Assembly: GCF_025972045.1 (NCBI RefSeq)
Contig: NZ_JAPDHX010000005.1
Coordinates: 186,001-250,000 of the forward strand
DNA: 64,000 nucleotides
Direction: 5' to 3'
Source of the DNA: Micropruina sonneratiae
Lineage (GTDB): Bacteria > Actinomycetota > Actinomycetes > Propionibacteriales > Propionibacteriaceae
The notes under the pieces are model-generated. The model was not told the DNA's origin and ran no database searches. It saw nothing but the letters and a program-made list of their open reading frames with translations. This document shows, piece after piece, positions 1 to 64,000 of this stretch. A program made the translations under genes and the position numbers. How positions within the stretch are numbered: the stretch's first letter is position 1; the number at the start of each line of letters is the position of its first letter.

Positions 1-241
1 GGCTGATCACGCAGAGCTCGCCGGGCGTTCCCGGCAGCCCGAAGGCACATGCCAGGTTCGGCAGCTCGATCGGCGTCCGCAGCGACAGCGCCCGCACCAG
101 TGCGCTGTTGGTGTCGACCTGCGGATTCGACCGTCCGGACAGCGATGACTGCGGTGTCGTGCAGGCACGTTCAACCAGGCTCGATTCGTGGAGCAGCCTG
201 TGACCCAGCACGACAGGTTTCGTCCACTGGGGCGGCAGCAT
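1..241 (-). CDS. partial unidentified protein, N-terminal part, runs off the left edge
   Basis: Reading leftward, an ATG 18 bases past the glycerate kinase stop opens about 80 codons without a stop up to the window edge. Third codon positions are mostly G or C, especially in the second half, as in real genes here. The translation includes VDTNSALVRALSLRTPIELP followed by a Gly/Pro-rich stretch with LACAFGLPG. I recognise no family. Tight spacing and shared strand suggest co-transcription with glxK. The competing frame, a GTG overlapping the glxK stop, ends after 30 codons and is less likely. The rest of the gene lies outside the window, so the call is tentative. Confidence 0.4.
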   Translation of the reverse strand, partial: MLPPQWTKPVVLGHRLLHESSLVERACTTPQSSLSGRSNPQVDTNSALVRALSLRTPIELPNLACAFGLPGTPGELCVIS

Positions 242-259
242 CGTCGGTTAGTCGGCCGG

Positions 260-1393
260 TCACCGGGTCGCGCCCAGCCGGTACAGCCGCAGTGCGGTGG
301 CGACCGCACGCTCGAGGTTCGCCGGGCCGTCGGCCAGCGCCGTGGCCAGATCGCACGGACCGGTGGTGATCGACACCACGGCGGCGAAGCCGTTGCCCAC
401 CAGTTCCTCGGCACCCTCGCCGAGCCGTCCGGCGAAGGCGATCACCGGCGCCCCGGACGCCGCGGCCACCTCGGCCACGCCCGCCGGGGTCTTGCCCGCC
501 AGCGTCTGCGAGTCGATCGAACCCTCGCCGGTGAGCACCAGGTCGACGCCGGCGACGTGCCGGGCCAGGCCCGCGGCCTCGGCGACCACCTCGACGCCCC
601 TGCGGCGGCGTCCGCCCAGCGACAGGAACGCCGCCCCGAGCCCGCCGGCCGCGCCGGCACCGGGCACCTCACGTACGTCGGCACGTCCGGCCGCGACCAG
701 GGCGTCGGCGATCCTGGTCAGGACGCCGTCCAGCACCGGCACCTGCTCGGGGCTCGCCCCCTTCTGCGGTCCGAACACGGCGGCGGAGCCCGACGGCCCC
801 AGCAGCGGGTTGGTCACGTCGCAGGCGAGTTCGATCTCCACCCGCTCCAGTCGCGGGTCGAGACCGGTCAGGTCGACCCGGTCGAGCCGGGTCAGCGCCT
901 CGGGGTGGGCCGCCAGCGCGACGCCGTCGGCGTCCAGCCAGACCGCACCCAGCCCCGCCAGCAGGCCGGCGCCGCCGTCGGTGGTGGCTGACCCGCCCAG
1001 TCCGACGATGACGTGCGTGGCGCCCGCGTCCAGGGCGTCGCGGACCAGGTCGGCCACCCCGGCCGACGAGGAGGCCATCACCTCCCGCTCGGCGGGCGGG
1101 ATCAGGCCGATGCCGACAGCGGCGGCCACCTCGATGACGGCCAGGCCGTCGGGCGTGAGCCCATAGCGGGCGGTGATCGGACGACCCAGCGCGTCGACTG
1201 TGGCGACCTCGCGCCACTGTCCGCCCAGGGCGTCCACCAGCGCCTCGGCGGTGCCCTCACCGCCGTCGGCCATCGGCACCTCGACGCACTCGGCATCGGC
1301 GTACACCGCCCGGACGCCGCGCGCCATCGCCGCGGCCGCCTCGGCGGCCGACATCGACTCCTTGAACGAATCCGGTGCGAGCACGACCTTCAT
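260..1393 (-). CDS. glxK: glycerate kinase, type I (GlxK/GarK family)
   Basis: A 377-residue protein of the usual length for the family. It would phosphorylate D-glycerate with ATP, to 2- or 3-phosphoglycerate depending on subtype, feeding glyoxylate or serine breakdown into glycolysis in the cytoplasm. The N-terminus MKVVLAPDSFKES is the family signature, followed by VPMADGGEGT near residue 50 and VGLGGSATTDGGAGLL near residue 140, the glycine-rich core. The start was chosen at that methionine because AAGGAGG lies eight bases upstream; an in-frame upstream extension is low-complexity Arg/Gln. The partial gene after it may be co-transcribed. No regulator is adjacent, so the physiological trigger is unclear. 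Confidence 0.93.
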   Translation of the reverse strand: MKVVLAPDSFKESMSAAEAAAAMARGVRAVYADAECVEVPMADGGEGTAEALVDALGGQWREVATVDALGRPITARYGLTPDGLAVIEVAAAVGIGLIPPAEREVMASSSAGVADLVRDALDAGATHVIVGLGGSATTDGGAGLLAGLGAVWLDADGVALAAHPEALTRLDRVDLTGLDPRLERVEIELACDVTNPLLGPSGSAAVFGPQKGASPEQVPVLDGVLTRIADALVAAGRADVREVPGAGAAGGLGAAFLSLGGRRRRGVEVVAEAAGLARHVAGVDLVLTGEGSIDSQTLAGKTPAGVAEVAAASGAPVIAFAGRLGEGAEELVGNGFAAVVSITTGPCDLATALADGPANLERAVATALRLYRLGATR

Positions 1394-1589
1394 CGGATGC
1401 CTCCTTCGCTGCTGACGACGGTACGGGCTCAACCTGATCCACCCGTCCGGAAACGGTTGTCAGGTGGCCTCGAGGTGGTCCTCCTTCCGTCGGCTCCGGT
1501 CGGAACAGCCTCGCGCGACCGTTGCTCGTGGGCGCACACTACTGTCGTCGTGCCGCCCCTCGCACGAGCCCGACGACAGGAGAGCGCCA

Positions 1590-1720
1590 TGGAATCGGTC
1601 ACCCTCACCGAGGACGAACTGGCCACCGTCGCGGCCCTGGATCTGGGCGCCAGCCAGTTCTTCGATCACCGCGACCCGGACATGACGTTGCGGCTGAGCT
1701 CCTCGCGCATCCACGACTGA
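1590..1720 (+). CDS. 43-residue acidic peptide of unknown function
   Basis: An ATG with a good ribosome site (CAGGAG, seven bases away) opens a short frame encoding MESVTLTEDELATVAALDLG and then a segment with FFDHRDPDMTLRLSSS before RIHD. It is acidic in the first half and Ser/Thr-rich at the end, has no cysteine and no membrane segment. The leader-like acidic helix and Ser-rich tail recall RiPP precursors, but no modification enzyme, protease or transporter lies nearby, so that reading is weak. It could equally be a small stand-alone protein. It is followed by about 250 bases of AT-rich noncoding DNA. Confidence 0.5.
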
Positions 1721-1774
1721 ATAGCATTGCTGACGATTTACGCAAAACAACTCTCACACATTTGTCAGGTGGTT

Positions 1775-1790
1775 TGCGTCAAACGACGCA
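1775..1790. promoter_or_regulatory. perfect hairpin, TGCGTC-AAAC-GACGCA
   Basis: Six paired bases around a four-base loop, about 55 bases after the peptide gene. There is no U-tract after it, so it may be a weak terminator or a protein-binding palindrome rather than a canonical terminator. Confidence 0.4.
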
Positions 1791-1884
1791 TATCCCTCAT
1801 GCCGGTTTCACACCTTGTCAACAGCCTGTTAGTCCATCCTGAACCAGATTTACGAAAAATCGATTTCGTCTCTTTGAATGGCAC

Positions 1885-1903
1885 TTAGGTAAGGCTAACA
1901 GTG
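1885..1903 (+). promoter_or_regulatory. DtxR/IdeR-type iron box upstream of the DUF1540 gene
   Basis: TTAGGTAAGGCTAACAGTG matches 14 of 19 positions of the DtxR/IdeR consensus TTAGGTTAGGCTAACCTAA, including the core AGGCTAAC. It sits about 70 bases before the DUF1540 start in AT-rich DNA. By family knowledge an iron-loaded DtxR/IdeR would repress here, raising expression when iron is scarce. A second, stronger site serves the convergent neighbour. Confidence 0.65.
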
Positions 1904-1974
1904 CTTGGCACGGCCAATTGCCGCGACTATTTTGAGGTCATACCGAACGTCGAGAGCGATCCAAGGAGACCATG

Positions 1975-2244
1975 ATGAGCACCCTCGTCCAGACCTGCAG
2001 CACCACCGCGTGCGCGTTCAACAACGGCGGCTGCACCGCCCTGGCCATCACCGTCGGCGGAGCCGAGAAGGCGTCCTGCGTCACGTTCGTCGAGCTGGAC
2101 GCCCGCGCCGCCCTCTCGTCGCCGAACGGTCAGGTGGGCTCGTGCAAGCGTCTCGAGTGCGTGCACAACAGCGACCTGCTGTGCACCGCCGGCGCCATCA
2201 CCGTCGGCGACACCGCCGACTGCCTCAGCTACGAAGCGCGCTGA
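1975..2244 (+). CDS. small cysteine-rich protein with two DUF1540 repeats
   Basis: An 89-residue protein with two copies of a Cys4 module. The first has cysteines at residues 8, 13, 20 and 35 with AFNNGGCTALAITV; the second at 57, 62, 70 and 83 with VHNSDLLCTAGAITV. This is the DUF1540 pattern (C-x4-C-x(6-7)-C-x(12-14)-C), suggesting metal binding, though the family function is not established. The second of two adjacent ATGs was chosen because AAGGAG lies six bases from it; 1972 is the alternative. The iron box upstream suggests iron-controlled expression. Its 3' end overlaps the convergent DUF2470 gene by 16 bases. Confidence 0.85.
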   Translation: MSTLVQTCSTTACAFNNGGCTALAITVGGAEKASCVTFVELDARAALSSPNGQVGSCKRLECVHNSDLLCTAGAITVGDTADCLSYEAR

Positions 2245-3086
2245 GTCCCGCAGGCGACACCTGCCGCAGTTCCCAGGAGCTGGCCGACGAGTTCGGCCAG
2301 CTCCGCTGCGTTTCGGGCCGGCCGCGAAAAGGCGAACAGCACCACCCGTGAGTAGCTGTCGGACACGCTCATCAGGGTGAGCCCCACTTGGTCGATGTCG
2401 ACGCAGTAGAGCTGACCGTGCATGTGCGGGCAGGTGTCCTGCTGTCGTCCGGACAGTTCGATCGCGGCGTCCCAGCCGGCGTCCGCGGCCGCGAACAGGT
2501 CGAGCGCGTCGATCGGCGAGACGGCGCCGATCAGTTCGCGCGCCTCCCACTCGTCGGCCGGTCCCGGGTAGGCGGGACGGCTCAGGTGGGTCTCGACGAT
2601 CTCCTCGTACGCGAGGGGGGTCACCCCGGCGCTGTCGTGCAGCAGCACCCGGTCGGTGGCCACGACGCCGAGGCGTCCGCCCGGCAGTCCGGCCAGATGC
2701 GCCACCCGCGGGTCGAGGTCCGGATCGGCCAGCCGCTCGGCCTGCTCGTCGTCGGATAGCCACTCCAGGGTGCCGAGCAGGTGCACCGCGCTGGACGCGA
2801 TCCGCACCGACCATTCCGGGGCTTCCTTGACGATCTCGAGCCGGACGCGCAACGGCACCTGGCCCCAGGTGGTGACCGGAACCTCGGGGTCGGCCACACA
2901 GGCCACCAACAACTCGCCGAGCTCGCTGAGGGCGTGACACATGGCGGAGGTCTCGGCCATCGGCGACAGGTCGTAGGCGAGCATCGCCGTGCGACCCGAG
3001 CCGGCCAGCAGCCGGTGCGCCAGCGACAGTGAGCGCGCAGCCAGCGCGGCGTCCTGCACGATGAGTGCGGAGTGAACGGGTTCCAC
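2229..3086 (-). CDS. DUF2470 domain protein, probable haem- or iron-related
   Basis: A 285-residue soluble protein. The last 90 residues fit DUF2470, a domain shared with the HugZ-type haem-binding/degrading split-barrel proteins: GRQQDTCPHMHGQLYCVDID, then VGLTLMSV and VVLFAFSRPARNAAELAELV. The N-terminal two thirds lack a motif I can name with certainty; they contain GGRLGVVATDRVLLHDSAG. A GTG start was chosen because AGGGGG precedes it and because an upstream extension would run through the iron boxes at 3116-3139. Those boxes, about 30 bases upstream, strongly suggest DtxR/IdeR repression by iron. It converges with the DUF1540 gene, so the two iron-box genes form a tail-to-tail pair. No haem-iron ligand is assigned. 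Confidence 0.75.
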   Translation of the reverse strand: MEPVHSALIVQDAALAARSLSLAHRLLAGSGRTAMLAYDLSPMAETSAMCHALSELGELLVACVADPEVPVTTWGQVPLRVRLEIVKEAPEWSVRIASSAVHLLGTLEWLSDDEQAERLADPDLDPRVAHLAGLPGGRLGVVATDRVLLHDSAGVTPLAYEEIVETHLSRPAYPGPADEWEARELIGAVSPIDALDLFAAADAGWDAAIELSGRQQDTCPHMHGQLYCVDIDQVGLTLMSVSDSYSRVVLFAFSRPARNAAELAELVGQLLGTAAGVACGTQRAS

Positions 3087-3115
3087 CGGACCCCCTTGAG
3101 TGGTCTTCTCCGGCA

Positions 3116-3139
3116 ATAGGCAAGGCCAACCTAACCTAA
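3116..3139 (-). promoter_or_regulatory. two overlapping DtxR/IdeR-type iron boxes
   Basis: On the minus strand TTAGGTTAGGTTGGCCTTG (3139-3121) and, shifted five bases, TTAGGTTGGCCTTGCCTAT (3134-3116) each match 14 of 19 consensus positions. Overlapping sites suit the paired-dimer binding known for IdeR/DtxR. They lie about 30 bases before the GTG of the DUF2470 gene, where a repressor would cover the promoter. Confidence 0.75.
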
Positions 3140-3212
3140 ATCTCGCGACCGTGGGCCGGGGCGTCTCATCCTTGGCGACCTCCTCGGAGCGCGCGGTCGT
3201 GCAGGATGGCGG

Positions 3213-3327
3213 CATGGTCGATCAACAGCGCCTGTGGGACGACGAGGCAGCTGCTTGGTACGACACCCCCGGCACGGGCATGGTGCTGGGGCCCACGGTG
3301 GCCGGAACGAGCTTCGCGCTGGCCTGA
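3213..3327 (+). pseudogene. remnant of a SAM-dependent methyltransferase N-terminus
   Basis: A 37-codon frame with an AGGA ribosome site reads MVDQQRLWDDEAAAWYDTPG, then TGMVLGPTV, then stops. LWDDEAAAWYDTPGTGM closely resembles the opening of class I SAM methyltransferases, but the glycine-rich SAM motif and all the rest are missing, and the text goes directly into the promoter of the next gene. The simplest reading is a gene cut down by deletion. It could in principle still be translated as a short peptide. Confidence 0.5.
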
Positions 3328-3365
3328 CGATCGTCCCGGCGCTCGGACGCCGCCGGCGCCGCAGC

Positions 3366-3371
3366 TAGGCT
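3366..3371 (+). promoter_or_regulatory. probable -10 hexamer TAGGCT of a leaderless transcript
   Basis: TAGGCT followed by six bases (TCGCGG) and then the GTG at 3378. There is no Shine-Dalgarno in the gap, so transcription probably begins at or next to the start codon. It belongs to the recurrent hexamer-6/8-start pattern of this window. Confidence 0.6.
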
Positions 3372-3377
3372 TCGCGG

Positions 3378-4499
3378 GTGAACCAGACCGGGCCCGCCAC
3401 GTTCGGCGTCGAGGAGGAGTTCCTGGTCGTCGAGGCCGGGCGGGGGCGTCCCCTGCCGGCCGGCGACGAGGTCGTCGACCGGGCCAACGAGCAACTGCCC
3501 GACGACGGCGACTTCGGCGACGACGCCGTCGAGCACGAGTTCAAGCGTGAGCAGGCCGAGCTCGGCTCGCTGCCGTGCACCACCGCCACCGAGCTGCGCG
3601 CGCAACTGGTCGAGCTGCGCTCGGCCATGGCGGCCGGGGCTGCGGCGTCGGGGGCTGCGGTCGCGGCGATCGGCACCAGTCCGTTTCGGGTCCGGCCGAC
3701 CGCCACCGCCGATGAGCGCTACGAGCGGATGACCGCCGAGTTCGGCCTGTTGGCCCGGCAGTCGCTGACCTGCGGCCAACACGTGCACGTCGAGGTCGGC
3801 TCGCGTGACGAGGGCGCCGGCGTGATCGACCGGCTGCCGCCGTTCCTGCCCGTGCTGCTGGCACTGTCGGCGAACTCGCCGTGGTGGCAGGGCGAGGATT
3901 CCGGCTACGCGTCGTTCCGGTCGGCGATCTGGGGGCTGTGGCCGACGGCCGGGCCGTCGGGGCCGTTCGGCGACGCGGCCGGCTACGACGCCGCCGTCGC
4001 GCAACTGGTCGCCACCGGGTCGGCGCTCGACGAGGGCATGGTCTACTTCGACGCCCGGCTGTCGGCGAAGTACCCGACGGTGGAGGTGCGCGTCGCCGAC
4101 GTGTGCACCGACGTGGACGACGCGGTGCTGATCGCGGTACTGGTGCGCGCCCTGGTCACCACGACGTCCCGGGCCTGGGCGGCCGGCGACGCGGTGGAGC
4201 CGAGCCCGCCGCAGTGGCAGCGGGCCGCGACCTGGCGGGCCGCCCGGTACGGGCTGACCGGCAGCCTGGTCGACCCGGTCAGCCGTGACCTGGTGCCGGC
4301 CGCCGACGCGGTCTCGACCCTGGTCGACGCCGTCGGTGACGCCCTGGACGCCATCGGGGAGCGCGACCTGGTCGCCGACGGCTTGGACCGGCTGCTGCGC
4401 ACCGGCACCGGTGCCGACCGACAACGCCGGGTGCACGCCACGACGGGTTCGCGGGCGGCCGTGATGCGGGACGCGATCGCGCGCACGGCGTCCGCCTGA
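3378..4499 (+). CDS. carboxylate-amine ligase, YbdK/GCS2 family
   Basis: A 373-residue protein of the glutamate-cysteine ligase type 2 superfamily. These cytoplasmic ATP-dependent enzymes join a glutamate side carboxylate to an amine; YbdK itself has weak glutamate-cysteine ligase activity. Seen here: FGVEEEFLVV at the N-terminus, FKREQAELGS near residue 56, LTCGQHVHVEVG near 130, WWQGEDSGYASFRSAIWG near 170 and KYPTVEVRVADVCTD near 230, all family landmarks of the metal and substrate sites. The GTG start fits the leaderless hexamer at 3366. No ergothioneine genes surround it, so an EgtA role is not supported and the true amine partner is unknown. Confidence 0.85.
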   Translation: MNQTGPATFGVEEEFLVVEAGRGRPLPAGDEVVDRANEQLPDDGDFGDDAVEHEFKREQAELGSLPCTTATELRAQLVELRSAMAAGAAASGAAVAAIGTSPFRVRPTATADERYERMTAEFGLLARQSLTCGQHVHVEVGSRDEGAGVIDRLPPFLPVLLALSANSPWWQGEDSGYASFRSAIWGLWPTAGPSGPFGDAAGYDAAVAQLVATGSALDEGMVYFDARLSAKYPTVEVRVADVCTDVDDAVLIAVLVRALVTTTSRAWAAGDAVEPSPPQWQRAATWRAARYGLTGSLVDPVSRDLVPAADAVSTLVDAVGDALDAIGERDLVADGLDRLLRTGTGADRQRRVHATTGSRAAVMRDAIARTASA

Positions 4500-4509
4500 C
4501 GCCGGACCG

Positions 4510-4524
4510 CTCGACTCAGTCGAG
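4510..4524. terminator. inverted repeat at the convergent ends of the ligase and glgC genes
   Basis: CTCGACT-C-AGTCGAG is a 7-bp inverted repeat lying between two converging genes and including the glgC stop. In RNA it would fold as CTCGA/TCGAG with a five-base loop. It could help stop both transcripts, but it is short and lacks a U-tract. Confidence 0.35.
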
Positions 4525-5646
4525 GGGTTCGCGACTGTCGACGGTGCCGTCCGCCCCGATCAGGGTGACCCGGTCCGGGCCGCCGATCGCGCGTCCGGGC
4601 ACGGTGGCGCCGATGTCGACGATCACCCGCTCCAGGTCGGCGCCGGAGGCCACCACCACCCCGTCGAGCAGCACCGAGTCACGCACCACCGCGCCCGCCT
4701 CGACCACGACGTTCGGCCCCACCACGGAGTGCTCCAAGGTGCCGTGGATCTCCGCGCCGGCCGAGACCAGCGAGTCGATCACCCGAGCCGATCGGTGCAC
4801 CCGGGCCGGCAGCAACTGGGGCTGAGCCGAAAGAATGGGCCACGCCGGGTCGTCCAGCACCGCGCCCTCGCCGTCGATCAGCTGCATGTGCGCCGTCCAG
4901 TACGAGCGCAGCGTGCCCAGGTCCATCCAGTACCGGTCGAGCCGGTGCGCCGCCACCCGGTGGTGGGCCAGGAAGTACGGCACCAGGTCGTGGCCGTAGT
5001 CCTCCAGCTCACCCCGCGTCGCCAGCTCGTCCAGCGCCTCCAACAGCAAACCTGTGTCGAACAGGAACATCTCACCGGTCACCAGGGTGCCGTGCGGCTC
5101 CTCGGGCTTGTAGTCGAAGCCGGTCACCAGCCCGTCGTCGTCGACCTGCACCACGCCGTAGCGCGACGGGTCCTCCGACACCTCGGTGACGACCATCGTC
5201 AGCCCGGCCTCCTTCGCCAGGTGCGTGTCGATCACGTCGAGGAAGTTGACCGTGTACAGGTGGTCGGCGCTCAGCACCAACACCAGGTCGGGATCGAAGT
5301 CACGGATCTGACCGGCCTGCCGGTAGATCGAGTCTGTGTTGCCCTGCGCGAACCCCTCGCCCTCGGCACCCTCGAACGGCGGCAGCACCTGTAGCCCGCC
5401 GTGCGAGCGGTCCAGGTCCCAGGGGCGGCCGTTGGCCAGGTGCTGGTTGAGCGAATGCGGCAGGTACTGCTGCACCAGCCACACGTCGGAGATGTGCGAG
5501 TGCACCAGGTTCGACAGCGAGATGTCAATCAGCCGGTAGGTGCCGGCCACGGGCAGCGCCGGTTTCACCCGGCGCTGCGTGAGCGCCCCCAGCCGGGACC
5601 CCTTGCCTCCGGCCAGCACCAGCGCCAGCACCTTGGGGATTCGCAT
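4516..5646 (-). CDS. glgC: glucose-1-phosphate adenylyltransferase (ADP-glucose pyrophosphorylase)
   Basis: A 376-residue nucleotidyltransferase that would make ADP-glucose from ATP and glucose 1-phosphate, the first committed step of bacterial glycogen synthesis. It opens with VLALVLAGGKGSRLGALTQR, the nucleotide-binding loop, followed by KPALPVAG, RLIDISLSNLVHS, and AQGNTDSIYR near residue 110. LSADHLYTVNFLDVI holds the catalytic Asp, and a C-terminal left-handed beta-helix begins near residue 285 (ARVIDSLVSAGAEIHG). It is slightly shorter than the usual 400-430 residues. The ATG chosen directly precedes the conserved core. It is divergent from the GH13 alpha-glucosidase, linking glucan storage and glucan use. 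Confidence 0.92.
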   Translation of the reverse strand: MRIPKVLALVLAGGKGSRLGALTQRRVKPALPVAGTYRLIDISLSNLVHSHISDVWLVQQYLPHSLNQHLANGRPWDLDRSHGGLQVLPPFEGAEGEGFAQGNTDSIYRQAGQIRDFDPDLVLVLSADHLYTVNFLDVIDTHLAKEAGLTMVVTEVSEDPSRYGVVQVDDDGLVTGFDYKPEEPHGTLVTGEMFLFDTGLLLEALDELATRGELEDYGHDLVPYFLAHHRVAAHRLDRYWMDLGTLRSYWTAHMQLIDGEGAVLDDPAWPILSAQPQLLPARVHRSARVIDSLVSAGAEIHGTLEHSVVGPNVVVEAGAVVRDSVLLDGVVVASGADLERVIVDIGATVPGRAIGGPDRVTLIGADGTVDSREPLD

Positions 5647-5697
5647 CGGGATCCTCTCGCAACGGGGTGGAGTCGTCCATCCTGCCAGACGGGACGG

Positions 5698-5703
5698 CAG
5701 ACT
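5698..5703 (+). promoter_or_regulatory. probable -10 hexamer CAGACT of a leaderless transcript
   Basis: CAGACT, then seven bases, then the ATG of the GH13 gene at 5711, with no Shine-Dalgarno between. The same hexamer precedes the genes at 23264 and 32889. Confidence 0.5.
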
Positions 5704-5710
5704 CTGCACC

Positions 5711-7276
5711 ATGCCCACGACCACCCAGCCGACCTGGTGGGGCGACGGCGTCGTCTACCAGGTGTACCCGCGCTCGTTCGCCGACTCCGACGCCGACGGC
5801 ATCGGCGACTTCACCGGCATCCGGGGCCGGCTGCCGTACCTGCGCGACCTGGGCGTCGACGCGGTGTGGCTCAACCCGTTCTATCCCTCGCCGCAGGCCG
5901 ACCAGGGCTACGACGTCGCCGACTACACCGGCATCGAGCCCGACTACGGCACCCTGGCCGACTTCGACGCGTTCCTCGCCGACGCCCACGAGCTGGGCCT
6001 GCGGGTGATCATCGACATCGTCGCCAACCACTGCTCGAGCGAGCACCCGCTGTTCCGCGCCGCGCTGGACGCCCCCGCCGGCTCACCCGCACGGGCCCGG
6101 TTCCACTTCGCCGACGGACGCGGCCCCGCCGGTGAGCGGCCGCCCAACAACTGGCGGGCCATGTTCGGCGGCCCGGCCTGGACGCGGGTCGCCGACGGGC
6201 AGTGGTACCTGCACCTGTTCACCCCGCAGCAGCCCGACCTGAACTGGCGCCACCCCGGCACGGTCGCGTTCTTCGACGACGTGCTGCGGGTCTGGCTCGA
6301 CCGCGGCGTCGACGGCTTCCGGCTGGACGCCGCCCAGGGCCTGTTCAAGCACCCAGACCTGCCCGACGCCGACGACCCCGAGATCGACGAGCGCAACGGC
6401 GACGCGCTCAACCCGCACGCCTGGAACCGGCCCGAGGTGCACACCGTCTACCGGCACTGGCGCACCATCGTGGACGAGCGCGAACGCGGCGACGGCGTCC
6501 AGCGGCCGCTGATCGGTGAGGTGACCGGGCTCGGTCAACTCGCCCTGCCCGACTACGTGGGCCCCGATCAGCTGCACCAGGCGTTCTTCTTCGACTTCAT
6601 GGTCACCCCGTGGGACGCCGCGGCGCTGAGGGCGGTGATCGAGCGTGGTCTCGATCTGGCCGCGACCACCGGCGCCCCGGTGACGTGGGTGCTCGGCAAC
6701 CACGACATGACCAGGCTCGCCACCCGGATGCCGGGCCGGGCGCTCGCCGCCACCCTGCTGCAGCTGGCACTGCCGGGCGCCGCCTACCTGTACCAGGGCG
6801 ACGAACTCGGCCTGCCCGAGGTGCTCGACCTGCCTCCCGAGGCGCGCCGCGACCCGCTGTTCCGCAACACCGGCGGGCGCCGGCTCGGCCGCGACGGCTG
6901 CCGGGTACCGATCCCGTGGTCGGGCGATCGGCCCCCGTTCGGCTTCTCCGGCACAGCCGGCACCTGGCTGCCGCAACCGGACTGGTTCACCGCGCACACC
7001 GTCGAGGCCGGCCTCGCCGACCCGGGCTCGATGCTGCACGCCGTCCGCCGCGCGTTGCGGCTGCGCCGGGGGCTGGCCGGCCGGCCGCTGCGCTGGCTGG
7101 ACGCCCCACCCGGCGTCCTCGCCTTCGAGCGGCCCGCCGCCGTGGACGCCTTCCGCTGCGTCACCAACACCACCGACGAGCCGGTCACCCTGCCGGACGC
7201 CGGCGAACCCGCGCTGGCCTCGGCTCCGGTGACCGGCGGCGTGCTGCCCGGCCACTGCACCACCTGGTGGATGTAG
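5711..7276 (+). CDS. GH13 alpha-glucosidase
   Basis: A 521-residue cytoplasmic glycoside hydrolase of family 13 that would release glucose from the non-reducing end of short alpha-glucosides. Signatures in order: WWGDGVVYQVYPRSFADSDA at the N-terminus, DIVANHCSSEH near residue 100, GVDGFRLDAAQG near 200 with the nucleophile Asp, RPLIGEVTG near 265 with the acid/base Glu, and WVLGNHDMTRLATR near 325. A short beta-sandwich domain ends the protein. The spacing of these motifs fits the oligo-1,6-glucosidase/alpha-glucosidase subfamilies, so linkage preference cannot be settled. The ATG follows a leaderless hexamer. It is divergent from glgC and may act on maltooligosaccharides or trehalose-derived sugars. 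Confidence 0.88.
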   Translation: MPTTTQPTWWGDGVVYQVYPRSFADSDADGIGDFTGIRGRLPYLRDLGVDAVWLNPFYPSPQADQGYDVADYTGIEPDYGTLADFDAFLADAHELGLRVIIDIVANHCSSEHPLFRAALDAPAGSPARARFHFADGRGPAGERPPNNWRAMFGGPAWTRVADGQWYLHLFTPQQPDLNWRHPGTVAFFDDVLRVWLDRGVDGFRLDAAQGLFKHPDLPDADDPEIDERNGDALNPHAWNRPEVHTVYRHWRTIVDERERGDGVQRPLIGEVTGLGQLALPDYVGPDQLHQAFFFDFMVTPWDAAALRAVIERGLDLAATTGAPVTWVLGNHDMTRLATRMPGRALAATLLQLALPGAAYLYQGDELGLPEVLDLPPEARRDPLFRNTGGRRLGRDGCRVPIPWSGDRPPFGFSGTAGTWLPQPDWFTAHTVEAGLADPGSMLHAVRRALRLRRGLAGRPLRWLDAPPGVLAFERPAAVDAFRCVTNTTDEPVTLPDAGEPALASAPVTGGVLPGHCTTWWM

Positions 7277-7282
7277 ACCCTG

Positions 7283-7576
7283 GTGCTCGCCATGATCGCC
7301 ACCCTGCTGCTGCTTGCGCCACTGACCACCCTGGGGGCTGGGCACCCTCGACTCGGCCGGCCTGCGCGAGACGCTGCTGCCGCTGCGAGCGGCGCTGGGC
7401 GCCGCCACCGTCACCAGCCTGGCGCTGATGCTGCCCCTGGTCGGCCCCAAGTGCTGATGGTCCCCGAGGTGATCGGGCTGTTCGTCGGCAGCGTCGCGGT
7501 CGCCGCGGGCCTGGCGGTGCTGGGCGCCTTCGCGGGCCGCCTCGTCGACCGGGGGCTGGTGGCCGTCAGTCGATGA
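7283..7576 (+). pseudogene. frameshifted remnant of a membrane protein
   Basis: Three hydrophobic pieces lie in successive frames within 290 bases: LAMIATLLLLAPLTTLGA, then LGTLDSAGLRETLLPLRAAL running into VTSLALMLPLVGP in a second frame, and finally IGLFVGSVAVAAGLAVLGAF in the first. Joined, they would give two or three membrane helices, but no single frame holds them all. This looks like a decayed small membrane protein gene. It overlaps the 3' end of nhaA by 11 bases. I cannot name the parent family. Confidence 0.45.
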
Positions 7577-8798
7577 CGCCGGTGTCCACGTCGGGGACGC
7601 CGTCGACGTTCATGTCGGCATCACGGGCCCGGTGGGCGTCCCATCGCAGCAGCACCGCGCCCAGCACACCGGCCAGCAGCGACCCGGCCAGGATGCCCAC
7701 CTTCGCCGCCCCCAGGTGCTCGCCGCCCTCGAACGACAGTTCGGTGATCAACAGCGAGACGGTGAACCCGATTCCGGTCAGGAAACCGACCGGCAGCAGG
7801 TCACGCAGGCCGATGGCATCCGGCAGGCGCAGCGGGGTCAGTGTGGTGACCAGCGCGGTGACCCCGAGCACGCCGAGCACCTTGCCGGCCACCAGCCCGA
7901 CCAGCACCGCCCAGAACACGCTGCCGCCGGCCGACCCGGACAGCGAGACGCCGGCGGCGAAGAAGGCGAACACCGGCAGCGCGACGCCGGTCGACAGCGG
8001 CCGGACGGCCTCGTCGTAGCGATGGGTGCGCGGCTCGTCCTCGCCGTGCACGACCAGCGCCGGGACGCAGAAGCCGCACAGCACCGCAGCCACCGTGGCG
8101 TGCACCCCCGAGGCGTGCATGAAGCCCCAGGCGACAACCCCCACCGGCACCAGTACCCACCAACCGGTGCGGCGCAGCCGGACCAGCACCCCGTACACCA
8201 CGATGGCGGCCAGCGCGCAGCCCAGTGTCACCAGATCGATGTGGTCGGTGTAGACGACGGCGATCACGATAATGGCCAGCAGGTCGTCCACCACCGCCAG
8301 GGTCAGCAGGAACACCCGCAGCGCCCGCGGCAGGCCGCGTCCGAAGACGGCGAGGACGGCCAGCGCGAACGCGATGTCGGTGGCGGTCGGGATGGCCCAC
8401 CCCTCGACCGCGTCGTGGCTGCCGGTGCCGAGCACGATGGCCAGGAACAGCAGCGCCGGCAGCACCATGCCGCCGACCGCGGCGAGCACCGGCACGGCCG
8501 CCTCCTTCGGGTGCCGCAGGCTGCCCGCAACCACCTCGTGCTTGAGTTCGACCCCGACCACGAAGAAGAAGATCGCCAGCAGCCCGTCCGACGCCCAGTG
8601 CGCCAGCGACAGGTCCAGGTGCAGCGGCTCCCAGCCCAGCACCCAGTGCGAAAGGTCCTCGTATCCCTGTGCCCAGGGAGAGTTGGACCAGACCACCGCG
8701 AGCACCGCGGCGACAAGCAGCAGGACGCCGCCGTGCACCTCGTCGGCCAGCCACCGGGCGAGCCGGGCGAAGCGGGTGGGGGTGGCTGTCACGGTCAT
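7566..8798 (-). CDS. nhaA: Na+/H+ antiporter NhaA
   Basis: A 410-residue inner-membrane antiporter, which in the family exports Na+ in exchange for two H+ and supports salt and alkaline pH tolerance. About 11-12 hydrophobic segments are visible. The key motifs are GWAIPTATDIAFALAVLAVF (Thr-Asp of the crossing helix IV) and LLTLAVVDDLLAIIVIAV, the two neighbouring aspartates of helix V that bind the ion. FFFVVGVELKHEVVAG near residue 76 is also characteristic. The C-terminal tail is short and acidic. It stands alone, converging with a gene remnant and divergent from the NAGS-like gene. Confidence 0.95.
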   Translation of the reverse strand: MTVTATPTRFARLARWLADEVHGGVLLLVAAVLAVVWSNSPWAQGYEDLSHWVLGWEPLHLDLSLAHWASDGLLAIFFFVVGVELKHEVVAGSLRHPKEAAVPVLAAVGGMVLPALLFLAIVLGTGSHDAVEGWAIPTATDIAFALAVLAVFGRGLPRALRVFLLTLAVVDDLLAIIVIAVVYTDHIDLVTLGCALAAIVVYGVLVRLRRTGWWVLVPVGVVAWGFMHASGVHATVAAVLCGFCVPALVVHGEDEPRTHRYDEAVRPLSTGVALPVFAFFAAGVSLSGSAGGSVFWAVLVGLVAGKVLGVLGVTALVTTLTPLRLPDAIGLRDLLPVGFLTGIGFTVSLLITELSFEGGEHLGAAKVGILAGSLLAGVLGAVLLRWDAHRARDADMNVDGVPDVDTGVID

Positions 8799-8971
8799 CG
8801 GGTGGCCTCTCTGCAGTGGCGGCGACGCCCCGGGACGCCGGGACGGCCGACCAGACTTCCCGGCACTCCAGCGCTCAGCCTAGTGGTCGTGTGCCCGGGG
8901 CGGACCAGCGGCGCTGTCCGGCGCGCGAAAGCGTCAGCGAGCGACTGCCGGGCGGGCCACACTTGGCGGTG

Positions 8972-10123
8972 ATGAACGCCGTCCCGCCCAGCAGGCCCCG
9001 CCCGATCAGGCGGCGGCCCCCGGTGCCACACCCCGGTCTTCCCGGCGACATCCCGGGCGCCGAGCGCGCCTTCTTCGTCGAGGAGTTCCGCGGCATCACG
9101 ATCCTGGTGGCGCTGCCGGCGCTCACCGAGGGGGGCGTGGACGCCGTTGCGCGCACCGTGGCCGGCTTCGAGCCGGGCGACACCCGGTTCGTGCTGGTGC
9201 TCGACGGCGATGCCGACGCCCGGCGGATGCAGGCGGCGCTGACCGGCCGCTCGGCGGTGGTGGGCGCCCCCGAACCCGACGACCGGGCCGGACTGGCCCG
9301 ATTGTGGCTGACCGTCACCGACGAGCACGTGGCACTCGTCGCCGCGCCCGGCCGGGTCTTCGAGGTCGCCGGCACCCTGGCGGCGGGACTGCGGGCCACG
9401 AAAGTGGTGCTCACCGACCCCGACGGCGGCTGGGGCGATCCGCCGCGCAGCTTCGCCGACCTGCAGCTGTACCGGCGGCCGCTGCAGCGGGAACTGGACC
9501 GCCGCGGCATCGGCCACCTGCTGCCCGCCGCCGAACGCGCCCTGCGCGGCGGCGCCTACAGCGTGAACCTGTGCCGGGCCGAGGATCTCGAGGCCGAGCT
9601 GTTCACCTTCGACGGCGCCGGCACCCTGATGACCCTCGGCGGCTACCTGGCGCTGGCAGCGCTGCGGGTCGACGACCTACCCGCCGTCGAGGCGCTGGTG
9701 GCGCAAGGGGTGCGCGACGGCGTCCTGAAGCCGCGCAGCCGCAGCGAGATCGCCCGGATCGCCGCCGGCGGGCTCGGTGCGCGGGTCATCCGTACCGGCC
9801 ACCTGGCCGGCGTGGTGGGCCTGGAGACCGATCGCTACGCCGGCCTCGACGTGGCCGAGGTGTCCGGGCTGATCACGGTCAGCGAGTTCTCCGGTGCGGG
9901 CGCCGGCGGGCTGCTGGTGCAGGGCCTGCTGGCGCAGGCCGCCGAGCTGGGGCTACGGGCCGTCTTCGCCGTCACCGTCTCGGACAACGCGGCGGAGTTC
10001 TTCCTCGGCCGCGGCTTCACCGAGGTCGGCCGCGACGACGTGCCGGCCGCCAAGTGGACCGGCTACGACCCTGTCCGGCGTGGGCTGACCCGCTGCTTCT
10101 GGCACGACGTGGCGGCCCGGTGA
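8972..10123 (+). CDS. N-acetylglutamate synthase-like protein (amino acid kinase-like plus GNAT domains)
   Basis: A 383-residue two-domain protein. Residues about 25-230 resemble the amino acid kinase fold of ArgA-type N-acetylglutamate synthases, ending in AEDLEAELFTFDGAGTLMTL, close to the ELFT-DG-GT block of that family. Residues about 230-383 are a GNAT domain, with GAGAGGLLVQGLLAQAAELG (acetyl-CoA loop region), VSDNAAEFFLGRGF and PAAKWTGYDPVRR. The likely reaction is acetylation of glutamate with acetyl-CoA, the first step of arginine synthesis. Actinobacteria often use a short GNAT-only enzyme, so this long form is notable. The kinase part lacks a clear ATP site. GTG at 8969 is an alternative start, and CACACT at 8958 could be its -10. 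The next gene overlaps the stop by four bases. Confidence 0.7.
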   Translation: MNAVPPSRPRPIRRRPPVPHPGLPGDIPGAERAFFVEEFRGITILVALPALTEGGVDAVARTVAGFEPGDTRFVLVLDGDADARRMQAALTGRSAVVGAPEPDDRAGLARLWLTVTDEHVALVAAPGRVFEVAGTLAAGLRATKVVLTDPDGGWGDPPRSFADLQLYRRPLQRELDRRGIGHLLPAAERALRGGAYSVNLCRAEDLEAELFTFDGAGTLMTLGGYLALAALRVDDLPAVEALVAQGVRDGVLKPRSRSEIARIAAGGLGARVIRTGHLAGVVGLETDRYAGLDVAEVSGLITVSEFSGAGAGGLLVQGLLAQAAELGLRAVFAVTVSDNAAEFFLGRGFTEVGRDDVPAAKWTGYDPVRRGLTRCFWHDVAAR

Positions 10124-10773
10124 CCGTCGTGCAGGTGGTCGGCTGGCTCGCCACCGCCGTCGGGATGTCGCTGGGCCTGCCCCAGTTGCTCAAGCTGCTG
10201 CGCACCCGCAACGTCGAGGGGTTGTCGCTGTTCGCCTGGCAGGCCACCTTGGTGGTCAACGTCATCTGGCTGGTGCACGGCCTGCGCATCGAGCAGCCGC
10301 CGCAGTGGCTGACCAACGTCTTCGCGCTGAGCACCACCCTGCCACTGGTCGTGCTGCTGACCCGCGCGCGCCGGGTCCCGCTCGTCCGGACGCTGTGGCC
10401 GGCCCTGGCCTCGGCGGCGGTGATCATCGGCATCGACGTGCTGTTCGGATCGGCGATCTACGGGCTGGCCGCGATCCCTCCTGCCATCGCCGCCACCGGC
10501 GGCCAGAGCGTCGAGCTCGTCCGGGCCGAGCACGTCAAGGGCGTCTCGGCGGTGTTCACGATCGGTGCGTTCGTCAACCAGTGCCTGTGGCTGGCCTTCG
10601 CGTTCCTGATCGCGGACGCGGGCTCGATCATCGCCACCACGATCCCGTGGGCGATCACCGGCTTCAACCTCGTCTGGTACGGGTTGCGGCTGTTGGGGCT
10701 GCGCGCCTTCGACGCCCGGTCGCCGGCTCTCGTCCGGGTAGGGGCGGTGCGCCGGCACGCCGAGCGCAGCTGA
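10120..10773 (+). CDS. SWEET-like membrane protein with two PQ-loop repeats
   Basis: A 217-residue integral membrane protein with about seven hydrophobic helices. A first PQ-loop unit is at residues 6-55 (GMSLGLPQLLKLLRTRNVEG and LSLFAWQATLVVNVIWLVHG). A second is near 115-170 (ATGGQSVELVRAEHVKGVSA and FTIGAFVNQCLWLAFAFL). Bacterial SemiSWEET sugar carriers usually have one three-helix unit of about 90 residues; this one carries two joined by a linker helix, as in eukaryotic SWEETs. In the second repeat the PQ pair is degenerate (GQSVEL). Translation is coupled to the NAGS-like gene by a GTGA overlap. The substrate is unknown; a sugar or an amino acid is possible. Confidence 0.7.
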   Translation: MTVVQVVGWLATAVGMSLGLPQLLKLLRTRNVEGLSLFAWQATLVVNVIWLVHGLRIEQPPQWLTNVFALSTTLPLVVLLTRARRVPLVRTLWPALASAAVIIGIDVLFGSAIYGLAAIPPAIAATGGQSVELVRAEHVKGVSAVFTIGAFVNQCLWLAFAFLIADAGSIIATTIPWAITGFNLVWYGLRLLGLRAFDARSPALVRVGAVRRHAERS

Positions 10774-10776
10774 CGC

Positions 10777-11409
10777 TCAGTCGTCGGAGCCGCGGGGGAT
10801 GCCCAGGGTCGCCAGCAGATCCTCGTGGAACTGGATCCAGACCAGCTGCACCGATGCCCGGTCGGGCGCGTCCAGCCATTCGTGGCGACCGTGCCGCACC
10901 TTCGACAGCGCCTGGTGGTGCCGGTGCGCATACCCGTCGAAGCGGTGCAGCACTCCGCTGAGCACCGCGTTGAGGTCGGCGAGCGCGGCGTCCACCGCTT
11001 CGAGTTCGACCAGCACCCGGGCGTCCCAGACCGGATCGTCGTGATCATTGGCCGCGAACCGGTCCCACCGGGTCGGCCGCAGTTGCCAGTTGGTGCAGGC
11101 CACTCCGTGCCGCCGGTTCAGCGGCCGGAACCGTTGGTGCACCTGGGCCACCAGGGCCCGGCCCGCCACGGCGTCCAGTTCGGCCGCGAGCGTGCGTTCG
11201 TTCTCGGCCCGGCCCCGCTCGGTGAGCGACCAGGACTCGCCGTAGACGTCGTGCCGGCTCACCCAGCCGTAGGCCTGGAAGTCGAGCAGATGCTCGCGCA
11301 CATCGTCCGACGACAGCCCGAACCGCCGGGCCACCGCCTCGGTGCTCGGCCCGCCCAGCACCCGGACGCCGTGCAGCGCCAGCAGGTCGGGGGCCGAGCG
11401 CGCCACCAT
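10777..11409 (-). CDS. winged-helix transcriptional regulator
   Basis: A 210-residue protein with an N-terminal helix-turn-helix near residues 18-50 (STEAVARRFGLSSDDVREHL) followed by a wing-like SWSLTERGRAENER. The C-terminal part is rich in Trp, His and Arg and resembles no ligand domain I can name. It starts five bases after the aldo/keto reductase stop, so the two are probably one transcript read leftward. It may regulate that reductase or sense its substrate; this is inference from position only. Its stop lies four bases from that of the convergent PQ-loop gene, where GAGCG/CGCTC forms a small inverted repeat. Confidence 0.6.
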   Translation of the reverse strand: MVARSAPDLLALHGVRVLGGPSTEAVARRFGLSSDDVREHLLDFQAYGWVSRHDVYGESWSLTERGRAENERTLAAELDAVAGRALVAQVHQRFRPLNRRHGVACTNWQLRPTRWDRFAANDHDDPVWDARVLVELEAVDAALADLNAVLSGVLHRFDGYAHRHHQALSKVRHGRHEWLDAPDRASVQLVWIQFHEDLLATLGIPRGSDD

Positions 11410-11414
11410 CGGCG

Positions 11415-12371
11415 TCAGGCGAAGGTGGTGTACGAGAAGGCCGGGTTGTGCCGCAACTCGTCCAGCTCGGCCAGGTCGGACGCCGTGGGCTGCCACTGCG
11501 CCGCCTCGACGTTGGCGGCGATCTGTTCGGGACGGGTCGCGCCGCTGATCACGCTCGGCACGGCCGGCTGGGCGGCGAGGCCGCCGATCGCGACGGTGAG
11601 CAACGACAGGCCGCGGGCGTCGGCGTAGCCCTGCAGCGCCTCGATCCGGTCCCAGTCGGCACCTTCCAGCCGGGCGGTCTGGCTGGCCAGCCGGCTGCCC
11701 TCGGGGGCTGCCTCGCCCCGGCTGTACTTGCCGGTCAGCAGCCCGTAGGCGAGCGGGAAGTACGGCAGCACGCCGATGCCCGCGTGCTCGCAGGCCGGAA
11801 CGAGTTCGTCCTCGGCGGCCCGGTTGTACAGCGAGTACTCGTTCTGCGCCGAGACGAACCGCTGCAGGCCCGAGTTGCGCGCCGTCCAGTCGGCGTCCGT
11901 CACCTGCCAGGCGGTGAGGTTCGACGATCCGAGGTAGAGCACCTTGCCTTCGGCGACCAGTTCGCTCATCGCTTCGAGGGTCTCCTCGATCGGGGTGATC
12001 GGATCGGGCCGGTGCAGCTGGTACAGGTCGATGTAGTCGGTGCCGAGCCGGTGGAGGCTGGCCTCCACCGCCCGGCGCACGTAGCGGCGCGAGCCGTGCG
12101 TGCCGAAGTGCTCGGCGTCGTGATCACCCATGCCGAACTTGGTGGCGACGATCACGTCCTCGCGGCGCGACCCCAGCGCCCGGCCCAGGTACTCCTCGCT
12201 GGTGCCGTCGGCGTAGGAGTCCGCGGTGTCGAACAGGGTGATGCCGTGCTCGATCGCGGCGTCCACCACCGCTTTGGTCTGGTTGTAGTCGATCCGGGCG
12301 CCGAAGGCGTTACAGCCCACGCCCACCACCGAGACCCGCAGGCCGCTGTCTCCCACCGATTGGTAACGCAT
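11415..12371 (-). CDS. aldo/keto reductase
   Basis: A 318-residue NADPH-dependent reductase of the AKR superfamily, (beta/alpha)8 barrel, acting on aldehydes or ketones. The catalytic tetrad is visible: Asp and Tyr in ITLFDTADSYADGTSEEYLG, Lys in VIVATKFG, and His in DLYQLHRPDP. GSSNLTAWQV and PSVISGATRPEQIAANV are the NADPH-binding C-terminal motifs. The layout resembles the YajO/Gpr (AKR11-14) branch. Its start follows a leaderless hexamer, TAGGTT, six bases away. It heads a short operon with a winged-helix regulator. Substrate unknown. Confidence 0.88.
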   Translation of the reverse strand: MRYQSVGDSGLRVSVVGVGCNAFGARIDYNQTKAVVDAAIEHGITLFDTADSYADGTSEEYLGRALGSRREDVIVATKFGMGDHDAEHFGTHGSRRYVRRAVEASLHRLGTDYIDLYQLHRPDPITPIEETLEAMSELVAEGKVLYLGSSNLTAWQVTDADWTARNSGLQRFVSAQNEYSLYNRAAEDELVPACEHAGIGVLPYFPLAYGLLTGKYSRGEAAPEGSRLASQTARLEGADWDRIEALQGYADARGLSLLTVAIGGLAAQPAVPSVISGATRPEQIAANVEAAQWQPTASDLAELDELRHNPAFSYTTFA

Positions 12372-12377
12372 GCCTGC

Positions 12378-12383
12378 AACCTA
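12378..12383 (-). promoter_or_regulatory. probable -10 hexamer TAGGTT of a leaderless transcript
   Basis: On the minus strand TAGGTT is followed by GCAGGC and then the ATG of the aldo/keto reductase at 12371. Spacing is exactly six bases. Confidence 0.6.
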
Positions 12384-12488
12384 CCCGGGTGGTCGGCTGC
12401 CGACCCGGGCCGACCGGACGCCGAACCGGCCGCGTCCCTGGCAGCGCGATAGCGTGGAGGTTCAGCCGACTCACCGAGGAGCTTCATC

Positions 12489-13898
12489 GTGAACAAAGCC
12501 GACTTCGTCGTCGTCGCCAACCGGCTCTCCGTCGATTCCGACGGCGAGGGCGGCTGGAAGCGGTCGCCGGGCGGCCTGGTCACGGCCCTCGAGCCGGTGA
12601 TGCGCAAGGCCGAGGGCGCCTGGGTCGGCTGGCCGGGCAAACCCGACCTCGAGCTGGAACCGTTCGAGTTCGAGGGCACCGACCTCATCCCGGTGACGCT
12701 CAGCGCCGAAGACGTCGAGCTGTACTACGAAGGCTTCTCCAACGACACCATCTGGCCGCTGTACCACGACGTGATCGCCGCTCCGCGCTACCGTCGCCCC
12801 TGGTGGGAGGCCTATGTGCGGGTCAACCAGCGGTTCGCGGACGCCGCCGCCGAGGCGGCCGCAACCGACGGCACCGTGTGGGTGCAGGACTATCAGCTGC
12901 AGCTGGTCCCGGCCATGCTGCGCGAGGCGCGGCCCGACCTGACCATCGGCTACTTCCACCACATCCCGTTCCCCGCCTACGGGCTGTACTCACAGCTGCC
13001 GTGGCGCCGGCAGGTGCTCGAGGGGCTGCTGGGCGCGGACGTGATCGGCTTCCAGCGGGTCGCGGACGCCGGCAACTTCGCCCGCGCCGTGCGGCGGTTG
13101 TTCAAGTACGACACCAAGGCGTCCGGCATCACAGTGCCGCTGCCCGACGGGGGCAGCCGCAAGGCACTGGCCAAGGCGTTCCCGATCTCGATCGACGCCG
13201 AGTCCTACATCGAACTGGCGCAGCGCGACGACATCAAGGCCCGGGCCCGGGAGATCCGCGAAGGGTTGGGCAACCCGGCCACGGTGCTGCTGGGGGTGGA
13301 CCGGCTGGACTACACCAAGGGCATCCAGCATCGGCTGAAGGCCTTCGGCGAACTGTTGCAGGAGGACCGGCTGGCCAACGCCGACGCCACCCTGGTGCAG
13401 GTGGCCAGCCCCAGCCGCGAACGGGTCGAGACCTACGCCCAGTTGCGCGACGACATCGAGCTGACCGTCGGCCGGATCAACGGCGACTTCGACACCGTCG
13501 GCCACACCGCCATCCGCTACCTGCACCAGTCGTTCCCCAAGGAGGAGATGGTGGCGCTGTACCTGGCGGCCGACGTGATGCTGGTGACGGCCCTGCGCGA
13601 CGGGATGAACCTGGTGGCCAAGGAGTACGTCGCGGCCCGCACCGACAACCGCGGCGTGCTGGTGCTGAGCGAGTTCGCCGGCGCCCACGATGAGCTGCGC
13701 GCCGCCGTGCACGTCAACCCGCACGACATCGAGGGCCTGAAGGACGCCGTCATGCAGGCGGTCGAGATGCCGCCGGCCGAACAGCGCAGACGGATGCGGT
13801 CGCTGCGCAAGCGGGTCATCGAACACGACGTGGAGGCGTGGTCGAAGGACTTCCTGGACGCCCTGTCGAAGGTGCGCGGCAAGGACGTGACCGAATGA
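12489..13898 (+). CDS. otsA: trehalose-6-phosphate synthase (OtsA)
   Basis: A 469-residue GT20 glycosyltransferase that joins glucose from a nucleotide sugar to glucose 6-phosphate, giving trehalose 6-phosphate for the osmotic and stress protectant trehalose. Motifs: FVVVANRLSVDSD at the N-terminus, WVQDYQLQLVPAML near residue 138, YFHHIPFPAYGLYSQLPWR near 160, LLGVDRLDYTKGIQHRLKAF near 270 and TALRDGMNLVAKEYVAARTD near 365, the nucleotide-sugar and phosphate sites. The start is a GTG with GAGGAG seven bases upstream. It overlaps otsB by four bases, so the two enzymes are made together. Confidence 0.96.
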   Translation: MNKADFVVVANRLSVDSDGEGGWKRSPGGLVTALEPVMRKAEGAWVGWPGKPDLELEPFEFEGTDLIPVTLSAEDVELYYEGFSNDTIWPLYHDVIAAPRYRRPWWEAYVRVNQRFADAAAEAAATDGTVWVQDYQLQLVPAMLREARPDLTIGYFHHIPFPAYGLYSQLPWRRQVLEGLLGADVIGFQRVADAGNFARAVRRLFKYDTKASGITVPLPDGGSRKALAKAFPISIDAESYIELAQRDDIKARAREIREGLGNPATVLLGVDRLDYTKGIQHRLKAFGELLQEDRLANADATLVQVASPSRERVETYAQLRDDIELTVGRINGDFDTVGHTAIRYLHQSFPKEEMVALYLAADVMLVTALRDGMNLVAKEYVAARTDNRGVLVLSEFAGAHDELRAAVHVNPHDIEGLKDAVMQAVEMPPAEQRRRMRSLRKRVIEHDVEAWSKDFLDALSKVRGKDVTE

Positions 13899-14692
13899 GC
13901 GCCACCGTGGAGACGCTGGCCCGCACCGAACGGCTGCTGGTCGCGCTCGACTTCGACGGCACCCTCGCGCCGCTGACCGACGAGCCGATGGCGGCCCGGA
14001 TGCTGCCCGAGGCCCGCGAGGCGGTCACCGCGCTGGCCGCCCTGCCCGACACCACCGTCGCGCTGGTGTCCGGCCGGGCACTGCCCGACCTGCGGATCAT
14101 CGCCGAGCACGACGACGACTCCGCGTTGCTGCTGGCCGGATCGCACGGCGCCGAGTTCTGGACCGGCGGCCAGGCCGAGGCCACCGACGACGACGCCGAG
14201 GCGATGGCGCTGCGCGACGAGCTGCGCGGGAAGGCCGAAGGCCTGGTCGAGCCGTGGGAGGGGGTCTGGGTCGAGCCCAAGACGTTCGGCTTCGCCGTCC
14301 ACACCCGGCTGGCCGACGAGGTCACCTCGGCCACGGCGACCGAGGCGATGGACGAACTGGTCCGCACCGAGGCGCCCCGGTGGCGCCGCCGGCTGGGCCA
14401 CAACATCGTCGAGTACGCCTTCCGCGACGAGGGCAAGGACACCGCCGTGCGGGTGCTGCGCGAGCTCACCGGCGCGACGGCGGTGCTGTTCGCCGGCGAC
14501 GACACCACCGACGAGGACGCCCTAGCCAGCCTGGGCGAAGGCGATCTGGGGGTGCTCGTCGGCGACCGGGACACCCACGCCAGCCTGACCGTGCCCGACA
14601 TCCCGGCGATGGCGGCGCTGCTCGGCCGGCTCGCCGGCCTGCGGGCGCAGGCCCCCCGACCGGGTGGGTTGTCGCGCACGGACACTGCCTAG
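13895..14692 (+). CDS. otsB: trehalose-6-phosphate phosphatase (OtsB)
   Basis: A 265-residue HAD-superfamily phosphatase that completes trehalose synthesis by removing the phosphate made by OtsA. Motif I is LLVALDFDGTLAPLTDEP (nucleophile and acid Asp), motif II is VALVSGRALPDL, and motif IV is AVLFAGDDTTDEDALASL; GSHGAEFWTGG and EPKTFGFAVHTR belong to the sugar-binding cap. The ATG overlaps the otsA stop (ATGA), indicating translational coupling. The stop codon is part of the -10 hexamer of the next gene. Confidence 0.95.
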   Translation: MSATVETLARTERLLVALDFDGTLAPLTDEPMAARMLPEAREAVTALAALPDTTVALVSGRALPDLRIIAEHDDDSALLLAGSHGAEFWTGGQAEATDDDAEAMALRDELRGKAEGLVEPWEGVWVEPKTFGFAVHTRLADEVTSATATEAMDELVRTEAPRWRRRLGHNIVEYAFRDEGKDTAVRVLRELTGATAVLFAGDDTTDEDALASLGEGDLGVLVGDRDTHASLTVPDIPAMAALLGRLAGLRAQAPRPGGLSRTDTA

Positions 14693-14695
14693 ACT
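14690..14695 (+). promoter_or_regulatory. probable -10 hexamer TAGACT of a leaderless transcript
   Basis: TAGACT, six bases (TGACCG here reads as the gap), then the GTG at 14702. The first three bases of the hexamer are the otsB stop codon, so the next gene probably has its own promoter despite being only nine bases away. Confidence 0.55.
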
Positions 14696-14701
14696 TGACC
14701 G

Positions 14702-15421
14702 GTGCCGGTCTTCGCCGAACTGCGCGCCTTCTTCCGCGCCAGCCTCGTCGATCCGGTGCGCTCCGACCAGGGCGAGGAGCCGGGCCCGATCCGGCGGCGA
14801 AGGGTGGTCACCGCGGCCACCCTGCTGGCCGGGGCCCTGATGCTCGGCTGGTCGCTGTCGATCAGTCCCGGCGACCCGCTGTTCTACCCGGCCACCGTGG
14901 GGGTGGCGGCGATCTGGGTGGTGGGGGCCTTCGCGTCCGGCCCGCTGCACCTGGGCACGGCCCGGACCCGCGACGGAGGTTCCAGCCGCTCGCTACTGCA
15001 GGGCCTCATCCTCGGCGCCCTGCTGCTGGCGCTGTTCCTGGCCGGTGCGGTGCTGGTCGGCCGGGTGGACCCGCTGCGGGCGCCGGTCGACTCGCTGCTG
15101 GCGCACGCCCGGTTCGGTTCGCTGCCGATCGTGGCGGCGATCACCGCGGTCAACGGCGTCGCCGAGGAGTTGTTCTTCCGCGGCGCGGTCTTCGCCGCCG
15201 CACCGCACCGCTGGCGGGTCTGGCTCAGCACCGCCGCCTACGCCCTGGCCACGGTGCTGTCCGGCGTCGCGCTGCTGGTGCTCGCCGCGGTGGCGCTGGG
15301 GCTGCTGACCGGGCTGCAGCGGCGGGTCACCGGCGGCGTCCTGGGCCCGATCGTGACCCACCTCACCTGGTCGCTCGGCATGCTCCTCGCGCTGCCGTGG
15401 GCCCTGGACGTTTGGAGATGA
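14702..15421 (+). CDS. CPBP family intramembrane metalloprotease-like protein
   Basis: A 239-residue membrane protein with about six hydrophobic segments. It carries the CPBP (Abi/Rce1-like) signature NGVAEELFFRGAVFAA near residues 152-167, the EE-x3-R motif of the glutamate active site. TGGVLGPIVTHLTWSLGMLL near the C-terminus supplies the conserved His. Such proteins cleave or bind membrane peptides and prenylated substrates; the substrate here is unknown. The start is a GTG with no Shine-Dalgarno, after the hexamer at 14690. The next gene begins two bases after its stop, so they are likely co-transcribed. Confidence 0.85.
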   Translation: MPVFAELRAFFRASLVDPVRSDQGEEPGPIRRRRVVTAATLLAGALMLGWSLSISPGDPLFYPATVGVAAIWVVGAFASGPLHLGTARTRDGGSSRSLLQGLILGALLLALFLAGAVLVGRVDPLRAPVDSLLAHARFGSLPIVAAITAVNGVAEELFFRGAVFAAAPHRWRVWLSTAAYALATVLSGVALLVLAAVALGLLTGLQRRVTGGVLGPIVTHLTWSLGMLLALPWALDVWR

Positions 15422-15422
15422 C

Positions 15423-16817
15423 ATGAAGGTTCTGGTTACCGGCGCCTCCGGCTACATCGGCTCGCACCTGGTGCCGCGGCTGCTCGAGGCCGGCCACGAG
15501 GTGGCCGTGCTGTCGCGCAATCCCGACCGGTTGCCCGACGCCTGGCGCGACCGGGTCGAGGTGCGCCGCGGGGACGCCGCGTCGGCGTCCGACCTGGCCG
15601 AGGCGCTGGCGGGGGTCGAGGTCGCCTACTATCTGCTGCACTCGATGGACGGGCACGGAGACTTCGTCGCCCGGGACCGGGAACTGGCGACGGGCTTCGC
15701 CCGGGCCGCACGGAACGCGGGCGTGGGCCGGCTGGTGTACCTGTCCGGGCTGCACCCCGACGGCGAGCTGTCGGAGCACCTGGCCTCGCGGGTCGAGGTG
15801 GGCGAGATCCTGCTCGGCTCGGGGGTGCCGACGGCCGTGCTGCAGGCCGGGGTGGTGCTGGGCGCGGGTTCGGCATCATTCGACATGCTGCGGCACCTGA
15901 CCGAGCGGTTGCCGGCGATGGTGGCGCCGAAGTGGTTGGACAACTCGATCCAGCCGATCGCGATCACCGACGTACTGCACTTCCTGCTCGCCGCCGCCAC
16001 CCTGCCGGCCGAGGTGAACCGCAGCTTCGACCTGGGCGGGCCCGACGTGCTCACCTACCGGCAAATGATGAAGCGCTACGCCGAGCTCGCCGGCCTGTTC
16101 CCGCGCGCGATCCTGACCGTGCCGGTGCTGACCCCGAAGCTGGCCAGCCACTGGGTGGGGCTGGTCACCCCGATCCCGTCGGGCATCGCCCGGCCGCTGG
16201 TGGGTTCGCTGATGCACGACGCGGTGCGGCGCGAGTTCGACGCCGAGGAACTGCTGGGCGAACCCGACGGCGGCGCGACGGGCTTCGACGATGCGATCAC
16301 CGCGGCGCTGGACGACGTGGACCCGACGCTGTGGGGGCGCACGCTCGCCGCGGTCGGGGCCGGCGTGGCCGGCACCGCCGTGGCCGGCGGCCTGCTCACC
16401 GACCCGACCAGCCACTGGTACCGGCGGCTGCGCAAGCCGCCGATCCAGCCGCCCGCCGCGGTGTTCGCACCGGTCTGGACGACCCTGTACGGGCTGATCG
16501 CCGTGGCCGGCACCGCCACCGTCGCCGACGCCCGCGAGCGCGGCGACGAGGCGGAGGCCGAGGCGTTCGAGCGCGCCCTGGCGCTCAACCTGGCGCTGAA
16601 CGCCTCCTGGAGCGGGGTCTTCTTCCGGGCGCACTCCCCCGTCGCCGCTACGGTGACGGCGGCGGCGCTGGCCGCAAGCAGCGCCGACCTGACCCGGCGG
16701 GCGGCACGGCAGGGCGCCGGCAAGGCGATCGCCCTGGGTGCCTACACCGCCTGGTGCACGTTCGCCACCGTGCTCAGCGCCGCGATCGCAACGAAGAACC
16801 GCAGGCGTGGTCGCTGA
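15423..16817 (+). CDS. fusion of NAD(P)-binding epimerase-like domain and TspO/MBR membrane domain
   Basis: A 464-residue protein of two unrelated parts. Residues 1 to about 285 are a Rossmann NAD(P)-binding domain of the NmrA/epimerase type, beginning MKVLVTGASGYIGSHLVPRL and with VGRLVYLSGLHPDGELSEHL near residue 105. Residues about 330-460 fit TspO/MBR, the outer-membrane or peripheral benzodiazepine receptor family that binds tetrapyrroles: WYRRLRKPPIQPPAAVFAPV, WTTLYGLIAVAG, then helices with LALNLALNASWSGVFF. About five membrane helices are visible in this half. GGAG lies just before the ATG. The fusion suggests a membrane-tethered redox or porphyrin-linked enzyme, but the substrate is not evident. 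Confidence 0.85.
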   Translation: MKVLVTGASGYIGSHLVPRLLEAGHEVAVLSRNPDRLPDAWRDRVEVRRGDAASASDLAEALAGVEVAYYLLHSMDGHGDFVARDRELATGFARAARNAGVGRLVYLSGLHPDGELSEHLASRVEVGEILLGSGVPTAVLQAGVVLGAGSASFDMLRHLTERLPAMVAPKWLDNSIQPIAITDVLHFLLAAATLPAEVNRSFDLGGPDVLTYRQMMKRYAELAGLFPRAILTVPVLTPKLASHWVGLVTPIPSGIARPLVGSLMHDAVRREFDAEELLGEPDGGATGFDDAITAALDDVDPTLWGRTLAAVGAGVAGTAVAGGLLTDPTSHWYRRLRKPPIQPPAAVFAPVWTTLYGLIAVAGTATVADARERGDEAEAEAFERALALNLALNASWSGVFFRAHSPVAATVTAAALAASSADLTRRAARQGAGKAIALGAYTAWCTFATVLSAAIATKNRRRGR

Positions 16818-16899
16818 GTTCTGAGATCCGGCCCCGCGTTGACCAGGTCACGGCGTGACCGGTCCGGGCCGGTCCGTGCAACGGGTGTGAACGCAGGGA

Positions 16900-16938
16900 C
16901 CGTCCCCACTTTCACGACGAACGGGAAGGTGGGGACGG
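16900..16938. terminator. long hairpin between two converging genes
   Basis: CCGTCCCCACTTTC (16900-16913) pairs with GAAGGTGGGGACGG (16925-16938) with one mismatch and an 11-base loop. It lies between the SDR-TspO gene and phoA, which converge, and would work as a bidirectional terminator. The GGGGACGG phrase recurs at 56054 and in altered form at 31922. Confidence 0.6.
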
Positions 16939-16959
16939 CCTGGACGGCTCGGCCAGCGG

Positions 16960-18384
16960 CTACGACTTCTTCTGGCCCAGCCCCAGAATCCGCCGGATCG
17001 TGGTGTTCAGGTCGGTCTGGTCGGTGAGCCCGGTGATGTTGGCGGCCCCCGGACCGTAGCCCGCGATCCGCAGTTGGGTGCCGGTGTGCTGCATCGACGA
17101 ACCCTTCTCCGAGGTGGCGTAGTTGATCGTCATAGGAGCATCGTCGGCGGTCAGCAGGTTCACCGTATAGCCGGGTGTGACCGAACCGGCCTCGACGATC
17201 TGGCTGGTGTGGGCGTGGTCGGCGGTGACGAACACCGAGGTGTTGCCGTCCTTGGCTGCGAAGTCGAGAGCCACCTTCACCGCCTCGTCCAGGTCGACGG
17301 TCTCACCGATCTGCCCGCAGGCGTTGGCGGCGTGGTCCTGCTTGTCGATGCTGGCCCCCTCGACCTGCAGGAAGAAGCCCGGCCCGTTGCGTTTGGTGTT
17401 CAACAGGCTGATCGCCTTGCTGGTCAGGTCGGCCAGCGTCGGCTGGTCGGCGGCCCGGTCGGGGTTGGCGGTGCAGCGCACCGGATCCTTCTTGCCGCCG
17501 TCGGACGTCGCCTCGGGACCCACCCAGCGCACCGGCAGGTTGCCGGAGGCGAAGAGGCCCAGCAGAGGCTTGTTCTGGTTGGCCTTCTTCACCTTGGCCA
17601 GTCCGGCAGCGTCGCTGACGATCTGGTAGCCGCGCTCGTAGGCCTGCTGCGTGAGGGTCTTGCCGGCGTACTCACCGGCGGTGGCGACCTCGTTGAAGGT
17701 CTTGGCACCGCCGCCCAGGGTGACGTCGGCGCGGGTGGCGATGATCTGCTCGGTGATCGAACCCGCGCCACCGTTCTCGATGGCGTTGGTCGGGCAGGTG
17801 GTCAACGTGACGGCGGGCCCGTAGCAGGAGCGTGCGGTCACGTGCGCGGCCTGAACGGCGGGGGTGGCGTCCTGGATCTCGGCGGTGGTGACGTTGCCGG
17901 TGCGAAGGCCCTTCTGCTTCGCCAGTTCGAGCAGTGAGGCCCGCGACCTGCCGTTGACGTCGACCGAGATGGCACCGTCGTAGGACTTGAAGCCGGTCGC
18001 CCAGGCCGTGCCGGTGGCGGCCGAGTCTGGGTCGTAGTCGGGCTTCTTGGTGGTCTTGTTCAGCGAGTAGGTGGTGTACTGCCCGGTCAGCGGCAGCGCG
18101 TCGATGCCGGCGAACCGTCCGGCGGCACCCTTGTAGTAGTTGCGGGCGATCGTGATCTCGGAGTCACCCATGCCGTCGCCGACCAGCAGGATCACGTTGC
18201 GGGCCTTGCCGCCGATCACCGACTGCCGAACCTCCTTGGTCTTGTCGCCGTCGTTGCGGTTGGCGCCATGCAGCACGGTGAGGTCGGGTGCGGTGGCGGC
18301 GACGGACGCGATGGTGCCGGTGGCCGCGGTGAGCGCCAGAGCGGCCACACCGGCCCGCACGACGCGCTTCGATGGGTTCCTCAT
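16960..18384 (-). CDS. phoA: secreted alkaline phosphatase
   Basis: A 474-residue exported phosphomonoesterase of the classical PhoA family, which frees phosphate from organic esters outside the membrane. The N-terminus carries a signal peptide ([20 protein letters not shown], then ASVAA). Active-site elements: [14 protein letters not shown] for metal binding, [19 protein letters not shown] with the phosphorylated Ser, [29 protein letters not shown], and [10 protein letters not shown] with the last His ligand. Four cysteines could form the two disulphides. GGAAGG stands before the ATG chosen at the signal peptide. I found no clear Pho box upstream. Confidence 0.94.
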
Positions 18385-18471
18385 GGGGATCCTTCCTGGG
18401 TTGTCGGACAGCCGGAGTCCAACAGCACCCAGCAACGCCACGGCGACTCTCGGGTGACGCTCAGGAGACGA

Positions 18472-19674
18472 TCAGGTGGCGGTACCGACCTGCAGCCGGA
18501 AACCGCGGAGGGTGTAGCCGGCGATCAGCTCGTCCCAGCCGATCGTCGGCTCGCTGACGACCCGGACGCCGTGGGCCAGCAGCCTGCGCAGCAGCACGTC
18601 CGCCTCGAGGATCGCCAGCGGCTGGCCGGGGCAGCGGTGGGCGCCGTCGCCGAAACTGAGCACCGCGTCGTTCACGCCCGCCGGCAGGGGACGCCCCGGG
18701 CACACCTCCAGCGGGTGGTCGCCGACGGTGGCGGGATCGGCGTTGGCGGGCAGGATGCACAGGTCGATCAGGTCGCCCGGTGCGGGGGTATGCGTGGTGC
18801 GCTCGGTCGATCCTGTCGAGCTCTCGGTGAACGTGAACGGCTGTCGAACCCGCCGGTACAGGTGCCCGACCACCGGTTCGAGCCGGATGATCTCGTTGAG
18901 GATGGCGTGCCGTTCCGGCTGCCCGGCCACCAGGTACCGGGCCCGGAGAGCCTCGTCGCCGACCAGGTGCCAGGCCGCCATCGCGATGAACTCGCGAGTG
19001 GTGACCATGCCGGCGGTGCCGTAGGTGACGCACTCCACGAGAATGTCGGCGTCGGTGTAGCCCTGCCCGATGAGGTGGCTGATCACGTCCTGGCCGGGGG
19101 TTCTGCGCCGCACCCGGATCGCCGGACGGACGTCGGCCAGATACAGCCGCAGCACGGGGAGCAACCCGCGCCAGGCCGCCAGCGCCCACTGCCGCGGCGT
19201 CCGGCCCAGATCGGCGCGGGTGATGTCGAAGGGTGGCTGGTTGAAGAACGACTCCAGCCGGCGCGCCATCGCCGGCACGCTCGACTCGGTGAGGCCCACC
19301 GCCTGCGCGGTCACCTCGACGGTGTACAGCAGCGCCAGTTCGTCCAGCACCACCTCACTGCCGGACGCCGCGAGCAGCCGGTCGGCGCATTGCTCCATCA
19401 GCGCCAGGTAGCGTTCGGCGACGACCTTCGGGGCGAAGAACCGTCCCACGGCGGAGCGCTGCTCGTCGTGCAGCGGGCCGTCGGAGATCAGGATCGGGTG
19501 GTGCTTCAGGAACCCCTTCGGGATCCATTCGGCGGTGAACCCGGCCTGGGTCGTCGCGCGCCGCTCCCGCAGCACCTGCCGGGCCGCGGACGCAGACCGA
19601 ACCCGCCAGACGTGCCCCGTCCGTTCGACGGGTGGGACGTCCGGTTCGCCGGCGCGGACGGCGCGACGGGTCAT
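18472..19674 (-). CDS. cytochrome P450
   Basis: A 400-residue soluble haem monooxygenase. The haem-ligand loop is VLSFGDGAHRCPGQPLAILE, where Cys is the thiolate; the ExxR salt bridge is in ILNEIIRLEPVVGHLYRRVR; and the I-helix oxygen site reads ECVTYGTAGMVTTREF, in which the usual Gly-x-Asp-Thr is replaced by GTAGMVTT. That replacement of the acid-alcohol pair is unusual and may reflect an uncommon chemistry. The ATG overlaps the VOC gene stop (ATGA), so both are one operon. No ferredoxin or ferredoxin reductase lies nearby. Substrate unknown. Confidence 0.9.
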   Translation of the reverse strand: MTRRAVRAGEPDVPPVERTGHVWRVRSASAARQVLRERRATTQAGFTAEWIPKGFLKHHPILISDGPLHDEQRSAVGRFFAPKVVAERYLALMEQCADRLLAASGSEVVLDELALLYTVEVTAQAVGLTESSVPAMARRLESFFNQPPFDITRADLGRTPRQWALAAWRGLLPVLRLYLADVRPAIRVRRRTPGQDVISHLIGQGYTDADILVECVTYGTAGMVTTREFIAMAAWHLVGDEALRARYLVAGQPERHAILNEIIRLEPVVGHLYRRVRQPFTFTESSTGSTERTTHTPAPGDLIDLCILPANADPATVGDHPLEVCPGRPLPAGVNDAVLSFGDGAHRCPGQPLAILEADVLLRRLLAHGVRVVSEPTIGWDELIAGYTLRGFRLQVGTAT

Positions 19675-20117
19675 GGCCGCCGGGCCGGCAGCGGCGGGTG
19701 TTCGGGCAGGTCGTGGGCGGTCGCGTGCGCCGGCTGGTACAGCATGATGTCGTCCGCCCCGGGCACCTGCAGCAGCACCGTCCTGCCGAAGCCCTGGTCG
19801 CGGGGCTCGGTGCTGAACGTCGCACCAAGGCCCGCGAGTTCGGCCATGGTGGCGTCGAGGTCGTCGCACATGAGGGTCAGTTCATGATGTCGAGGCGCAC
19901 TCCACTCGCCCTCGCGGGTCGGATGGACACCCAACTCGCTCGGACCGGAGCGGAAGATCAGCCACTCCGCCGGGTCGGTGCCGCCGGTGCCGACGCCGGT
20001 GCCGGCATCGCCCCGCTCGCCCTCGGAGACGAAGGGCCAGCGCAGCACCTCGGCGAGGAAACGCCGGGTCGCGGGCGGATCGTCGGAGTAGATCATGGCG
20101 TGCAAGGCACTGAGCAT
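19671..20117 (-). CDS. VOC (glyoxalase/bleomycin resistance) family protein
   Basis: A 148-residue protein with the two beta-alpha-beta-beta-beta halves of the vicinal oxygen chelate fold. It starts LSALHAMIYSDDPPATRRFL and ends its second half with GRTVLLQVPGADDIMLYQPA, where Glu or Asp usually completes the metal site; the first half offers the His in LHAMIY. EHR-type HHELTLMCDDLD is the middle strand. Roles in this family range from dioxygenase to antibiotic binding. It is translated just ahead of the P450, with overlapping codons, so it may handle the same compound. TAGCCT at 20124 gives a leaderless start. Confidence 0.78.
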   Translation of the reverse strand: MLSALHAMIYSDDPPATRRFLAEVLRWPFVSEGERGDAGTGVGTGGTDPAEWLIFRSGPSELGVHPTREGEWSAPRHHELTLMCDDLDATMAELAGLGATFSTEPRDQGFGRTVLLQVPGADDIMLYQPAHATAHDLPEHPPLPARRP

Positions 20118-20123
20118 GCGGAC

Positions 20124-20129
20124 AGGCTA
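20124..20129 (-). promoter_or_regulatory. probable -10 hexamer TAGCCT of a leaderless transcript
   Basis: On the minus strand TAGCCT, six bases, then the ATG of the VOC gene at 20117. It would drive the VOC-P450 pair. Confidence 0.55.
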
Positions 20130-20253
20130 GTCGCGCCCGACGACAGCCAGGCACCCACGGACCGGACACAGTTTCCGCATGAACACGTCACAGGAACGCA
20201 GATCGGGTGGAGGATGACATCACCAGTTCCTCCCCCCGGAAGGTTCTTCGACA

Positions 20254-22692
20254 ATGAGCGTCGATACCCGCCCCGCCCTCCCCACCTACACCGACGACGA
20301 AGAAGCACTGATCGTCCGTAACCAGCACGGCACCCCGGTCTCCCTGCGCCCCCACGGCAGGTGGACGCCGGTGAAGATCGCCATCTGGGTGGTCGTCTCG
20401 CTGCTCGGCGCCACGGCCTGGACCATGCTGGCCATCGTCCGCGGCGAGCAGGTGAACACGATCTGGTTCGTCATCGCCGCCGTCTGCACCTACATGATCG
20501 GCTACCGCTTCTACGCGCTGTTCGTGCAGCGCACGGTGATGCGTCCGGACGACACCAACGCCACCCCGTCCGAACGGATCAACAACGGCACCGATTTCGA
20601 CCCGACCCACCGCGTGGTGCTGTACGGCCACCACTTCGCCGCGATCGCCGGCGCCGGACCACTGGTCGGGCCCGTGCTGGCCGCACAGATGGGTTACCTG
20701 CCCGGCACTATGTGGATCATCTTCGGCGTGATCATCGCCGGCGGCGTCCAGGACATGCTGGTGCTGTTCTACTCGATGCGGCGCGGCGGCCGCTCGCTCG
20801 GCCAGATGGCCCGCGACGAGATCGGCCCGGTCGGCGGCACCATCGCTCTGGTCGTGGTCTTCGCGATGTTGATGATCGTGCTGGCGGTGCTGGCGATGGT
20901 CTGCGTCAACGCCCTGGCCGAGAGCCCGTGGGGTGTCTTCGCCGTCGGTTGCACGATCCCGATCGCGCTCGTCATGGGGGTGTGGCTGCGGTTCGTCCAG
21001 CCCGGCAAGATCACCCAGGTCTCGGTCGTCGGTTTCGTGCTGCTGATCGGCGCCATCGTGGGCGGCCGCTGGGTGGCTGAGAGCCCGCTGGGCGAGTACC
21101 TGCACCTGTCTCCCACCGCGCTGGTGTGGGCGATGGTCATCTACGGCTTCTTCGCCGCGGTGCTGCCGGTCTGGCTGCTGCTGACCCCGCGCGACTACCT
21201 GTCCACGTTCATGAAGGTCGGCACCATCGTGGTGCTGGCGTTGGGCATCCTGCTGGTGCGGCCGATCGCCCAGATGCCGGCCTTCACCAACTTCGCCTTC
21301 AACACCGCCGGACCGGTCTTCGCCGGCGCGCTGTTCCCCTTCCTGTTCATCACGATCGCCTGCGGTGCACTGTCGGGCATGCACGCGATGGTGTCGTCAG
21401 GCACCACGCCGAAGATGATCCAGAAGGAATCCCAGTCCCGCTTCATCGGCTACGGCGGCATGCTGATGGAGTCGTTCGTGGCCGTCGCCGCCCTGTGCGC
21501 GGCGGTCAGCCTCAACCAGGGCGTCTACTTCGCGATGAACATGTCGACCGCGTCGATCAACGCCGCCGCCGGCACCTCGATCAGCGCCACCTCCACCGGC
21601 GCCGAGAAGGCCGAGGCGGCAACCGCCGCCGTGGAGAAGCTGGCGGTCAACCCCGACGGCACCCCGGTGACCGTCGAGTGGCGGGTGACCGAGCCCAACG
21701 GCCAGGAGCGGGTGGTGACCGGCGCCGACGCTCTCGAGGAGGTCGCCGCCGACGTCGGTGAGGCGTCCGTGGTGTCACGCACCGGCGGCGCCCCCACCCT
21801 GGCGGTCGGCATGGCCGAGATCCTGCACCGCGTCCCGATCATCGGCGGCACCGGCATGATGGGCTTCTGGTACCACTTCGCGATCATGTTCGAAGCCCTG
21901 TTCATCCTGTCCGCGGTGGACGCCGTGACCAGGGTGGCGCGTTTCCAGCTCTCGGACGCCATCGGCAACTGGGTGCCGAAGTTCGCCAACCCGTCGTGGC
22001 GGATCGGTTCATGGATCAGCACCGCCGTCGTGGTGGCGGCCTGGGGTTCGCTGCTGCTGATGGGCGTCACCGACCCGCGCGGCGGCATCCAGACCCTGTA
22101 CCCGCTGTTCGGCATCGCCAACCAGTTGATCGCCGCCGTCGCGTTGACGGTGGTGACGGTGATGGTCGTCCGAAAGGGCTACCTGAAGTGGGTGTGGATC
22201 CCGCTGGTGCCACTGGCCATCGACGTGGCCACGACGTTCACGGCGTCCTGGCAGAAGATCTTCTCCTCCGACCCGGCGCTCGGCTACTGGAAGCAGTACG
22301 CCGACGCCCAGGCGAAGATCGCCTCCGGCAGCCTGGACGCCGGCAACCTGGCGATCCAGCAGGCGGTGGCCCGCAACACGTTCATCCAGGGCACGCTGTC
22401 GGTGCTGTTCGTCGGCGCCGTGGCCGTCGTGCTCGTGATGGCCGCGCTGCGCATCCGGCGCACGATCACTTCGGGCGACTTCACCTCGTCGGAAGACCGC
22501 AGGGTCGAGTCGAACTACTTCGCCCCCACCCACCTGATCGCGACGCCGCTGGAACGCAAGGTCGAGGCCGAGTACGCGGTCGTCGGCGACCCGGCGCTGC
22601 TGGCCGGGCACAGCACGCGTGCGGTCAGGGCGGGACACGGCGCCGACGCCGCGGACACGCACTTCGGCGACGACGGGACCAGCTCGTCATGA
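20254..22692 (+). CDS. cstA: carbon starvation protein CstA (peptide/pyruvate transporter family)
   Basis: An 812-residue inner-membrane transporter with about 16 hydrophobic segments. The family imports peptides or pyruvate, typically under carbon limitation. Signatures include GHHFAAIAGAGPLVGPVLAA near residue 130, GVQDMLVLFYSMRRGGRSLG near 165, ACGALSGMHAMVSSGTTPKM near 368 and MMGFWYHFAIMFEALFILSA near 535. A soluble, charged insert at about 440-520 (TGAEKAEAATAAVEKLAVNP onward) lies between membrane segments and makes it longer than the 701-residue E. coli protein. GGAAGG stands ten bases before the ATG. The start of its small partner overlaps the stop. Confidence 0.95.
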   Translation: MSVDTRPALPTYTDDEEALIVRNQHGTPVSLRPHGRWTPVKIAIWVVVSLLGATAWTMLAIVRGEQVNTIWFVIAAVCTYMIGYRFYALFVQRTVMRPDDTNATPSERINNGTDFDPTHRVVLYGHHFAAIAGAGPLVGPVLAAQMGYLPGTMWIIFGVIIAGGVQDMLVLFYSMRRGGRSLGQMARDEIGPVGGTIALVVVFAMLMIVLAVLAMVCVNALAESPWGVFAVGCTIPIALVMGVWLRFVQPGKITQVSVVGFVLLIGAIVGGRWVAESPLGEYLHLSPTALVWAMVIYGFFAAVLPVWLLLTPRDYLSTFMKVGTIVVLALGILLVRPIAQMPAFTNFAFNTAGPVFAGALFPFLFITIACGALSGMHAMVSSGTTPKMIQKESQSRFIGYGGMLMESFVAVAALCAAVSLNQGVYFAMNMSTASINAAAGTSISATSTGAEKAEAATAAVEKLAVNPDGTPVTVEWRVTEPNGQERVVTGADALEEVAADVGEASVVSRTGGAPTLAVGMAEILHRVPIIGGTGMMGFWYHFAIMFEALFILSAVDAVTRVARFQLSDAIGNWVPKFANPSWRIGSWISTAVVVAAWGSLLLMGVTDPRGGIQTLYPLFGIANQLIAAVALTVVTVMVVRKGYLKWVWIPLVPLAIDVATTFTASWQKIFSSDPALGYWKQYADAQAKIASGSLDAGNLAIQQAVARNTFIQGTLSVLFVGAVAVVLVMAALRIRRTITSGDFTSSEDRRVESNYFAPTHLIATPLERKVEAEYAVVGDPALLAGHSTRAVRAGHGADAADTHFGDDGTSSS

Positions 22693-22883
22693 CCGAGCTG
22701 ATCGGCAACGGCTGGCGGTCGATGCGGGGCTTCGTGGCGGACCTGATGGGCGATTCGGCCTATGCCCGCTACGTGGCCCGGCACCGGCTGCAGCACCCCG
22801 ACCATCCGCCGCTGGACGAGCGCACCTGGTGGCGGCAGCGTTCGGACGCCGACGAGCGCCGCACCGGTCAGGGCTGCTGCTGA
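22689..22883 (+). CDS. YbdD/YjiX family small partner of CstA
   Basis: A 64-residue protein that overlaps the cstA stop by four bases. It matches YbdD/YjiX, the small soluble protein encoded after cstA or btsT in many bacteria and needed for full transport: DSAYARYVARHRLQHPDHPP then LDERTWWRQR, with the usual terminal cysteines (GQGCC). The position and the translational coupling make the assignment firm although the protein is short. Its 3' end overlaps the remnant on the other strand by 16 bases. Confidence 0.85.
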   Translation: MTELIGNGWRSMRGFVADLMGDSAYARYVARHRLQHPDHPPLDERTWWRQRSDADERRTGQGCC

Positions 22884-23240
22884 AGCGGCTTGAGGCGTCG
22901 CAGCAACACCGTGTGCAACGGCCCGGCCAGTACCAGCAGCCACATGCTGAGCAGGTTGACCGCGGGCAGCAGGGCGGCCAGCAGCGCGGCGAGGGTGAAC
23001 AGCAGGAACAGCAACAGCGAGCTCAAAGCCATCGTGCCGGCATACAGCGTGACGAGCAGCACGTCGTAGGCGCCGGTGTGTTCATTGACCAGGTCGAGAC
23101 CGCCGACCAGGGCTGTCGGGATCGGCAACCATCAGCGGCAGAATCAGCAGCGTCATCGCGATGGCGACGACCGCGTCGGTGAAGAACCGTCTCGCGGCCG
23201 GCCGCAGCCGGCCAGACGGGGGCGGGGTGGCGGGGAGGGG
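22868..23240 (-). pseudogene. frameshifted and shortened TMEM175/DUF1211-like channel gene
   Basis: Read leftward, the first piece gives ARRFFTDAVVAIAMTLLILP, the FSDAV-x-AIA-TLL signature of the first helix of TMEM175-type potassium channels. The frame then breaks after LMVADPDSPG. A second piece in another frame (LVGGLDLVNEHTGAYDVLLV and three more hydrophobic stretches, ending LLRRLKPLQQQP) supplies further helices. A normal protein has about 200 residues; here only about 120 codons remain. No good start codon is visible. It is read as a decayed gene, unless a sequence error caused the shift. Confidence 0.55.
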
Positions 23241-23251
23241 CGCGGCATGGG

Positions 23252-23257
23252 CAGACT
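23252..23257 (+). promoter_or_regulatory. probable -10 hexamer CAGACT of a leaderless transcript
   Basis: CAGACT, six bases (GGCGCC), then the ATG at 23264. No Shine-Dalgarno lies in the gap. Confidence 0.6.
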
Positions 23258-23263
23258 GGCGCC

Positions 23264-23593
23264 ATGATCACCATCACTGTGAAGTGGCCCGTCAAACCCG
23301 AGTACGCCGGGGAGTGGATCGAGATCTCCAAGGAGTTCACCGAGGCGACCCGAGCCGAGCCCGGTTGCCTGTGGTTCGACTGGTCCCGCAGCGTGGACGA
23401 CCCCAACGAGTTCGTGCTCATCGAGGCGTTCGCCGACGGCGACGCTGGTGGCCGGCACGTCAACTCCGACCACTTCGCCAAGGCGATGGCGAGCCTGGGC
23501 GAGTACGTTACCGCCCGGCCCAGGATCATCTCCTACGAGATCGATCAGGACGGCTGGAACGAACTGGGCGAGCTCCAGTTCGACGACGCCTGA
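23264..23593 (+). CDS. antibiotic biosynthesis monooxygenase (ABM) domain protein, YgiN-like
   Basis: A 109-residue ferredoxin-like dimeric barrel protein. MITITVKWPVKPEYAGEWIE, RAEPGCLWFDWSRSVDDPNE, FVLIEAFADGDAGGRHVNSD and HFAKAMASLGEYV follow the ABM pattern, with the conserved His of HVNSDHF that closes the pocket. Members are cofactor-free oxygenases, for example of quinols. The start fits a leaderless hexamer. It stands alone between two gene remnants, so its substrate cannot be inferred. Confidence 0.8.
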   Translation: MITITVKWPVKPEYAGEWIEISKEFTEATRAEPGCLWFDWSRSVDDPNEFVLIEAFADGDAGGRHVNSDHFAKAMASLGEYVTARPRIISYEIDQDGWNELGELQFDDA

Positions 23594-23613
23594 TCGCCCC
23601 GGCACACGCTCCC

Positions 23614-23784
23614 GTCCCGAACCTGCTCATCGCGTCGGTGACGGTGCCGTGCTCGGCGGCACCGGCATCGTCTCCACCCTGTTGGCCCTGTGGATCGCCA
23701 CGCTGTTCAGCGACGGGCAACCGCGAGGAGAATAAGCGGCTCGCCGCGGCGGTGACCAAGCGGTCCGGCAACCAGGGCGGCTGA
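23614..23784 (+). pseudogene. possible remnant of a small single-helix membrane protein
   Basis: A hydrophobic stretch, GGTGIVSTLLALWIATLFSD, is followed in that frame by a quick stop, while the next frame continues with REENKRLAAAVTKRSGNQGG. A one-base shift would join them into a small protein with one membrane helix and a basic tail. Neither part has a convincing start or ribosome site. It is listed as a probable decayed gene of unknown family. Confidence 0.25.
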
Positions 23785-23796
23785 GCGCGACCCGGG

Positions 23797-24162
23797 TCAG
23801 TCCTCCAGGTAGCCGTGCCGGCGCAGCACGTCGGTGACGAACTGCTGCAGGCGGGGCTTGGCGTCGGTGTTGGCATACGTCACGCTGACAGAGCCCTTGC
23901 CCCCGGCGGCCCCCCTGATCGCCTCGCGGGTCTCGGCGACCAGGTCGAAGTCGATGGCGTGCGCGACGAAGTGCGTCTTGGTCGCGGTGAACATCACGTA
24001 GCCCTTGAGGTAGCTGTCGGCGAACTTGAACATCGGCACCCCGCGGAACATCGTCAACGACAGTTGCGGCACCCGCCGTTCGACGAACGCCCAGAACTCC
24101 TGCAGCCAGGGGCGTCCGGCCTCAGGCACGTCGGCGAGGTACTGCTCGACACTGTCCGCCAT
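23797..24162 (-). CDS. DUF1801 family protein (YdhG/YobT-like)
   Basis: A 121-residue soluble protein. MADSVEQYLADVPEAGRPWL, LQEFWAFVERRVPQLSLTMF and KGYVMFTATKTHFVAHAID fit DUF1801, the family of Bacillus frataxin-like YdhG and related small proteins. The Bacillus member has been linked to iron handling, but most members are uncharacterised, and no iron box lies nearby here. CACAGT six bases before the ATG fits the leaderless pattern. It is the first of a run of leftward genes with ogt and ada-alkA upstream but separated by 27 bases and its own promoter. Confidence 0.75.
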   Translation of the reverse strand: MADSVEQYLADVPEAGRPWLQEFWAFVERRVPQLSLTMFRGVPMFKFADSYLKGYVMFTATKTHFVAHAIDFDLVAETREAIRGAAGGKGSVSVTYANTDAKPRLQQFVTDVLRRHGYLED

Positions 24163-24168
24163 GACCTC

Positions 24169-24174
24169 ACTGTG
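24169..24174 (-). promoter_or_regulatory. possible -10 hexamer CACAGT of a leaderless transcript
   Basis: On the minus strand CACAGT, six bases (GAGGTC), then the ATG of the DUF1801 gene. GAGG in the gap could also act as a weak ribosome site, so this one is less certain. Confidence 0.35.
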
Positions 24175-24189
24175 CCCTGCCGGCCCCGA

Positions 24190-24660
24190 TCAGGCCAGCG
24201 CCGGCTGCTCGGTTCGTTCGTGGTCGAGCAGCCAGCGTTTGCGCTCCATCCCGCCCGCGTAGCCGGTCAGCGCCCCCGAGGCGCCGATAACCCGATGGCA
24301 CGGCACCACGATCGCGATCGGGTTGCGGCTGTTGGCCAGCCCCACCGCGCGGGACGCGGTCGGCTGGCCGATGTGCGCGGCGAGGCGTCCGTAGCTCCAG
24401 GTCTCGCCGAACCCGATCCCGGTCAGCGCGGCCCACACCATCCGCTGGAACGGCGTCCCCGCGGTCTGCGCCAGCGGCAGGTCGAAGTCGGTGCGCTTGC
24501 CGGCGAAGTATTCGCGCAACTGCCGCGCCGCGGTGTCGGACGCCACCGAAGCCGGGACGGGCACCGGCGGCTCGCCGAACCGGACGGCGGTGAGGTTGCC
24601 GTCGGCGTCCGTGGCGACCCAGATGGGGCCGACCGGGCTGGCCAGCGTGGAGATGTTCAT
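24190..24660 (-). CDS. ogt: methylated-DNA--protein-cysteine methyltransferase
   Basis: A 156-residue suicide repair protein that moves the methyl group from O6-methylguanine to its own cysteine. The active-site motif is NPIAIVVPCHRVIGASGALT. The helix-turn-helix with the arginine finger is YGRLAAHIGQPTASRAVGLA, and FAGKRTDFDLPL is the family's N-terminal edge. Its ATG overlaps the stop of the Ada/AlkA gene by four bases, so both repair proteins are co-translated. This arrangement suggests an adaptive response to alkylation. Confidence 0.95.
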   Translation of the reverse strand: MNISTLASPVGPIWVATDADGNLTAVRFGEPPVPVPASVASDTAARQLREYFAGKRTDFDLPLAQTAGTPFQRMVWAALTGIGFGETWSYGRLAAHIGQPTASRAVGLANSRNPIAIVVPCHRVIGASGALTGYAGGMERKRWLLDHERTEQPALA

Positions 24661-26120
24661 GATGCCTCCGGAACTCGGTTGATCGGGTGGTCGAGCACCG
24701 ACCACAGGTACTGGGTGGCGTAGCTGCGCCACGGGCGCCATCGTTCGGACGCCGTCGCGAGCCCGCCGATGCCCAGCCGCTGCGCGGCGCGCACGACCCC
24801 CAGGTCGGTGGCGGGGAAGGCGTCCGGGTCGCCGAGCGCCCGCATGGCGACGTTCTCGACGGTCCACGGCCCGATGCCGGGCAGGGCGGCCAATGCGCGC
24901 CGCGCCTCGCTGCGGTCGGCGCCCGCGGACAGGTCGATACTGCCCCCGGCCAGTGCGCTGGCCAGCCCGATCAGCGTCTCGGCGCGTCGTCGGGGGCCGG
25001 CCAGGTCGGCGGGGGCGAGCGTCGCCACGGCGTCCGGGCCGGGAAAGAGGTGGGTGAGGCCGCCGCCCGGGTCGTCGACGGGCGTGCCCAGCCGGCGCAC
25101 CACGCGGGCCGTCTGGGTGCGGGCCGCCGCCGTCGACACCTGCTGGCCGAGCACCATCCGCAGGGCGGTCTCGGCGCCGTCGACGCCGCGCGGCACCCGG
25201 CGTCCGGGCGCGGCGGCGACCAGGGGCGCCAACGCCGGGTCGGCGGCGAGCACCTCGTCGACGGCGACCGGGTCGGCGTCGAGGTCGAGCAGCCGCCGGC
25301 AGCGGCCGATCGCCGGGGTCAGGTCGCGCGGATCGGCCAGCCACAGGGTCGCGGTGACGTGGTCGGCGCGCGGCGCCAACGCCGCGATGCCCGGCCCGTG
25401 CGGCAGGGTCAGGGTGCGCCGGTAGGCGCCGTCGCGCCACTCCTCCACCCCGGGTACGGCGGTGGCGGCCAGGTGTCCGAACAGGTTCGACGCCTCGAAC
25501 GGACGCCGCACCGGCAGCCGCAACTCGACCGCACCCAGCCGCCGCGGACGCCGGTCGCGGCGCAACCGGGCCCGCAACTCGCCGGGGGTGAGCGCGAACG
25601 CGGCCCGGATCGCGTCGTTGAACGAGCGCACCGAGCCGAACCCGGCGGCGAAGGCCACTTCGCCCAGCTTCAGGTCGGTGGTCTCGAGCAGCACCCGGGC
25701 GGTGTGGGCACGCTGGGCTCGGGCCAGCGCCAGCGGCGAGGCGCCGAGCTCACCGGCCAGCACCCGCTGCAGTTGGCGCACCGAGTAGCCGAGGCGTCCG
25801 GCCACCCCCGGCACGCCCTCGCGGTCGACCAGCCCGTCGCCGATCAGCCGCATCGCCCGGGCGACGGTGTCGGCGCGAACGTCCCAGGCGGCCGAGCCGG
25901 GCACGGTGTCGGGCCGGCAACGACGGCAGGCGCGGTAGCCGGCATCCTGCGCCGCGGCGGCACTGGCGTAGAAAGAGGTGTTCTCGGGTCGCGGGGTGAG
26001 CGCCGGGCAGCTGGGCCGGCAGTAGATCCGGGTGGTGCGCACGGCGGTGAAGAACTCGCCGTCGAAGCGGGCGTCGCGGCTCGCGACTGCCCGCAGGCAC
26101 ACCTCACGGTTCGGGATCAT
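24657..26120 (-). CDS. alkA: Ada regulatory domain fused to AlkA 3-methyladenine glycosylase
   Basis: A 487-residue three-part protein. Residues 1-75 are the Ada zinc domain, with cysteines in RIYCRPSCPALTPRPENTSF and YRACRRCRPD that accept a methyl group from phosphotriesters. Residues about 85-185 are an AraC-type DNA-binding region (SVRQLQRVLAGELGASPLAL). Residues about 200-487 are AlkA, with the helix-hairpin-helix LAALPGIGPWTVENVAMRAL and the catalytic Asp in DAFPATDLGVVRAA. The protein thus senses methyl damage, activates transcription and removes alkylated bases. It lacks the C-terminal Ada methyltransferase, which is supplied by the overlapping ogt gene. Ada-AlkA fusions are known in actinobacteria. 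Confidence 0.95.
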   Translation of the reverse strand: MIPNREVCLRAVASRDARFDGEFFTAVRTTRIYCRPSCPALTPRPENTSFYASAAAAQDAGYRACRRCRPDTVPGSAAWDVRADTVARAMRLIGDGLVDREGVPGVAGRLGYSVRQLQRVLAGELGASPLALARAQRAHTARVLLETTDLKLGEVAFAAGFGSVRSFNDAIRAAFALTPGELRARLRRDRRPRRLGAVELRLPVRRPFEASNLFGHLAATAVPGVEEWRDGAYRRTLTLPHGPGIAALAPRADHVTATLWLADPRDLTPAIGRCRRLLDLDADPVAVDEVLAADPALAPLVAAAPGRRVPRGVDGAETALRMVLGQQVSTAAARTQTARVVRRLGTPVDDPGGGLTHLFPGPDAVATLAPADLAGPRRRAETLIGLASALAGGSIDLSAGADRSEARRALAALPGIGPWTVENVAMRALGDPDAFPATDLGVVRAAQRLGIGGLATASERWRPWRSYATQYLWSVLDHPINRVPEAS

Positions 26121-26187
26121 GGCTCCATCATGGCCGCCTCCAGAGACACTTCCTAGCAGGAATGCGACATGGCATTCCGTACCCGGA

Positions 26188-26233
26188 GCAGGCTCACAAT
26201 CCGCGGATGCGCAGGCTCACAATCCGCGGATGC
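26188..26233. repeat. perfect 23-bp tandem duplication at the end of the DUF1905 gene
   Basis: The 23 bases at 26188-26210 are repeated exactly at 26211-26233, and four more bases continue the unit. Each copy contains the stop codon and last codons (IRGL) of the DUF1905 gene, so the second copy carries a duplicate gene end beyond the stop. The exact identity suggests a recent slippage event. Confidence 0.9.
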
Positions 26234-26510
26234 GCAGCGTCACCCCGATCGAATCCCCCAGCCCGATCGACTCCGCGGCACGCACGGCGTCCTTGACCGG
26301 GAGCAGATAACCGCCGTCGCGGGGGAACAGCGAGGTCGTCCAGGTGGTCGCACCGGTGACCGCCTCGACCGGGATGACGCCCCAGCCGTACGTCACCGCC
26401 CTGGCCAGCTCGCGGACCTCGTCCGCCACCCAGCCGGGCAGCCGCATGAAGTGGTACGGCGCCGGTCCCCGCCATTCGATCACCGTGCCGTCGAAGTCGA
26501 ACTCCACCAC
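26217..26510 (-). CDS. DUF1905 domain protein
   Basis: A 97-residue beta-barrel-type small protein. FDFDGTVIEWRGPAPYHFMR followed by PYGWGVIPVEAV-like text (VTYGWGVIPVEAVTG, then TTWTTSLFPRDGGYLLPVK) matches DUF1905, a family often seen next to or fused with YdeI/OmdA-type DUF1801-like domains. Function is unknown. It stands alone on the minus strand, and the last codons plus stop are duplicated downstream in a 23-bp tandem repeat. The nearest DUF1801 gene, 2 kb away, may be functionally related, but that is inference. Confidence 0.75.
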   Translation of the reverse strand: MVEFDFDGTVIEWRGPAPYHFMRLPGWVADEVRELARAVTYGWGVIPVEAVTGATTWTTSLFPRDGGYLLPVKDAVRAAESIGLGDSIGVTLRIRGL

Positions 26511-26553
26511 CCGGGCAGTGTGCCATCCGCGGGCCGACCGGTCACCGGGCGCC

Positions 26554-27192
26554 CTACGACGCGGGGCCGAGGACGCCGGCCACCACGTCGCGGACCAGTC
26601 GGCGACCCAGGGCGTCCAGTTCGTGACGGGCCTGGCCCCGCAACGGTCCGAGCAGTGCCAGCGAGGCGAACCCGTGCACGCTCGACCAGCAGTGCACCGC
26701 GGCCGACGAAACCGAGTCGGGCGGCAGCGACCCCTGTGCGGCCGCCGCCGCCAACGCGTCGGTCAGCAGTTGGAAGGGTGTGCGTCCACCGTCACCGGCC
26801 CCCTCGGGCAGTTCGGCGTGCCCCATGTCGAGCAGCCCGAACAGGCCTGTCCGGAAGCCGTTGGGATTGTCCAGCGCGTAGGCGATGTAACCGTCGCCGA
26901 CCGCCGTCAGCAGGTCCCGTGGCCGGGCCCGGTGCGCCGCCGGCAACGCCGCCTGATGGGCCTCGATCACCCCGGCCAGGGCCCCCAACGCCCGCATCCC
27001 GACCGCGGCCCGCAACTGGTCGACGTTGGCGAAGTGCCGGTAGGCGGCGGTGGGGCTGACCCCGGCCCGACGGGTCACCGCCCGCAGGGTGACGGCCTGC
27101 GGCCCCTCGTCCAGGGCGAGCCCGTAGCCGGCCCGGACCAGCGCCGCGCGCAGGTCGCCGTGGTGGTAGGGGTGCGCTCTTGCCTCGGGCAT
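26554..27192 (-). CDS. TetR/AcrR family regulator
   Basis: A 212-residue repressor. The helix-turn-helix spans residues about 13-58, with PYHHGDLRAALVRAGYGLAL and TLRAVTRRAGVSPTAAYRHF, followed by a TetR_C_33/WHG-like ligand domain (LLTAVGDGYIAYALDNPNGF, and VHCWSSVHGFASLALLGPL). It is divergent from the DinB gene at 27255. The 19-bp palindrome at 27222-27240 lies between them and is the most likely operator, implying control of both genes. The ligand is unknown. Confidence 0.85.
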   Translation of the reverse strand: MPEARAHPYHHGDLRAALVRAGYGLALDEGPQAVTLRAVTRRAGVSPTAAYRHFANVDQLRAAVGMRALGALAGVIEAHQAALPAAHRARPRDLLTAVGDGYIAYALDNPNGFRTGLFGLLDMGHAELPEGAGDGGRTPFQLLTDALAAAAAQGSLPPDSVSSAAVHCWSSVHGFASLALLGPLRGQARHELDALGRRLVRDVVAGVLGPAS

Positions 27193-27221
27193 CGGGCAGC
27201 ACCTACTGTGGCCGGCACGCG

Positions 27222-27240
27222 ATGTTCACAGCGTCAACAT
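27222..27240. promoter_or_regulatory. candidate TetR operator, ATGTTCAC-AGC-GTCAACAT
   Basis: An inverted repeat with 7 of 8 paired positions around a three-base centre, in the divergent promoter region between the TetR gene and the DinB gene. Size and placement are typical of TetR-family operators. Confidence 0.6.
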
Positions 27241-27254
27241 TAGAGGAGCGGTGC

Positions 27255-27746
27255 ATGCCGGACGAGCGAAACCTGCTGTTGGGGAGGCTTCGGGGCGAAC
27301 GCAGGCACGTGCTGGCCCAACTCGAGGGGCTCTCCGAGGAGCAGCTGCGCAGCCCCGTGCTGCCGTCGGGCTGGACGCCGTTGGGCCTGGTCCGGCACCT
27401 GACCTTCTCGGACGAGCGCTACTGGTTCGAGACCGTGATGGCGGGCGGCGACCTCGACTACTGGCCCGAGGGCGACAACGCCGACTGGCTGGTCGGGCCC
27501 GACGAGCCGGCCGAGGCCGTGCTCGCCGCCTACCGGGGCGCGGCCGCGGCGTCCGACGCTCTCATCGAGGCCACCGAGCTGGACGCCCCGCCGCGGCACC
27601 CGGAGTACTGGTGGGAATCGGCCGGCCTGTCCTTCCCCGACCTGCGCAGCGTGCTCGTCCACGTGCTGGTCGAGACCGCCGTGCACGCGGGCCAGCTGGA
27701 CGCCGCCCGCGAGTTGATCGACGGCCGCCAGTACATCGTCCTGTGA
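27255..27746 (+). CDS. DinB/DUF664 family protein
   Basis: A 163-residue four-helix protein of the DinB superfamily, whose members often are metal-dependent thiol transferases (for mycothiol or bacillithiol). The metal triad is suggested by LVRHLTFSDERYWF (first His, near residue 45) and LVHVLVETAVHAGQLDAARE (two His near the C-terminus). LPSGWTPLGLVRHL is the DUF664 pattern. GAGGAG precedes the ATG by six bases. The divergent TetR gene and the shared operator suggest induced expression; a VOC gene follows 28 bases later and is likely co-transcribed. Confidence 0.8.
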   Translation: MPDERNLLLGRLRGERRHVLAQLEGLSEEQLRSPVLPSGWTPLGLVRHLTFSDERYWFETVMAGGDLDYWPEGDNADWLVGPDEPAEAVLAAYRGAAAASDALIEATELDAPPRHPEYWWESAGLSFPDLRSVLVHVLVETAVHAGQLDAARELIDGRQYIVL

Positions 27747-27774
27747 CCGCCCCGACCCGACGAGAGGAGAACCG

Positions 27775-28215
27775 ATGACCATCCAACTGACCCCCTACCT
27801 CAACTTCCCCGGCAACGGCCGGGAAGCGATGACCTACTATCACGGCATCCTCGGCGGCGACCTGCAGCTGTTCGGCTTCCGTGAGTTCGGCGTCCCGGAC
27901 GCCCCCGAGGAGGGGCTGATGCACGGCCAGCTGACCGGGGACGGCTTCACGATCATGGCCTCCGACGCGATGCCCGGCGCCGAACAGACCTGGGGCGGCA
28001 CCCGGGTCTACTGCTCGTTCTTCGGCGACGACCTTCAGACCCAGACCCGCTGGTTCGAGGCCCTGGCCGCCGACGGCAGCATCGGCCAGCCGCTGGAGAT
28101 GCAGGTCTGGGGCGACGTGTACGGCCTGGTCAAGGACAAGTACGGCATTGAGTGGATGTTCAACGTGGCCGCGCCGCAGGGTTGGGCCGCGACCGTTGAG
28201 GTGGCGGGCGGCTGA
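27775..28215 (+). CDS. PhnB-like VOC family protein
   Basis: A 146-residue protein of the PhnB/glyoxalase-like branch of the VOC superfamily. LTPYLNFPGNGREAMTYYHG, LGGDLQLFGF, and GGTRVYCSFFGDDLQ with EMQVWGDVYGLVKDKYGIEW are the family landmarks. These proteins usually bind or modify small molecules; PhnB itself has no proven catalytic role. AGAGGAG stands before the ATG. It sits 28 bases after the DinB gene, behind the same TetR-controlled promoter, so it probably belongs to the same response to a toxic compound. Confidence 0.8.
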   Translation: MTIQLTPYLNFPGNGREAMTYYHGILGGDLQLFGFREFGVPDAPEEGLMHGQLTGDGFTIMASDAMPGAEQTWGGTRVYCSFFGDDLQTQTRWFEALAADGSIGQPLEMQVWGDVYGLVKDKYGIEWMFNVAAPQGWAATVEVAGG

Positions 28216-28227
28216 GCCCCGGCACTG

Positions 28228-28695
28228 TCAGCCGGTGCTGACCACCTCGGCGTCCTCGTCGTCGCCCGGCCAGTCGAAGCCGTCGACGTAGAGCCGCAGC
28301 CTCGACTCGGTGAGCCGCAGGGCGTTCGCCTCGTGCCGGTCGTTGCGCTGCTTGACCCGCTGCCACAGCACGTCGAAGGGCGCGGTGAACACCAGCAGTT
28401 CGTAGCCGACGCCGGCCGCCCCGCACAGCCGCCGCCACTCGTCCCGCACCGCCCGGTCGGCGAGTGACAGGTCGACCACGACGTCCTTGCCGTGCGCCAG
28501 CGCCTCGTCGAAGTCCCGCTTCAGCCCGGCGTAGAGCTCGTCGAGACGGTGTTGCGGCGGTTCGTCCTGCTGCCAGCCGTCGTCCCACACCGCCTCGTCC
28601 ATCGACAGCCGGACGGCGCCACGCCGTTCGAGCTTCAGCGCATGGGTGGTCTTGCCGGAACCGGCGGGACCGCACAACAGGGTGACCTTGGGCAT
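28228..28695 (-). CDS. P-loop kinase/ATPase (AAA_33-like)
   Basis: A 155-residue protein with a Walker A loop at the start, LLCGPAGSGKTTHALKLERR, a DEAVWDDGWQQDEPP switch region, and KDVVVDLSLADRAVRDEWRR as Walker B. The size and layout fit small AAA_33 kinases acting on nucleotides, sugars or RNA ends. No lid signature points to a given substrate. The ATG chosen precedes the core directly. It converges with the VOC gene and lies 46 bases downstream of the WYL regulator on the same strand. Confidence 0.75.
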   Translation of the reverse strand: MPKVTLLCGPAGSGKTTHALKLERRGAVRLSMDEAVWDDGWQQDEPPQHRLDELYAGLKRDFDEALAHGKDVVVDLSLADRAVRDEWRRLCGAAGVGYELLVFTAPFDVLWQRVKQRNDRHEANALRLTESRLRLYVDGFDWPGDDEDAEVVSTG

Positions 28696-28741
28696 GCCTG
28701 CCAGCATGCCAGGGCGGGCCAGGGCCGGCGTTGCGCGGCTG

Positions 28742-29725
28742 TTACGACTCCCCCGGCTCGATCCCGGACGCCGCGGCCGCCAGCAACCGCCGCCCGGCGG
28801 CGGCGAAGGCGTCCCGGACGGCGACATCGCCGAGCACGGTGTACGGCGCCTCGAGTCCGGTCAGCCACGACGGCACGTGTTCGGGGTGGTCGGTGCCGGC
28901 GCGCAGTTCGGTGCGCCGCTCGTCGAGGGCGCGCAGCCGGTTGCTGTAGTGGCCGAACCAGTCGCTCAACGGGCCGATCGGCGCCTCGATCACCACCACG
29001 GCGGTGTGCCGGTACGACTCGGCCGGGATGCGCCCCAGCCGCTGGACGGCGTCCGGGGCATCGGAGCGGGGGCGGTAGCCGAAGGTGGACACCGCCAGGT
29101 CGGTCAGCCGGTCGAGCCGGAACAGCCGCCAGTCGTCCCGGTCGAGGTCGAAGCCGGACAGGTACCAGCCGTTGTCGCTGGCGACGAGCTGGTAGGGCTC
29201 GACCCAGCGCCTGGCCAGGTCACCCCGGCCGGAGCGGGTCGGCGGGTAGCCGAAGCCGATCCGCGACCGGTTGCGGATGGCGGCGGCGAGCCGGGTGAGC
29301 GACTCGGGAGCAGATCGGCGCGTCGGCAGGCCGGTGTGTCGCACCGTGTCACGCAGGTCGCGCAGCCGTTCCCGCAGCGGGGCCGGCAGGGCGGCGTCCA
29401 GTTTGGCGAGCGCGCTGACGGCGTCCTCGGCCTCGGCGCCCTCACCGAGCGCAGCGGTGCGCTGCAGGCCCAGCCCGATCGCCACCGCCTCGTCCTCGGT
29501 GAACAGCAGCGGCGGGACGGCTCTGCCGCGGGACAGCCGGTAGCCGCCGGCCACACCGCGTTCGCCCTCGACCGCGTAGCCGAGTTGCCGGAGCCGCTCG
29601 ATGTCCCTGCGCACGGTGCGGGTGGTCACGCCGAGGTCGCCGGCCAGCTCGGACGCCGTCCATCCCGGCCGGGACTGCAGCAGCCCCAGCACCCGCAGCG
29701 CCCGCTCGGTGGTGTCGGTGGACAT
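28742..29725 (-). CDS. WYL-domain transcriptional regulator
   Basis: A 327-residue protein with an N-terminal DeoR-type helix-turn-helix (GWTASELAGDLGVTTRTVRR, DIERLRQLGYAVEGERGVAG) and a WYL domain near residues 145-225 with EPYQLVASDNGWYLSGFDLD and FRLDRLTDLAVS. WYL domains bind nucleic acids or small ligands and often regulate stress or defence genes. It is divergent from a DinB gene; the palindrome CTGTCC-N8-GGACAG lies in the shared promoter. That neighbour is the obvious target. Confidence 0.88.
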   Translation of the reverse strand: MSTDTTERALRVLGLLQSRPGWTASELAGDLGVTTRTVRRDIERLRQLGYAVEGERGVAGGYRLSRGRAVPPLLFTEDEAVAIGLGLQRTAALGEGAEAEDAVSALAKLDAALPAPLRERLRDLRDTVRHTGLPTRRSAPESLTRLAAAIRNRSRIGFGYPPTRSGRGDLARRWVEPYQLVASDNGWYLSGFDLDRDDWRLFRLDRLTDLAVSTFGYRPRSDAPDAVQRLGRIPAESYRHTAVVVIEAPIGPLSDWFGHYSNRLRALDERRTELRAGTDHPEHVPSWLTGLEAPYTVLGDVAVRDAFAAAGRRLLAAAASGIEPGES

Positions 29726-29758
29726 GGCTCCACGATCCCATGAACCAAAGGACTGTTC

Positions 29759-29778
29759 CTGTCCTATTTGAGGGACAG
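29759..29778. promoter_or_regulatory. candidate WYL-regulator operator CTGTCC-N8-GGACAG
   Basis: A perfect 6-bp inverted repeat with an eight-base AT-rich centre in the 98-base region between the divergent WYL and DinB genes. Its position over both promoters suggests an operator. Confidence 0.5.
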
Positions 29779-29823
29779 ACTTGGATTATCAGTCAGGCGG
29801 GCGACGACGAAAGGACACCGACC

Positions 29824-30411
29824 ATGGCTTTCCTCACTCCGAACGCGACCGGCGAGGCCCCGGTGCTGGCGAGCTTCCTGCGCAACCAGTTGGCCCAGGT
29901 CCGCTCCACGACCCACGGCCTGAGCGACGCCGACTGGCACCGGCGCTCGACGGTCAGCGCGTTCACCCTGGCCGACCTGATCGACCACGTCGGCCTGGTG
30001 GCCCAGCAGTACGGCGTCGGCATCGAGGCCACCGTCGGCGGTTCGGCCGAGTACAGCCGCGGTATCACCGAGGGCGAGCCCGACCCCATCGACGGCCTGA
30101 CCGGCGAGCAGTTGCTGGCCGCCTTCGACGAGCGGGTCGCCGGCGTCTCCGCCCAGCTCGACCGGATCGTCGCCGGAGAGATCCCGCTCGACGGCAAGGT
30201 GCCGGTGCCGGCGGCGCCGTGGTTCCCGGCCGACCTGACCCACTGGGAGGTGCGCTGGGTGCTGGTGCACCTGTGCACCGAGATCGCCCGGCACGCGGGC
30301 CATGCCGACATCATCCGCGAGGCGATCGACGGCAAGCAGGCCTACGAGCTCAACGACCTGGCCGACGGCATCGAGCCGGTCGATTGGCAGGCGCTCAGTC
30401 AGGAAGGCTGA
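29824..30411 (+). CDS. DinB superfamily protein (DUF664), second copy
   Basis: A 195-residue DinB fold protein. LADLIDHVGLVAQQYGVGIE supplies the first His, and LVHLCTEIARHAGHADIIRE the two others, giving a full metal triad. RSTVSAFTLADLIDH is the DUF664 start. It is longer than the other DinB gene of this window and shares little beyond the pattern. AAAGGA lies nine bases before the ATG. Its control by the divergent WYL regulator is inferred. The gene ends inside the 3' end of ligD (17-base convergent overlap). Confidence 0.8.
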   Translation: MAFLTPNATGEAPVLASFLRNQLAQVRSTTHGLSDADWHRRSTVSAFTLADLIDHVGLVAQQYGVGIEATVGGSAEYSRGITEGEPDPIDGLTGEQLLAAFDERVAGVSAQLDRIVAGEIPLDGKVPVPAAPWFPADLTHWEVRWVLVHLCTEIARHAGHADIIREAIDGKQAYELNDLADGIEPVDWQALSQEG

Positions 30412-32836
30412 TGTCCTCGACGGTCTTGTCCGGACGCCAGCCCCGCCACACCGGCATCCGCAGCCGGCCGGCGTTGGTCCACACCCCGTAGCTGACCTCG
30501 CCGACCAGGATCGGTTCGACCCAGTGGGCGCCCTTGGCGTCCTGCCGGGGGATGTCGGGCACGGCGGTGCCCGGCACCTCGATCTCGGACAGTACGAGCC
30601 TGGTGTCGGCCAGGTCCTTCTCGGTGAAGCCGGTACCGACCCGGCCCACGTAGCTGAGCGCGCCGGTGGCGTCCGGCACCGCCATCAGCAACGCGCCGAT
30701 GGTGCGTGCCCGGGCGCTCTCGCCGGGCGCCCAGCCGACGATCACCACCTCCTGGGTGAGGACATGCTTGATCTTGATCCAGGTGTGGCCCCGGCGGCCG
30801 GGCTGGTAGACGCTGTCGGCGCGCTTGGCGACCACACCCTCCAGGCCCAGTTCGCGGCTGATGGCCAGCGCCTCGTCGGCGTCGGTGCCCAGTTGCTCGC
30901 CGAGGTGGACGCGACGGGTGCCGTCACCGATCAGGGCGGCCAGCCTCTCCCGCCGGGTCGTATACGGCTCACGAAGTAGCGAGCGGGCGTCCAGCCGCAG
31001 CAGGTCGAAGGCCATGTAGTGCGCCTCGCCCGGGTACTGGCTGCGGTTCTGCAGCTTCTCGAAGCTGGGGCGTCCCTGCTCATCGAGCAGGACCACCTCG
31101 CCGTCGAGAATGGCGTCGTGTCCCTCGATGAGGGCGCCGAGTTCGGCCAGTTCGGGAAAGTCGCGGGTCAGGTCGAGACCCCGCCGGCTGGTCAACCTGA
31201 CCTCGCCGCCGGCGACCGTCGCGATGGCGCGGTAGCCGTCCCACTTCACTTCGAACACCCAGCCCTCGCCCTGCACGTCGGCGGCGGTGCCGGCCGTGGC
31301 GAGCATCGGCGCGACGGAGGTGTCGGGCTCAGCGTCGGTGACCTGCGCCGCACCCGACGCGTCCCCCGACTCCCCCGACCCCACCTCGGTGTCGTCCGGC
31401 TCTGCCGGCTTCATCAGGTGGATCAGCCAGTTCTTCTCCTCGCCGCCCATCCGAGTGTGCAGCAGCGCGAACCGGCGCGGGACCCCGCCCAGACCGCCGC
31501 CGGGGCGTCCGGTCAGGGTGGCGATCACCTCCCTGCCGTCGCGCCACTTCTCCAGCTGATAGGTTCCGGCGTCCCAGATGTCGACGTGCCCGCCGCCGTA
31601 CTCGCCTTTGGGGATGTCACCCTCGAAGCTGCCGTACTCGAGCGGATGGTCCTCGGTCTGCACCGCGAGGTGGTTGACGTCGGGGTCGGTCGGCGGCCCC
31701 TTGGGGATCGCCCACGACACCAGCACCCCGTCGTGCTCGAGCCGGAAGTCGTAGTGCAGCCGGCGGGCGTGGTGCTCCTGGATGACGAACGAGTTGCCGT
31801 CCGGACGCGGTTGCGGCGGCTGTTGCGGGACGGGCTCGGGGGTCCGGCCGGCGTCCCGCATCGAGCGGTAGGTGGCGAGGCGGTCTGACCCGGCTGCCGA
31901 CGACTCCGGCCTGAAATGGAGACTGTCCCCATTATCGGCCGCACCGTCGGACGTCCCCTCCAACGCCGCCATCGGGTCGCCGAGCGAGGCGACCCGTTCG
32001 AGCACCTCGTCGAACTCCAACTGGCGCAGCCCGGAATCCAGCTCGTCCCAGGCGCGGGGTGCGGCCACCGTCGGGTGCTCGCGGCCGCGCAGCGAATAGG
32101 GCGCGATGGTGGTCTTGGCGGCGTTGTTCTGGCTCCAGTCGAGCAGCACCTTGCCCTCGCGCAGCGTCTTCTTCATGTCGCTGACGACCAGTGCGGGGTG
32201 CATCGCCTCCATCGACCGGGCCAGCTCGTGCGCCCACGCCGACACCTCGTCGGAGGTCATCGCCGCCTCCAGGGCGGCGTACAGGTGGATGCCCTTGCTG
32301 CCGCTGGTCACCGGGACGGACGCGAAGCCGACGGCGTCCAGCACCTCGCGCAGCAGCTGCGCCACCTCGACGCACTGCTCGATGCCGGCGCCCGTGCCCG
32401 GGTCGAGGTCGATCACCAGCCTGTTCGGCGGCTGCACCTCGCCGTCGAGCACCGTCCACTGCGGCACGTGCAACTCGAGCGCGGCCAGTTGGGCTAGCCA
32501 GACCAGGGTCGCGGCGTCGTCGATCAGCGGATAGGTGTTGTCGCCCTCGCTGTGCTCGATGGTGAACGTGCGCACCCAGCCCGGCGTCGACTTCGGGTCG
32601 AGGTTCTTGTGGAAGAAGGGCGTCTGCGGGTGCTCGCGGGTGCCGACGCCGTTGGGCCACCGTTTCCGGGTCGCCGGACGCCCCCGGGCGTGCGGCAGGA
32701 ACACCGGCGCGATCGCCTGGTAGTAGGCGATCACGTCGCCCTTGGTGGTGCCCGTGGCCGGGTAGAGCACCTTGTCGAGGTTGGTCACCTTGACCCTGCG
32801 ACCTTCGATCTCGAGGTGCTGCTCGGACGGGCTCAT
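30395..32836 (-). CDS. ligD: multifunctional DNA ligase D (polymerase, phosphoesterase, ligase)
   Basis: An 813-residue end-joining enzyme with domains in the order polymerase (about 1-290), 3'-phosphoesterase (about 335-480) and ATP-dependent ligase (about 515-813). This is the order of the mycobacterial enzyme. The polymerase has PPNRLVIDLDPGTGAG with the metal aspartates and SGSKGIHLYAALE. The phosphoesterase has FVIQEHHARRLHYDFRLEHD. The ligase has WVFEVKWDGYRAIATVAGGE with the AMP-accepting Lys, and LEGVVAKRADSVYQPGRRGH. It normally works with Ku; no ku gene is in the window. ATG at 32836 was preferred over GTG at 32857 because CACACT lies seven bases upstream. Confidence 0.93.
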   Translation of the reverse strand: MSPSEQHLEIEGRRVKVTNLDKVLYPATGTTKGDVIAYYQAIAPVFLPHARGRPATRKRWPNGVGTREHPQTPFFHKNLDPKSTPGWVRTFTIEHSEGDNTYPLIDDAATLVWLAQLAALELHVPQWTVLDGEVQPPNRLVIDLDPGTGAGIEQCVEVAQLLREVLDAVGFASVPVTSGSKGIHLYAALEAAMTSDEVSAWAHELARSMEAMHPALVVSDMKKTLREGKVLLDWSQNNAAKTTIAPYSLRGREHPTVAAPRAWDELDSGLRQLEFDEVLERVASLGDPMAALEGTSDGAADNGDSLHFRPESSAAGSDRLATYRSMRDAGRTPEPVPQQPPQPRPDGNSFVIQEHHARRLHYDFRLEHDGVLVSWAIPKGPPTDPDVNHLAVQTEDHPLEYGSFEGDIPKGEYGGGHVDIWDAGTYQLEKWRDGREVIATLTGRPGGGLGGVPRRFALLHTRMGGEEKNWLIHLMKPAEPDDTEVGSGESGDASGAAQVTDAEPDTSVAPMLATAGTAADVQGEGWVFEVKWDGYRAIATVAGGEVRLTSRRGLDLTRDFPELAELGALIEGHDAILDGEVVLLDEQGRPSFEKLQNRSQYPGEAHYMAFDLLRLDARSLLREPYTTRRERLAALIGDGTRRVHLGEQLGTDADEALAISRELGLEGVVAKRADSVYQPGRRGHTWIKIKHVLTQEVVIVGWAPGESARARTIGALLMAVPDATGALSYVGRVGTGFTEKDLADTRLVLSEIEVPGTAVPDIPRQDAKGAHWVEPILVGEVSYGVWTNAGRLRMPVWRGWRPDKTVEDISLPD

Positions 32837-32843
32837 GTCCGCC

Positions 32844-32849
32844 AGTGTG
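32844..32849 (-). promoter_or_regulatory. possible -10 hexamer CACACT of a leaderless transcript
   Basis: On the minus strand CACACT, seven bases, then the ligD ATG at 32836. The same hexamer precedes the NAGS-like gene at 8958. Confidence 0.4.
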
Positions 32850-32876
32850 GCAGTCACCGCCTCGGATCACCCGTGA

Positions 32877-32882
32877 CAGACT
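32877..32882 (+). promoter_or_regulatory. probable -10 hexamer CAGACT of a leaderless transcript
   Basis: CAGACT, six bases (CGCTCC), then the ATG at 32889. It is back to back with the ligD promoter. Confidence 0.6.
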
Positions 32883-32888
32883 CGCTCC

Positions 32889-33728
32889 ATGGACCGGCGC
32901 AGCGACGACCGTTACGTCAAGGACTCCACCTGGGCGACCCTGCCCGCCGTGCTCCTGGGGCTGTCGGCGATGTTCTTCCTGGTCTTCCGCGAACCGTTGG
33001 CCGGTACGTTCATGCTGGCCTCGGGTGTCTTCGGCGCCTGGTTGTGCGACTTCACCACCCTCTCCGACGGCCTGCTGCCCGACCTGACCGCGGTGGCGTC
33101 CGGGATCATCGTGCTCAGCCTGTCCGACCTGGCCGCCGACCTGTCCGACGCGGGCATGGTCCGGTTCACCGTGGTGCTCTCAGCGGCGCTGATCGTGCCC
33201 TACGTGCTGGTGCGCTGGGTGTTCCGTCGTGACCCGATCGTGTTCCCGTGGGGCGGATGGCGGTGGAACCGTGCCCAATGGACCTACCTGGGGGTAGTGG
33301 TGGTGGCCGGCTACCTCATCCTGCCGTGGTATTTCCTGAGCACCGGGGTCTACCAGAACTGGCCCGCGATCCACACCACCGACGAGGTGGCCCGGCTGTT
33401 CATCGGGGTGAACGCGGTCGGCATCTGGGACGAGCTGTTCTTCATCTGCACTGTGTTCGCCCTCTACCGGCGGCATTTCAAGCTGTGGCAGGCCAACCTG
33501 CTGCAGGCCATGATCTTCGTGTCGTTCCTGTGGGAACTCGGCTACCAGTCCTGGGGGCCGCTGCTGACCATCCCGTTCGCGCTGGTGCAGGGCGCGATCT
33601 TCCAGCTCACCAAGAACCTCGCCTACGTCATCACCGTGCACCTGCTGTTCGACGTGGTGGTCTTCCTGGTGCTGCTGCACGGCCACAACCCCGAGTGGCC
33701 GACAATTCTGCTCACCCCGGCCGGCTGA
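32889..33728 (+). CDS. CPBP-like intramembrane protease family protein
   Basis: A 279-residue membrane protein with about eight helices. GIWDELFFICTVFALYRRHF near residue 180 resembles the CPBP motif but with Asp-Glu where EE is usual. ALVQGAIFQLTKNLAYVITV and VHLLFDVVVFLVLL near the C-terminus supply the conserved His and an Asp. The Arg normally following EE-x3 is absent (FFICT), so proteolytic activity is doubtful. The start follows a leaderless hexamer and it is divergent from ligD. I infer no partner. Confidence 0.65.
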   Translation: MDRRSDDRYVKDSTWATLPAVLLGLSAMFFLVFREPLAGTFMLASGVFGAWLCDFTTLSDGLLPDLTAVASGIIVLSLSDLAADLSDAGMVRFTVVLSAALIVPYVLVRWVFRRDPIVFPWGGWRWNRAQWTYLGVVVVAGYLILPWYFLSTGVYQNWPAIHTTDEVARLFIGVNAVGIWDELFFICTVFALYRRHFKLWQANLLQAMIFVSFLWELGYQSWGPLLTIPFALVQGAIFQLTKNLAYVITVHLLFDVVVFLVLLHGHNPEWPTILLTPAG

Positions 33729-33737
33729 CGGCTCCCG

Positions 33738-34271
33738 TCAGGCCGCGACGAAGAGGGCCAGCACGGCGGTGTCGGCGTCCTCGTAGGGGTCGATGCCGGC
33801 CCGGCTGACCATGCGGGTGATGTTGCCGCGGCGGTCGGCCTCGACCCAGGCCGCCCGGTGCTCCAGGCCCAGGTGCGGAATGCCGGGCAACAGCACACAA
33901 CCGGCGGCCACGTCGTCGGAGTCGGGCAGCGACGGCCGGATCTCGTTCGGCGGGTGCAGCACGATCAGGCCCGGCGGCTGGTGACGGGCGAACTGGCCCG
34001 GGGACACCGCGTTCTCGCCCAGTACCGGCCCCTCGGCCAGAACCAGCCCGACCGCCCCGGGCACCGGTTCGTCGGGCAGCTCCTCACGCACCCGGAACAC
34101 GGTGCTGGTGGGCAGCATCCCTGGCACGGTCGCCATCCGCACCGCGAGCAGCAGGAACCGTGCCCATTCGACGGTGTTGGCGGGCCAACGGCCGGAGACC
34201 AGGAACCCGCCCAGCCTGCCCTGGGCCTGGAAGGGGGACACCTCGACAGGGAGATCCTCTGGCTCGTTCAC
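33738..34271 (-). CDS. conserved hypothetical protein, 177 residues
   Basis: A soluble, mildly acidic protein with no family I can name. Visible features are GRLGGFLVSGRWPANTVEWA near the N-terminus, RFLLLAVRMATVPGMLPTST as one long helix, a Pro-rich middle (ARHQPPGLIVLHPPNEIRPS) and a C-terminal ITRMVSRAGIDPYEDADTAV. A GTG start was chosen because GGAGGAGGCG stands before it. The gene converges with the CPBP-like gene (stops nine bases apart) and is divergent from DUF6421. Confidence 0.6.
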   Translation of the reverse strand: MNEPEDLPVEVSPFQAQGRLGGFLVSGRWPANTVEWARFLLLAVRMATVPGMLPTSTVFRVREELPDEPVPGAVGLVLAEGPVLGENAVSPGQFARHQPPGLIVLHPPNEIRPSLPDSDDVAAGCVLLPGIPHLGLEHRAAWVEADRRGNITRMVSRAGIDPYEDADTAVLALFVAA

Positions 34272-34374
34272 GTCGCTCGCCTCCTCCACCCAACCACCGG
34301 TTCCGTCATGGTGAATCACGGGCTGGCTAGCACACAAGCCCCCTCGAGTGCCAACCCTCAACCGTTACCTGAAC

Positions 34375-34390
34375 GGAACGCAGACGTTCC
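34375..34390. promoter_or_regulatory. perfect palindrome GGAACG-CAGA-CGTTCC
   Basis: Six paired bases around a four-base centre in the AT-rich region before the DUF6421 gene. It may be an operator; the binding protein is unknown. Confidence 0.45.
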
Positions 34391-34428
34391 GAGGTCAAAA
34401 CGAGACCGTAATATTTGTCGTCAAACAT

Positions 34429-34445
34429 GGTTGTAACGAACAACC
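34429..34445. promoter_or_regulatory. perfect palindrome GGTTGT-AACGA-ACAACC
   Basis: Six paired bases around five, 68 bases before the DUF6421 start. With the palindrome at 34375 it gives two distinct operator-like sites in one 240-base promoter region. Confidence 0.45.
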
Positions 34446-34512
34446 AAGCGTCATCTTGGCGAAACGGACGTCGATACTTCCGTTTCCAGCGAGCATCATG
34501 TGAGAATCAGCC

Positions 34513-35889
34513 ATGACAACCGTCGTCGAACCCGTCGTGTCGGAGCTCACCCAGCACCCCGCCTGGCTCCGGATCAAGGACGCCGCCACCGCACTCCAGA
34601 CCCTGCAATCGGCCACCGGCGCCGTGGACGATGCGGCCTCGCACGATCGGGCCGCCGCCCTGGTCGGCGACCTGACCGCCGGCATCGCCGAACTGGCCCC
34701 GCTGTTCCCCCACGACGCCGGCTACCTGGACGCCGTCCGCGTCGACTTCGACCGCTGGGCCACCGACGGCTTCGGCGAACCCGACTTCCACGACTCACTA
34801 GTCGCGTTCCAGCCGCAGCTCGACCGGGTCGACGGGCTGACCCACCTGATCGTCTTCCCGATGTACACCCAGAACGGCTCGCGCAGCCGGTTGGTCGAGG
34901 CCGTGCTGGTGCAGGTGATCTGGCCCGACTTCGTGGCCGACCTCGAGGCGTCCGAGTTCAGCAACAAGCTGTTCGTGCCGATCCGCTTCCTCGACTTCAC
35001 CGCCGGCTACGACACCAACTCGGCGGTGCTGTTCCCCGAGACCGTGGCGATGCGGCAGCTGCCGACGTTCACCTGGGGTGCGATCTTCGCCGACCGCGAG
35101 GCGGCGCGGTTCCGCCGGGTGGTGCGCGCCGCGGTCGAGGTGACCAAGTTGGACCTGCCCGCCGAGGCGGCCGAGTTGCTCGACGACCAGTCGCTCACCG
35201 AAGAGACCTTTGTGATGTGGGATCTCATCCACGACCGCACCCACATGCGTGGCGACCTGCCGTTCGACCCGTTCATGATCAAGCAGCGGATGCCCTTCTT
35301 TCTCTATTCGCTGGAGGAGTTGCGCTGCGACCTGACCGCGTTCCGCGAGGCGTCCGCGATCGACCGCCGGGTCGCTGCGCTGAGCGAGCCCTCCGCCGAT
35401 GACGTGGCGCTGGCCCACCACGCCCGGCTGGTGCAGTACTGCGTGATCTTCGACCGGATCTTCCGTTTCGCGATCACCGGCAGCCGAGTGCGCAACTACG
35501 ACGGCCTGGGCGGACAGTTGCTGTTCGCCTGGCTGCACCAGCATCACGTGCTGCACTGGACCGACACCCGGCTCGCCTTCGACTGGGAGCAGGTGCCGGA
35601 CTGCGTGAACGCCCTGGGCGCCGAGATCGAGCAGCTCTACTGGCGCTCGATCGACCGGCCCAAGATCGCCCACTGGCTGGCCGCCTACGAACTCGTCGCC
35701 GGCACGCTCGAGCCGCACCCGGCGTCCGCCTGGAAGGCCGGTGACCTACCGCTGACCGGGCTGCCCCGCGAGCTCACCGACAAGGTGCTCGACGACGAGT
35801 TCCCGCTAAGCATGTTCTACGAGGCGTTCGAGAAGAAGATGCGCGACGTCATCGCCTCCACCTCGGGCATCACCGGCGTGGACGCCTGA
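34513..35889 (+). CDS. DUF6421 family protein
   Basis: A 458-residue soluble protein recognised as DUF6421, an actinobacterial family of unknown function usually encoded just before a short-chain dehydrogenase, as here. Notable blocks: LTHLIVFPMYTQNGSRSRLV, FVPIRFLDFTAGYDTNSAVL, FPETVAMRQLPTFTWGAIFA, and WDLIHDRTHMRGDLPFDPFM followed by SLEELRCDLTAFREA. The His-rich HDRTHMRGD with a Glu 30 residues on looks like a metal site, but this is inference. ATG 34513 follows GAGAATCAGCC. The SDR gene overlaps its stop by one base. Two palindromes upstream suggest tight regulation. Confidence 0.8.
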   Translation: MTTVVEPVVSELTQHPAWLRIKDAATALQTLQSATGAVDDAASHDRAAALVGDLTAGIAELAPLFPHDAGYLDAVRVDFDRWATDGFGEPDFHDSLVAFQPQLDRVDGLTHLIVFPMYTQNGSRSRLVEAVLVQVIWPDFVADLEASEFSNKLFVPIRFLDFTAGYDTNSAVLFPETVAMRQLPTFTWGAIFADREAARFRRVVRAAVEVTKLDLPAEAAELLDDQSLTEETFVMWDLIHDRTHMRGDLPFDPFMIKQRMPFFLYSLEELRCDLTAFREASAIDRRVAALSEPSADDVALAHHARLVQYCVIFDRIFRFAITGSRVRNYDGLGGQLLFAWLHQHHVLHWTDTRLAFDWEQVPDCVNALGAEIEQLYWRSIDRPKIAHWLAAYELVAGTLEPHPASAWKAGDLPLTGLPRELTDKVLDDEFPLSMFYEAFEKKMRDVIASTSGITGVDA

Positions 35890-36461
35890 TGCGGGTGGTG
35901 ATCGCCGGCGCGGGCAGCGCGCTGGGGGACGCCACCGCCGCCGCTCTCCGGGCGGCGGGCCACGAGGCGATCGAGGTCGGGCCCGAGCAGTGCGATCTGC
36001 GCGACTTCGCGGCGGTGCAGGAACTGGCCGCCGAACTGGGCGCCGTGGACGGCGTGGTCCACCTGGTCGGCGGCTGGCGCGGCGGCGGTGGCCTGGCCGG
36101 CCAGACAGACGAGGACTGGGACTGGCTGCAGACCATGCTGGTCGGCACCCTGCGCAACACGACCCGCGCCTTCGTGGACGCCGTCGGCGCCGCGCCTGCC
36201 GGCCGGTTCGCGATCGTCTCGCAGGCCGGGGTGGCCCGGCCGACCGCGGGCAACGCCAACTACCTGGCCGCCAAGGCGGCCGCCGAGACCTGGCTGCTGG
36301 CGGTCGGGCACGCGCTGCGCGACACCCCCGCCACGGTGCACGTCGAGCGGGTGGTGGCGCTGTATTCCGACGCCGATGCGGCCGCCTACCCCGACCGGGA
36401 TTTTTCGCGTCACACCCATGTCGACGAGCTCGGCGGCCGCCTCGCGGCGCTGTTCGACTGA
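35889..36461 (+). CDS. short-chain dehydrogenase/reductase partner of DUF6421
   Basis: A 190-residue Rossmann enzyme, short for the SDR family (usually about 250). The cofactor loop is MRVVIAGAGSALGDATAAAL, LVGGWRGGGGLAGQTDEDWD follows strand four, IVSQAGVARPTAGNANYLAA contains the catalytic Ser and Tyr, and KAAAETWLLAVGHAL the Lys. So the triad is intact while the substrate loop and C-terminus are reduced. It overlaps the DUF6421 stop by one base, so the two are made as a pair. The reaction is unknown. Confidence 0.8.
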   Translation: MRVVIAGAGSALGDATAAALRAAGHEAIEVGPEQCDLRDFAAVQELAAELGAVDGVVHLVGGWRGGGGLAGQTDEDWDWLQTMLVGTLRNTTRAFVDAVGAAPAGRFAIVSQAGVARPTAGNANYLAAKAAAETWLLAVGHALRDTPATVHVERVVALYSDADAAAYPDRDFSRHTHVDELGGRLAALFD

Positions 36462-36506
36462 GCCGGCGAAGAGTTCTCCCCTGGTGCAAACCACCGTGTC
36501 AAAGGT

Positions 36507-36523
36507 GTCACCCGGTGGGTGAC
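36507..36523 (+). terminator. hairpin GTCACC-CGGTG-GGTGAC
   Basis: A perfect 6-bp stem with a five-base loop, 46 bases after the SDR stop. It could terminate the DUF6421-SDR transcript; no U-tract follows. Confidence 0.4.
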
Positions 36524-37080
36524 GCAGCGCTGGTGCAGATGCCCGGGCTTGGATTTAGTTTTCCTAAAATAGTCACCTTCAACGACTACGTCGAGACCCA
36601 CACCGACATCACCTACTCGGGGTTCCTGTTCGCGTCCGTGCGCGTCACGGTCACCCCCGGGCAGTCCTACGACCTGCAGTACCACGTCGGCACCGAGGTG
36701 TTCACCAGCACCGCGGCCGGCCAGTACTACCGGCTGCTCGGTGCGGCCCTGGTCACCGAGCAGCGCAGCTCGTACTCCGAGCCGGCACCCTGAGCCAGGC
36801 CGGTAAGACCCGCCCGGTGCACGCTTCGGCGACGGTCTACGACGGTGGCGTGAGCGGGGACGGCTCGACACAGGCCGCGACCCCGACGCCCACCCTGTCT
36901 GAGAGCACCTCCCAGACCCCGAGCCCGACTCCGAGCGTGACCGGCAGCACGCCGGCCACCTCGCCGACGACGAGCTCCCCGACCCCGCCGCCCGGCGATG
37001 GCCAACTGCCGCAGACCGGCACGGAGGCCAACCCCCTCGGTGTCGGCGTCGGCGTGGGGATCCGGGTGCGCCCCCGGATC
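36515..37080 (+). pseudogene. decayed LPXTG-type surface protein, C-terminal part
   Basis: One frame (36515-36793) gives FSFPKIVTFNDYVETHTDIT, then FLFASVRVTVTPGQSYDLQY and ends at a stop. A second frame continues the sense: TLSQAGKTRPVHASATVYDG, a Thr/Pro/Ser-rich stalk (TPTLSESTSQTPSPTPSVTG), and DGQLPQTGTEANPLG. LPQTG is a sortase sorting signal, but the hydrophobic helix and basic tail that should follow are lost; the text turns into arginine-rich nonsense and runs in frame into the next gene. At least two frame breaks are needed, so this is a remnant of a cell-wall anchored protein. An intact sortase is not in the window. Confidence 0.65.
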
Positions 37081-37128
37081 GCCACACCCCTAGCCAGGCC
37101 CCGTTTCCAGCGGTGGCGCAGGCGGTGG

Positions 37129-37134
37129 CAGGAT
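37129..37134 (+). promoter_or_regulatory. probable -10 hexamer CAGGAT of a leaderless transcript
   Basis: CAGGAT, six bases (GGCCGG), then the GTG of the threonine aldolase at 37141. The same hexamer and gap precede the LacI gene at 48562. Confidence 0.55.
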
Positions 37135-37140
37135 GGCCGG

Positions 37141-38199
37141 GTGCAACTCCATGATCCGGCCAGGCGCGGTTTCGCCAGCGACAACTACTCCGGCGTCCAC
37201 CCCGAGGTGCTGGACGCCCTCGCCGACGCCAACGGCGGACACCAATCCTCGTACGGCAACGACGCGTACACCGCCCGGCTGGCCGAGGTGGTCCGAGGAC
37301 ACTTCGGTGAGCAGGCGGAGACCTTCCCGGTGTTCAACGGCACCGGCGCCAACGTCACCGGCCTGCTGTCGGTGCTGCCGCGCTGGGGCGGGGTGGTGTG
37401 CGCGAAGAGTGCCCACATCAATGTCGACGAGGGTGGCGCGCCCGAGAAGGTAGCCGGCCTCAAGCTGTACCCGGTGGACACCCCCGACGGAAAGCTGACG
37501 CCGGAGCTGCTGGACGAACAGGCGTGGGGGTTCGGCGACGAGCACCGGGCGCAGCCTCTGGCCGTGTCCATCACCCAGTCCACCGAGCTCGGTACCCTCT
37601 ACACCCCCGACGAAATCGCCGCGCTCACCGAACACGCGCACGCCCTCGGCCTGGCGGTGCACGTGGACGGCGCCCGGCTCTCCAACGCGGCCGCCGCGCT
37701 GGGCGTCGGCTTCGCCGCCTTCACCACCGACGCCGGCGTCGACTTGGTCACCCTCGGCGGCACCAAGAACGGCGCGATGGGCGCCGAGGCAATCGTGGTG
37801 CTCGACCCCGAGCGCTGCCACGGCCTGACGTTCCTACGCAAGACGCACATGCAACTGGCCAGCAAGATGCGCTTCGTGTCGGCCCAGCTGGTCGCGCTGT
37901 ACGAGGGTGACCTGTGGCTACGCAGCGCCAGCCACGCGAACGCCATGGCGGCCCGACTGCGGGCGGCGGTCGAGAATGTCGACGGCGTTGAGTTCGCCTA
38001 CCCGACCCAGGCCAACGGCGTCTTCGCCCGGCTGCCGGCCGGGGTCGCCGACGTGGTGCGGCAGCGGTTCTTCTTCTACGACTGGGACGCCGCGGCCCGC
38101 GAGGTGCGCTGGATGTGCTCCTTCGACACCACCGAGGCCGACGTGGACGCCTTCGCCGCTCTGATCCGGCAGGCCTGCGCACGGGCCGTGCAGGGTTGA
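37141..38199 (+). CDS. ltaE: low-specificity L-threonine aldolase
   Basis: A 352-residue PLP enzyme of the beta-eliminating lyase group that splits threonine or allo-threonine into glycine and acetaldehyde. FASDNYSGVHPEVLDALADA, SSYGNDAYTARLAEVVRGHF and FNGTGANVTGLL form the N-terminal part; LAVHVDGARLSNAAAALGV carries the Asp that pairs with PLP; and LVTLGGTKNGAMGAEAIVVL has the Schiff-base Lys. The GTG start was chosen because the conserved protein begins there and a leaderless hexamer precedes it. The longer in-frame start includes the surface-protein remnant. A perfect 15-bp hairpin follows its stop. Confidence 0.93.
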   Translation: MQLHDPARRGFASDNYSGVHPEVLDALADANGGHQSSYGNDAYTARLAEVVRGHFGEQAETFPVFNGTGANVTGLLSVLPRWGGVVCAKSAHINVDEGGAPEKVAGLKLYPVDTPDGKLTPELLDEQAWGFGDEHRAQPLAVSITQSTELGTLYTPDEIAALTEHAHALGLAVHVDGARLSNAAAALGVGFAAFTTDAGVDLVTLGGTKNGAMGAEAIVVLDPERCHGLTFLRKTHMQLASKMRFVSAQLVALYEGDLWLRSASHANAMAARLRAAVENVDGVEFAYPTQANGVFARLPAGVADVVRQRFFFYDWDAAAREVRWMCSFDTTEADVDAFAALIRQACARAVQG

Positions 38200-38235
38200 T
38201 CCACATCGGGCACCGAACTCGGTGCCCGATGTGGA
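38200..38235. terminator. perfect 15-bp hairpin between converging genes
   Basis: TCCACATCGGGCACC (38200-38214) and its exact reverse complement (38221-38235) flank a six-base loop. It starts right after the ltaE stop and ends seven bases before the stop of the convergent YbaK gene. It is the strongest terminator candidate in the window and should act on both strands. Confidence 0.85.
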
Positions 38236-38242
38236 CCGACAC

Positions 38243-38785
38243 TCAGCCGACGTCGCGGGCCAGGTCGTCGACCCGCTCGGCGCCGGGCAGCGACAACAAT
38301 CCGCTGACCGGGATGAACAGCTTGGAGTGCCGCACGCCCGAGCCGATGCAGACCCAGTCGCGGTCGGCGACGGCGCCGTCGACCCAGACCGGCCAGCCCT
38401 CGGGCAGCCCGACGGGGTTGATGCCGCCGTACTCCATGCCGGTCGCCTCGACCGCATAGTCCATCGGCGCGAAGGACGCCTTGCGGGCGTCGAGGCGGCG
38501 GCGGATGACGCCGTTGACGTCGAGCCGGCGGTGGGCCAGCGTCATGCAGCACGCGTGCCGCTCGACGCCGGCCCGGGTGCCGCGCACGATCACCGCGTTC
38601 GCCGAGGCGTCCATCGGCACGCCGTAGTGGGCACACAGCTGCTCGGTGTCGGCGTGGGCCGGGTCGATCTCGGCCACCAGCGCCTCGGGGATGAGCCCGA
38701 TCGCCGCCGCCACCGGCGGCGCCAGCAGGTCGGGGCGCTGCGCGGCCGGCACGGCGTCCAGGGTTCCGAAGAGGGTGTCGGTCAT
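38243..38785 (-). CDS. YbaK/EbsC family aminoacyl-tRNA deacylase-like protein
   Basis: A 180-residue protein of the YbaK/ProX superfamily, which hydrolyses mischarged aminoacyl-tRNA (for example Cys-tRNA-Pro) or a related ester. Seen: TEQLCAHYGVPMDASANAVI, HACCMTLAHRRLDVNGVIRR, VEATGMEYGGINPVGLPEGW with the conserved Gly-Gly-x-x-Pro-x-Gly, and SGVRHSKLFIPVSGLLSLPG. The ATG at 38785 was chosen because CAGGAT lies seven bases upstream; an ATG nine bases earlier is in frame. It converges with ltaE across a perfect hairpin and is divergent from a GNAT gene. Confidence 0.85.
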   Translation of the reverse strand: MTDTLFGTLDAVPAAQRPDLLAPPVAAAIGLIPEALVAEIDPAHADTEQLCAHYGVPMDASANAVIVRGTRAGVERHACCMTLAHRRLDVNGVIRRRLDARKASFAPMDYAVEATGMEYGGINPVGLPEGWPVWVDGAVADRDWVCIGSGVRHSKLFIPVSGLLSLPGAERVDDLARDVG

Positions 38786-38792
38786 GGCGTCC

Positions 38793-38798
38793 ATCCTG
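38793..38798 (-). promoter_or_regulatory. possible -10 hexamer CAGGAT of a leaderless transcript
   Basis: On the minus strand CAGGAT, seven bases (GGACGCC), then the ATG of the YbaK gene at 38785. It overlaps the alternative upstream ATG. Confidence 0.45.
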
Positions 38799-38809
38799 CC
38801 GGGTACCCG

Positions 38810-38815
38810 TAGGGT
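38810..38815 (+). promoter_or_regulatory. probable -10 hexamer TAGGGT of a leaderless transcript
   Basis: TAGGGT, six bases (CGGCGC), then the ATG at 38822. Confidence 0.65.
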
Positions 38816-38821
38816 CGGCGC

Positions 38822-39496
38822 ATGACCGCCGACCACCGGACCCTCGTTGACGCCTACCCGCCGATCGGGCTGCGGATCAGCGCAGGCCCCGTCGAACTGG
38901 GCGGCATCGACGACGACACGGCGATCGAGCTGGCCAACCTGGCCGCCGACGGGGTTCATCCGCCGGATCGGATGCCGTTCCTGCACCCGTGGACGCTGAC
39001 GACACCCGACCGGTTCCACGTCGAGTTTCTGCGGTACCACTGGGGGCTGCGCGCCCGGTTCGCCCCGGACGCCTGGAGCCTCGACCTGGCCGTGCGCCAC
39101 GACGGCGAACTGGTCGGCACCCAGGGGGTGGTCACCAACGACTTCCGCCGGACCCGGGCGGGTGAGACGGGCTCGTGGCTGGGCCTGCGCCACCAGGGAC
39201 GCGGCATCGGCACCTTGATGCGCCGAACGCTGTGCGCCTTCCTGTTCGACGAATTGGGCTTCGAGCAGGTCACGTCGTCGGCCTTCGCCGACAACGTCGC
39301 CTCCAACCGGGTAAGCCTGGCGGTCGGCTACCGGCCCAACGGCACGCACCGTTCGGCGCGTGGTGAGGGCTGGGCGACCAACAACGACTACCTGCTCACC
39401 CCGGACGCCCTGGTCCGGCCCCCGGCCCTCAGCGTGCAGGGCGCGGAGCCGCTGCGCCGCTTCCTCGGCCTGGCCGAAGCCGCCCCCAACGGCTGA
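38822..39496 (+). CDS. GNAT family N-acetyltransferase
   Basis: A 224-residue acetyltransferase of the RimJ/RimL-like type. WSLDLAVRHDGELVGTQGVV (strands 2-4), GSWLGLRHQGRGIGTLMRRT with the acetyl-CoA loop QGRGIG, and TSSAFADNVASNRVSLAVGY are the family elements; SRNRVSLAVGYRPNG-type ends are typical of RimL. The substrate may be a protein N-terminus or a small amine. It has its own leaderless promoter and converges with the symporter gene three bases on. Confidence 0.85.
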   Translation: MTADHRTLVDAYPPIGLRISAGPVELGGIDDDTAIELANLAADGVHPPDRMPFLHPWTLTTPDRFHVEFLRYHWGLRARFAPDAWSLDLAVRHDGELVGTQGVVTNDFRRTRAGETGSWLGLRHQGRGIGTLMRRTLCAFLFDELGFEQVTSSAFADNVASNRVSLAVGYRPNGTHRSARGEGWATNNDYLLTPDALVRPPALSVQGAEPLRRFLGLAEAAPNG

Positions 39497-39499
39497 CGG

Positions 39500-40954
39500 T
39501 CAGACCTCCGCCTTCGCAGTCCCGGAGTGCTCGCTGTGCCACACCTCGCCGGGAATGTCGTCGGGCAGGTACGGGTTGCCGGCCAGGTCGAACGAGCGGT
39601 CCTCCAAGGCGACGCCCTTCTGCGATTCGAAGTCCCTCAGGGCACCGGCCGCACGCTTGCCGAGCAGGAACAACGCGCCGAGGTTGATCACCGCCATCAC
39701 CGACATCGCCACGTCGGCCACCGACCACACGAACGCCAGTTCCTGGATGCCGCCCCAGAACACCGCGACGACGATCAGGCAGCGCAGCAGGATGTTGCCG
39801 ACGCGACCACCGCCGATGAAGTCCTGGTTGACCTCGGCGTAGGTGTAGTTGCCCAGCACCGACGAGTAGGCGAACACGAAGATGAGCAGCGCCATGACCG
39901 GCGTCACCCAGGCACCGAGTTCGCTGGCGAGCGCGCTCTGGGTGAGGGTGGCCGCGACGGAACTCTCGGTGACGCCGGGGGTGTAGATCTCGGGGGCCGC
40001 CAGGATGATCATCACCGCGGTCGCCGTGCAGACCAGGATGGTGTCGACGAAGACGCCGGCGGACTGGATCAGCCCCTGGTTCACCGGATGCCTGGTGGTG
40101 GCGGTTGCGGCCGCGTTGGGCGCCGAGCCCATGCCTGCCTCGTTGGAGAACATGCCCCGCTTGACGCCGTTCAGCATGGCGGCGATGACGCCGCCTGCGG
40201 TGCCGGCCAATGCCTCGTTGAGACCGAACGCCCCGGCGAAGATCTCACCGATCGCGCCGGGCACCTCGGGCGCACGGAGGACCAGCACGGCCAGCGCGAG
40301 CAGCACGTAGACCAGCGCCATGCCGGGCGCCATGATCTCGGTGACCCTGGCGACCGACTTGATGCCGCCGAAGATGACCGCCGCGGTCAGTGCCGCGACG
40401 CCGAGCGCCGTCCACAGCGGGTCGATGCCCCAGGTGCCCTCGACCACGCCCGAGATGGTGTTGGACTGCACCATCTGGAAGGCGAAACCGAAGGTGAAGA
40501 TCAGGCAGGCGGCGAACACGATGCCGACGGGGCGCGATTTGAGGCCGCGTTGGATGTAGTAGGCCGGGCCACCGATGAACGTCTTGTCCTCGGGGTGCGG
40601 AATCTTGTACAGCTGCGCGAGCGTGGCTTCGGTGAACGCGGTGGCCATGCCGAGCAGGGCCATCAGCCACATCCAGAAGATGGCGCCCGGCCCGCCGAGG
40701 GTCAGCGCGATCGCCACCCCGACGATGTTGCCGGTGCCGACCCGGGAGGCCAGCGAGATGCAGAAGGCCTGGAAGGACGAGATGCCGCCCTCGGCGTTGC
40801 CGCGGGACTTGAAGATCACCTTCCACATGGCCCCGAACAACCGGAACTGCACGCCCTTGGTGAGAATGGTGAAATACAGCCCGGCTGCGAGCAGGGCGAA
40901 GATGAGCACCCAGGTGAGATTGTCGTTCAACCAGCCAACGATTGTGTCCGCCAT
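39500..40954 (-). CDS. alanine/glycine:cation symporter (AGCS family)
   Basis: A 484-residue inner-membrane carrier with about 11 helices, importing alanine or glycine with Na+ or H+. GGISSFQAFCISLASRVGTG then NIVGVAIALTLGGPGAIFWM near residue 60-95 is the AGCS signature (usual A-LA-R-GTGNI). KRGMFSNEAGMGSAPNAAAT near residue 270 is the second one. FAYSSVLGNYTYAEVNQDFI near 370 follows. The C-terminal 60 residues are soluble and acidic. GAAAGG precedes the ATG. No glycine riboswitch is visible in the 124-base leader region. Confidence 0.92.
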   Translation of the reverse strand: MADTIVGWLNDNLTWVLIFALLAAGLYFTILTKGVQFRLFGAMWKVIFKSRGNAEGGISSFQAFCISLASRVGTGNIVGVAIALTLGGPGAIFWMWLMALLGMATAFTEATLAQLYKIPHPEDKTFIGGPAYYIQRGLKSRPVGIVFAACLIFTFGFAFQMVQSNTISGVVEGTWGIDPLWTALGVAALTAAVIFGGIKSVARVTEIMAPGMALVYVLLALAVLVLRAPEVPGAIGEIFAGAFGLNEALAGTAGGVIAAMLNGVKRGMFSNEAGMGSAPNAAATATTRHPVNQGLIQSAGVFVDTILVCTATAVMIILAAPEIYTPGVTESSVAATLTQSALASELGAWVTPVMALLIFVFAYSSVLGNYTYAEVNQDFIGGGRVGNILLRCLIVVAVFWGGIQELAFVWSVADVAMSVMAVINLGALFLLGKRAAGALRDFESQKGVALEDRSFDLAGNPYLPDDIPGEVWHSEHSGTAKAEV

Positions 40955-41078
40955 GATGGTGACCTTTCGGCGAGGGTTGCCGTCACCCTAGGGCCACGGC
41001 CAGCGCACGGGTAACCCCCTGGCCCCACAACAGCCGTGACAGCCTCGTTACACCTCGACGCGTTGTTGAGCCCCGAAA

Positions 41079-41987
41079 CTAGAAGTAGTAGGGAAAATCC
41101 GACCAGTCCGGCGTCCGCTTCTGCAGGAACGCGTCGCGGCCCTCGACCGCCTCGTCGGTCATGTAGGCGAGCCGGGTGGTCTCGCCGGCGAACACCTGCT
41201 GACCGATCAGCCCGTCGTCGACGGCGTTGAAGGCGAACTTCAGCATCCGCTGGGCGGTCGGCGACTTACCGCAGACCAGCGCCGCCCACTCCAGGCCGAC
41301 GTCCTCGAGCTGCTCGTGCGGTACCACCTTGTTGACCGTACCCATCTCGTAGGCCCGCTGCGCGTCGTAGGTCTGACCGAGGAAGAAGATCTCCCGCGCC
41401 ACCTTCTGGCCGACCTGTCGGGCCAGGTAGGCCGAGCCGAGGCCGGCGTCGAACGACCCGACGTCGGCGTCGGTCTGCTTGAACCGGGCATGCTCGGCCG
41501 AGGCCAGGGTCAGGTCGCACACTACGTGCAGGGAGTGTCCGCCGCCGGCCGCCCAGCCACCCACCAGGGCGATCACCACCTTGGGCATGAACCGGATCAG
41601 CCGCTGCACCTCGAGGATGTGCAGCCGGCCGCCCTCGGCCTGGGCGCGCAGCGGATCGACGGTCTCGGCGGTCTCACCCTCGGCGTACTGGTAGCCCGAG
41701 CGGCCCCTGATCCGCTGGTCGCCGCCCGAGCAGAACGCCCAGCCGCCGTCCTTGGCCGACGGTCCGTTGCCGGTCAGCAGCACGCACCCCACGTCGGGCG
41801 AGCGGCGGGCGTGGTCGAGCGCCGTGTACAACTCGTCGACGGTGTGCGGCCGGAACGCGTTGCGCACCTCGGGCCGGTCGAAGGCGATCCGCACCGCCGG
41901 CACGTCCTTGGCCCGGTGGTAGGTGATGTCGGTGAACGCGAAGCCGGGGACCTCGTCCCACAGGTCCGGACGCCAGGGGCTGCTCAT
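41079..41987 (-). CDS. menB: 1,4-dihydroxy-2-naphthoyl-CoA synthase (MenB)
   Basis: A 302-residue crotonase-fold enzyme that closes the second ring of menaquinone from O-succinylbenzoyl-CoA. Hallmarks that set it apart from other enoyl-CoA hydratases: GGWAFCSGGDQRIRGRSGYQ with the oxyanion and CoA loop, GGRLHILEVQRLIRFMPKVV, DADVGSFDAGLGSAYLARQV with the catalytic Asp, and the C-terminal FLQKRTPDWSDFPYYF. The ATG chosen lies seven bases after TAGGTT; a TTG nine bases earlier is in frame. No other men genes are in the window. Confidence 0.95.
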   Translation of the reverse strand: MSSPWRPDLWDEVPGFAFTDITYHRAKDVPAVRIAFDRPEVRNAFRPHTVDELYTALDHARRSPDVGCVLLTGNGPSAKDGGWAFCSGGDQRIRGRSGYQYAEGETAETVDPLRAQAEGGRLHILEVQRLIRFMPKVVIALVGGWAAGGGHSLHVVCDLTLASAEHARFKQTDADVGSFDAGLGSAYLARQVGQKVAREIFFLGQTYDAQRAYEMGTVNKVVPHEQLEDVGLEWAALVCGKSPTAQRMLKFAFNAVDDGLIGQQVFAGETTRLAYMTDEAVEGRDAFLQKRTPDWSDFPYYF

Positions 41988-41994
41988 GGCGTCC

Positions 41995-42000
41995 AACCTA
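41995..42000 (-). promoter_or_regulatory. probable -10 hexamer TAGGTT of a leaderless transcript
   Basis: On the minus strand TAGGTT, seven bases (GGACGCC), then the menB ATG at 41987. Confidence 0.55.
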
Positions 42001-42038
42001 GCGGCAGCGCCCCTCGGCGAGCGCGTCGAGTCGACGTC

Positions 42039-42752
42039 CTACCAGCTGGGGCTGGGCTTCATCACGTCGGTGAAGATGCCGTCGACACCCAGCCGCACGC
42101 AGCGTTGCCGCTGCGCGGCCTTGTTCACCGTCCAGACCCGGATGCGGAAGCCGGCCCGATGCGCCCGGGTCACGTAGCCGGGCACCATCAGCACGTGCCG
42201 CGACGGATGCACCGCCTGCACGTCCAGTTCGCGGAAGTAGCGCCAGGCCTCGCGCAGCATGCCGTCGTGGATGGCGGCCAGTTCGCCGGTCCAGCCGCGC
42301 TCGCGCAGCCGCTGCAGGGAGTAGTGGTTGAACGACGACAGCACCGCCCGCTTGCCCAGCTTGCGCTCGGCGATCATGGCCAGCACCTTCGCCTCGAGTC
42401 CCTTGTAGGGCTTGACGCTGTTCTTCAGTTCGATGTTGATCCGCTGGTTGCCGGCGGCGAGCAGGTCGAGCACTTCGGCGAGCGTCGGTATCCGGGTGGT
42501 CAGCGGGTCCGCCTTCGGCTTCAGCACCGACGGCAGGGCCTGCAACTGCTCGACGGTGTGGGACGCGACCCAGCCGGTGCCGGCGTGGGTGCGCTCCACC
42601 TTCTCGTCGTGGATGACCACCGGGACGCCGTCCGCGCTGAGCTGTACGTCGAGTTCGACCCCGTCCGCGCCCGCCTCCATGGCGGCGACGAACGCGGCGA
42701 TGGTGTTCTCCGGCTGCCGCGCGCTTGCACCGCGGTGTGCCCAGATCTCCAT
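42039..42752 (-). CDS. glycerophosphodiester phosphodiesterase
   Basis: A 237-residue TIM-barrel hydrolase that cuts glycerophosphodiesters to glycerol 3-phosphate and an alcohol. The GDPD signatures are IWAHRGASARQPENTIAAFV at the N-terminus, ADGVELDVQLSADGVPVVIH with the metal Glu and Asp plus the catalytic His, RINIELKNSVKPY with the third metal Glu, and FRIRVWTVNKAAQRQRCVRL. There is no signal peptide, so it is cytoplasmic. It begins two bases after the stop of the acyltransferase gene and is surely in its operon. Together they suggest lipid or wall-polymer turnover. Confidence 0.92.
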   Translation of the reverse strand: MEIWAHRGASARQPENTIAAFVAAMEAGADGVELDVQLSADGVPVVIHDEKVERTHAGTGWVASHTVEQLQALPSVLKPKADPLTTRIPTLAEVLDLLAAGNQRINIELKNSVKPYKGLEAKVLAMIAERKLGKRAVLSSFNHYSLQRLRERGWTGELAAIHDGMLREAWRYFRELDVQAVHPSRHVLMVPGYVTRAHRAGFRIRVWTVNKAAQRQRCVRLGVDGIFTDVMKPSPSW

Positions 42753-42754
42753 GC

Positions 42755-44821
42755 TCACGCCCTTTCGATCGCCTGCCTCACCCAAGCCAGCACCAGCTCC
42801 GTCGTGGTCTCAACGTAGTCACGGGTGAGGTGGTGGTTGTCCATCCACACTTTCACATTGCCGATCTCGGGTACGCAGACCTTGTCGGGACACACGATCG
42901 GGTTCGGGTCGAAGGTGGTCATCCCGGTGATCGGCCCCACCAGCGGCGTCAGCGGGTTCGCCGCCCGCAGCATCGGGTGGTCGGCCGTGCATGGTGGGTC
43001 GCCGTCGGACCGGGCGGCCTGACACTGCACCAGGCCCTCGGCGAAACGTGGCGTGTCGCGCATGGCGATGATCGTCCGGCCTTCGCGGGCATGCTCGGCC
43101 AGTGCCGCGATCCCCGCCTCGAGCACGGTCTCGCCGTCGACCTCGGACCGGGTCCCGACGGTGAGCACCAGGTCGGGGTCCAACGGTTCGATGGCGTCCA
43201 GCACGTCCGGCCAGAAGTCGACGCACTTCTTCTCGCCGTCGTTGATCGGGTCGCCGGCCGGCGCCAGGTAGCAGCTCTGCTCGTAGATCAGCAGGACCTG
43301 CCAGCCGCGTTCGCGACCGATCTCGCGGATCGCGGTGGACCACTGCTGCACGTGCGAGTTGCCGATCAGCAGGACCCGTTCGGTGTCCGGACCGGCCACC
43401 AGCGGCAGGGTGGACGCCGCGTCGTCGGCGTCCTCGGCGCTGGCCATCGTCGGATCGGTGAGCACCATGCACTGCTGCTGCGCCCGGCCGGGCAGCTCCC
43501 AGTCGGTGGGGCAGGAGGGGCCTTCCAAGGCCCACTGGTGCGGCAGTTCGGCCAGCGTCGGCACCGAGGGTTCGGTGGGCACGCCGTGCGCCTTCCATTC
43601 GGGGGCGAGCACCCGGGCGCCGGGATGCTGCTCGACCGCGACGCTCGGGGCCGGGGTGGGCGCGCTGCGCACCACCTGTCGCCAGCCGGTCACGCAGGCC
43701 AGCACCAGGCCGATACCCACCACGACCAGCAGAAGGTTGCGGCACGGCCCCCAGCGCGAGGTCAGCGACCGCAGCGGTCCCTCGACGAATCGGTGCAACC
43801 CGATGGCCAGCAGCAGCGACGCGGCGATGATGCCCGCCCCCTCCAGCACGCTGGGCTCGTCGCGGTCGATCAGCACCACATAGCCGACCAGGATCGGCCA
43901 GTGCACCAGGTACAGCGCGTAGGACGCGTTGCCGAGCCCGGCCAGCCAGGGCCGGCCGAGCAGGCGTCCGACCCCGTGCCGGTCGTCGGGGTCGGCCAGC
44001 AGGACCGACCCGGCGGCGGCCAGCGGCACCAGCGCCACCCAGCCCGGGAAGGCGTCCCTGACGTTGACCACGATGCCGACGAGCAGGACGCCGGCGAGCC
44101 CGGCCCAGCCGAGCGCCCTGCCCACGCGGGCGGGGACGGCGGCCGAGAGCCGGACCCCGAGCAGCGCGAGCAGGGAGCCGAAGGCGAACTCCCACAGCCG
44201 GCCGCGGGTGTCGAAGTAGGCGAAGGCCTGGTCGGTGGCGGTGATCCAGACCGACCAGGCCAGCGAGCCGACGAAGATCAGGCCGAACGCGGCGACGAGC
44301 AGGCGTCGCGGCCGCACCTGCGGCCAGCGCCGCCCCACCAGCCCGGCCACGGCGAAGATGAGCGGCCAGACGACGAACACGGTGCCCTGGATGGACAGCG
44401 ACCAGAAGTGCTGCAGCGGCAGCGGGACACCGGTGCCGTAGTAGGAGACGTCGTGGGCCGCCAGCCACCAGTTCTGCCAGTACAGCGCGCTGGCCACAGC
44501 CTGTTGCTGGGTCTGCGACCACGATGTCACCGGCAGCACCGCCGGAGCGAGCAGTACCACGGCGAGGATGGTCAGCACCGCCAGCGGCACGATCCGGGCG
44601 AAGGTCCGCGTCCAGTACCGGGGCAGGGCCAACGCCCGCCCGTCGTCGAGCCGGCGGGCGAAGGCGAGGGTGAGCAGGTAGGCGGACAGGGCCAGGAAGA
44701 TGTCGACGCCGCCGGAGACCCGGTCGAGCCAGACGTGGTACACGACCACCAGCAGGACGGCGACGAAACGCAGCCCCTGAATGTCCTGACGCACCCGCCC
44801 GCTCGGCGCGGTCTTCGTCAT
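42755..44821 (-). CDS. acyltransferase 3 with SGNH domain (OafA/YrhL-like)
   Basis: A 688-residue membrane protein. Residues about 12-375 form about ten helices of the acyltransferase-3 family: DIQGLRFVAVLLVVVYHVWL with the catalytic His, FWSLSIQGTVFVVWPLIFAV (Q-x-F where E is usual), and LGNASYALYLVHWPILVGYV. Residues about 420-688 are an extracytoplasmic SGNH domain: VLLIGNSHVQQWSTAIREIG with the Ser block, and VWMDNHHLTRDY near the end with the Asp-x-x-His dyad. Such proteins O-acetylate cell-wall polysaccharides or glycolipids, passing acyl groups across the membrane. GDPD follows directly. TAGACT at 44832-44837 is ten bases from the ATG. Confidence 0.9.
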   Translation of the reverse strand: MTKTAPSGRVRQDIQGLRFVAVLLVVVYHVWLDRVSGGVDIFLALSAYLLTLAFARRLDDGRALALPRYWTRTFARIVPLAVLTILAVVLLAPAVLPVTSWSQTQQQAVASALYWQNWWLAAHDVSYYGTGVPLPLQHFWSLSIQGTVFVVWPLIFAVAGLVGRRWPQVRPRRLLVAAFGLIFVGSLAWSVWITATDQAFAYFDTRGRLWEFAFGSLLALLGVRLSAAVPARVGRALGWAGLAGVLLVGIVVNVRDAFPGWVALVPLAAAGSVLLADPDDRHGVGRLLGRPWLAGLGNASYALYLVHWPILVGYVVLIDRDEPSVLEGAGIIAASLLLAIGLHRFVEGPLRSLTSRWGPCRNLLLVVVGIGLVLACVTGWRQVVRSAPTPAPSVAVEQHPGARVLAPEWKAHGVPTEPSVPTLAELPHQWALEGPSCPTDWELPGRAQQQCMVLTDPTMASAEDADDAASTLPLVAGPDTERVLLIGNSHVQQWSTAIREIGRERGWQVLLIYEQSCYLAPAGDPINDGEKKCVDFWPDVLDAIEPLDPDLVLTVGTRSEVDGETVLEAGIAALAEHAREGRTIIAMRDTPRFAEGLVQCQAARSDGDPPCTADHPMLRAANPLTPLVGPITGMTTFDPNPIVCPDKVCVPEIGNVKVWMDNHHLTRDYVETTTELVLAWVRQAIERA

Positions 44822-44831
44822 GAGGGGCCAC

Positions 44832-44837
44832 AGTCTA
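44832..44837 (-). promoter_or_regulatory. possible -10 hexamer TAGACT
   Basis: On the minus strand TAGACT lies ten bases before the acyltransferase ATG at 44821. The gap is longer than usual for this window, so a short leader is likely. Confidence 0.45.
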
Positions 44838-44906
44838 GCCGGGCGCTGCCCGGCGGCAGCCTTCGCCGACCCCCTGGCCGGGCGTCCGGTCGGTCGCGGG
44901 CGGCGG

Positions 44907-44912
44907 TAGGGT
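44907..44912 (+). promoter_or_regulatory. probable -10 hexamer TAGGGT of a leaderless transcript
   Basis: TAGGGT, seven bases (CGGGCGG), then the GTG at 44920. Confidence 0.6.
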
Positions 44913-44919
44913 CGGGCGG

Positions 44920-46584
44920 GTGACCACCCGTGAACCGAGCGAGGTCGATGCCCTCGCCGACGCCTACACCCTGGCCCGCGCCGAGCTCGATCCCCTGTTC
45001 GGCACCGCGATCGGACTGTCCGGCTACGACCACCTGATGAGTGCGGCCGACCCGGACTTCCACGACGCCGACGATGCCCTGGCGCGCGACACCCTCGCCA
45101 AGCTGGACGCGGTCACCCCCCGCGACGAGACAGACCGGGTCACCGTGGCGGCCATGCGCGAGCGGTTGGGCCTGCTGCACGAGCTGCACGAGGCCGGGGA
45201 GCAGTTCCGGGCGCTGAACAACATCGCCTCGCCGCTGCAGGGTTTCCGCGACGTGTTCGACGTGATGCCCAATCGGACCGAGGAGCACTGGTCCAACATC
45301 GCCTCCCGGCTGGCCGGCGTCCCGCAGGCCGTCGACGGCTACCTCGCCTGCCTGCGCGAGGGCGTCCGACGCGGTTACGTGCCGCCCGCGCTGCAGGTGC
45401 GGGAGGGCATCGTCCAGGCCGATCAGCTGGCCGATCCCGAGAACTCGTTCTTCACCACCTTCCACCGCACGGCCGAGCACGGCGGTGCGCTGGCGCTCGA
45501 ACTGGACCGCGCCGGGGTGGCCGCCGCGCAGGCGTACGGCACCCTGGCCGCGTTCCTGCGCGACCTGGAGCCGCAGGCGCCGGCCGCCGACGCGTCGGGA
45601 CGCGACCGGTACCGGCTCTGGTCGCGGCTGTTCCTGGGCGCCGAGGTCGACCTGGACGAGACCTACGAGTGGGGCCTGGACGAGTTGGCCCGGGTGACCG
45701 CCGAGCAGGACGCCGTGGTCGAGACGATCGCCGGGACGGGCGCCACCGTCGCCGACGCCGTCGCGGTGCTGGACGCCGACGAGGCGCGCAAGCTGCGCGG
45801 CACCGACGCGCTGCGGGAATGGATGCAGTCGACCGCAGACGAGGCCGTCGCCGAGCTGAACGGCGTGCACTTCGACATCCCCGAGCCGGTGCGGACCATC
45901 GAGTGCATGATCGCCCCCACCCAGAACGGCGGCATCTACTACACCGGGCCGTCGGACGACTTCACCCGCCCGGGGCGGATGTGGTGGTCGGTGCCGCCGG
46001 GCGTGACGGAGTTCAACACCTGGCGGGAGAAGACCACCGTCTACCACGAGGGCGTGCCGGGCCATCACCTGCAGATCGGCCAGGCGGTGCACAACCGCGA
46101 CCAGTTGAACCTGTGGCGGCGGCTGGTCTGCTGGGTGTCGGGGCACGGTGAGGGCTGGGCGCTGTACGCCGAGCGGCTGATGCAGGAGTTCGGCTACATG
46201 GACGACCCGGGCGATCTGCTCGGCCTGCTCGACGGGCAGCGGATGCGCGCCACCCGGGTGGTGCTCGACATCGGCGTCCATCTCGGCAAGCCGGCCCCGC
46301 AGCGTTGGGGCGGCGGCACCTGGGACGCCGAGAAGGCCTGGGAGCTGCTGCGCGCGAACGTGAACATGGACGAGAAGTTCCTGCGCTTCGAACTGAACCG
46401 CTACCTGGGCTGGCCCGGGCAGGCGCCCTCGTACAAGATCGGGCAGCGGCTCTGGCAGGAGCTGCGCGCCGAGGCCGAGGCCAAGGCGGGCGCTTCGTTC
46501 TCGCTGCGGGACTTCCACAGCCGCGCGCTCAACCTGGGCTCGCTGCCGCTGAGCGTGCTCCGGGACGCCGTGCTCGCCGACTGA
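44920..46584 (+). CDS. DUF885 family zinc metallopeptidase-like protein
   Basis: A 554-residue soluble protein. DUF885 members are predicted gluzincin-like metallopeptidases. The metal site is KTTVYHEGVPGHHLQIGQAV near residue 370 (His-Glu-x3-x-His-His) with the distal Glu in GHGEGWALYAERLMQEFGYM. FDVMPNRTEEHWSNIASRLA and the C-terminal NRYLGWPGQAPSYKIGQRLW with FHSRALNLGSLPLSVLRDAV are typical. No signal peptide is seen, so it may break down peptides inside the cell. It converges with the M3 peptidase gene, the two forming a pair of unrelated zinc peptidases. Confidence 0.88.
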   Translation: MTTREPSEVDALADAYTLARAELDPLFGTAIGLSGYDHLMSAADPDFHDADDALARDTLAKLDAVTPRDETDRVTVAAMRERLGLLHELHEAGEQFRALNNIASPLQGFRDVFDVMPNRTEEHWSNIASRLAGVPQAVDGYLACLREGVRRGYVPPALQVREGIVQADQLADPENSFFTTFHRTAEHGGALALELDRAGVAAAQAYGTLAAFLRDLEPQAPAADASGRDRYRLWSRLFLGAEVDLDETYEWGLDELARVTAEQDAVVETIAGTGATVADAVAVLDADEARKLRGTDALREWMQSTADEAVAELNGVHFDIPEPVRTIECMIAPTQNGGIYYTGPSDDFTRPGRMWWSVPPGVTEFNTWREKTTVYHEGVPGHHLQIGQAVHNRDQLNLWRRLVCWVSGHGEGWALYAERLMQEFGYMDDPGDLLGLLDGQRMRATRVVLDIGVHLGKPAPQRWGGGTWDAEKAWELLRANVNMDEKFLRFELNRYLGWPGQAPSYKIGQRLWQELRAEAEAKAGASFSLRDFHSRALNLGSLPLSVLRDAVLAD

Positions 46585-46601
46585 CGCCGGGACGCCGTCA
46601 G
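46581..46601. terminator. small hairpin CTGACG-N9-CGTCAG at converging gene ends
   Basis: A 6-bp perfect stem that includes the stop codons of both converging peptidase genes. It may help terminate both transcripts. Confidence 0.4.
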
Positions 46602-48505
46602 CTGTTGAGCCAGCGCTCGAACGCCTCCGTACGGTAGGGCCGGCCGAGGAAGTCCTCGACCAGGTCGGCGGCGTCCGCACTCCCCCCGGGCACCAGCACC
46701 GCGTCGCGGTAGCGGCCGGCCATCGTGGGGTCGAGCAGGTTGTCGGGGTCGAAGGCGCTGAACAGGTCCTTGGCGATGACCAGACTCCACATGTAGGTGT
46801 AGTAGGCCGACGTGTACCCGGCCAGGTGCCCGAAGCCGGCGTAGAAGTGCGTCCCGGCCAGGGGTTTCACCATGCTGTACGTCTCGTACAGGTCGAGCAT
46901 CGCCGCGGTCGGGTCGGCCGGCCGCTCGGCGTGGAACCGGTGGGCGAGGGTGGCGTAGAACATCTGGGTGCGGGCCAGCAGCCCCTTGCCGAACTCGTCG
47001 GCTGCCCGCATCCGCTGCACCAACGCCTCGGGAATCGGGGCGCCCTCGGCGTCCGTGGCGAACAGCCGCAGCACCTCGGCGTCCCAGGCCCACTCCTCGA
47101 GCAGCTGGCTGGGAGCCTCGACGAAGTCCCACTCGGTGGCGACGCCCGAGAACCGCAGCCAGCGCTGGCCGCCGCCGAGCAGGTGGTGGATGAGGTGGCC
47201 GAACTCGTGGAACAGCGTGACGACGTCGCGGTGCTCCATCAGCCCGCGAGGAAAGTTGCACACCAGCACGCCCTCGGGCAGCTGCCGCTCGACGATGCCG
47301 GCCACCAGTTCGAACTGGGCCGCGTGGTTGTACTTGCGCTCCCGCGGGTGCAGGTCGAGGTGGATCCGCCCCACCGGCGCACCGTCGGCGGCGTAGCTGA
47401 CGTCGAAGGTGGTCACGTCCGGATGCCAGGTGCGGGCCACCCCCTGTTCCACGGGGGTGAACCTCAACCCGAACAGCCGGCCGGTGATGGTGAGCAGCCC
47501 GTCGTGCACCTTGCCGAAGTCGAAGTAACGGCGCACCTCGTGGGCGTCCACCCCGAACCGTTCGCGCTTGATCAGTTCGTAGTAGTGCCGCCAGTTCGAC
47601 AGGTCGATGACGGTCTCGCCGTCGGCGGCGGCCCGCTCGGCGAGCACCGCCAGGTCGCGCCGGGCGGACGCCTCGGCCGCGGCGCTGATCGTGTCGATGA
47701 AGTCGGCGATGGCCGCCCCCGAACCGATCATCTTCACCTCGGCGTCGTAGTCGGGCCAGCCCGGATAGCCGAGCAGGGTGGCCAGCTCGTGGCGGGCCGC
47801 GAGCATCGCCGCCAGCACCTCGTCATTGACCGGCCAGGCGAGGTTGAAGAACGTGGTCGCCACCGCCCGGCGCGCGTCGGGGTCGGTCGAGAAGGTGAGG
47901 AACGGCAGCACGTCGGGATAGTCGGTGGACACCGCCACCAGTCCGTCGGCGTCGGCGGGATGGGACTCGACGTAGTCAGTGGGCAGGCCGGCCAGGGCGG
48001 ACGCCGGTACCCGGGTCTCGCGCCGGCCGTCGCGAATGTTCCGCGAGAACGCCTGAACGAGCTCGGTGAGCCGCTCCTCCAGCTCCCGCACGCGGTTGCG
48101 GACCTCCTCGTCGCGGTCGACGCCGGAGCGCCGGAACGACTGCAGCGCCTTGTCCAGCACCCGGCCCGCCCCGGCGTCCAGGCTGTCGCGATCGACCCGG
48201 TTGAGCGCCGCATACACGTCGGTGTCGAGGTAGAGGTCGGTGGAGTACCGGTCGGCCTCGACCTCCAGCGCCTCGGCCGCCTCGATGACGGCGGCCTCCG
48301 GATGCACCGACGACAGCAAGCCGGCCACCGCCCCGGCGTTGCGTCGGGCGATCGCGGCATCGTTCCACAGCGCGAGCACGCGCTCCGGGTCGGACCGCTT
48401 CAACTCTGCGATGGCCGCCCGGGCCACGTCGAGCTGGCCGGGGCCACGCTCGTCGAGCCACCCGATCCAGTCGTCGGCGGGCAGTTCCAGTGGAGTCAGG
48501 GCCAT
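46598..48505 (-). CDS. M3 family oligopeptidase
   Basis: A 635-residue zinc oligopeptidase of the thimet/oligopeptidase A group. The active site is VTLFHEFGHLIHHLLGGGQR (HEFGH), with the third ligand Glu in WDFVEAPSQLLEEWAWDAEV. IRDGRRETRVPASALAGLPT and the C-terminal FGHLAGYTSAYYTYMWSLVI followed by YRDAVLVPGGSADAADLVED complete the family pattern. It is somewhat shorter than E. coli Prc/OpdA (680 residues). It acts on peptides of a few to about twenty residues in the cytoplasm. The ATG chosen follows TAGGGT by eight bases. Confidence 0.93.
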   Translation of the reverse strand: MALTPLELPADDWIGWLDERGPGQLDVARAAIAELKRSDPERVLALWNDAAIARRNAGAVAGLLSSVHPEAAVIEAAEALEVEADRYSTDLYLDTDVYAALNRVDRDSLDAGAGRVLDKALQSFRRSGVDRDEEVRNRVRELEERLTELVQAFSRNIRDGRRETRVPASALAGLPTDYVESHPADADGLVAVSTDYPDVLPFLTFSTDPDARRAVATTFFNLAWPVNDEVLAAMLAARHELATLLGYPGWPDYDAEVKMIGSGAAIADFIDTISAAAEASARRDLAVLAERAAADGETVIDLSNWRHYYELIKRERFGVDAHEVRRYFDFGKVHDGLLTITGRLFGLRFTPVEQGVARTWHPDVTTFDVSYAADGAPVGRIHLDLHPRERKYNHAAQFELVAGIVERQLPEGVLVCNFPRGLMEHRDVVTLFHEFGHLIHHLLGGGQRWLRFSGVATEWDFVEAPSQLLEEWAWDAEVLRLFATDAEGAPIPEALVQRMRAADEFGKGLLARTQMFYATLAHRFHAERPADPTAAMLDLYETYSMVKPLAGTHFYAGFGHLAGYTSAYYTYMWSLVIAKDLFSAFDPDNLLDPTMAGRYRDAVLVPGGSADAADLVEDFLGRPYRTEAFERWLNS

Positions 48506-48513
48506 GAGCCGCA

Positions 48514-48519
48514 ACCCTA
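48514..48519 (-). promoter_or_regulatory. probable -10 hexamer TAGGGT of a leaderless transcript
   Basis: On the minus strand TAGGGT, eight bases, then the M3 peptidase ATG at 48505. Confidence 0.5.
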
Positions 48520-48549
48520 CCGAGCTTGGGCGCACCCCTGCGACGGTGG

Positions 48550-48555
48550 CAGGAT
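48550..48555 (+). promoter_or_regulatory. probable -10 hexamer CAGGAT of a leaderless transcript
   Basis: CAGGAT, six bases (CGGCGC), then the ATG of the LacI-type gene at 48562. Confidence 0.55.
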
Positions 48556-48561
48556 CGGCGC

Positions 48562-49635
48562 ATGCCAACCCGGATGACGGGGCCCCGCGGCCAGGCTCGT
48601 CGCCCCCGCCCCGACGCCGGCGTGCGGGTCAGCATCACCGACGTCGCCCGTGAGGCGGGGGTGGCGATCAGCACCGTGTCCGCCGCGCTGAACGGACGCG
48701 CGGGAGTGTCGGAGGCCACCCGGGTCCGGATCACCGGGATCGCCGAACGGCTCGGCTGGGTACCGTCGATCCGCGGCCGCAGCCTGGTCGCCCGGCAGGC
48801 GTGGGCGGTGGGGCTGCTGGTGCAGCGGCCGGCGTCCGTTCTCGAGGCGGACCCGTTCTTCGCCGGCTTCATCGGTGGTGTCGAGACGGTGCTGGACGAG
48901 GCCCACTACGCGCTGCTGCTGCAGCTGGCCGGCAGCCGTGAGCGGGTGCTCCAGCGGCTTCCGCTGTGGGCGCGCAGCGAGACCGTCGACGGCATCTTCC
49001 TGACCGATGTGCAGGCCGACGATCCCCGCTTCGAGGTGGTCGGACGCCTGGGGCTGCCCGCCGTCGCCATCAACTCCGGCGACAAGCGGCCCTTCGTCTC
49101 CACCGTGCACCAGCAGCACCTGCCCGGGCTGCGGGCCCTGCTCCGGCATCTGCTCGACCTTGGCCACACCCGGATCGCTCACGTCTCGGGGTCCCCCGGC
49201 TTCGTCCATTCCGGCGAGCGAGAGGACGCCTGGCGGACCGAGTTGGCGGACGCCGGGGTGGTGGCGGGGCCGCTGGTGGGCGGCGACTTCACCTCCGAGG
49301 GCGGCGCCCGGGCCGCCGACGAGCTGCTCGGGTCGGCCGACCCACCGACGGCGGTGCTGTGTGCGAACGACCTGACCGCGATCGGGTTCATCTCCCGCGC
49401 GAACGCGATGGGTTTCACGGTGCCGGGCGACGTCTCGGTGACCGGCTTCGACGGTATCCAGCTGTCCGGCTTCACTGCGCCGCCGCTCACCACGGTGCAG
49501 ACCGCGCCGCACGACCTGGGGGCCGAGGCGGCCCGGCTGCTGCTGCGGCTGATCGCCGGCGGCGAGCCCGAACACACCGAGATCCCCGCGGCCGAGTTGC
49601 TGGTGCGGGCCTCGACCGCCCGACCCCGACGCTGA
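48562..49635 (+). CDS. LacI family regulator of the sugar locus
   Basis: A 357-residue repressor. After a basic 22-residue tail the LacI helix-turn-helix reads VSITDVAREAGVAISTVSAA, then LNGRAGVSEATRVRITGIAE, with the hinge helix RGRSLVARQ. The periplasmic-binding-like domain spans about 80-345, with FEVVGRLGLPAVAINSGDKR, HVSGSPGFVHSGERE and TAVLCANDLTAIGFISRANA. It would bind a sugar or sugar phosphate and release DNA. The perfect palindrome at 49737-49750, in front of the transporter genes, is its likely operator. It is transcribed in the same direction but from its own promoter. Confidence 0.92.
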   Translation: MPTRMTGPRGQARRPRPDAGVRVSITDVAREAGVAISTVSAALNGRAGVSEATRVRITGIAERLGWVPSIRGRSLVARQAWAVGLLVQRPASVLEADPFFAGFIGGVETVLDEAHYALLLQLAGSRERVLQRLPLWARSETVDGIFLTDVQADDPRFEVVGRLGLPAVAINSGDKRPFVSTVHQQHLPGLRALLRHLLDLGHTRIAHVSGSPGFVHSGEREDAWRTELADAGVVAGPLVGGDFTSEGGARAADELLGSADPPTAVLCANDLTAIGFISRANAMGFTVPGDVSVTGFDGIQLSGFTAPPLTTVQTAPHDLGAEAARLLLRLIAGGEPEHTEIPAAELLVRASTARPRR

Positions 49636-49736
49636 CCCGCCTCCAGGGCTGGGCTCCCCGAGAGGAAACTCCCGAGGGCAGGGAAGTGGGCGCGCAGGTC
49701 TCGCCCTCGGGGGCGTCCCGGTGTTACGGTCAGTTA

Positions 49737-49750
49737 CCGAAACGTTTCGG
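49737..49750. promoter_or_regulatory. LacI-family operator CCGAAACGTTTCGG
   Basis: A perfect 14-bp palindrome with a central CG, of the kind bound by LacI/CcpA/MalR-like regulators. It lies 17 bases before the ATG of the binding protein gene, over the probable transcription start, so binding would block the operon. Confidence 0.85.
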
Positions 49751-49766
49751 ATACCCGGAGGGACTC

Positions 49767-51098
49767 ATGGCAACAACGATGTTGCGCGGTCGCCGCGCTC
49801 CCCTGGCCACCGGCCTGATCACGCTCGCAACGGTCGGGGCACTCACCCTGGCCGGCTGTTCCGGCGGAGCGCCGGCCAGTTCGGCCAGCGTGCCGACCGA
49901 GGCCTCCCAGGTCACCGGTGAGTTGAACATCCTGGTCTCCAGCGCGTCCGGTTCGGACGCGGGCTTCAAGGCCGTCAACGACGCCTTCGCCAAGCAGTAC
50001 CCGGAGGTGAAGCTCAACTTCACCGCGGTGCCGAACGAGAACTACAACCAGGCCCGCGCGTCCCGGCTCAGCGCCGGCACCATCGACGTCGGTCTGGCCA
50101 ACCCGAAGCAGCTGCCCGACTACGTGCCCGAGAGCAACAAGGGCGACGACGCCAGGCTGGCGGACGCCGGGGGGTTCATGGACCTCACCGATCAGCCGTT
50201 CATGAAGAAGTTCCAGCCCTCGGTGCTCGAGAAGATCACCTACAACGGCCGCAACTACACGGTGCCCACCGGACTGTCCTACTACACCGGCCTGACCTAC
50301 AACAAGAAGATCTTCGCCGACAACAACATCACCGTCCCGACCACCTGGGACGAGTTCATCAAGGTGTGCGACACCCTGAAGGCGAAGGGAATCACCCCGA
50401 TCTCGATCGGCGGCAAGGACACCGCCGGCATCGTCATGCTGAGCGTCGTGCAGAGCCTGTACCCCACCGCCCAGGCGAAGCAGGATCTCGCCAAGGGACT
50501 CTACGAGCACACCGTTGCGCTCAACGAGGGCACCCAGCTCGAGGTGCTGACCAAGGTGCAGCAGCTGTACGGCTACGGCCAGGCGAACTTCGCCGGTTCG
50601 AACTACAACCAGATGACCAGCGAGTTCCTCACCGGCAAGGCCGCGATGATCTCCGACGGCACCTGGAACGTCGGCTCGCTGAACGAGGCCGACAAGGTCG
50701 ACTTCGGCTACTTCCCGCTGCCGGCGAGCAACAACGCCGCCGACAACGCCTACCTGGGCGGCAAGGTCGAGCTGAGCCTGGCGGTGCCGACCAATGCGAA
50801 GAACCCGACCGCCGCGCTGGCGTGGCTGTCGTTCTTCGCCGACAACTACAAGCTGTTCAACGACAAGGCCGGCTTCGCACCGTCGCAGGAGGGTGTCGAG
50901 GGCGACCCGTTCTACACCGAGATCGCGCCGTACACGAAGAACTTCGAGCCGGCCTGGGACACCATCTGGATCGCCAACACCTCCGCCGGTCAAGCTGCGG
51001 CCCTGCCGTTCAACTGGAACGCGGTGAAACCGATGGGGTCGATGGACGCCCAGGGCGCGGCCGGCGCCGCGCAGAAGGACTGGGACGCCGCGAAGTAG
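49767..51098 (+). CDS. sugar ABC transporter substrate-binding lipoprotein
   Basis: A 443-residue family 1 solute-binding protein. The signal peptide ends in a lipobox, VGALTLAGCSGG, so the mature protein is lipid-anchored at Cys about 32 and faces outward. GELNILVSSASGSDAGFKAV, LSYYTGLTYNKKIFADNNIT and VPTTWDEFIKVCDTLKAKGI are typical of carbohydrate binders. GGAGGG stands five bases before the ATG. It opens an operon with two permeases and two carbohydrate enzymes, under the palindrome at 49737. The sugar is not known; the GH130 gene suggests a beta-mannoside or related beta-glycan. Confidence 0.93.
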   Translation: MATTMLRGRRAPLATGLITLATVGALTLAGCSGGAPASSASVPTEASQVTGELNILVSSASGSDAGFKAVNDAFAKQYPEVKLNFTAVPNENYNQARASRLSAGTIDVGLANPKQLPDYVPESNKGDDARLADAGGFMDLTDQPFMKKFQPSVLEKITYNGRNYTVPTGLSYYTGLTYNKKIFADNNITVPTTWDEFIKVCDTLKAKGITPISIGGKDTAGIVMLSVVQSLYPTAQAKQDLAKGLYEHTVALNEGTQLEVLTKVQQLYGYGQANFAGSNYNQMTSEFLTGKAAMISDGTWNVGSLNEADKVDFGYFPLPASNNAADNAYLGGKVELSLAVPTNAKNPTAALAWLSFFADNYKLFNDKAGFAPSQEGVEGDPFYTEIAPYTKNFEPAWDTIWIANTSAGQAAALPFNWNAVKPMGSMDAQGAAGAAQKDWDAAK

Positions 51099-51104
51099 CC
51101 GACG

Positions 51105-52013
51105 GTGAGGAACTACATCGTCTTCGGCCGGCGCAGCACCGCGCAGCTGACCTTCGCCCTCGGCATGGCGCTGGTGGTGGTGTTCTCGCTGATCCCGGCG
51201 GTCGGGATCCTGGTGATCTCGTTCACCGACATCCGCTCGTTGCCGTTCCTGCCGGTGCACTGGGTGGGGCTGGAGAACTACCGCACGTTCTTCAGCGCCG
51301 CCCAGCTGGGTTACAACACGGTGGCACTGACCAACACGTTCGTGTTCGCGTTCGCCGTCACGCTGTTCCAGAACAGCCTGGCGCTGCTGATCGCGGTGCT
51401 GCTCAACCAGCGGCTCAAGGGCCGCAACTTCGCCCGGGCCGTGGTGTTCCTGCCGACCATTCTGGGGGTCACGGTGATCGGGTTGATCTTCACCCTGATC
51501 TTCAACCCGGCCGCCGGCCCGGCTCAGCAGCTCTGGGCGGCCTTCGGGTCGTCGTCGGCGTTCTTCGGCGACCCCAACCTGGCGATGGCGCTGGTCATCT
51601 TCGTCCAGGTGTGGAGCGGCATCGGGGTCGCGGTGGTGATCTACCTGGCCGGCCTGCAGGCCATCCCGCAGGAACTGTACGAGGTGGCCGACATCGACGG
51701 TGCCACGTCGGGCCAGAAGCTGCGCAACGTGACGATTCCACTGCTCGCTCCGGCGGTCACCGCGAACACGCTGCTGTGCATCATCGGCTCACTGCAGAGC
51801 TACCAGCTGATCTACGTGCTGACCGGTCCGATCAACCCGGCGACCCAGGTGCTCAGCCTGGCGATCTTCACCCAGGGCTTCGGCGGCGCACAGGGCGGTA
51901 CCGTCCTGTCGCAGGGGTACGCGGCCGCCATCTCGATGGTGCAGTTCGTCATCGTCGCGATCATCTCGCTGGCCAGCCTGGCCTACCTGCGCCGGCGAGA
52001 GACAGCGCTATGA
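51105..52013 (+). CDS. sugar ABC transporter permease (MalF type)
   Basis: A 302-residue inner-membrane subunit with six helices. FALGMALVVVFSLIPAVGIL is the first, and the EAA loop that docks the ATPase is ELYEVADIDGATSGQKLRNV followed by TIPLLAPAVTANTLL. It forms a pair with the next permease. The start is a GTG six bases after the binding-protein stop. The ATPase subunit is missing from the locus, as often in actinobacteria, where a shared MsmK/UgpC-type ATPase serves several importers. Confidence 0.93.
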   Translation: MRNYIVFGRRSTAQLTFALGMALVVVFSLIPAVGILVISFTDIRSLPFLPVHWVGLENYRTFFSAAQLGYNTVALTNTFVFAFAVTLFQNSLALLIAVLLNQRLKGRNFARAVVFLPTILGVTVIGLIFTLIFNPAAGPAQQLWAAFGSSSAFFGDPNLAMALVIFVQVWSGIGVAVVIYLAGLQAIPQELYEVADIDGATSGQKLRNVTIPLLAPAVTANTLLCIIGSLQSYQLIYVLTGPINPATQVLSLAIFTQGFGGAQGGTVLSQGYAAAISMVQFVIVAIISLASLAYLRRRETAL

Positions 52014-52903
52014 GCACGCTGCCGGTCGCCGCCGTCCCCACCGGCAGCAGCGGACTGCAGACCCCGGCGTCCGAGGGCATCGGTGGGCGTCCGCACCGGG
52101 CCTGGGCGTGGGTGTCGTATGCGCTGATGGGGCTGGTCGTCGTCATCTACCTCTACCCGCTGCTGTTCCTCGTCAACACGGCCCTGAAGAGCAACGCGGA
52201 GTTCCTGGTCGATCCGACCGGCCTGGTCAAGGACCCGCAGTTCGGCAACTTCGTCCAGGCCTGGCAGCAGGGCAACTTCGCCGCCTACGTGCTGAACTCG
52301 GTCGTCTACACGCTGGTCGCCGCCACGGTGGGCACCGTGATGTCGCTGATGATCGGCTTTCCGGTGGCGCGCGGCTACGTCAAACACCCGAAGGTGTGGC
52401 AGGGGCTGTTCGCGGCGATGCTGTTCTTGCCCAACACGTTGGTGACGGTGTTCCAGCTGGCGCTGCGGCTGAACCTGTACGACACCCCGTTGGGCTACAT
52501 CCTGATCATGGCCTCCGGGGTCGGGGTGGGACCCCTGCTGGTCACCGGGTACCTGAACTCGATCCCGCGCGAGATCGACGAGGCCGCCGCGATGGACGGC
52601 GCCGGCTACCTGCGCTACATGTTCACGTTCCTGCCCCGGCTGATGATGCCGGTGCTGTCGACGGCATTCATCCTGCAGGCGATCGGGGTGTGGAACGACA
52701 TCATCCTGGCGACCATCCTGTTCACCAGCCAGGAGCACTGGCCGGTGACGCTGGGGCTGTTCAACTTCAAGGGCACCTACACCAGCGAGTGGACGCTGCT
52801 GTCGGCGGCCACCATGATCGTCGCCGCCCCGCTGCTGCTGGTCTACCTGTTCCTGCAGCGCTATCTCGTGGCCAGCGTCGTCGGCGGCGCGGTGAAGGGC
52901 TGA
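52010..52903 (+). CDS. sugar ABC transporter permease (MalG type)
   Basis: A 297-residue partner permease with six helices. The first is MGLVVVIYLYPLLFLVNTAL followed by KSNAEFLVDPTGLVKDPQFG, typical of MalG-like subunits, and the EAA loop reads PREIDEAAAMDGAGYLRYMF. The N-terminal 35 residues are soluble. Its ATG overlaps the stop of the preceding gene by four bases, ensuring equal synthesis of both permeases. Confidence 0.93.
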   Translation: MSTLPVAAVPTGSSGLQTPASEGIGGRPHRAWAWVSYALMGLVVVIYLYPLLFLVNTALKSNAEFLVDPTGLVKDPQFGNFVQAWQQGNFAAYVLNSVVYTLVAATVGTVMSLMIGFPVARGYVKHPKVWQGLFAAMLFLPNTLVTVFQLALRLNLYDTPLGYILIMASGVGVGPLLVTGYLNSIPREIDEAAAMDGAGYLRYMFTFLPRLMMPVLSTAFILQAIGVWNDIILATILFTSQEHWPVTLGLFNFKGTYTSEWTLLSAATMIVAAPLLLVYLFLQRYLVASVVGGAVKG

Positions 52904-52906
52904 GGT

Positions 52907-53977
52907 GTGACCGTGACTACTGCATCGAGGGACTTCCCGTACCGGCTCGTCCGGGCCGGGGTGGTGATGCGACCCGATCCGCACGACCCGCGCGAGGCTG
53001 AGGGGGTGCTCAATCCGGCAGCGGCCCGGACGCCGGACGGCCGGCTGCTGCTGTTCCCCCGGGTGGTGGCGCACGGCAACTTCTCCCGGATCGCGGTCGC
53101 CGACGTGGTGATCGGCGATGGGACGCCGATCGGCGTGCAGCGACGCGGGATCGCCCTGGCGCCGGAGCGCTCCTGGGAGCGCGGCTCCGACCACGGCGGC
53201 GTGGAGGACCCCCGGCTGACCTGGGTGCCGGAGCTGGGGCTCTACCTGATGCCGTACGTCGCCTACGGACCGCTGGGCCCGCGGGCCGCCCTGGCGGTCT
53301 CGACCGACCTGGCGGAGTTCACCCGGTTGGGACCGTTCCAGTTCCGCTACGAGGACGCCCTCGACACTGACCTGAACCTGTTCCCCAACAAGGATCTGGC
53401 CTTCTTCCCCGAGCCGGTGACCGGCCCGGACGGGACGCCGTGCCTGGCGTTCCTGCACCGGCCGATGTTCGAGTTGCCGGGCCAGCGGACGCAGTTGCCG
53501 ACCGGCATCGACGACCCGCGGGCGGCGATCTGGCTTTCGTACGTGCGGCTCGCGGACGCCGTGGCCGACCCCGAAGCGCTGCTGCGGCCGTTCGGGCACC
53601 GCGAGATCGCCCGCTCAGAGGCCGCCTGGGAGCACCTCAAGATCGGTGGCGGGCCGCCGCCGGTTCGGGTCCCCGAAGGTTGGCTGCTGCTGTACCACGG
53701 CGTATCCGGCAGCATCTCCGACGACCCGTTCACCCCCCAGAAGGACGTGCACTACGCCGCCGGCGGCCTCATCCTGGACGCCGACGATCCGTCGCTGGTG
53801 CTGGCCCGGACGCCGTTGCCGCTGCTCAGCGCGGAAACCGCCGACGAACGGGTCGGCATCGTCGCCAACGTGGTCTTCCCCACCGCCATCGCCGAGGTCG
53901 AGGGCACCCTGTTCACCTTCTACGGCATGGCCGACGAGGCGATCGGTGTGGCCCGCATCGAACGAGACCAACGGTGA
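52907..53977 (+). CDS. GH130 family glycoside phosphorylase or hydrolase
   Basis: A 356-residue five-bladed beta-propeller enzyme. GVLNPAAARTPDGRLLLFPR, HGNFSRIAVADVV, SDHGGVEDPRLTWVPELGLY, and DLNLFPNKDLAFFPEPVTGP, with LLLYHGVSGSISDDPF later, follow GH130 (DUF377). GH130 phosphorylases split beta-1,4-, beta-1,2- or beta-1,3-mannosides with phosphate; some members are hydrolases. The Arg/His set that binds phosphate cannot be judged reliably by eye, so both activities remain possible. It has no signal peptide and would act on the imported sugar. GTG start, three bases after the permease stop. Confidence 0.88.
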   Translation: MTVTTASRDFPYRLVRAGVVMRPDPHDPREAEGVLNPAAARTPDGRLLLFPRVVAHGNFSRIAVADVVIGDGTPIGVQRRGIALAPERSWERGSDHGGVEDPRLTWVPELGLYLMPYVAYGPLGPRAALAVSTDLAEFTRLGPFQFRYEDALDTDLNLFPNKDLAFFPEPVTGPDGTPCLAFLHRPMFELPGQRTQLPTGIDDPRAAIWLSYVRLADAVADPEALLRPFGHREIARSEAAWEHLKIGGGPPPVRVPEGWLLLYHGVSGSISDDPFTPQKDVHYAAGGLILDADDPSLVLARTPLPLLSAETADERVGIVANVVFPTAIAEVEGTLFTFYGMADEAIGVARIERDQR

Positions 53978-54016
53978 ACGCCACCGACTGAACCACCCCA
54001 ACCTTGGAGGTCGACG

Positions 54017-56044
54017 ATGACCCAGCAACCCACCCTCCGCCGGCGCACCCTGATCGGCGCGGCCGGCGCCGCAGGCGTCCTGACCGGGGTCGGCGCCGTC
54101 ACCGCGGCGACCCCGGCCGGGGCGGCCGACCGGCTCACCAACCTGGCCCACCTGGACGACCTCACCACCACGGTGCGGTTGTCGGCGACGGCCGCCCACA
54201 CCACCTACCGGCTCGGGCGTGAGCCCGAGGTGGGGCTGCTGTGGGTGTACGCCAACGTGAACGACGACGGCGGTTACACCCCGGTCGGCGGCGGCAGCTA
54301 CGACGCGGAGTCCGACACGTGGGGTCAGGGCGCCTACGATTCCGACGACATCGCCCGGGCCGCGGTGGTGTACCTGCGTGAGTGGCGGGCAACCGGATCG
54401 GCGCACGCCCGCCGGCAGGCCTACCAGCAGTTGCGCGGCCTGGCCTACTTCCAGACCCTGACCGGCGACCACGCGGGCGAGTTCCTGCTCTGGATGCAGC
54501 CCGACGGCACGCTCAACCCGACCCCGACCCCGCCGGACAACCCCAACCCCGCCGACGCAGGCGAGTCGTACTGGACGGCCCGGGCGTTGTGGGCCTTCGG
54601 CGAGGGCTACGTGGCGTTCGCCAGGCGCGACCGGGCCTTCGCCGCCTTCCTGCGCGAGCGGATGGAGCTGGCGATCGCCGCCCTCGAGCGGGACACGCTG
54701 GTCCGCTACGGGCAGTACCACGACCTGCACGGCGTGCGGGTGCCGGCGTGGCTGATCACGCAGGGCGCGGACGCCAGTTCCGAGGCGCTGCTCGGGCTGG
54801 CGCCGTATGCCAGGGCGACGGGTTCGCGGGCCGCCATTCGCGCCACCCGCCGGCTGGCCCGCGGGATCGCCGAGTTCCACGCGGGCAGCACCGCGCAGTG
54901 GCCGTTCCGGGCGCTGCTGCCGTGGGCGGAATCACTCGACGACTGGCACGCCTGGGGTGCCGAGATGGCGCAGGGACTGGCCGCCGCGTCCAGCGCCCTC
55001 GGCGACCGCAGCCTGCTGAGCCCCGCGATCGGCGACACGGCCGGCTTCACCGCCCAGCTGCTCACCGCCACCGGCCCCGACAACGGCTGGCTGCCGGTGC
55101 CTTTGGAGAAGGTCCAGATCGCCTACGGGGCGGACGCCCGGGTGCGGGCCTGCTACGAGGTGGGCCGGGTGGCGGGCCGCGAAGGCATCCGCCGGCTGGC
55201 CGGGGTGAGCGCCGGCTGGTTCTTCGGAGCGAACCGTTCGGGCCGGCCGACCTACGACCCGGCGACCGGCGTCACCTTCGACGGCGTCGAGGCCGACGGG
55301 CGGCTGAACCGCAACTCGGGTGCGGAGTCGACGATCCACGGGCTGCTCACCATGCAGGTGCTGGACGCCGATCGCGAGCTGGCCACGCTCGCCAAGGCGT
55401 CGGCGACGATCGGTGTCCGCGACGGGCTGACGGTGGTCGAGGCGGAGGCCGGCACCTGGAGCGGCGACGCGGTGACCCAGGACCCTGCCGCGGCCTGGAC
55501 CGGAGAGTCGTTGTGGAGCGGTCGGCAGGTGGTGGCCGGCGACGGCGCGCGGGCGCAGTGGGCGTTGCCGGCGTCCGACGAGCCGGTGCTGGTGCAGCCG
55601 GTGCTGGCCCTCGAGCACGGTTCGGACGCGGTGGTGCGGTTCGCGGCCGGCTCACGACCCCTGGGCAGCGTGCGGGTCGGGGCGGTCGGCGAGCAGGGTG
55701 ACGCGGCCTCCCCGGTGCGGCTCACCCCGGTCGCCCTCGCGCGTCCGGCGCTGGCCGGAGCCGAGCGGGTGACGGCCGAGGTCTCCGGCGGCACGGCCGT
55801 ACTGGACGCGCTGCTGCTGATGCCCGAGGTGGCCCGGCTCACGGCGTCCGGCACGACCGGTGCGGTGGAGCTGCTCACTTCGAAGAGTGATCGCCGCGAG
55901 GTGCGGGTGCTGGCGTCGTCCGGTGGCCGGGTGCAGGTGAGCAGCTACGACCGCAACGGTGCGCGGACGTTCGGGGGGTTGATCGGTGGGCGCCGGGTGC
56001 TGATCGAACCGGGTGGCTTCACCCTGGTGTTCCGCGCGCGGTAG
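54017..56044 (+). CDS. Tat-exported alpha/alpha-barrel glycoside hydrolase-like protein
   Basis: A 675-residue secreted protein. The N-terminus LRRRTLIGAAGAAGVLTGVG ends in AAGAADR-type cleavage and carries a twin-arginine motif, so it is folded before export. Residues about 60-470 look like an (alpha/alpha)6 toroid, with QGAYDSDDIARAAVVYLREW, GESYWTARALWAFGEGYVAF, AWGAEMAQGLAAASSAL and RNSGAESTIHGLLTMQVLDA. The last 200 residues form a beta-rich module beginning near LTVVEAEAGTWSGDAVTQD, possibly carbohydrate-binding. I cannot assign a CAZy family. The gene is preceded by TTGGAGG and ends the sugar operon; it may release the oligosaccharide that the transporter takes up. Confidence 0.7.
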   Translation: MTQQPTLRRRTLIGAAGAAGVLTGVGAVTAATPAGAADRLTNLAHLDDLTTTVRLSATAAHTTYRLGREPEVGLLWVYANVNDDGGYTPVGGGSYDAESDTWGQGAYDSDDIARAAVVYLREWRATGSAHARRQAYQQLRGLAYFQTLTGDHAGEFLLWMQPDGTLNPTPTPPDNPNPADAGESYWTARALWAFGEGYVAFARRDRAFAAFLRERMELAIAALERDTLVRYGQYHDLHGVRVPAWLITQGADASSEALLGLAPYARATGSRAAIRATRRLARGIAEFHAGSTAQWPFRALLPWAESLDDWHAWGAEMAQGLAAASSALGDRSLLSPAIGDTAGFTAQLLTATGPDNGWLPVPLEKVQIAYGADARVRACYEVGRVAGREGIRRLAGVSAGWFFGANRSGRPTYDPATGVTFDGVEADGRLNRNSGAESTIHGLLTMQVLDADRELATLAKASATIGVRDGLTVVEAEAGTWSGDAVTQDPAAAWTGESLWSGRQVVAGDGARAQWALPASDEPVLVQPVLALEHGSDAVVRFAAGSRPLGSVRVGAVGEQGDAASPVRLTPVALARPALAGAERVTAEVSGGTAVLDALLLMPEVARLTASGTTGAVELLTSKSDRREVRVLASSGGRVQVSSYDRNGARTFGGLIGGRRVLIEPGGFTLVFRAR

Positions 56045-56046
56045 CT

Positions 56047-56073
56047 GGACCGAGGGGACGGTTCTTCCGGTCC
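56047..56073. terminator. weak hairpin after the sugar operon
   Basis: GGACCG (56047-56052) pairs with CGGTCC (56068-56073), followed by TGTTTC. It lies between the sugar operon and the convergent DDAH gene and contains the GGGGACGGTTC phrase seen in other intergenic sites. Confidence 0.45.
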
Positions 56074-56093
56074 TGTTTCACCCGATCGAGGGC

Positions 56094-56939
56094 CTACTGC
56101 GCCGCCCGGATCTCCATCGTGCAGCACTTCACCGAGCCGCCGCCCTTGAACAGTTCGGAGAGGTCGACAGCGATGGGTTCGAAGCCGCGTTCGCGCAGCT
56201 GCGCCATCAGCCCGGTGGCCAGCGCCGACAGCACGACGTGGTAGCCGTCACAGACCGCGTTCAGTCCGAGCACCTCGGCGTCGGAGTCGGTGGCGATGAT
56301 GGCGTCCGGGTACAGCTCGGCGAGCAGGCGCTGCGAATCCGCGCTGAACGCGGCCGGGTAGTAGGCGATCAGGTCGTCGTCGAGCACGGCCACGGCGGTG
56401 TCGAGGTGGTAGTAGCAGGGGTTGACCAGTTCGAGGCTGGCCACGGCGCGGCCGGTGATCGCGGCCAGTTCGGCGTGGGCCGCCAGTTCGGTGCGGAAGC
56501 CGTAACCGGCGAGGATCCGGTCACCGCAGACCAGGAAGTCGCCCTCGCCCTCGTTGACCGCGCTCGCCGGGTGGACGGGGCCGAGCCCGGCGGACTCGAG
56601 CCAGGTCGTGTAGGCGGTGGCCTCGGCGGCCCGTTGCGGGTAGCGGAAGCGCGCGGCGTAGGCGATGCCGCCGACAACGGTGGCGCCGTTGGCGGCGAAC
56701 ACCATGTCGGGCAGCCCGGCCACCGACGGCACCTCGTCGACGGTGTGGCCGAGGGAGCGGTAGAGGTCGGCCAGCGCCTGCCACTGAGCGACGGCGCGCT
56801 CGGCCGAGACCGGCACCGAGGTGTCCATCCAGGGGTTGATTGCGTATTCGACAGCGAAATGGTCAGGCCGCGTCATGGCGTAGCGACGCGGACGGAAGCG
56901 GTCGATCCGGCTGGCGACGACGGGCGCGGCGAGAGTCAT
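56094..56939 (-). CDS. dimethylargininase / arginine-modifying hydrolase (DDAH family)
   Basis: A 281-residue pentein-fold enzyme acting on arginine or methylated arginine, giving citrulline or ornithine-type products. MVFAANGATVVGGIAYAARF, AVNEGEGDFLVCGDRILAGY (Glu and Asp), LVNPCYYHLDTAVAVLDDDL with the catalytic His, and GGGSVKCCTMEIRAAQ at the end with the nucleophile Cys are all present. It is divergent from an Lrp/AsnC gene, the same pairing as Rv2323c and Rv2324 in M. tuberculosis, but no rocD aminotransferase follows here. ATG 56939 was chosen because TACTCT lies six bases upstream. Confidence 0.85.
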   Translation of the reverse strand: MTLAAPVVASRIDRFRPRRYAMTRPDHFAVEYAINPWMDTSVPVSAERAVAQWQALADLYRSLGHTVDEVPSVAGLPDMVFAANGATVVGGIAYAARFRYPQRAAEATAYTTWLESAGLGPVHPASAVNEGEGDFLVCGDRILAGYGFRTELAAHAELAAITGRAVASLELVNPCYYHLDTAVAVLDDDLIAYYPAAFSADSQRLLAELYPDAIIATDSDAEVLGLNAVCDGYHVVLSALATGLMAQLRERGFEPIAVDLSELFKGGGSVKCCTMEIRAAQ

Positions 56940-56945
56940 GGCTAC

Positions 56946-56951
56946 AGAGTA
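56946..56951 (-). promoter_or_regulatory. probable -10 hexamer TACTCT of a leaderless transcript
   Basis: On the minus strand TACTCT, six bases (GTAGCC), then the ATG of the DDAH gene at 56939. Confidence 0.5.
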
Positions 56952-57005
56952 GGTAGGGCGGTGAGGCTCTACGTCGTACGGCCCTTGCGTCTTCACCCCT
57001 GATAT

Positions 57006-57045
57006 GTTGCGCCTCAACACCAATTTCGGTGATTCATTGCGCAAC
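57006..57045. promoter_or_regulatory. candidate Lrp/AsnC binding region
   Basis: GTTGCGC (57006-57012) and GCGCAAC (57039-57045) form an inverted repeat 33 bases apart, and TTGCGCAA (57037-57044) is itself a perfect palindrome. The region lies between the divergent DDAH and Lrp genes, just before the Lrp start, as expected for autoregulation and control of DDAH. Confidence 0.5.
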
Positions 57046-57060
57046 TGGTCGGGGGTTGAG

Positions 57061-57507
57061 ATGGACGATCTGGACCGACGGATCGTGGCGCTGCTGATCC
57101 GGGACGGGAGGGCCACCTACGCCGAGCTCGGCGCCGAGGTGAATCTGTCGGCGCCCGCGGTGAAGCGTCGGGTCGACAGGCTGTTGGACGAAGGGGTGGT
57201 CCGCGGCTTCACCGCGGTGGTCGACCCGGCGGCCGGCGGCTGGCGCACGGAGGCATTCGTGGAGGTCTACTGTTCGGGGGCGATCAGTCCCGAGGCACTC
57301 CGCCACGCCTGGGAGGGCATCGCTGAGGTCACCAACGCGTGGACGATCACCGGGCAGCCGGATGCGTTGATCCGGGTGCTGGCCACCGACGTGCGGCATC
57401 TGGAAGAGGTGCTGGAGCGGATCAGGTCCGCGGCCAGCATCGACCACACCGAGACCGCGATCGTGCTGTCCACCCTGGTCGACCGCCGGGTACCGGCCAG
57501 CGGGTGA
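57061..57507 (+). CDS. Lrp/AsnC family regulator
   Basis: A 148-residue regulator. The helix-turn-helix is at residues 3-50 (DDLDRRIVALLIRDGRATYA, ELGAEVNLSAPAVKRRVDRL), and the RAM ligand domain at about 65-140 with TITGQPDALIRVLATDVRHL. The ATG was chosen at the classical DDLDRRI start, with GGGGTTGAG before it; a longer start would lie inside the operator region. It is divergent from the DDAH gene, its likely target, with arginine or a product as effector. This is inferred from the arrangement conserved in mycobacteria. Confidence 0.9.
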   Translation: MDDLDRRIVALLIRDGRATYAELGAEVNLSAPAVKRRVDRLLDEGVVRGFTAVVDPAAGGWRTEAFVEVYCSGAISPEALRHAWEGIAEVTNAWTITGQPDALIRVLATDVRHLEEVLERIRSAASIDHTETAIVLSTLVDRRVPASG

Positions 57508-57516
57508 GGGGCCGGT

Positions 57517-58452
57517 TCACTGAGCGGGAAGGTGCGTGCGCGGCGCCAGCCGCGGGCCGTGCCTTTCACGCCATCTGCGCATGCCGAGCAGCGCCTGTAC
57601 CCGGTGCCGGTGCGGTCGATACGGCTCGAGCAGTTCGGCCAAGGCGTCATCGTCGAGGTCGTGGCCGACCAGGGCGTGCCCGATCTCGTTGGGGATGTGG
57701 TAGTCGCCGAAGCTGACCGCGTCGGCGTCCCCGTGGGCCCGGAAGCGGACTTCGGCCGACGTCCACACACCCACGCCCGCGATCGAACGCAACCGGGTGT
57801 CGGCCAGTTCGAGCGGGACGTTCAGGGTGCGTTCGAGGGCGTCGGCGACCTGCGCACAGCGCACGATCGGTCGCGAGCGGGCCGGGTCGATGTGCAGTTT
57901 CAGCCACTCCCACGAGGGAATGAGCCGCACCGTGTCGGGGCCGGGAGGAATCCACAGGTGCAGGGTCGCGCCCGGGCCCGGAGCGCGCTCGCCGTGGAAG
58001 TGGACCAGTCGTCGGAAGCCGCCGAACGCCTCCTGACCGGTGACCTTCTGCTCGATGATGGCCGGCAGCAGCGCCTGCCACACGATGCCGCCTCGGCCGA
58101 GTCGCCAGTGCGGATTCTCCTTCAGCGCCTGCGCGAGGTTGGCGTGACGGGGGGCGAAACCGGTGGGGTCGTCGTCGGCGCCCAACATCGAGGGCAGGTT
58201 GCTGAGCGCCCAGTCGGCTCCCGTACCCCACGCCTCGGCCTTGATCGTTCCGGTGGCGTCGAGGGGTTCGACGCACAGCGTAGCGGGCCCGAGCGGGGTG
58301 CGGAGGCCGCGCCAGTGGCGTCCGTTCTCGATGCGGTAGGTGGGGTCTCCGGCGCCGCGCTGCCAGTGACGCCACACTTGGCGGACCGGGCACGGCCACA
58401 GCGGACGCCAGGCGCGGGTGAGTGGTTGCCCCACCGTGACCGATGCCGTCAT
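57517..58452 (-). CDS. HhH-GPD DNA glycosylase family protein (AlkA-like)
   Basis: A 311-residue protein of the 3-methyladenine glycosylase superfamily. The core is LLPAIIEQKVTGQEAFGGFR, the typical helix that precedes the glycosylase domain, then LRSIAGVGVWTSAEVRFRAH as helix-hairpin-helix, and DADAVSFGDYHIPNEIGHAL where the catalytic Asp sits in FGDYH. It lacks the Ada and AraC parts of the alkA at 24657, so this is a second, independent base-excision enzyme. Its start has a CACTAT six bases upstream (leaderless-like). It converges with the Lrp gene. Confidence 0.85.
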   Translation of the reverse strand: MTASVTVGQPLTRAWRPLWPCPVRQVWRHWQRGAGDPTYRIENGRHWRGLRTPLGPATLCVEPLDATGTIKAEAWGTGADWALSNLPSMLGADDDPTGFAPRHANLAQALKENPHWRLGRGGIVWQALLPAIIEQKVTGQEAFGGFRRLVHFHGERAPGPGATLHLWIPPGPDTVRLIPSWEWLKLHIDPARSRPIVRCAQVADALERTLNVPLELADTRLRSIAGVGVWTSAEVRFRAHGDADAVSFGDYHIPNEIGHALVGHDLDDDALAELLEPYRPHRHRVQALLGMRRWRERHGPRLAPRTHLPAQ

Positions 58453-58516
58453 GCCGCCATAGTGCCGTACCGCACCCACAGACCTGGACGCGCGAGGGTG
58501 GCGGGCGGTGCGCCGG

Positions 58517-59395
58517 TCAGCGGTTCAGGGAGCTCAGTTCCCCGATGCGGATCGTGGCCGAGTCGGAGTAGGTCATCGGGAAGGACCCGGAGAACCCGTC
58601 GACACTCCAGGCGATCGTCCAGTGGTGCGTGCCGGTCACCGTGTACCGCCCCTTGCCGGAGGGCTGTTGATAGGTGTGCCCGCAATTCGGCGACGGCGAG
58701 CCGGCCTTCACGGTCTCCGAGTAGCGCGCCATGGCGGTGCAGGTGAGGGTCTTTCCGTCGCCCATGGTGAAGTTCGTCGAGGTGCGGGTCGCACTAAGCC
58801 GGAAGGTGAGGCCCTGGGCGGACGCGGTGGTCGACTTGCTGTCGGGACCGTCGGTGCGCAACCAGACCGGGAATCCGACGGTGAGCATCTTCCACTCGTT
58901 GTTCTTCGGATCTGGTGAAAAGATCGGAGTCGCATCGGGCAGGTGCAGCTGGACGGCGAGCGAGCGCGCTATGGCGTCGAGGTCGAGAGTTGCGGAGACG
59001 GCATCCTCGATGTTGATTCCAGGCGGGCAGCGTACCCAGCGGTTTCCTTCGATGGTCAGATAGCCGTCGTTCATTTCTTCGTTGCTGATGCCCTGGATGA
59101 TTGAATCGACCCGGCAGTAGGTGGTGCCATTAACGGTATCGACTTGCTCCCCGCCATCTGCAGCCGCACCGGCGCCGCCACCAAGCTTCTTGCAGTACCC
59201 CCCTTGAGTCTGAGCCCTTTCGTCATCCTTGCTCTGATAGAAGATCGTTGCATGCTTGCCACTGGACGCGTTCTTCACATACTTGGTCGTCTTCACCCAT
59301 ACCGAGCCCTTTGGACACGTGGCAGCCGAAACGTCCGCCGCCGCCCACACAGACGAGGTCACGATGAGTAGGAGTGCCGTCACTAGCCGCCACAT
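58517..59395 (-). CDS. secreted protein of unknown function, paired with a lipoprotein
   Basis: A 292-residue exported protein. The signal peptide is MWRLVTALLLIVTSSVWAAA, cut near ADVSAA. The mature part has six or more cysteines (AATCPKGSVWVK, GGYCKKLGGG, YCRVDSIIQG, VRCPPGINIE, TLTCTAMARY, PNCGHTYQQP), suggesting disulphides, and a Thr/Ser-rich beta character. No domain is recognised. Its ATG overlaps the 3' end of the lipoprotein gene by 13 bases, so the two are translated together. The DNA here is noticeably less GC-rich than the surroundings, with codons such as ATT, AAT and AGT, which hints at recent transfer. Similar two-gene secreted pairs occur in actinobacteria. Confidence 0.75.
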   Translation of the reverse strand: MWRLVTALLLIVTSSVWAAADVSAATCPKGSVWVKTTKYVKNASSGKHATIFYQSKDDERAQTQGGYCKKLGGGAGAAADGGEQVDTVNGTTYCRVDSIIQGISNEEMNDGYLTIEGNRWVRCPPGINIEDAVSATLDLDAIARSLAVQLHLPDATPIFSPDPKNNEWKMLTVGFPVWLRTDGPDSKSTTASAQGLTFRLSATRTSTNFTMGDGKTLTCTAMARYSETVKAGSPSPNCGHTYQQPSGKGRYTVTGTHHWTIAWSVDGFSGSFPMTYSDSATIRIGELSSLNR

Positions 59396-59976
59396 TTTCC
59401 CGCCTTATACTGAATTGCCACAATCTTCACAGAAGCATCGAAGCTACGAAGATAGACAGTATCGACAGAGATTGCGCCCATATTTACCTTCTTGCTTCCT
59501 TTGAGGACCGCGTTCGCACTGGCATCGGAGCAGAAACGAAGCGTGACGTCTGAGCCTGACATTGCCTTCCCCGGGAGGCGTTCCACAGATTTAACGGTGA
59601 TGCCGGGGCCCCTGACGTGCAATCCAGAGTTCTTCAAATCCAGTAGATCCTGCTCAATATTCGACGCCAATTGTTTGTCGCCAATCAGTGTGCTGATGGA
59701 ACTCGGCAGCTTGTCTGCACCCCCCTTCTCCGCGACCGCGTGATACGCCGCCAAGTACTTCCGGTACACCTGCTCGGCCTCGGCGTACAGGGCGTCCTTC
59801 TCCTTCATCTTCTGGTAGTCCGCCTCGGAGCAGGGCGCCTCATCACCACCGGCCTCGGGAGTGCACAGATACGTGGGCGTCGGGCTGGCACTGGGCGTCG
59901 GCTCCGCCGGCTGCACACACCCCGCCAGCAGGGCGGCGGCCAGCGCCGCGACGGCACCCAGTTCAACTCGCCTCAT
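59383..59976 (-). CDS. lipoprotein of unknown function
   Basis: A 197-residue lipoprotein. RRVELGAVAALAAALLAGCV contains the lipobox LLAGC, followed by a Pro/Thr/Ser linker (QPAEPTPSASPTPTYLC). A helical middle (DYQKMKEKDALYAEAEQVYR, KYLAAYHAVAEKGG) leads to a beta domain ending YLRSFDASVKIVAIQYKAGK. The ATG lies after GGGAGGAGAGAA, a strong ribosome site. It overlaps the secreted-protein gene. Base composition falls toward the 3' end. No family is recognised; the fold resembles small surface-exposed proteins carried by mobile or strain-specific regions. Confidence 0.75.
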   Translation of the reverse strand: MRRVELGAVAALAAALLAGCVQPAEPTPSASPTPTYLCTPEAGGDEAPCSEADYQKMKEKDALYAEAEQVYRKYLAAYHAVAEKGGADKLPSSISTLIGDKQLASNIEQDLLDLKNSGLHVRGPGITVKSVERLPGKAMSGSDVTLRFCSDASANAVLKGSKKVNMGAISVDTVYLRSFDASVKIVAIQYKAGKCGG

Positions 59977-60123
59977 TTCTCTCCTCCCGGGGGTTGGCGG
60001 CAAGTCTGACATGCGATCAGCCGCTTTCCGCGACGTCTCGGAGTTATCCACAGGCAGAGTTTTGGTGGCCCTCACCTGTCCACAGAAGAGCCGTTTGAGC
60101 CAGGTTCTGTCGGACCCGGCCTG

Positions 60124-60129
60124 CAGAAT
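60124..60129 (+). promoter_or_regulatory. probable -10 hexamer CAGAAT of a leaderless transcript
   Basis: CAGAAT, six bases (GAGCCC), then the ATG of ligB at 60136. Confidence 0.5.
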
Positions 60130-60135
60130 GAGCCC

Positions 60136-61656
60136 ATGCTGCTGGCAGAGCTCGTCACCACCTCGGCCCTGGTGTCCGCCACCCGGTCCCGCTTGGCCAA
60201 GGTGGCTGCCCTGGCCGACACTCTCGCCCGGGCCGGCGCCGACGAGGTCGAGATCGTCGCCTCCTACCTCTCAGGGTCGCTGCGGCAGCGTCGCACGGGC
60301 GTGGGTTGGCGGTCGGCCAGGGCCGGGGTGCCACCCGCCGCCGAACCGTCCCTCACCGTCGTCGAGACCGACGCCAGGTTCGACGAACTGTCGAGGCTGT
60401 CCGGCCCCGGCTCCCAACTGGCGCGGAAGAGCCGGCTCGACGAGCTGATGTCCCGAGCCACCGACGACGAGCAACGCTGGCTGGCCGGCTTGATCACCGG
60501 CGAGACGAGGCAGGGCGCCCTCGAGGGCGTACTGGTGGATGCACTGATCAGGGCGTCCGGCCTGCCCGCGGCGACCGTCCGCCGGGCAGTGATGCTGTCC
60601 GGCTCCACACCGGCGGTGGCCCGCGCCGCGCTGATCGAGGGGGCCGATGCCGTGCGCGCGATCGGGCTGCAGGTGGGGCGTCCGATCAAGCCCATGCTGG
60701 CCGCCAGCGCCAAGTCCGTTGCCGAGGCGGTGGCCCAGTTGGGCGGAGAGGCGGCCGTCGAGGCCAAGCTCGACGGAATCCGCATCCAGGTGCATCGCGA
60801 CGGTGACGACATCCGGGTCTTCAGTCGCAGTCTCGACGACGTCACCGACCGACTGCCCGACGTCGTGGAGGCGGTGGCCCGGCTCGATTCCCAACGGCTG
60901 GTCCTCGACGGCGAGGCGCTCTCGCTCAGCCCCGACGGCAGGCCCCGGCCGTTCCAAGAGACGGCTGCCCGGTCGATGACGTCGGACGCCACCACGGTGC
61001 GGGCGGCGGCGCCGATGTCCTCGTTCTTCTTCGACGTGCTCGCCGCCGGTGACGACGACCTGCTCGATCTACCCTTCCGCGAGCGTGTCGCGCTGCTCGC
61101 CGAGCTCGTGCCGGCGTCGTTGCGGGTGGCGAGCCTCGTCACCGACGATGCGCAGGCCGCCGACGACTTCGCGACCCGGGTGCTGGCGTCGGGGCATGAG
61201 GGCGTGGTCCTCAAGCGCCTCGATGCACCCTACGAGGCCGGGCGCCGCGGCTCGTCGTGGGTGAAGGTGAAGCCGGTTCTGACCCTCGACCTGGTGGTCC
61301 TTGCGGTCGAATGGGGGTCCGGACGCCGTCGCGGCACCCTGTCCAACATTCACCTGGGCGCCCGCGACCCCGCGTCCGGCGGCTTCGTCATGCTCGGCAA
61401 GACATTCAAGGGAATGACGGACGCCATGCTGGCATGGCAGACCGAGCGCTTCCTCGCCCTGGAGGAGCGCCGCGACGAGGGGACGGTGTACCTGCGCCCC
61501 GAGCAGGTGGTCGAGATCGGCTTCGACGGGTTGCAACGCTCCAGCCGCTACCCCGGCGGGCTCGCCCTACGCTTCGCCCGGGTGCTGCGTTACCGCGACG
61601 ACAAGACCGCGGCCGAGGCGGACACCATCGAGACGGTGCGCAGCCTGGCAAAGTGA
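60136..61656 (+). CDS. ligB: ATP-dependent DNA ligase (LigB type)
   Basis: A 506-residue DNA ligase almost the length of mycobacterial LigB. Residues 1-170 are the helical DNA-binding domain (MSRATDDEQRWLAGLITGET). The nucleotidyltransferase domain starts with AAVEAKLDGIRIQVHRDGDD, in which Lys takes the AMP. QRLVLDGEALSLSPDGRPRP is motif III, SGHEGVVLKRLDAPYEAGRR is motif IV, and SSWVKVKPVLTLDLVVLAVE is motif V. The C-terminal OB fold ends at YRDDKTAAEADTIETVRSLA. It seals nicks in repair; it is distinct from LigD in the same window. Its start follows a leaderless hexamer. Confidence 0.94.
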   Translation: MLLAELVTTSALVSATRSRLAKVAALADTLARAGADEVEIVASYLSGSLRQRRTGVGWRSARAGVPPAAEPSLTVVETDARFDELSRLSGPGSQLARKSRLDELMSRATDDEQRWLAGLITGETRQGALEGVLVDALIRASGLPAATVRRAVMLSGSTPAVARAALIEGADAVRAIGLQVGRPIKPMLAASAKSVAEAVAQLGGEAAVEAKLDGIRIQVHRDGDDIRVFSRSLDDVTDRLPDVVEAVARLDSQRLVLDGEALSLSPDGRPRPFQETAARSMTSDATTVRAAAPMSSFFFDVLAAGDDDLLDLPFRERVALLAELVPASLRVASLVTDDAQAADDFATRVLASGHEGVVLKRLDAPYEAGRRGSSWVKVKPVLTLDLVVLAVEWGSGRRRGTLSNIHLGARDPASGGFVMLGKTFKGMTDAMLAWQTERFLALEERRDEGTVYLRPEQVVEIGFDGLQRSSRYPGGLALRFARVLRYRDDKTAAEADTIETVRSLAK

Positions 61657-61682
61657 CCAAGACTCACTATCCACAGACCTCG

Positions 61683-61704
61683 TAATAGTACAGGTGATCT
61701 ATTA
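61683..61704. promoter_or_regulatory. palindrome TAATAG-N10-CTATTA overlapping the -10 of the HNH gene
   Basis: A perfect 6-bp inverted repeat with a ten-base centre (22 bp in all) in AT-rich DNA, ending inside the -10 hexamer TATACT at 61703. A repressor bound there would block the promoter. It does not resemble the actinobacterial LexA box. Confidence 0.55.
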
Positions 61705-61708
61705 TACT
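61703..61708 (+). promoter_or_regulatory. strong -10 hexamer TATACT of a leaderless transcript
   Basis: TATACT, six bases (CGGTTC), then the ATG at 61715. This is the closest match to TATAAT among the promoters of the window. Confidence 0.7.
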
Positions 61709-61714
61709 CGGTTC

Positions 61715-63094
61715 ATGGATGCGCTCGACACTCTTCGCGACCCAGGCGGCATCGCCGGTGCGGCCGCCCTGGTCGAGCGGATCGGCGAGCTGGAGCGGGC
61801 GAAGAATGCTGCAGCCGCCGAGCAGGCGCGGCTGGCCCTGGAGCTGTTGAGCGTGCGCAAGGCCGAGGCTGCCGCACAGCATCGCCCCGTGAAGGGAGTT
61901 GCCCGGTCGGTGGCGGCGGAGGTCGCCCTGGCGCGTCGCGAGTCCCCCTCCCGTGGCGCCCGGTTGCTCAGCCTGGCATGGGCGCTCGAGGCGGAGTTGC
62001 CCGCCACGATGAAGCTGTTCGCGGCGGGCGAGATCTCTGAATACCGGGCGAGCCTGGTGGCGCGAGAGACCGCGTGCCTATCGCGAGGTGATCGAGCCCT
62101 GGTCGACGCCGCCCTCTCGGGGCGGCTCGCAGGGTTGGCCAATGGGCAGGTGGTGGCGCAGGCTCGTCGTCTCGGCTACGAGCTCGATCCGCAGAGCGTG
62201 GTCGAGCGCAACGCCAGAGCCGAGGCCGATCGCCGGGTCTCGCTCCGGCCGGCACCCGAAGGCATGGCTCTGCTGTCGGCGCTGCTGCCGGTGACCCAGG
62301 GTGTGGGCGTGTTCGCTGCGTTGTCCCGCGAAGCCGCCCGGGCACGTGCGGCGGGCGATGACCGCGGCAAGGGGCAGCTGATGGCCGACACCCTCGTCGA
62401 GCGGGTGATCGGCCACTCCCAGGCCTCGCACGTACCGATCGAGGTGCAGCTGGTCATCACCGACGGGGCCCTACTCGGCACCAGTGACGTCCCGGCACGC
62501 GTGTCCGGTTACGGTCCGATCCCGGCAGCGATGGGGCGCCGCCTGGCCGGCGCCGCGGCGGCGTGCGACCAGGGCTGGCTGCGGCGGTTGTACGCCGCGC
62601 CGGGCACCGGGCGGCTCGTCGCGATGGAGACGAAGGCACGTCGCTTCTCGAAGGGGATGCGGCGGTTCCTGGCACTCCGCGACGTCGTGTGCCGGACGCC
62701 GTGGTGCGGGGCACCCATCCGGCACGCCGACCACGTGCTGCCGGTCCACGCGGGAGGCGTGACCTCGATCCACAACGGCCAAGGGCTTTGCGAACGGTGC
62801 AATCAAGTCAAGGAGTCCCCCGGCTGGCACGCGCGGCCCGGCGAGTTCGGCGAAAGCGGCGGTGCCGATGCCGGTGCCGGTGCCGGTGCCGGTGCCGCTG
62901 CCGGTGGGAGCGTCACGATCCGCACCCCGAGCGGGCACTACTACGCCAGCATGCCTCCACCGCTGCCCCACGAAAACGCCGCCGACGAGTCCACCCCGTC
63001 ACCAGACAATGACCATGACGCCAACGACAGCCGCCTCGACACAGTGCTGCGTCGGCTGCCGTTCCCCCTCGACCTCTCGTGGCGGGTCGCGTGA
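61715..63094 (+). CDS. DUF222/13E12-repeat HNH endonuclease
   Basis: A 459-residue protein of the actinobacterial 13E12 repeat family, which is multi-copy in many genomes. The first half is the helical DUF222 domain (LELERAKNAAAAEQARLALE-like helices, then AGEISEYRASLVARETACLS and SLRPAPEGMALLSALLPVTQ). The HNH nuclease is at about 325-370: VVCRTPWCGAPIRHADHVLP, then VHAGGVTSIHNGQGLCERCN, with two zinc Cys pairs and the catalytic His. A Gly/Ala run from a hexanucleotide repeat follows at about 383-397, so its length may vary. The biological role is not established; some members move within genomes. Confidence 0.92.
   Translation: MDALDTLRDPGGIAGAAALVERIGELERAKNAAAAEQARLALELLSVRKAEAAAQHRPVKGVARSVAAEVALARRESPSRGARLLSLAWALEAELPATMKLFAAGEISEYRASLVARETACLSRGDRALVDAALSGRLAGLANGQVVAQARRLGYELDPQSVVERNARAEADRRVSLRPAPEGMALLSALLPVTQGVGVFAALSREAARARAAGDDRGKGQLMADTLVERVIGHSQASHVPIEVQLVITDGALLGTSDVPARVSGYGPIPAAMGRRLAGAAAACDQGWLRRLYAAPGTGRLVAMETKARRFSKGMRRFLALRDVVCRTPWCGAPIRHADHVLPVHAGGVTSIHNGQGLCERCNQVKESPGWHARPGEFGESGGADAGAGAGAGAAAGGSVTIRTPSGHYYASMPPPLPHENAADESTPSPDNDHDANDSRLDTVLRRLPFPLDLSWRVA
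62861..62906 (+). repeat. GCCGGT-type hexanucleotide tandem repeat in the HNH gene
   Basis: About seven units of GCCGGT with two single-base variants (GCCGAT, GCCGCT), encoding alternating Gly-Ala with one Asp. Perfect six-base units keep frame, so slippage would change the linker length between the nuclease and the tail without killing the gene. Confidence 0.8.
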
Positions 63095-63111
63095 GGTCCG
63101 CGGTGTACGGC

Positions 63112-63894
63112 TCAGCTGCCGTAGCGGGTGGGGTCCGGCCGCACCACCGCGGCAGGTTCGTCCGCCAGATCGAACGGGTCCGGCTCGTCGGGCAGGAAGT
63201 CGATCGCACCGCTGTCGCGGTCGAGCACTCCGCCGGCGATCTTCACCTTCCCGGAGCGGGTCAACGTCAGCAACGAGTCGGCGCGGCGCAGATCGGCCCG
63301 CAACGCTCGAACGTGAGCCTCAACGGGCTCGCCGGCAGTAGGCGGTGCAGCCTGGCCCCCCGCTGCCGCGACCGGTACCAGCGCCGCAACGGGTCGCGGC
63401 ACGAGTCCGCCTCGCCCGGGGTCGGCGGAGGTGGGCGGCGGCGTCCCCGCGGCGGCGGAACGCACCCAACCGTCCAGGGAGCCCGGCAGTGCGACGCCCG
63501 CCTGTCGCGCCACCCGCGCCGTCTCCACGGCCGCGCACCCCCGGTGTGCCAGCACCAGGACCACGGCCACGTTCTGGACCAGCACGGCGTACTCGATGCC
63601 CGCCACTGCGTCCGCGCCGAGACTGGGCCCGGCCGTGCGCAGGCACAGGATCGCCCCCGGTCGCTCGGCGAAGAACTCCTCGGCAGCGGCCCCTGGCTCC
63701 AGGCATCCGACGACCAGCGCGAACGGAAACTGCGCAGGCGCAGCGTCACCGGGGGGTGCGCCCTCGCCCGCGCGCTGCTTGCAATAGCGTTCGTTGCCGG
63801 CCTTGAGTCGCTGCAGCGCCTGCGCCGACGGCATCCGATGAACAGGCAGGCCGACTGGTCTCAGCCACTCGGGAACGCTCGCGGGCACCGCCAT
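63112..63894 (-). CDS. beta-carbonic anhydrase-like protein lacking the catalytic dyad
   Basis: A 260-residue protein. SAQALQRLKAGNERYCKQRA, FPFALVVGCLEPGAAAEEFF, LCLRTAGPSLGADAVAGIEY and VVLVLAHRGCAAVETARVAR match the beta-carbonic anhydrase family in order. Zinc ligands Cys 64, His 117 and Cys 120 are kept. The Cys-x-Asp-Ser-Arg motif, however, reads CLEPGA, so the Asp-Arg pair that activates water is gone, and the Gly after HxxC is replaced by Ala (CAAV). A Pro/Gly/Ala-rich linker near 160-185 and a tail of about 70 residues are extra. It may be a pseudoenzyme or bind another ligand. TAGGGT lies eight bases before the ATG. Confidence 0.75.
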   Translation of the reverse strand: MAVPASVPEWLRPVGLPVHRMPSAQALQRLKAGNERYCKQRAGEGAPPGDAAPAQFPFALVVGCLEPGAAAEEFFAERPGAILCLRTAGPSLGADAVAGIEYAVLVQNVAVVLVLAHRGCAAVETARVARQAGVALPGSLDGWVRSAAAGTPPPTSADPGRGGLVPRPVAALVPVAAAGGQAAPPTAGEPVEAHVRALRADLRRADSLLTLTRSGKVKIAGGVLDRDSGAIDFLPDEPDPFDLADEPAAVVRPDPTRYGS

Positions 63895-63902
63895 GCCCAC
63901 CG

Positions 63903-63908
63903 ACCCTA
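63903..63908 (-). promoter_or_regulatory. probable -10 hexamer TAGGGT of a leaderless transcript
   Basis: On the minus strand TAGGGT, eight bases, then the ATG at 63894. A GTG at 63900 is in frame but only two bases away, which favours the ATG. Confidence 0.5.
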
Positions 63909-63964
63909 GTGAGCGTGAAACAGCTTGTCGAGAGCAGGAAGCGCGGCCGAAACACCGGCGCCTG

Positions 63965-64000
63965 TGGCGCGCTCGGAGGGATTCGAACCCCCAACCTGCT
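63965..64000 (-). tRNA. partial tRNA, 3' part, cut by the right edge
   Basis: Read on the minus strand the last bases contain a T arm GGGGG-TTCGAAT-CCCTC with a seven-base loop, then an acceptor strand CGAGCGC, discriminator G and an encoded CCA. The variable region ahead reads AGGTT. The anticodon lies outside the window, so the isotype is open; the matching 5' acceptor strand should be GCGCTCG. Encoded CCA supports a functional tRNA. Confidence 0.85.

Follow-up and report, generated by a model that had tools for sequence, protein, structure and literature searches.

The locus lies in a 64,000-nucleotide stretch of Micropruina sonneratiae DNA (hereafter the window, meaning the whole stretch that was analyzed) and consists of three genes on the plus strand and the DNA upstream of them. 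The first gene encodes a DUF6421 protein, the second a short SDR, and the third a pyridoxal phosphate (PLP) enzyme resembling L-threonine aldolase. The features discussed below are as follows:

34374-34391, no strand: palindrome 1, CGGAACG-CAGA-CGTTCCG, which extends the core GGAACG-CAGA-CGTTCC (34375-34390) by one bp
34428-34446, no strand: palindrome 2, TGGTTGT-AACGA-ACAACCA, which extends the core GGTTGT-AACGA-ACAACC (34429-34445) by one bp
34461-34486, no strand: third, imperfect inverted repeat with 11-nt arms, 91% complementary
34499-34508, plus strand: genus-conserved TGTGAGAATC block whose end lies 4 nt 5' of the ATG; candidate -10 element for a leaderless message
34513-35889, plus strand: DUF6421 protein gene, 458 aa (PF19985, E = 2e-234); putative Fe/pterin-dependent oxidase of the PolE kind
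35230-35316, plus strand: codons for the metal motif H240-D241-x-x-H244-x23-E268 of DUF6421, invariant in 30/30 aligned sequences
35889-36461, plus strand: short SDR gene, 190 aa (Pfam adh_short, E = 5.8e-9); probable pterin recycler resembling quinonoid dihydropteridine reductase (QDPR)
36069-36077, plus strand: codons for G61-G62-W63 of the SDR
36261-36275, plus strand: codons for Y125-x-x-x-K129 of the SDR
36507-36523, plus strand: hairpin GTCACCC-GGT-GGGTGAC, 3' of the SDR gene
37141-38199, plus strand: gene for the L-threonine-aldolase-like PLP enzyme (PF01212, E = 4.6e-45), third of the cassette

The preliminary description of this DNA reported that DUF6421 and the SDR overlap by one base, and this is so: base 35889 is common to the end of the DUF6421 open reading frame and the start of the SDR frame, an arrangement also found in two relatives from the genus (L040 and L043). 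The hairpin said to follow the SDR gene is likewise present; a terminator scan did not include it among its listings, and Rfam at gathering thresholds gave zero matches over the region 33500-38500. The description spoke of a pair and overlooked the third gene, whose GTG start at 37141 was picked by homology in an open frame that starts at 36817. DUF6421 and the SDR do form a conserved pair, but with the aldolase as a third member they belong to a cassette of three genes.

Upstream DNA

The segment 34375-34512 has a G+C content of 49%, against 71% window-wide, which bears out the earlier account of an AT-rich promoter. Upstream palindromes exceed chance locally: the two palindromes and a third repeat make up three perfect 7-bp inverted repeats within 202 bp, where shuffled sequence averages 0.07 and none of 1000 shuffles reached three. 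Yet when the window is cut into 632 overlapping pieces of this size, 12 of them hold at least two. When two mismatches were allowed, neither pattern was over-represented in the window (pattern 1: 5 found, 5.6 expected; pattern 2: 2 found, 1.2 expected). Across the 3.5-Mb genome, the exact pattern of palindrome 1 occurs once and that of palindrome 2 twice, so the palindromes define no regulon. We also considered them as a conserved operator and rejected this, since exact-arm palindromes are absent upstream of DUF6421 in all five congeneric genomes. The two promoter palindromes of the preliminary description are therefore where it placed them, and they are not conserved among these congeners.

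The TGTGAGAATC block, in contrast, is identical in three of the five congeners (L042, L043, and L044) and differs by one base in L041 and L040; judged from sequence, it may serve a leaderless message as its -10 element. Three of the five congeners also carry a GTTGGCAC-N14-GTGCCAAC repeat, once with altered arms, between DUF6421 and the divergent gene. We take this repeat to resemble the CIRCE element with one extra spacer base.

The DUF6421 protein

The protein matches PF19985 with 778.6 bits (gathering cut-off 25) over model positions 1-436 of 437. The chemistry of this family has been known since 2025: according to the main text of PMC12614342 (October 2025), PolE of polyoxin biosynthesis is a DUF6421 member and an Fe/tetrahydrobiopterin-dependent L-Ile desaturase. 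The reaction strictly needs Fe(II), O2, and BH4, is accelerated two- to threefold when QDPR is supplied, and gives an alkene, not a β-hydroxy acid. The same text counts ~10,000 PolE relatives, mostly annotated as DUF6421 and with one pathway described, reports that many of them colocalize with putative amino-acid-modifying enzymes, and expects unusual amino acids from them. It contains none of the terms "SDR," "short-chain dehydrogenase," or "threonine aldolase," and a literature search for SnPolE found no paper. The preliminary description called the reaction undescribed, which is outdated for the family given PMC12614342 and holds for the core subfamily in the literature searched.

PDB entries for SnPolE and SmPolE (9j2e, 9j3g, and related) were matched both by sequence (best E = 1.1e-9) and by profile (best E = 7.3e-13). 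The structure prediction that had been proposed as a check yielded a model with a PolE-like fold (Z = 28.3-28.8 over 362-366 residues, about 28.7; mean pLDDT 88.3, dropping under 50 next to the metal motif, at residues 247-255), and the next fold match of this model was dipeptidyl-peptidase III (DPP III), at Z = 16.5 or less. Identity to PolE is 15-16% over the fold alignment, so the substrate cannot be transferred. The proteins also differ in length (373 aa for the SnPolE chain and 458 for the window protein) and the genes in company, that of the window sitting with an SDR and an aldolase.

A possible His-based metal site had been proposed from the sequence. We aligned 30 DUF6421 sequences, one to three per genus, and the His and Glu residues on which that proposal hung proved invariant: the window motif is HDRTH (H240, D241, H244) followed by 23 residues and E268, with His, Asp, His, and Glu kept in 30/30, and it agrees with the motif HE/DxxHx(21-23)E that the main text of PMC12614342 gives as common to the PolE family. 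As read from the alignment, SnPolE F140 and Y280, which are mutated in deposited entries, correspond to F174 and Y329, again invariant in 30/30, and Y157, also mutated in deposited entries, corresponds to I191. By motif and by predicted fold, the window protein thus has the features of a PolE-like oxidase.

The SDR

Pfam returned generic SDR and NAD-binding families only, the best being adh_short. We counted residues in 100 sequences (that of the window and 99 of the 103 SDRs found beside DUF6421, four short ones being dropped). The YxxxK motif is universal (Y and K in 100/100), the model (pLDDT 97) has a Rossmann fold, and the 50 VIA matches listed were all SDRs. The Asn-Ser-Tyr-Lys tetrad of classical SDRs, whose residues we presume to have their usual catalytic roles, is not kept in the window family. 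At position 112, which lies 13 before the Tyr and is classically Ser, we found A in 62, S in 24, Q in 12, T in 1, and G in 1, so that the Ser is missing from 76/100, and at position 84, the counterpart of the classical Asn in the alignment, L occurs in 76, I in 8, F in 8, V in 5, A in 2, and C in 1. The family has instead a nearly universal GGW segment (G 100, G 100, W 99 of 100).

Segment comparisons point weakly to dihydropteridine reductases. A profile of the GGW segment matched eight PDB sequences (E up to 5), among which the only SDRs were QDPR entries 8b5t, 8b5u, and 1ooe; these matches were weak (E = 0.07-0.92) and ranked below five unrelated non-SDR sequences. A shorter GGW profile matched one PDB sequence, QDPR 8b5t, also weakly (E = 0.85). 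With the C-terminal segment, 32 sequences matched; ferredoxin-NADP reductases made up 29 and scored as well or better, and rat dihydropteridine reductase was the only SDR (weak, E = 1.1). Full-length comparison of the window SDR does not single out QDPR, which ranked 11 by profile, 4 among near-tied SDRs by Foldseek, and was not among the best 50 matches listed by VIA. Rank 4 among the profile matches went to the E. coli serine dehydrogenase 3asu, which we take to be YdfG.

In 394 genomes, the SDRs that come closest to the subfamily without belonging to it are those of G107, G291, and G416, at about 104 bits (other SDR-like open reading frames in the loci reach at most 53 bits). For the C-terminal loop of these three, dihydropteridine reductases took all seven top places among the PDB matches (E = 6e-10 to 1e-5), and for their full-length profile QDPR was not in the best 60. 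One of the three adjoins a FolE-like gene (named by eye).

On this sequence evidence, the window SDR is a probable QDPR-like pterin recycler. Like QDPR (PDB 8b5t, 1dhr, and 1ooe), it has the YxxxK motif; its GGW loop aligns with that of 8b5t, and its C-terminal loop gives a weak match to 1dhr. The classical Ser, often lost in the SDR family, is presumably absent from QDPR itself. The window SDR differs from QDPR in having 22% identity to 8b5t and a length of just 190 aa.

The aldolase

The profile of the aldolase family matched several PDB L-threonine aldolases over their full length, the best being 5vye (388 bits). K209, D176, R179, and R323 are invariant in 29/29 sequences and align with 5vye; we take these PLP Lys, Asp, and Arg residues to be catalytic. 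The enzyme thus has the PLP fold-type I profile and the residues of an L-threonine aldolase, and it differs from 5vye in its operon, which it shares with a putative Fe/pterin oxidase. In guanitoxin biosynthesis, GntG cleaves an amino acid that an Fe oxygenase has β-hydroxylated, and we propose below that the cassette follows the same logic. The GntG family (NF041359) matched the window aldolase partially, with 68.8 bits against a curated cut-off of 230, and we therefore do not file the window aldolase as a GntG member.

Gene neighborhood and co-occurrence

We searched 394 genomes of the class for DUF6421, of which 104 were positive (the window's genome included), and analyzed the neighborhoods of 112 DUF6421 loci from 108 genomes, excluding the window. 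In 103/112 loci DUF6421 is followed on its own strand by a gene for the same SDR, within 200 bp in 98 of these. The consistent pairing claimed earlier therefore withstood the neighborhood check, in which a loss of pairing in most genomes was not seen. An aldolase gene is near DUF6421 in 97/112 loci, and both partners occur together in 94/112. Among the nine loci that lack the SDR, the miss is due to a contig end in L044 and a broken gene in L150; L103 and L112 hold short divergent DUF6421 homologs, and L151 a divergent one. In L068, L069, L136, and L145 the absence looks true. Fifteen loci have no nearby aldolase, and in eight of them it lies 5 to 105 kb off on the same contig; in L058, L059, L060, L062, L063, and L066 the SDR adjoins DUF6421 while the aldolase is 5 to 25 kb away. 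The other neighbors of DUF6421 vary from family to family.

In a second set, the best 80 listed of named DUF6421 loci examined with 4.5-kb flanks (at least four loci shared with the 112), the SDR was found in 73/80, the aldolase in 55/80, and both in 53/80. Going by genus names, we take this set to be mostly Microbacteriaceae and Micrococcaceae.

Several DUF6421 open frames of ~700 aa raised the possibility of a DUF6421-SDR fusion, and this was rejected, as 0/112 loci had an SDR match in-frame; we take these for long frames in GC-rich DNA.

Co-occurrence was tallied over the 394 genomes with an SDR subfamily threshold of at least 168 bits, with scoring limited to the top seven SDR candidates of each genome. 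Of these genomes, 98 hold both DUF6421 and a member of the SDR subfamily, 6 hold DUF6421 only, 7 the SDR only, and 283 neither. The aldolase (E up to 1e-90) is found somewhere in 101/104 DUF6421 genomes, and in 57/290 genomes without DUF6421. In the class sample, one genus (f22/g53) accounts for 39 genomes with DUF6421, which occurs in 18 families overall.

The exceptions are of several kinds. G185, G226, G252, and G311 have DUF6421 and the aldolase and lack the SDR subfamily. G095, G310, G366, and G427 (completeness 87 to 98%) lack DUF6421 and carry the SDR directly 5' of the aldolase; the SDR of the G310 type has the sequence HLVGGYRGG. The SDR copy of G123, an SDR-only genome, has neither the Trp of GGW nor the Lys of YxxxK; that of G186, another, keeps GGW, and the aldolase is elsewhere in the genome. 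G178 is a further genome with the SDR subfamily and without DUF6421.

Two other candidates for association were rejected. Pterin-4a-carbinolamine dehydratase is no more frequent with DUF6421 (84/104 genomes) than elsewhere (222/290; P = 0.41). Aromatic amino acid hydroxylase (PF00351), considered as a further client of the SDR, was found in 1 of 12 genomes searched (G226, itself without the SDR); it was absent from all four genomes in which the SDR precedes the aldolase (G095, G310, G366, and G427).

Proposed pathway and alternatives

The order of the genes, their co-occurrence, the predicted fold, and the conserved motifs, all observed here, lead us to read the locus as a three-gene cassette for amino-acid oxidation, in which Fe/pterin oxidation is joined by recycling of the pterin through the SDR and by a retro-aldol cleavage. 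We give this reading an even chance. In the initial step, DUF6421, with Fe(II) bound by H240, H244, and E268, would use O2 and tetrahydropterin to oxidize an amino-acid side chain, as PolE does with L-Ile; by this analogy, Fe/pterin amino-acid oxidation is highly probable. The SDR, with NAD(P)H, would then turn quinonoid dihydropterin back to tetrahydropterin and so serve as a dedicated dihydropteridine reductase, a prediction that we favor by a little. Finally, the PLP aldolase would cleave the oxidized, probably β-hydroxylated, amino acid to glycine and an aldehyde; that the DUF6421 product is its substrate is a prediction that could go either way. Because threonine aldolases require a β-hydroxy-α-amino acid, core DUF6421 enzymes are predicted from gene context to hydroxylate the β carbon, unlike PolE. 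We infer the substrate of the SDR, β-hydroxylation over desaturation, and the coupling to the aldolase.

Several observations count against this mechanism. SDR-aldolase pairs exist without DUF6421 in four genomes, the aldolase occurs without DUF6421 in 57/290, and the pterin dehydratase does not track DUF6421. The full-length comparison of the SDR, the weakness of the segment matches, and the replacement of Y157 by I191 also weigh on this side, as does the alkene that PolE makes according to the main text of PMC12614342.

The SDR might instead leave the pterin alone and join the aldolase in processing the carbon skeleton, for instance by reducing the retro-aldol aldehyde or by oxidizing a β-hydroxy amino acid, while other reductases recycle the pterin. 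The best argument for this is the SDR directly before the aldolase in G095, G310, G366, and G427, which, having neither DUF6421 nor an aromatic amino acid hydroxylase, suggest that the SDR may serve the aldolase; the rank of the serine dehydrogenase 3asu and the four DUF6421 genomes that keep the aldolase without the SDR subfamily point the same way. Yet the Ser of carbonyl-reducing SDRs is missing in most of the family and the position aligned with the Asn is hydrophobic, the SDR loops bear a weak resemblance to those of dihydropteridine reductases, and six loci keep the SDR beside DUF6421 with the aldolase well away from both. We consider such a role for the SDR possible, at a good deal less than even.

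Two further explanations concern DUF6421 itself. It is unlikely that the cassette makes a specialized product, with DUF6421 desaturating an aliphatic amino acid like PolE and the SDR and aldolase tailoring it for a natural product: PolE does take part in making polyoxin, and the family is expected by those who described PolE to yield unusual amino acids (main text of PMC12614342), but the wide spread of DUF6421 and its family-varying neighbors suit core metabolism better, and the divergent short DUF6421 genes, L103 and L112, have neither partner within ~5 kb. That DUF6421 is a zinc peptidase of the DPP III kind is very improbable; DPP III is the next fold match of the predicted model (Z = 16.5), but the PolE structures match it far better (Z about 28.7), the HExxGH motif and catalytic His of DPP III are not conserved in DUF6421 according to the main text of PMC12614342, and the window motif is HDRTH.

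Implications

In the literature searched, including the main text of PMC12614342, neither the three-gene cassette nor the reading of its SDR as QDPR-like is described. The conserved SDR and aldolase point to the cofactor partner and the product class of the common core DUF6421 members, and the presence of the cassette in many actinobacteria points to an undescribed route of amino-acid oxidation. Tentatively, and against the greater weight of probability, this could be a widespread actinobacterial pathway in which a non-heme iron/tetrahydropterin β-hydroxylase outside the aromatic hydroxylase family works with a dedicated dihydropteridine reductase encoded by the next gene and with a threonine aldolase that yields glycine and an aldehyde. 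If so, bacteria would possess an enzyme devoted to pterin recycling that stands apart from aromatic hydroxylation, as well as a new way of turning an amino acid into glycine, and the system might be useful for producing β-hydroxy amino acids.

DNA flanking and within the cassette

The divergent neighbor of DUF6421 in the window was located as follows:
33738-34361, minus strand, divergent neighbor gene of DUF6421

Its product had no match in Pfam or NCBIfam, and a relative of the gene was found upstream of DUF6421 in four of the five congeners. An inverted repeat, GTTGGCAC-N14-GTGCCAAC, lies upstream in three of the five congeners (L040, L042, and L043, with altered arms in L042), flanked by DUF6421 on one side and the divergent gene on the other; the window counterpart (34320-34360) is degenerate. 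The repeat is CIRCE-like, with a spacer one base longer.

Positions 36691-37052 of the window, between the SDR and aldolase genes, hold what is left of a gene for an LPXTG (LPQTG) surface protein, and the reading frame of this remnant runs through into the aldolase. In congener L043, an open frame of 260 aa occupies the matching site, and the two regions share 69% DNA identity over 222 bases.

Relatives of the cassette genes

Paired SDR and aldolase genes were also observed in genomes without DUF6421 (loci L238, L242, L243, and L244), their SDRs retaining GGW or GGY. At locus L248 (5064-6841), a bacterial QDPR-like SDR with the sequences LVGGYAAG and DTPANRRSMPDADFSRW adjoins a GTP cyclohydrolase gene labeled FolE-like by eye. 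Divergent short relatives of DUF6421 occur at loci L103 and L112 (open frames of 383 and 419 aa), in two genomes that carry the core cassette as well; no SDR or aldolase was found within about 5 kb of them, and they are perhaps PolE-like biosynthetic copies.

tRNA editing or synthetase-type genes near the cassette

In three lineages, the surroundings of the cassette include genes of the aminoacyl-tRNA editing or synthetase type (B3/4, tRNA_edit, and tRNA-synt_1b):
L072, 1263-1955, editing or synthetase-type gene
L146, 8032-8583, editing or synthetase-type gene
L118, 4081-5226, editing or synthetase-type gene

Such nearby genes might protect from misuse of an odd amino acid.
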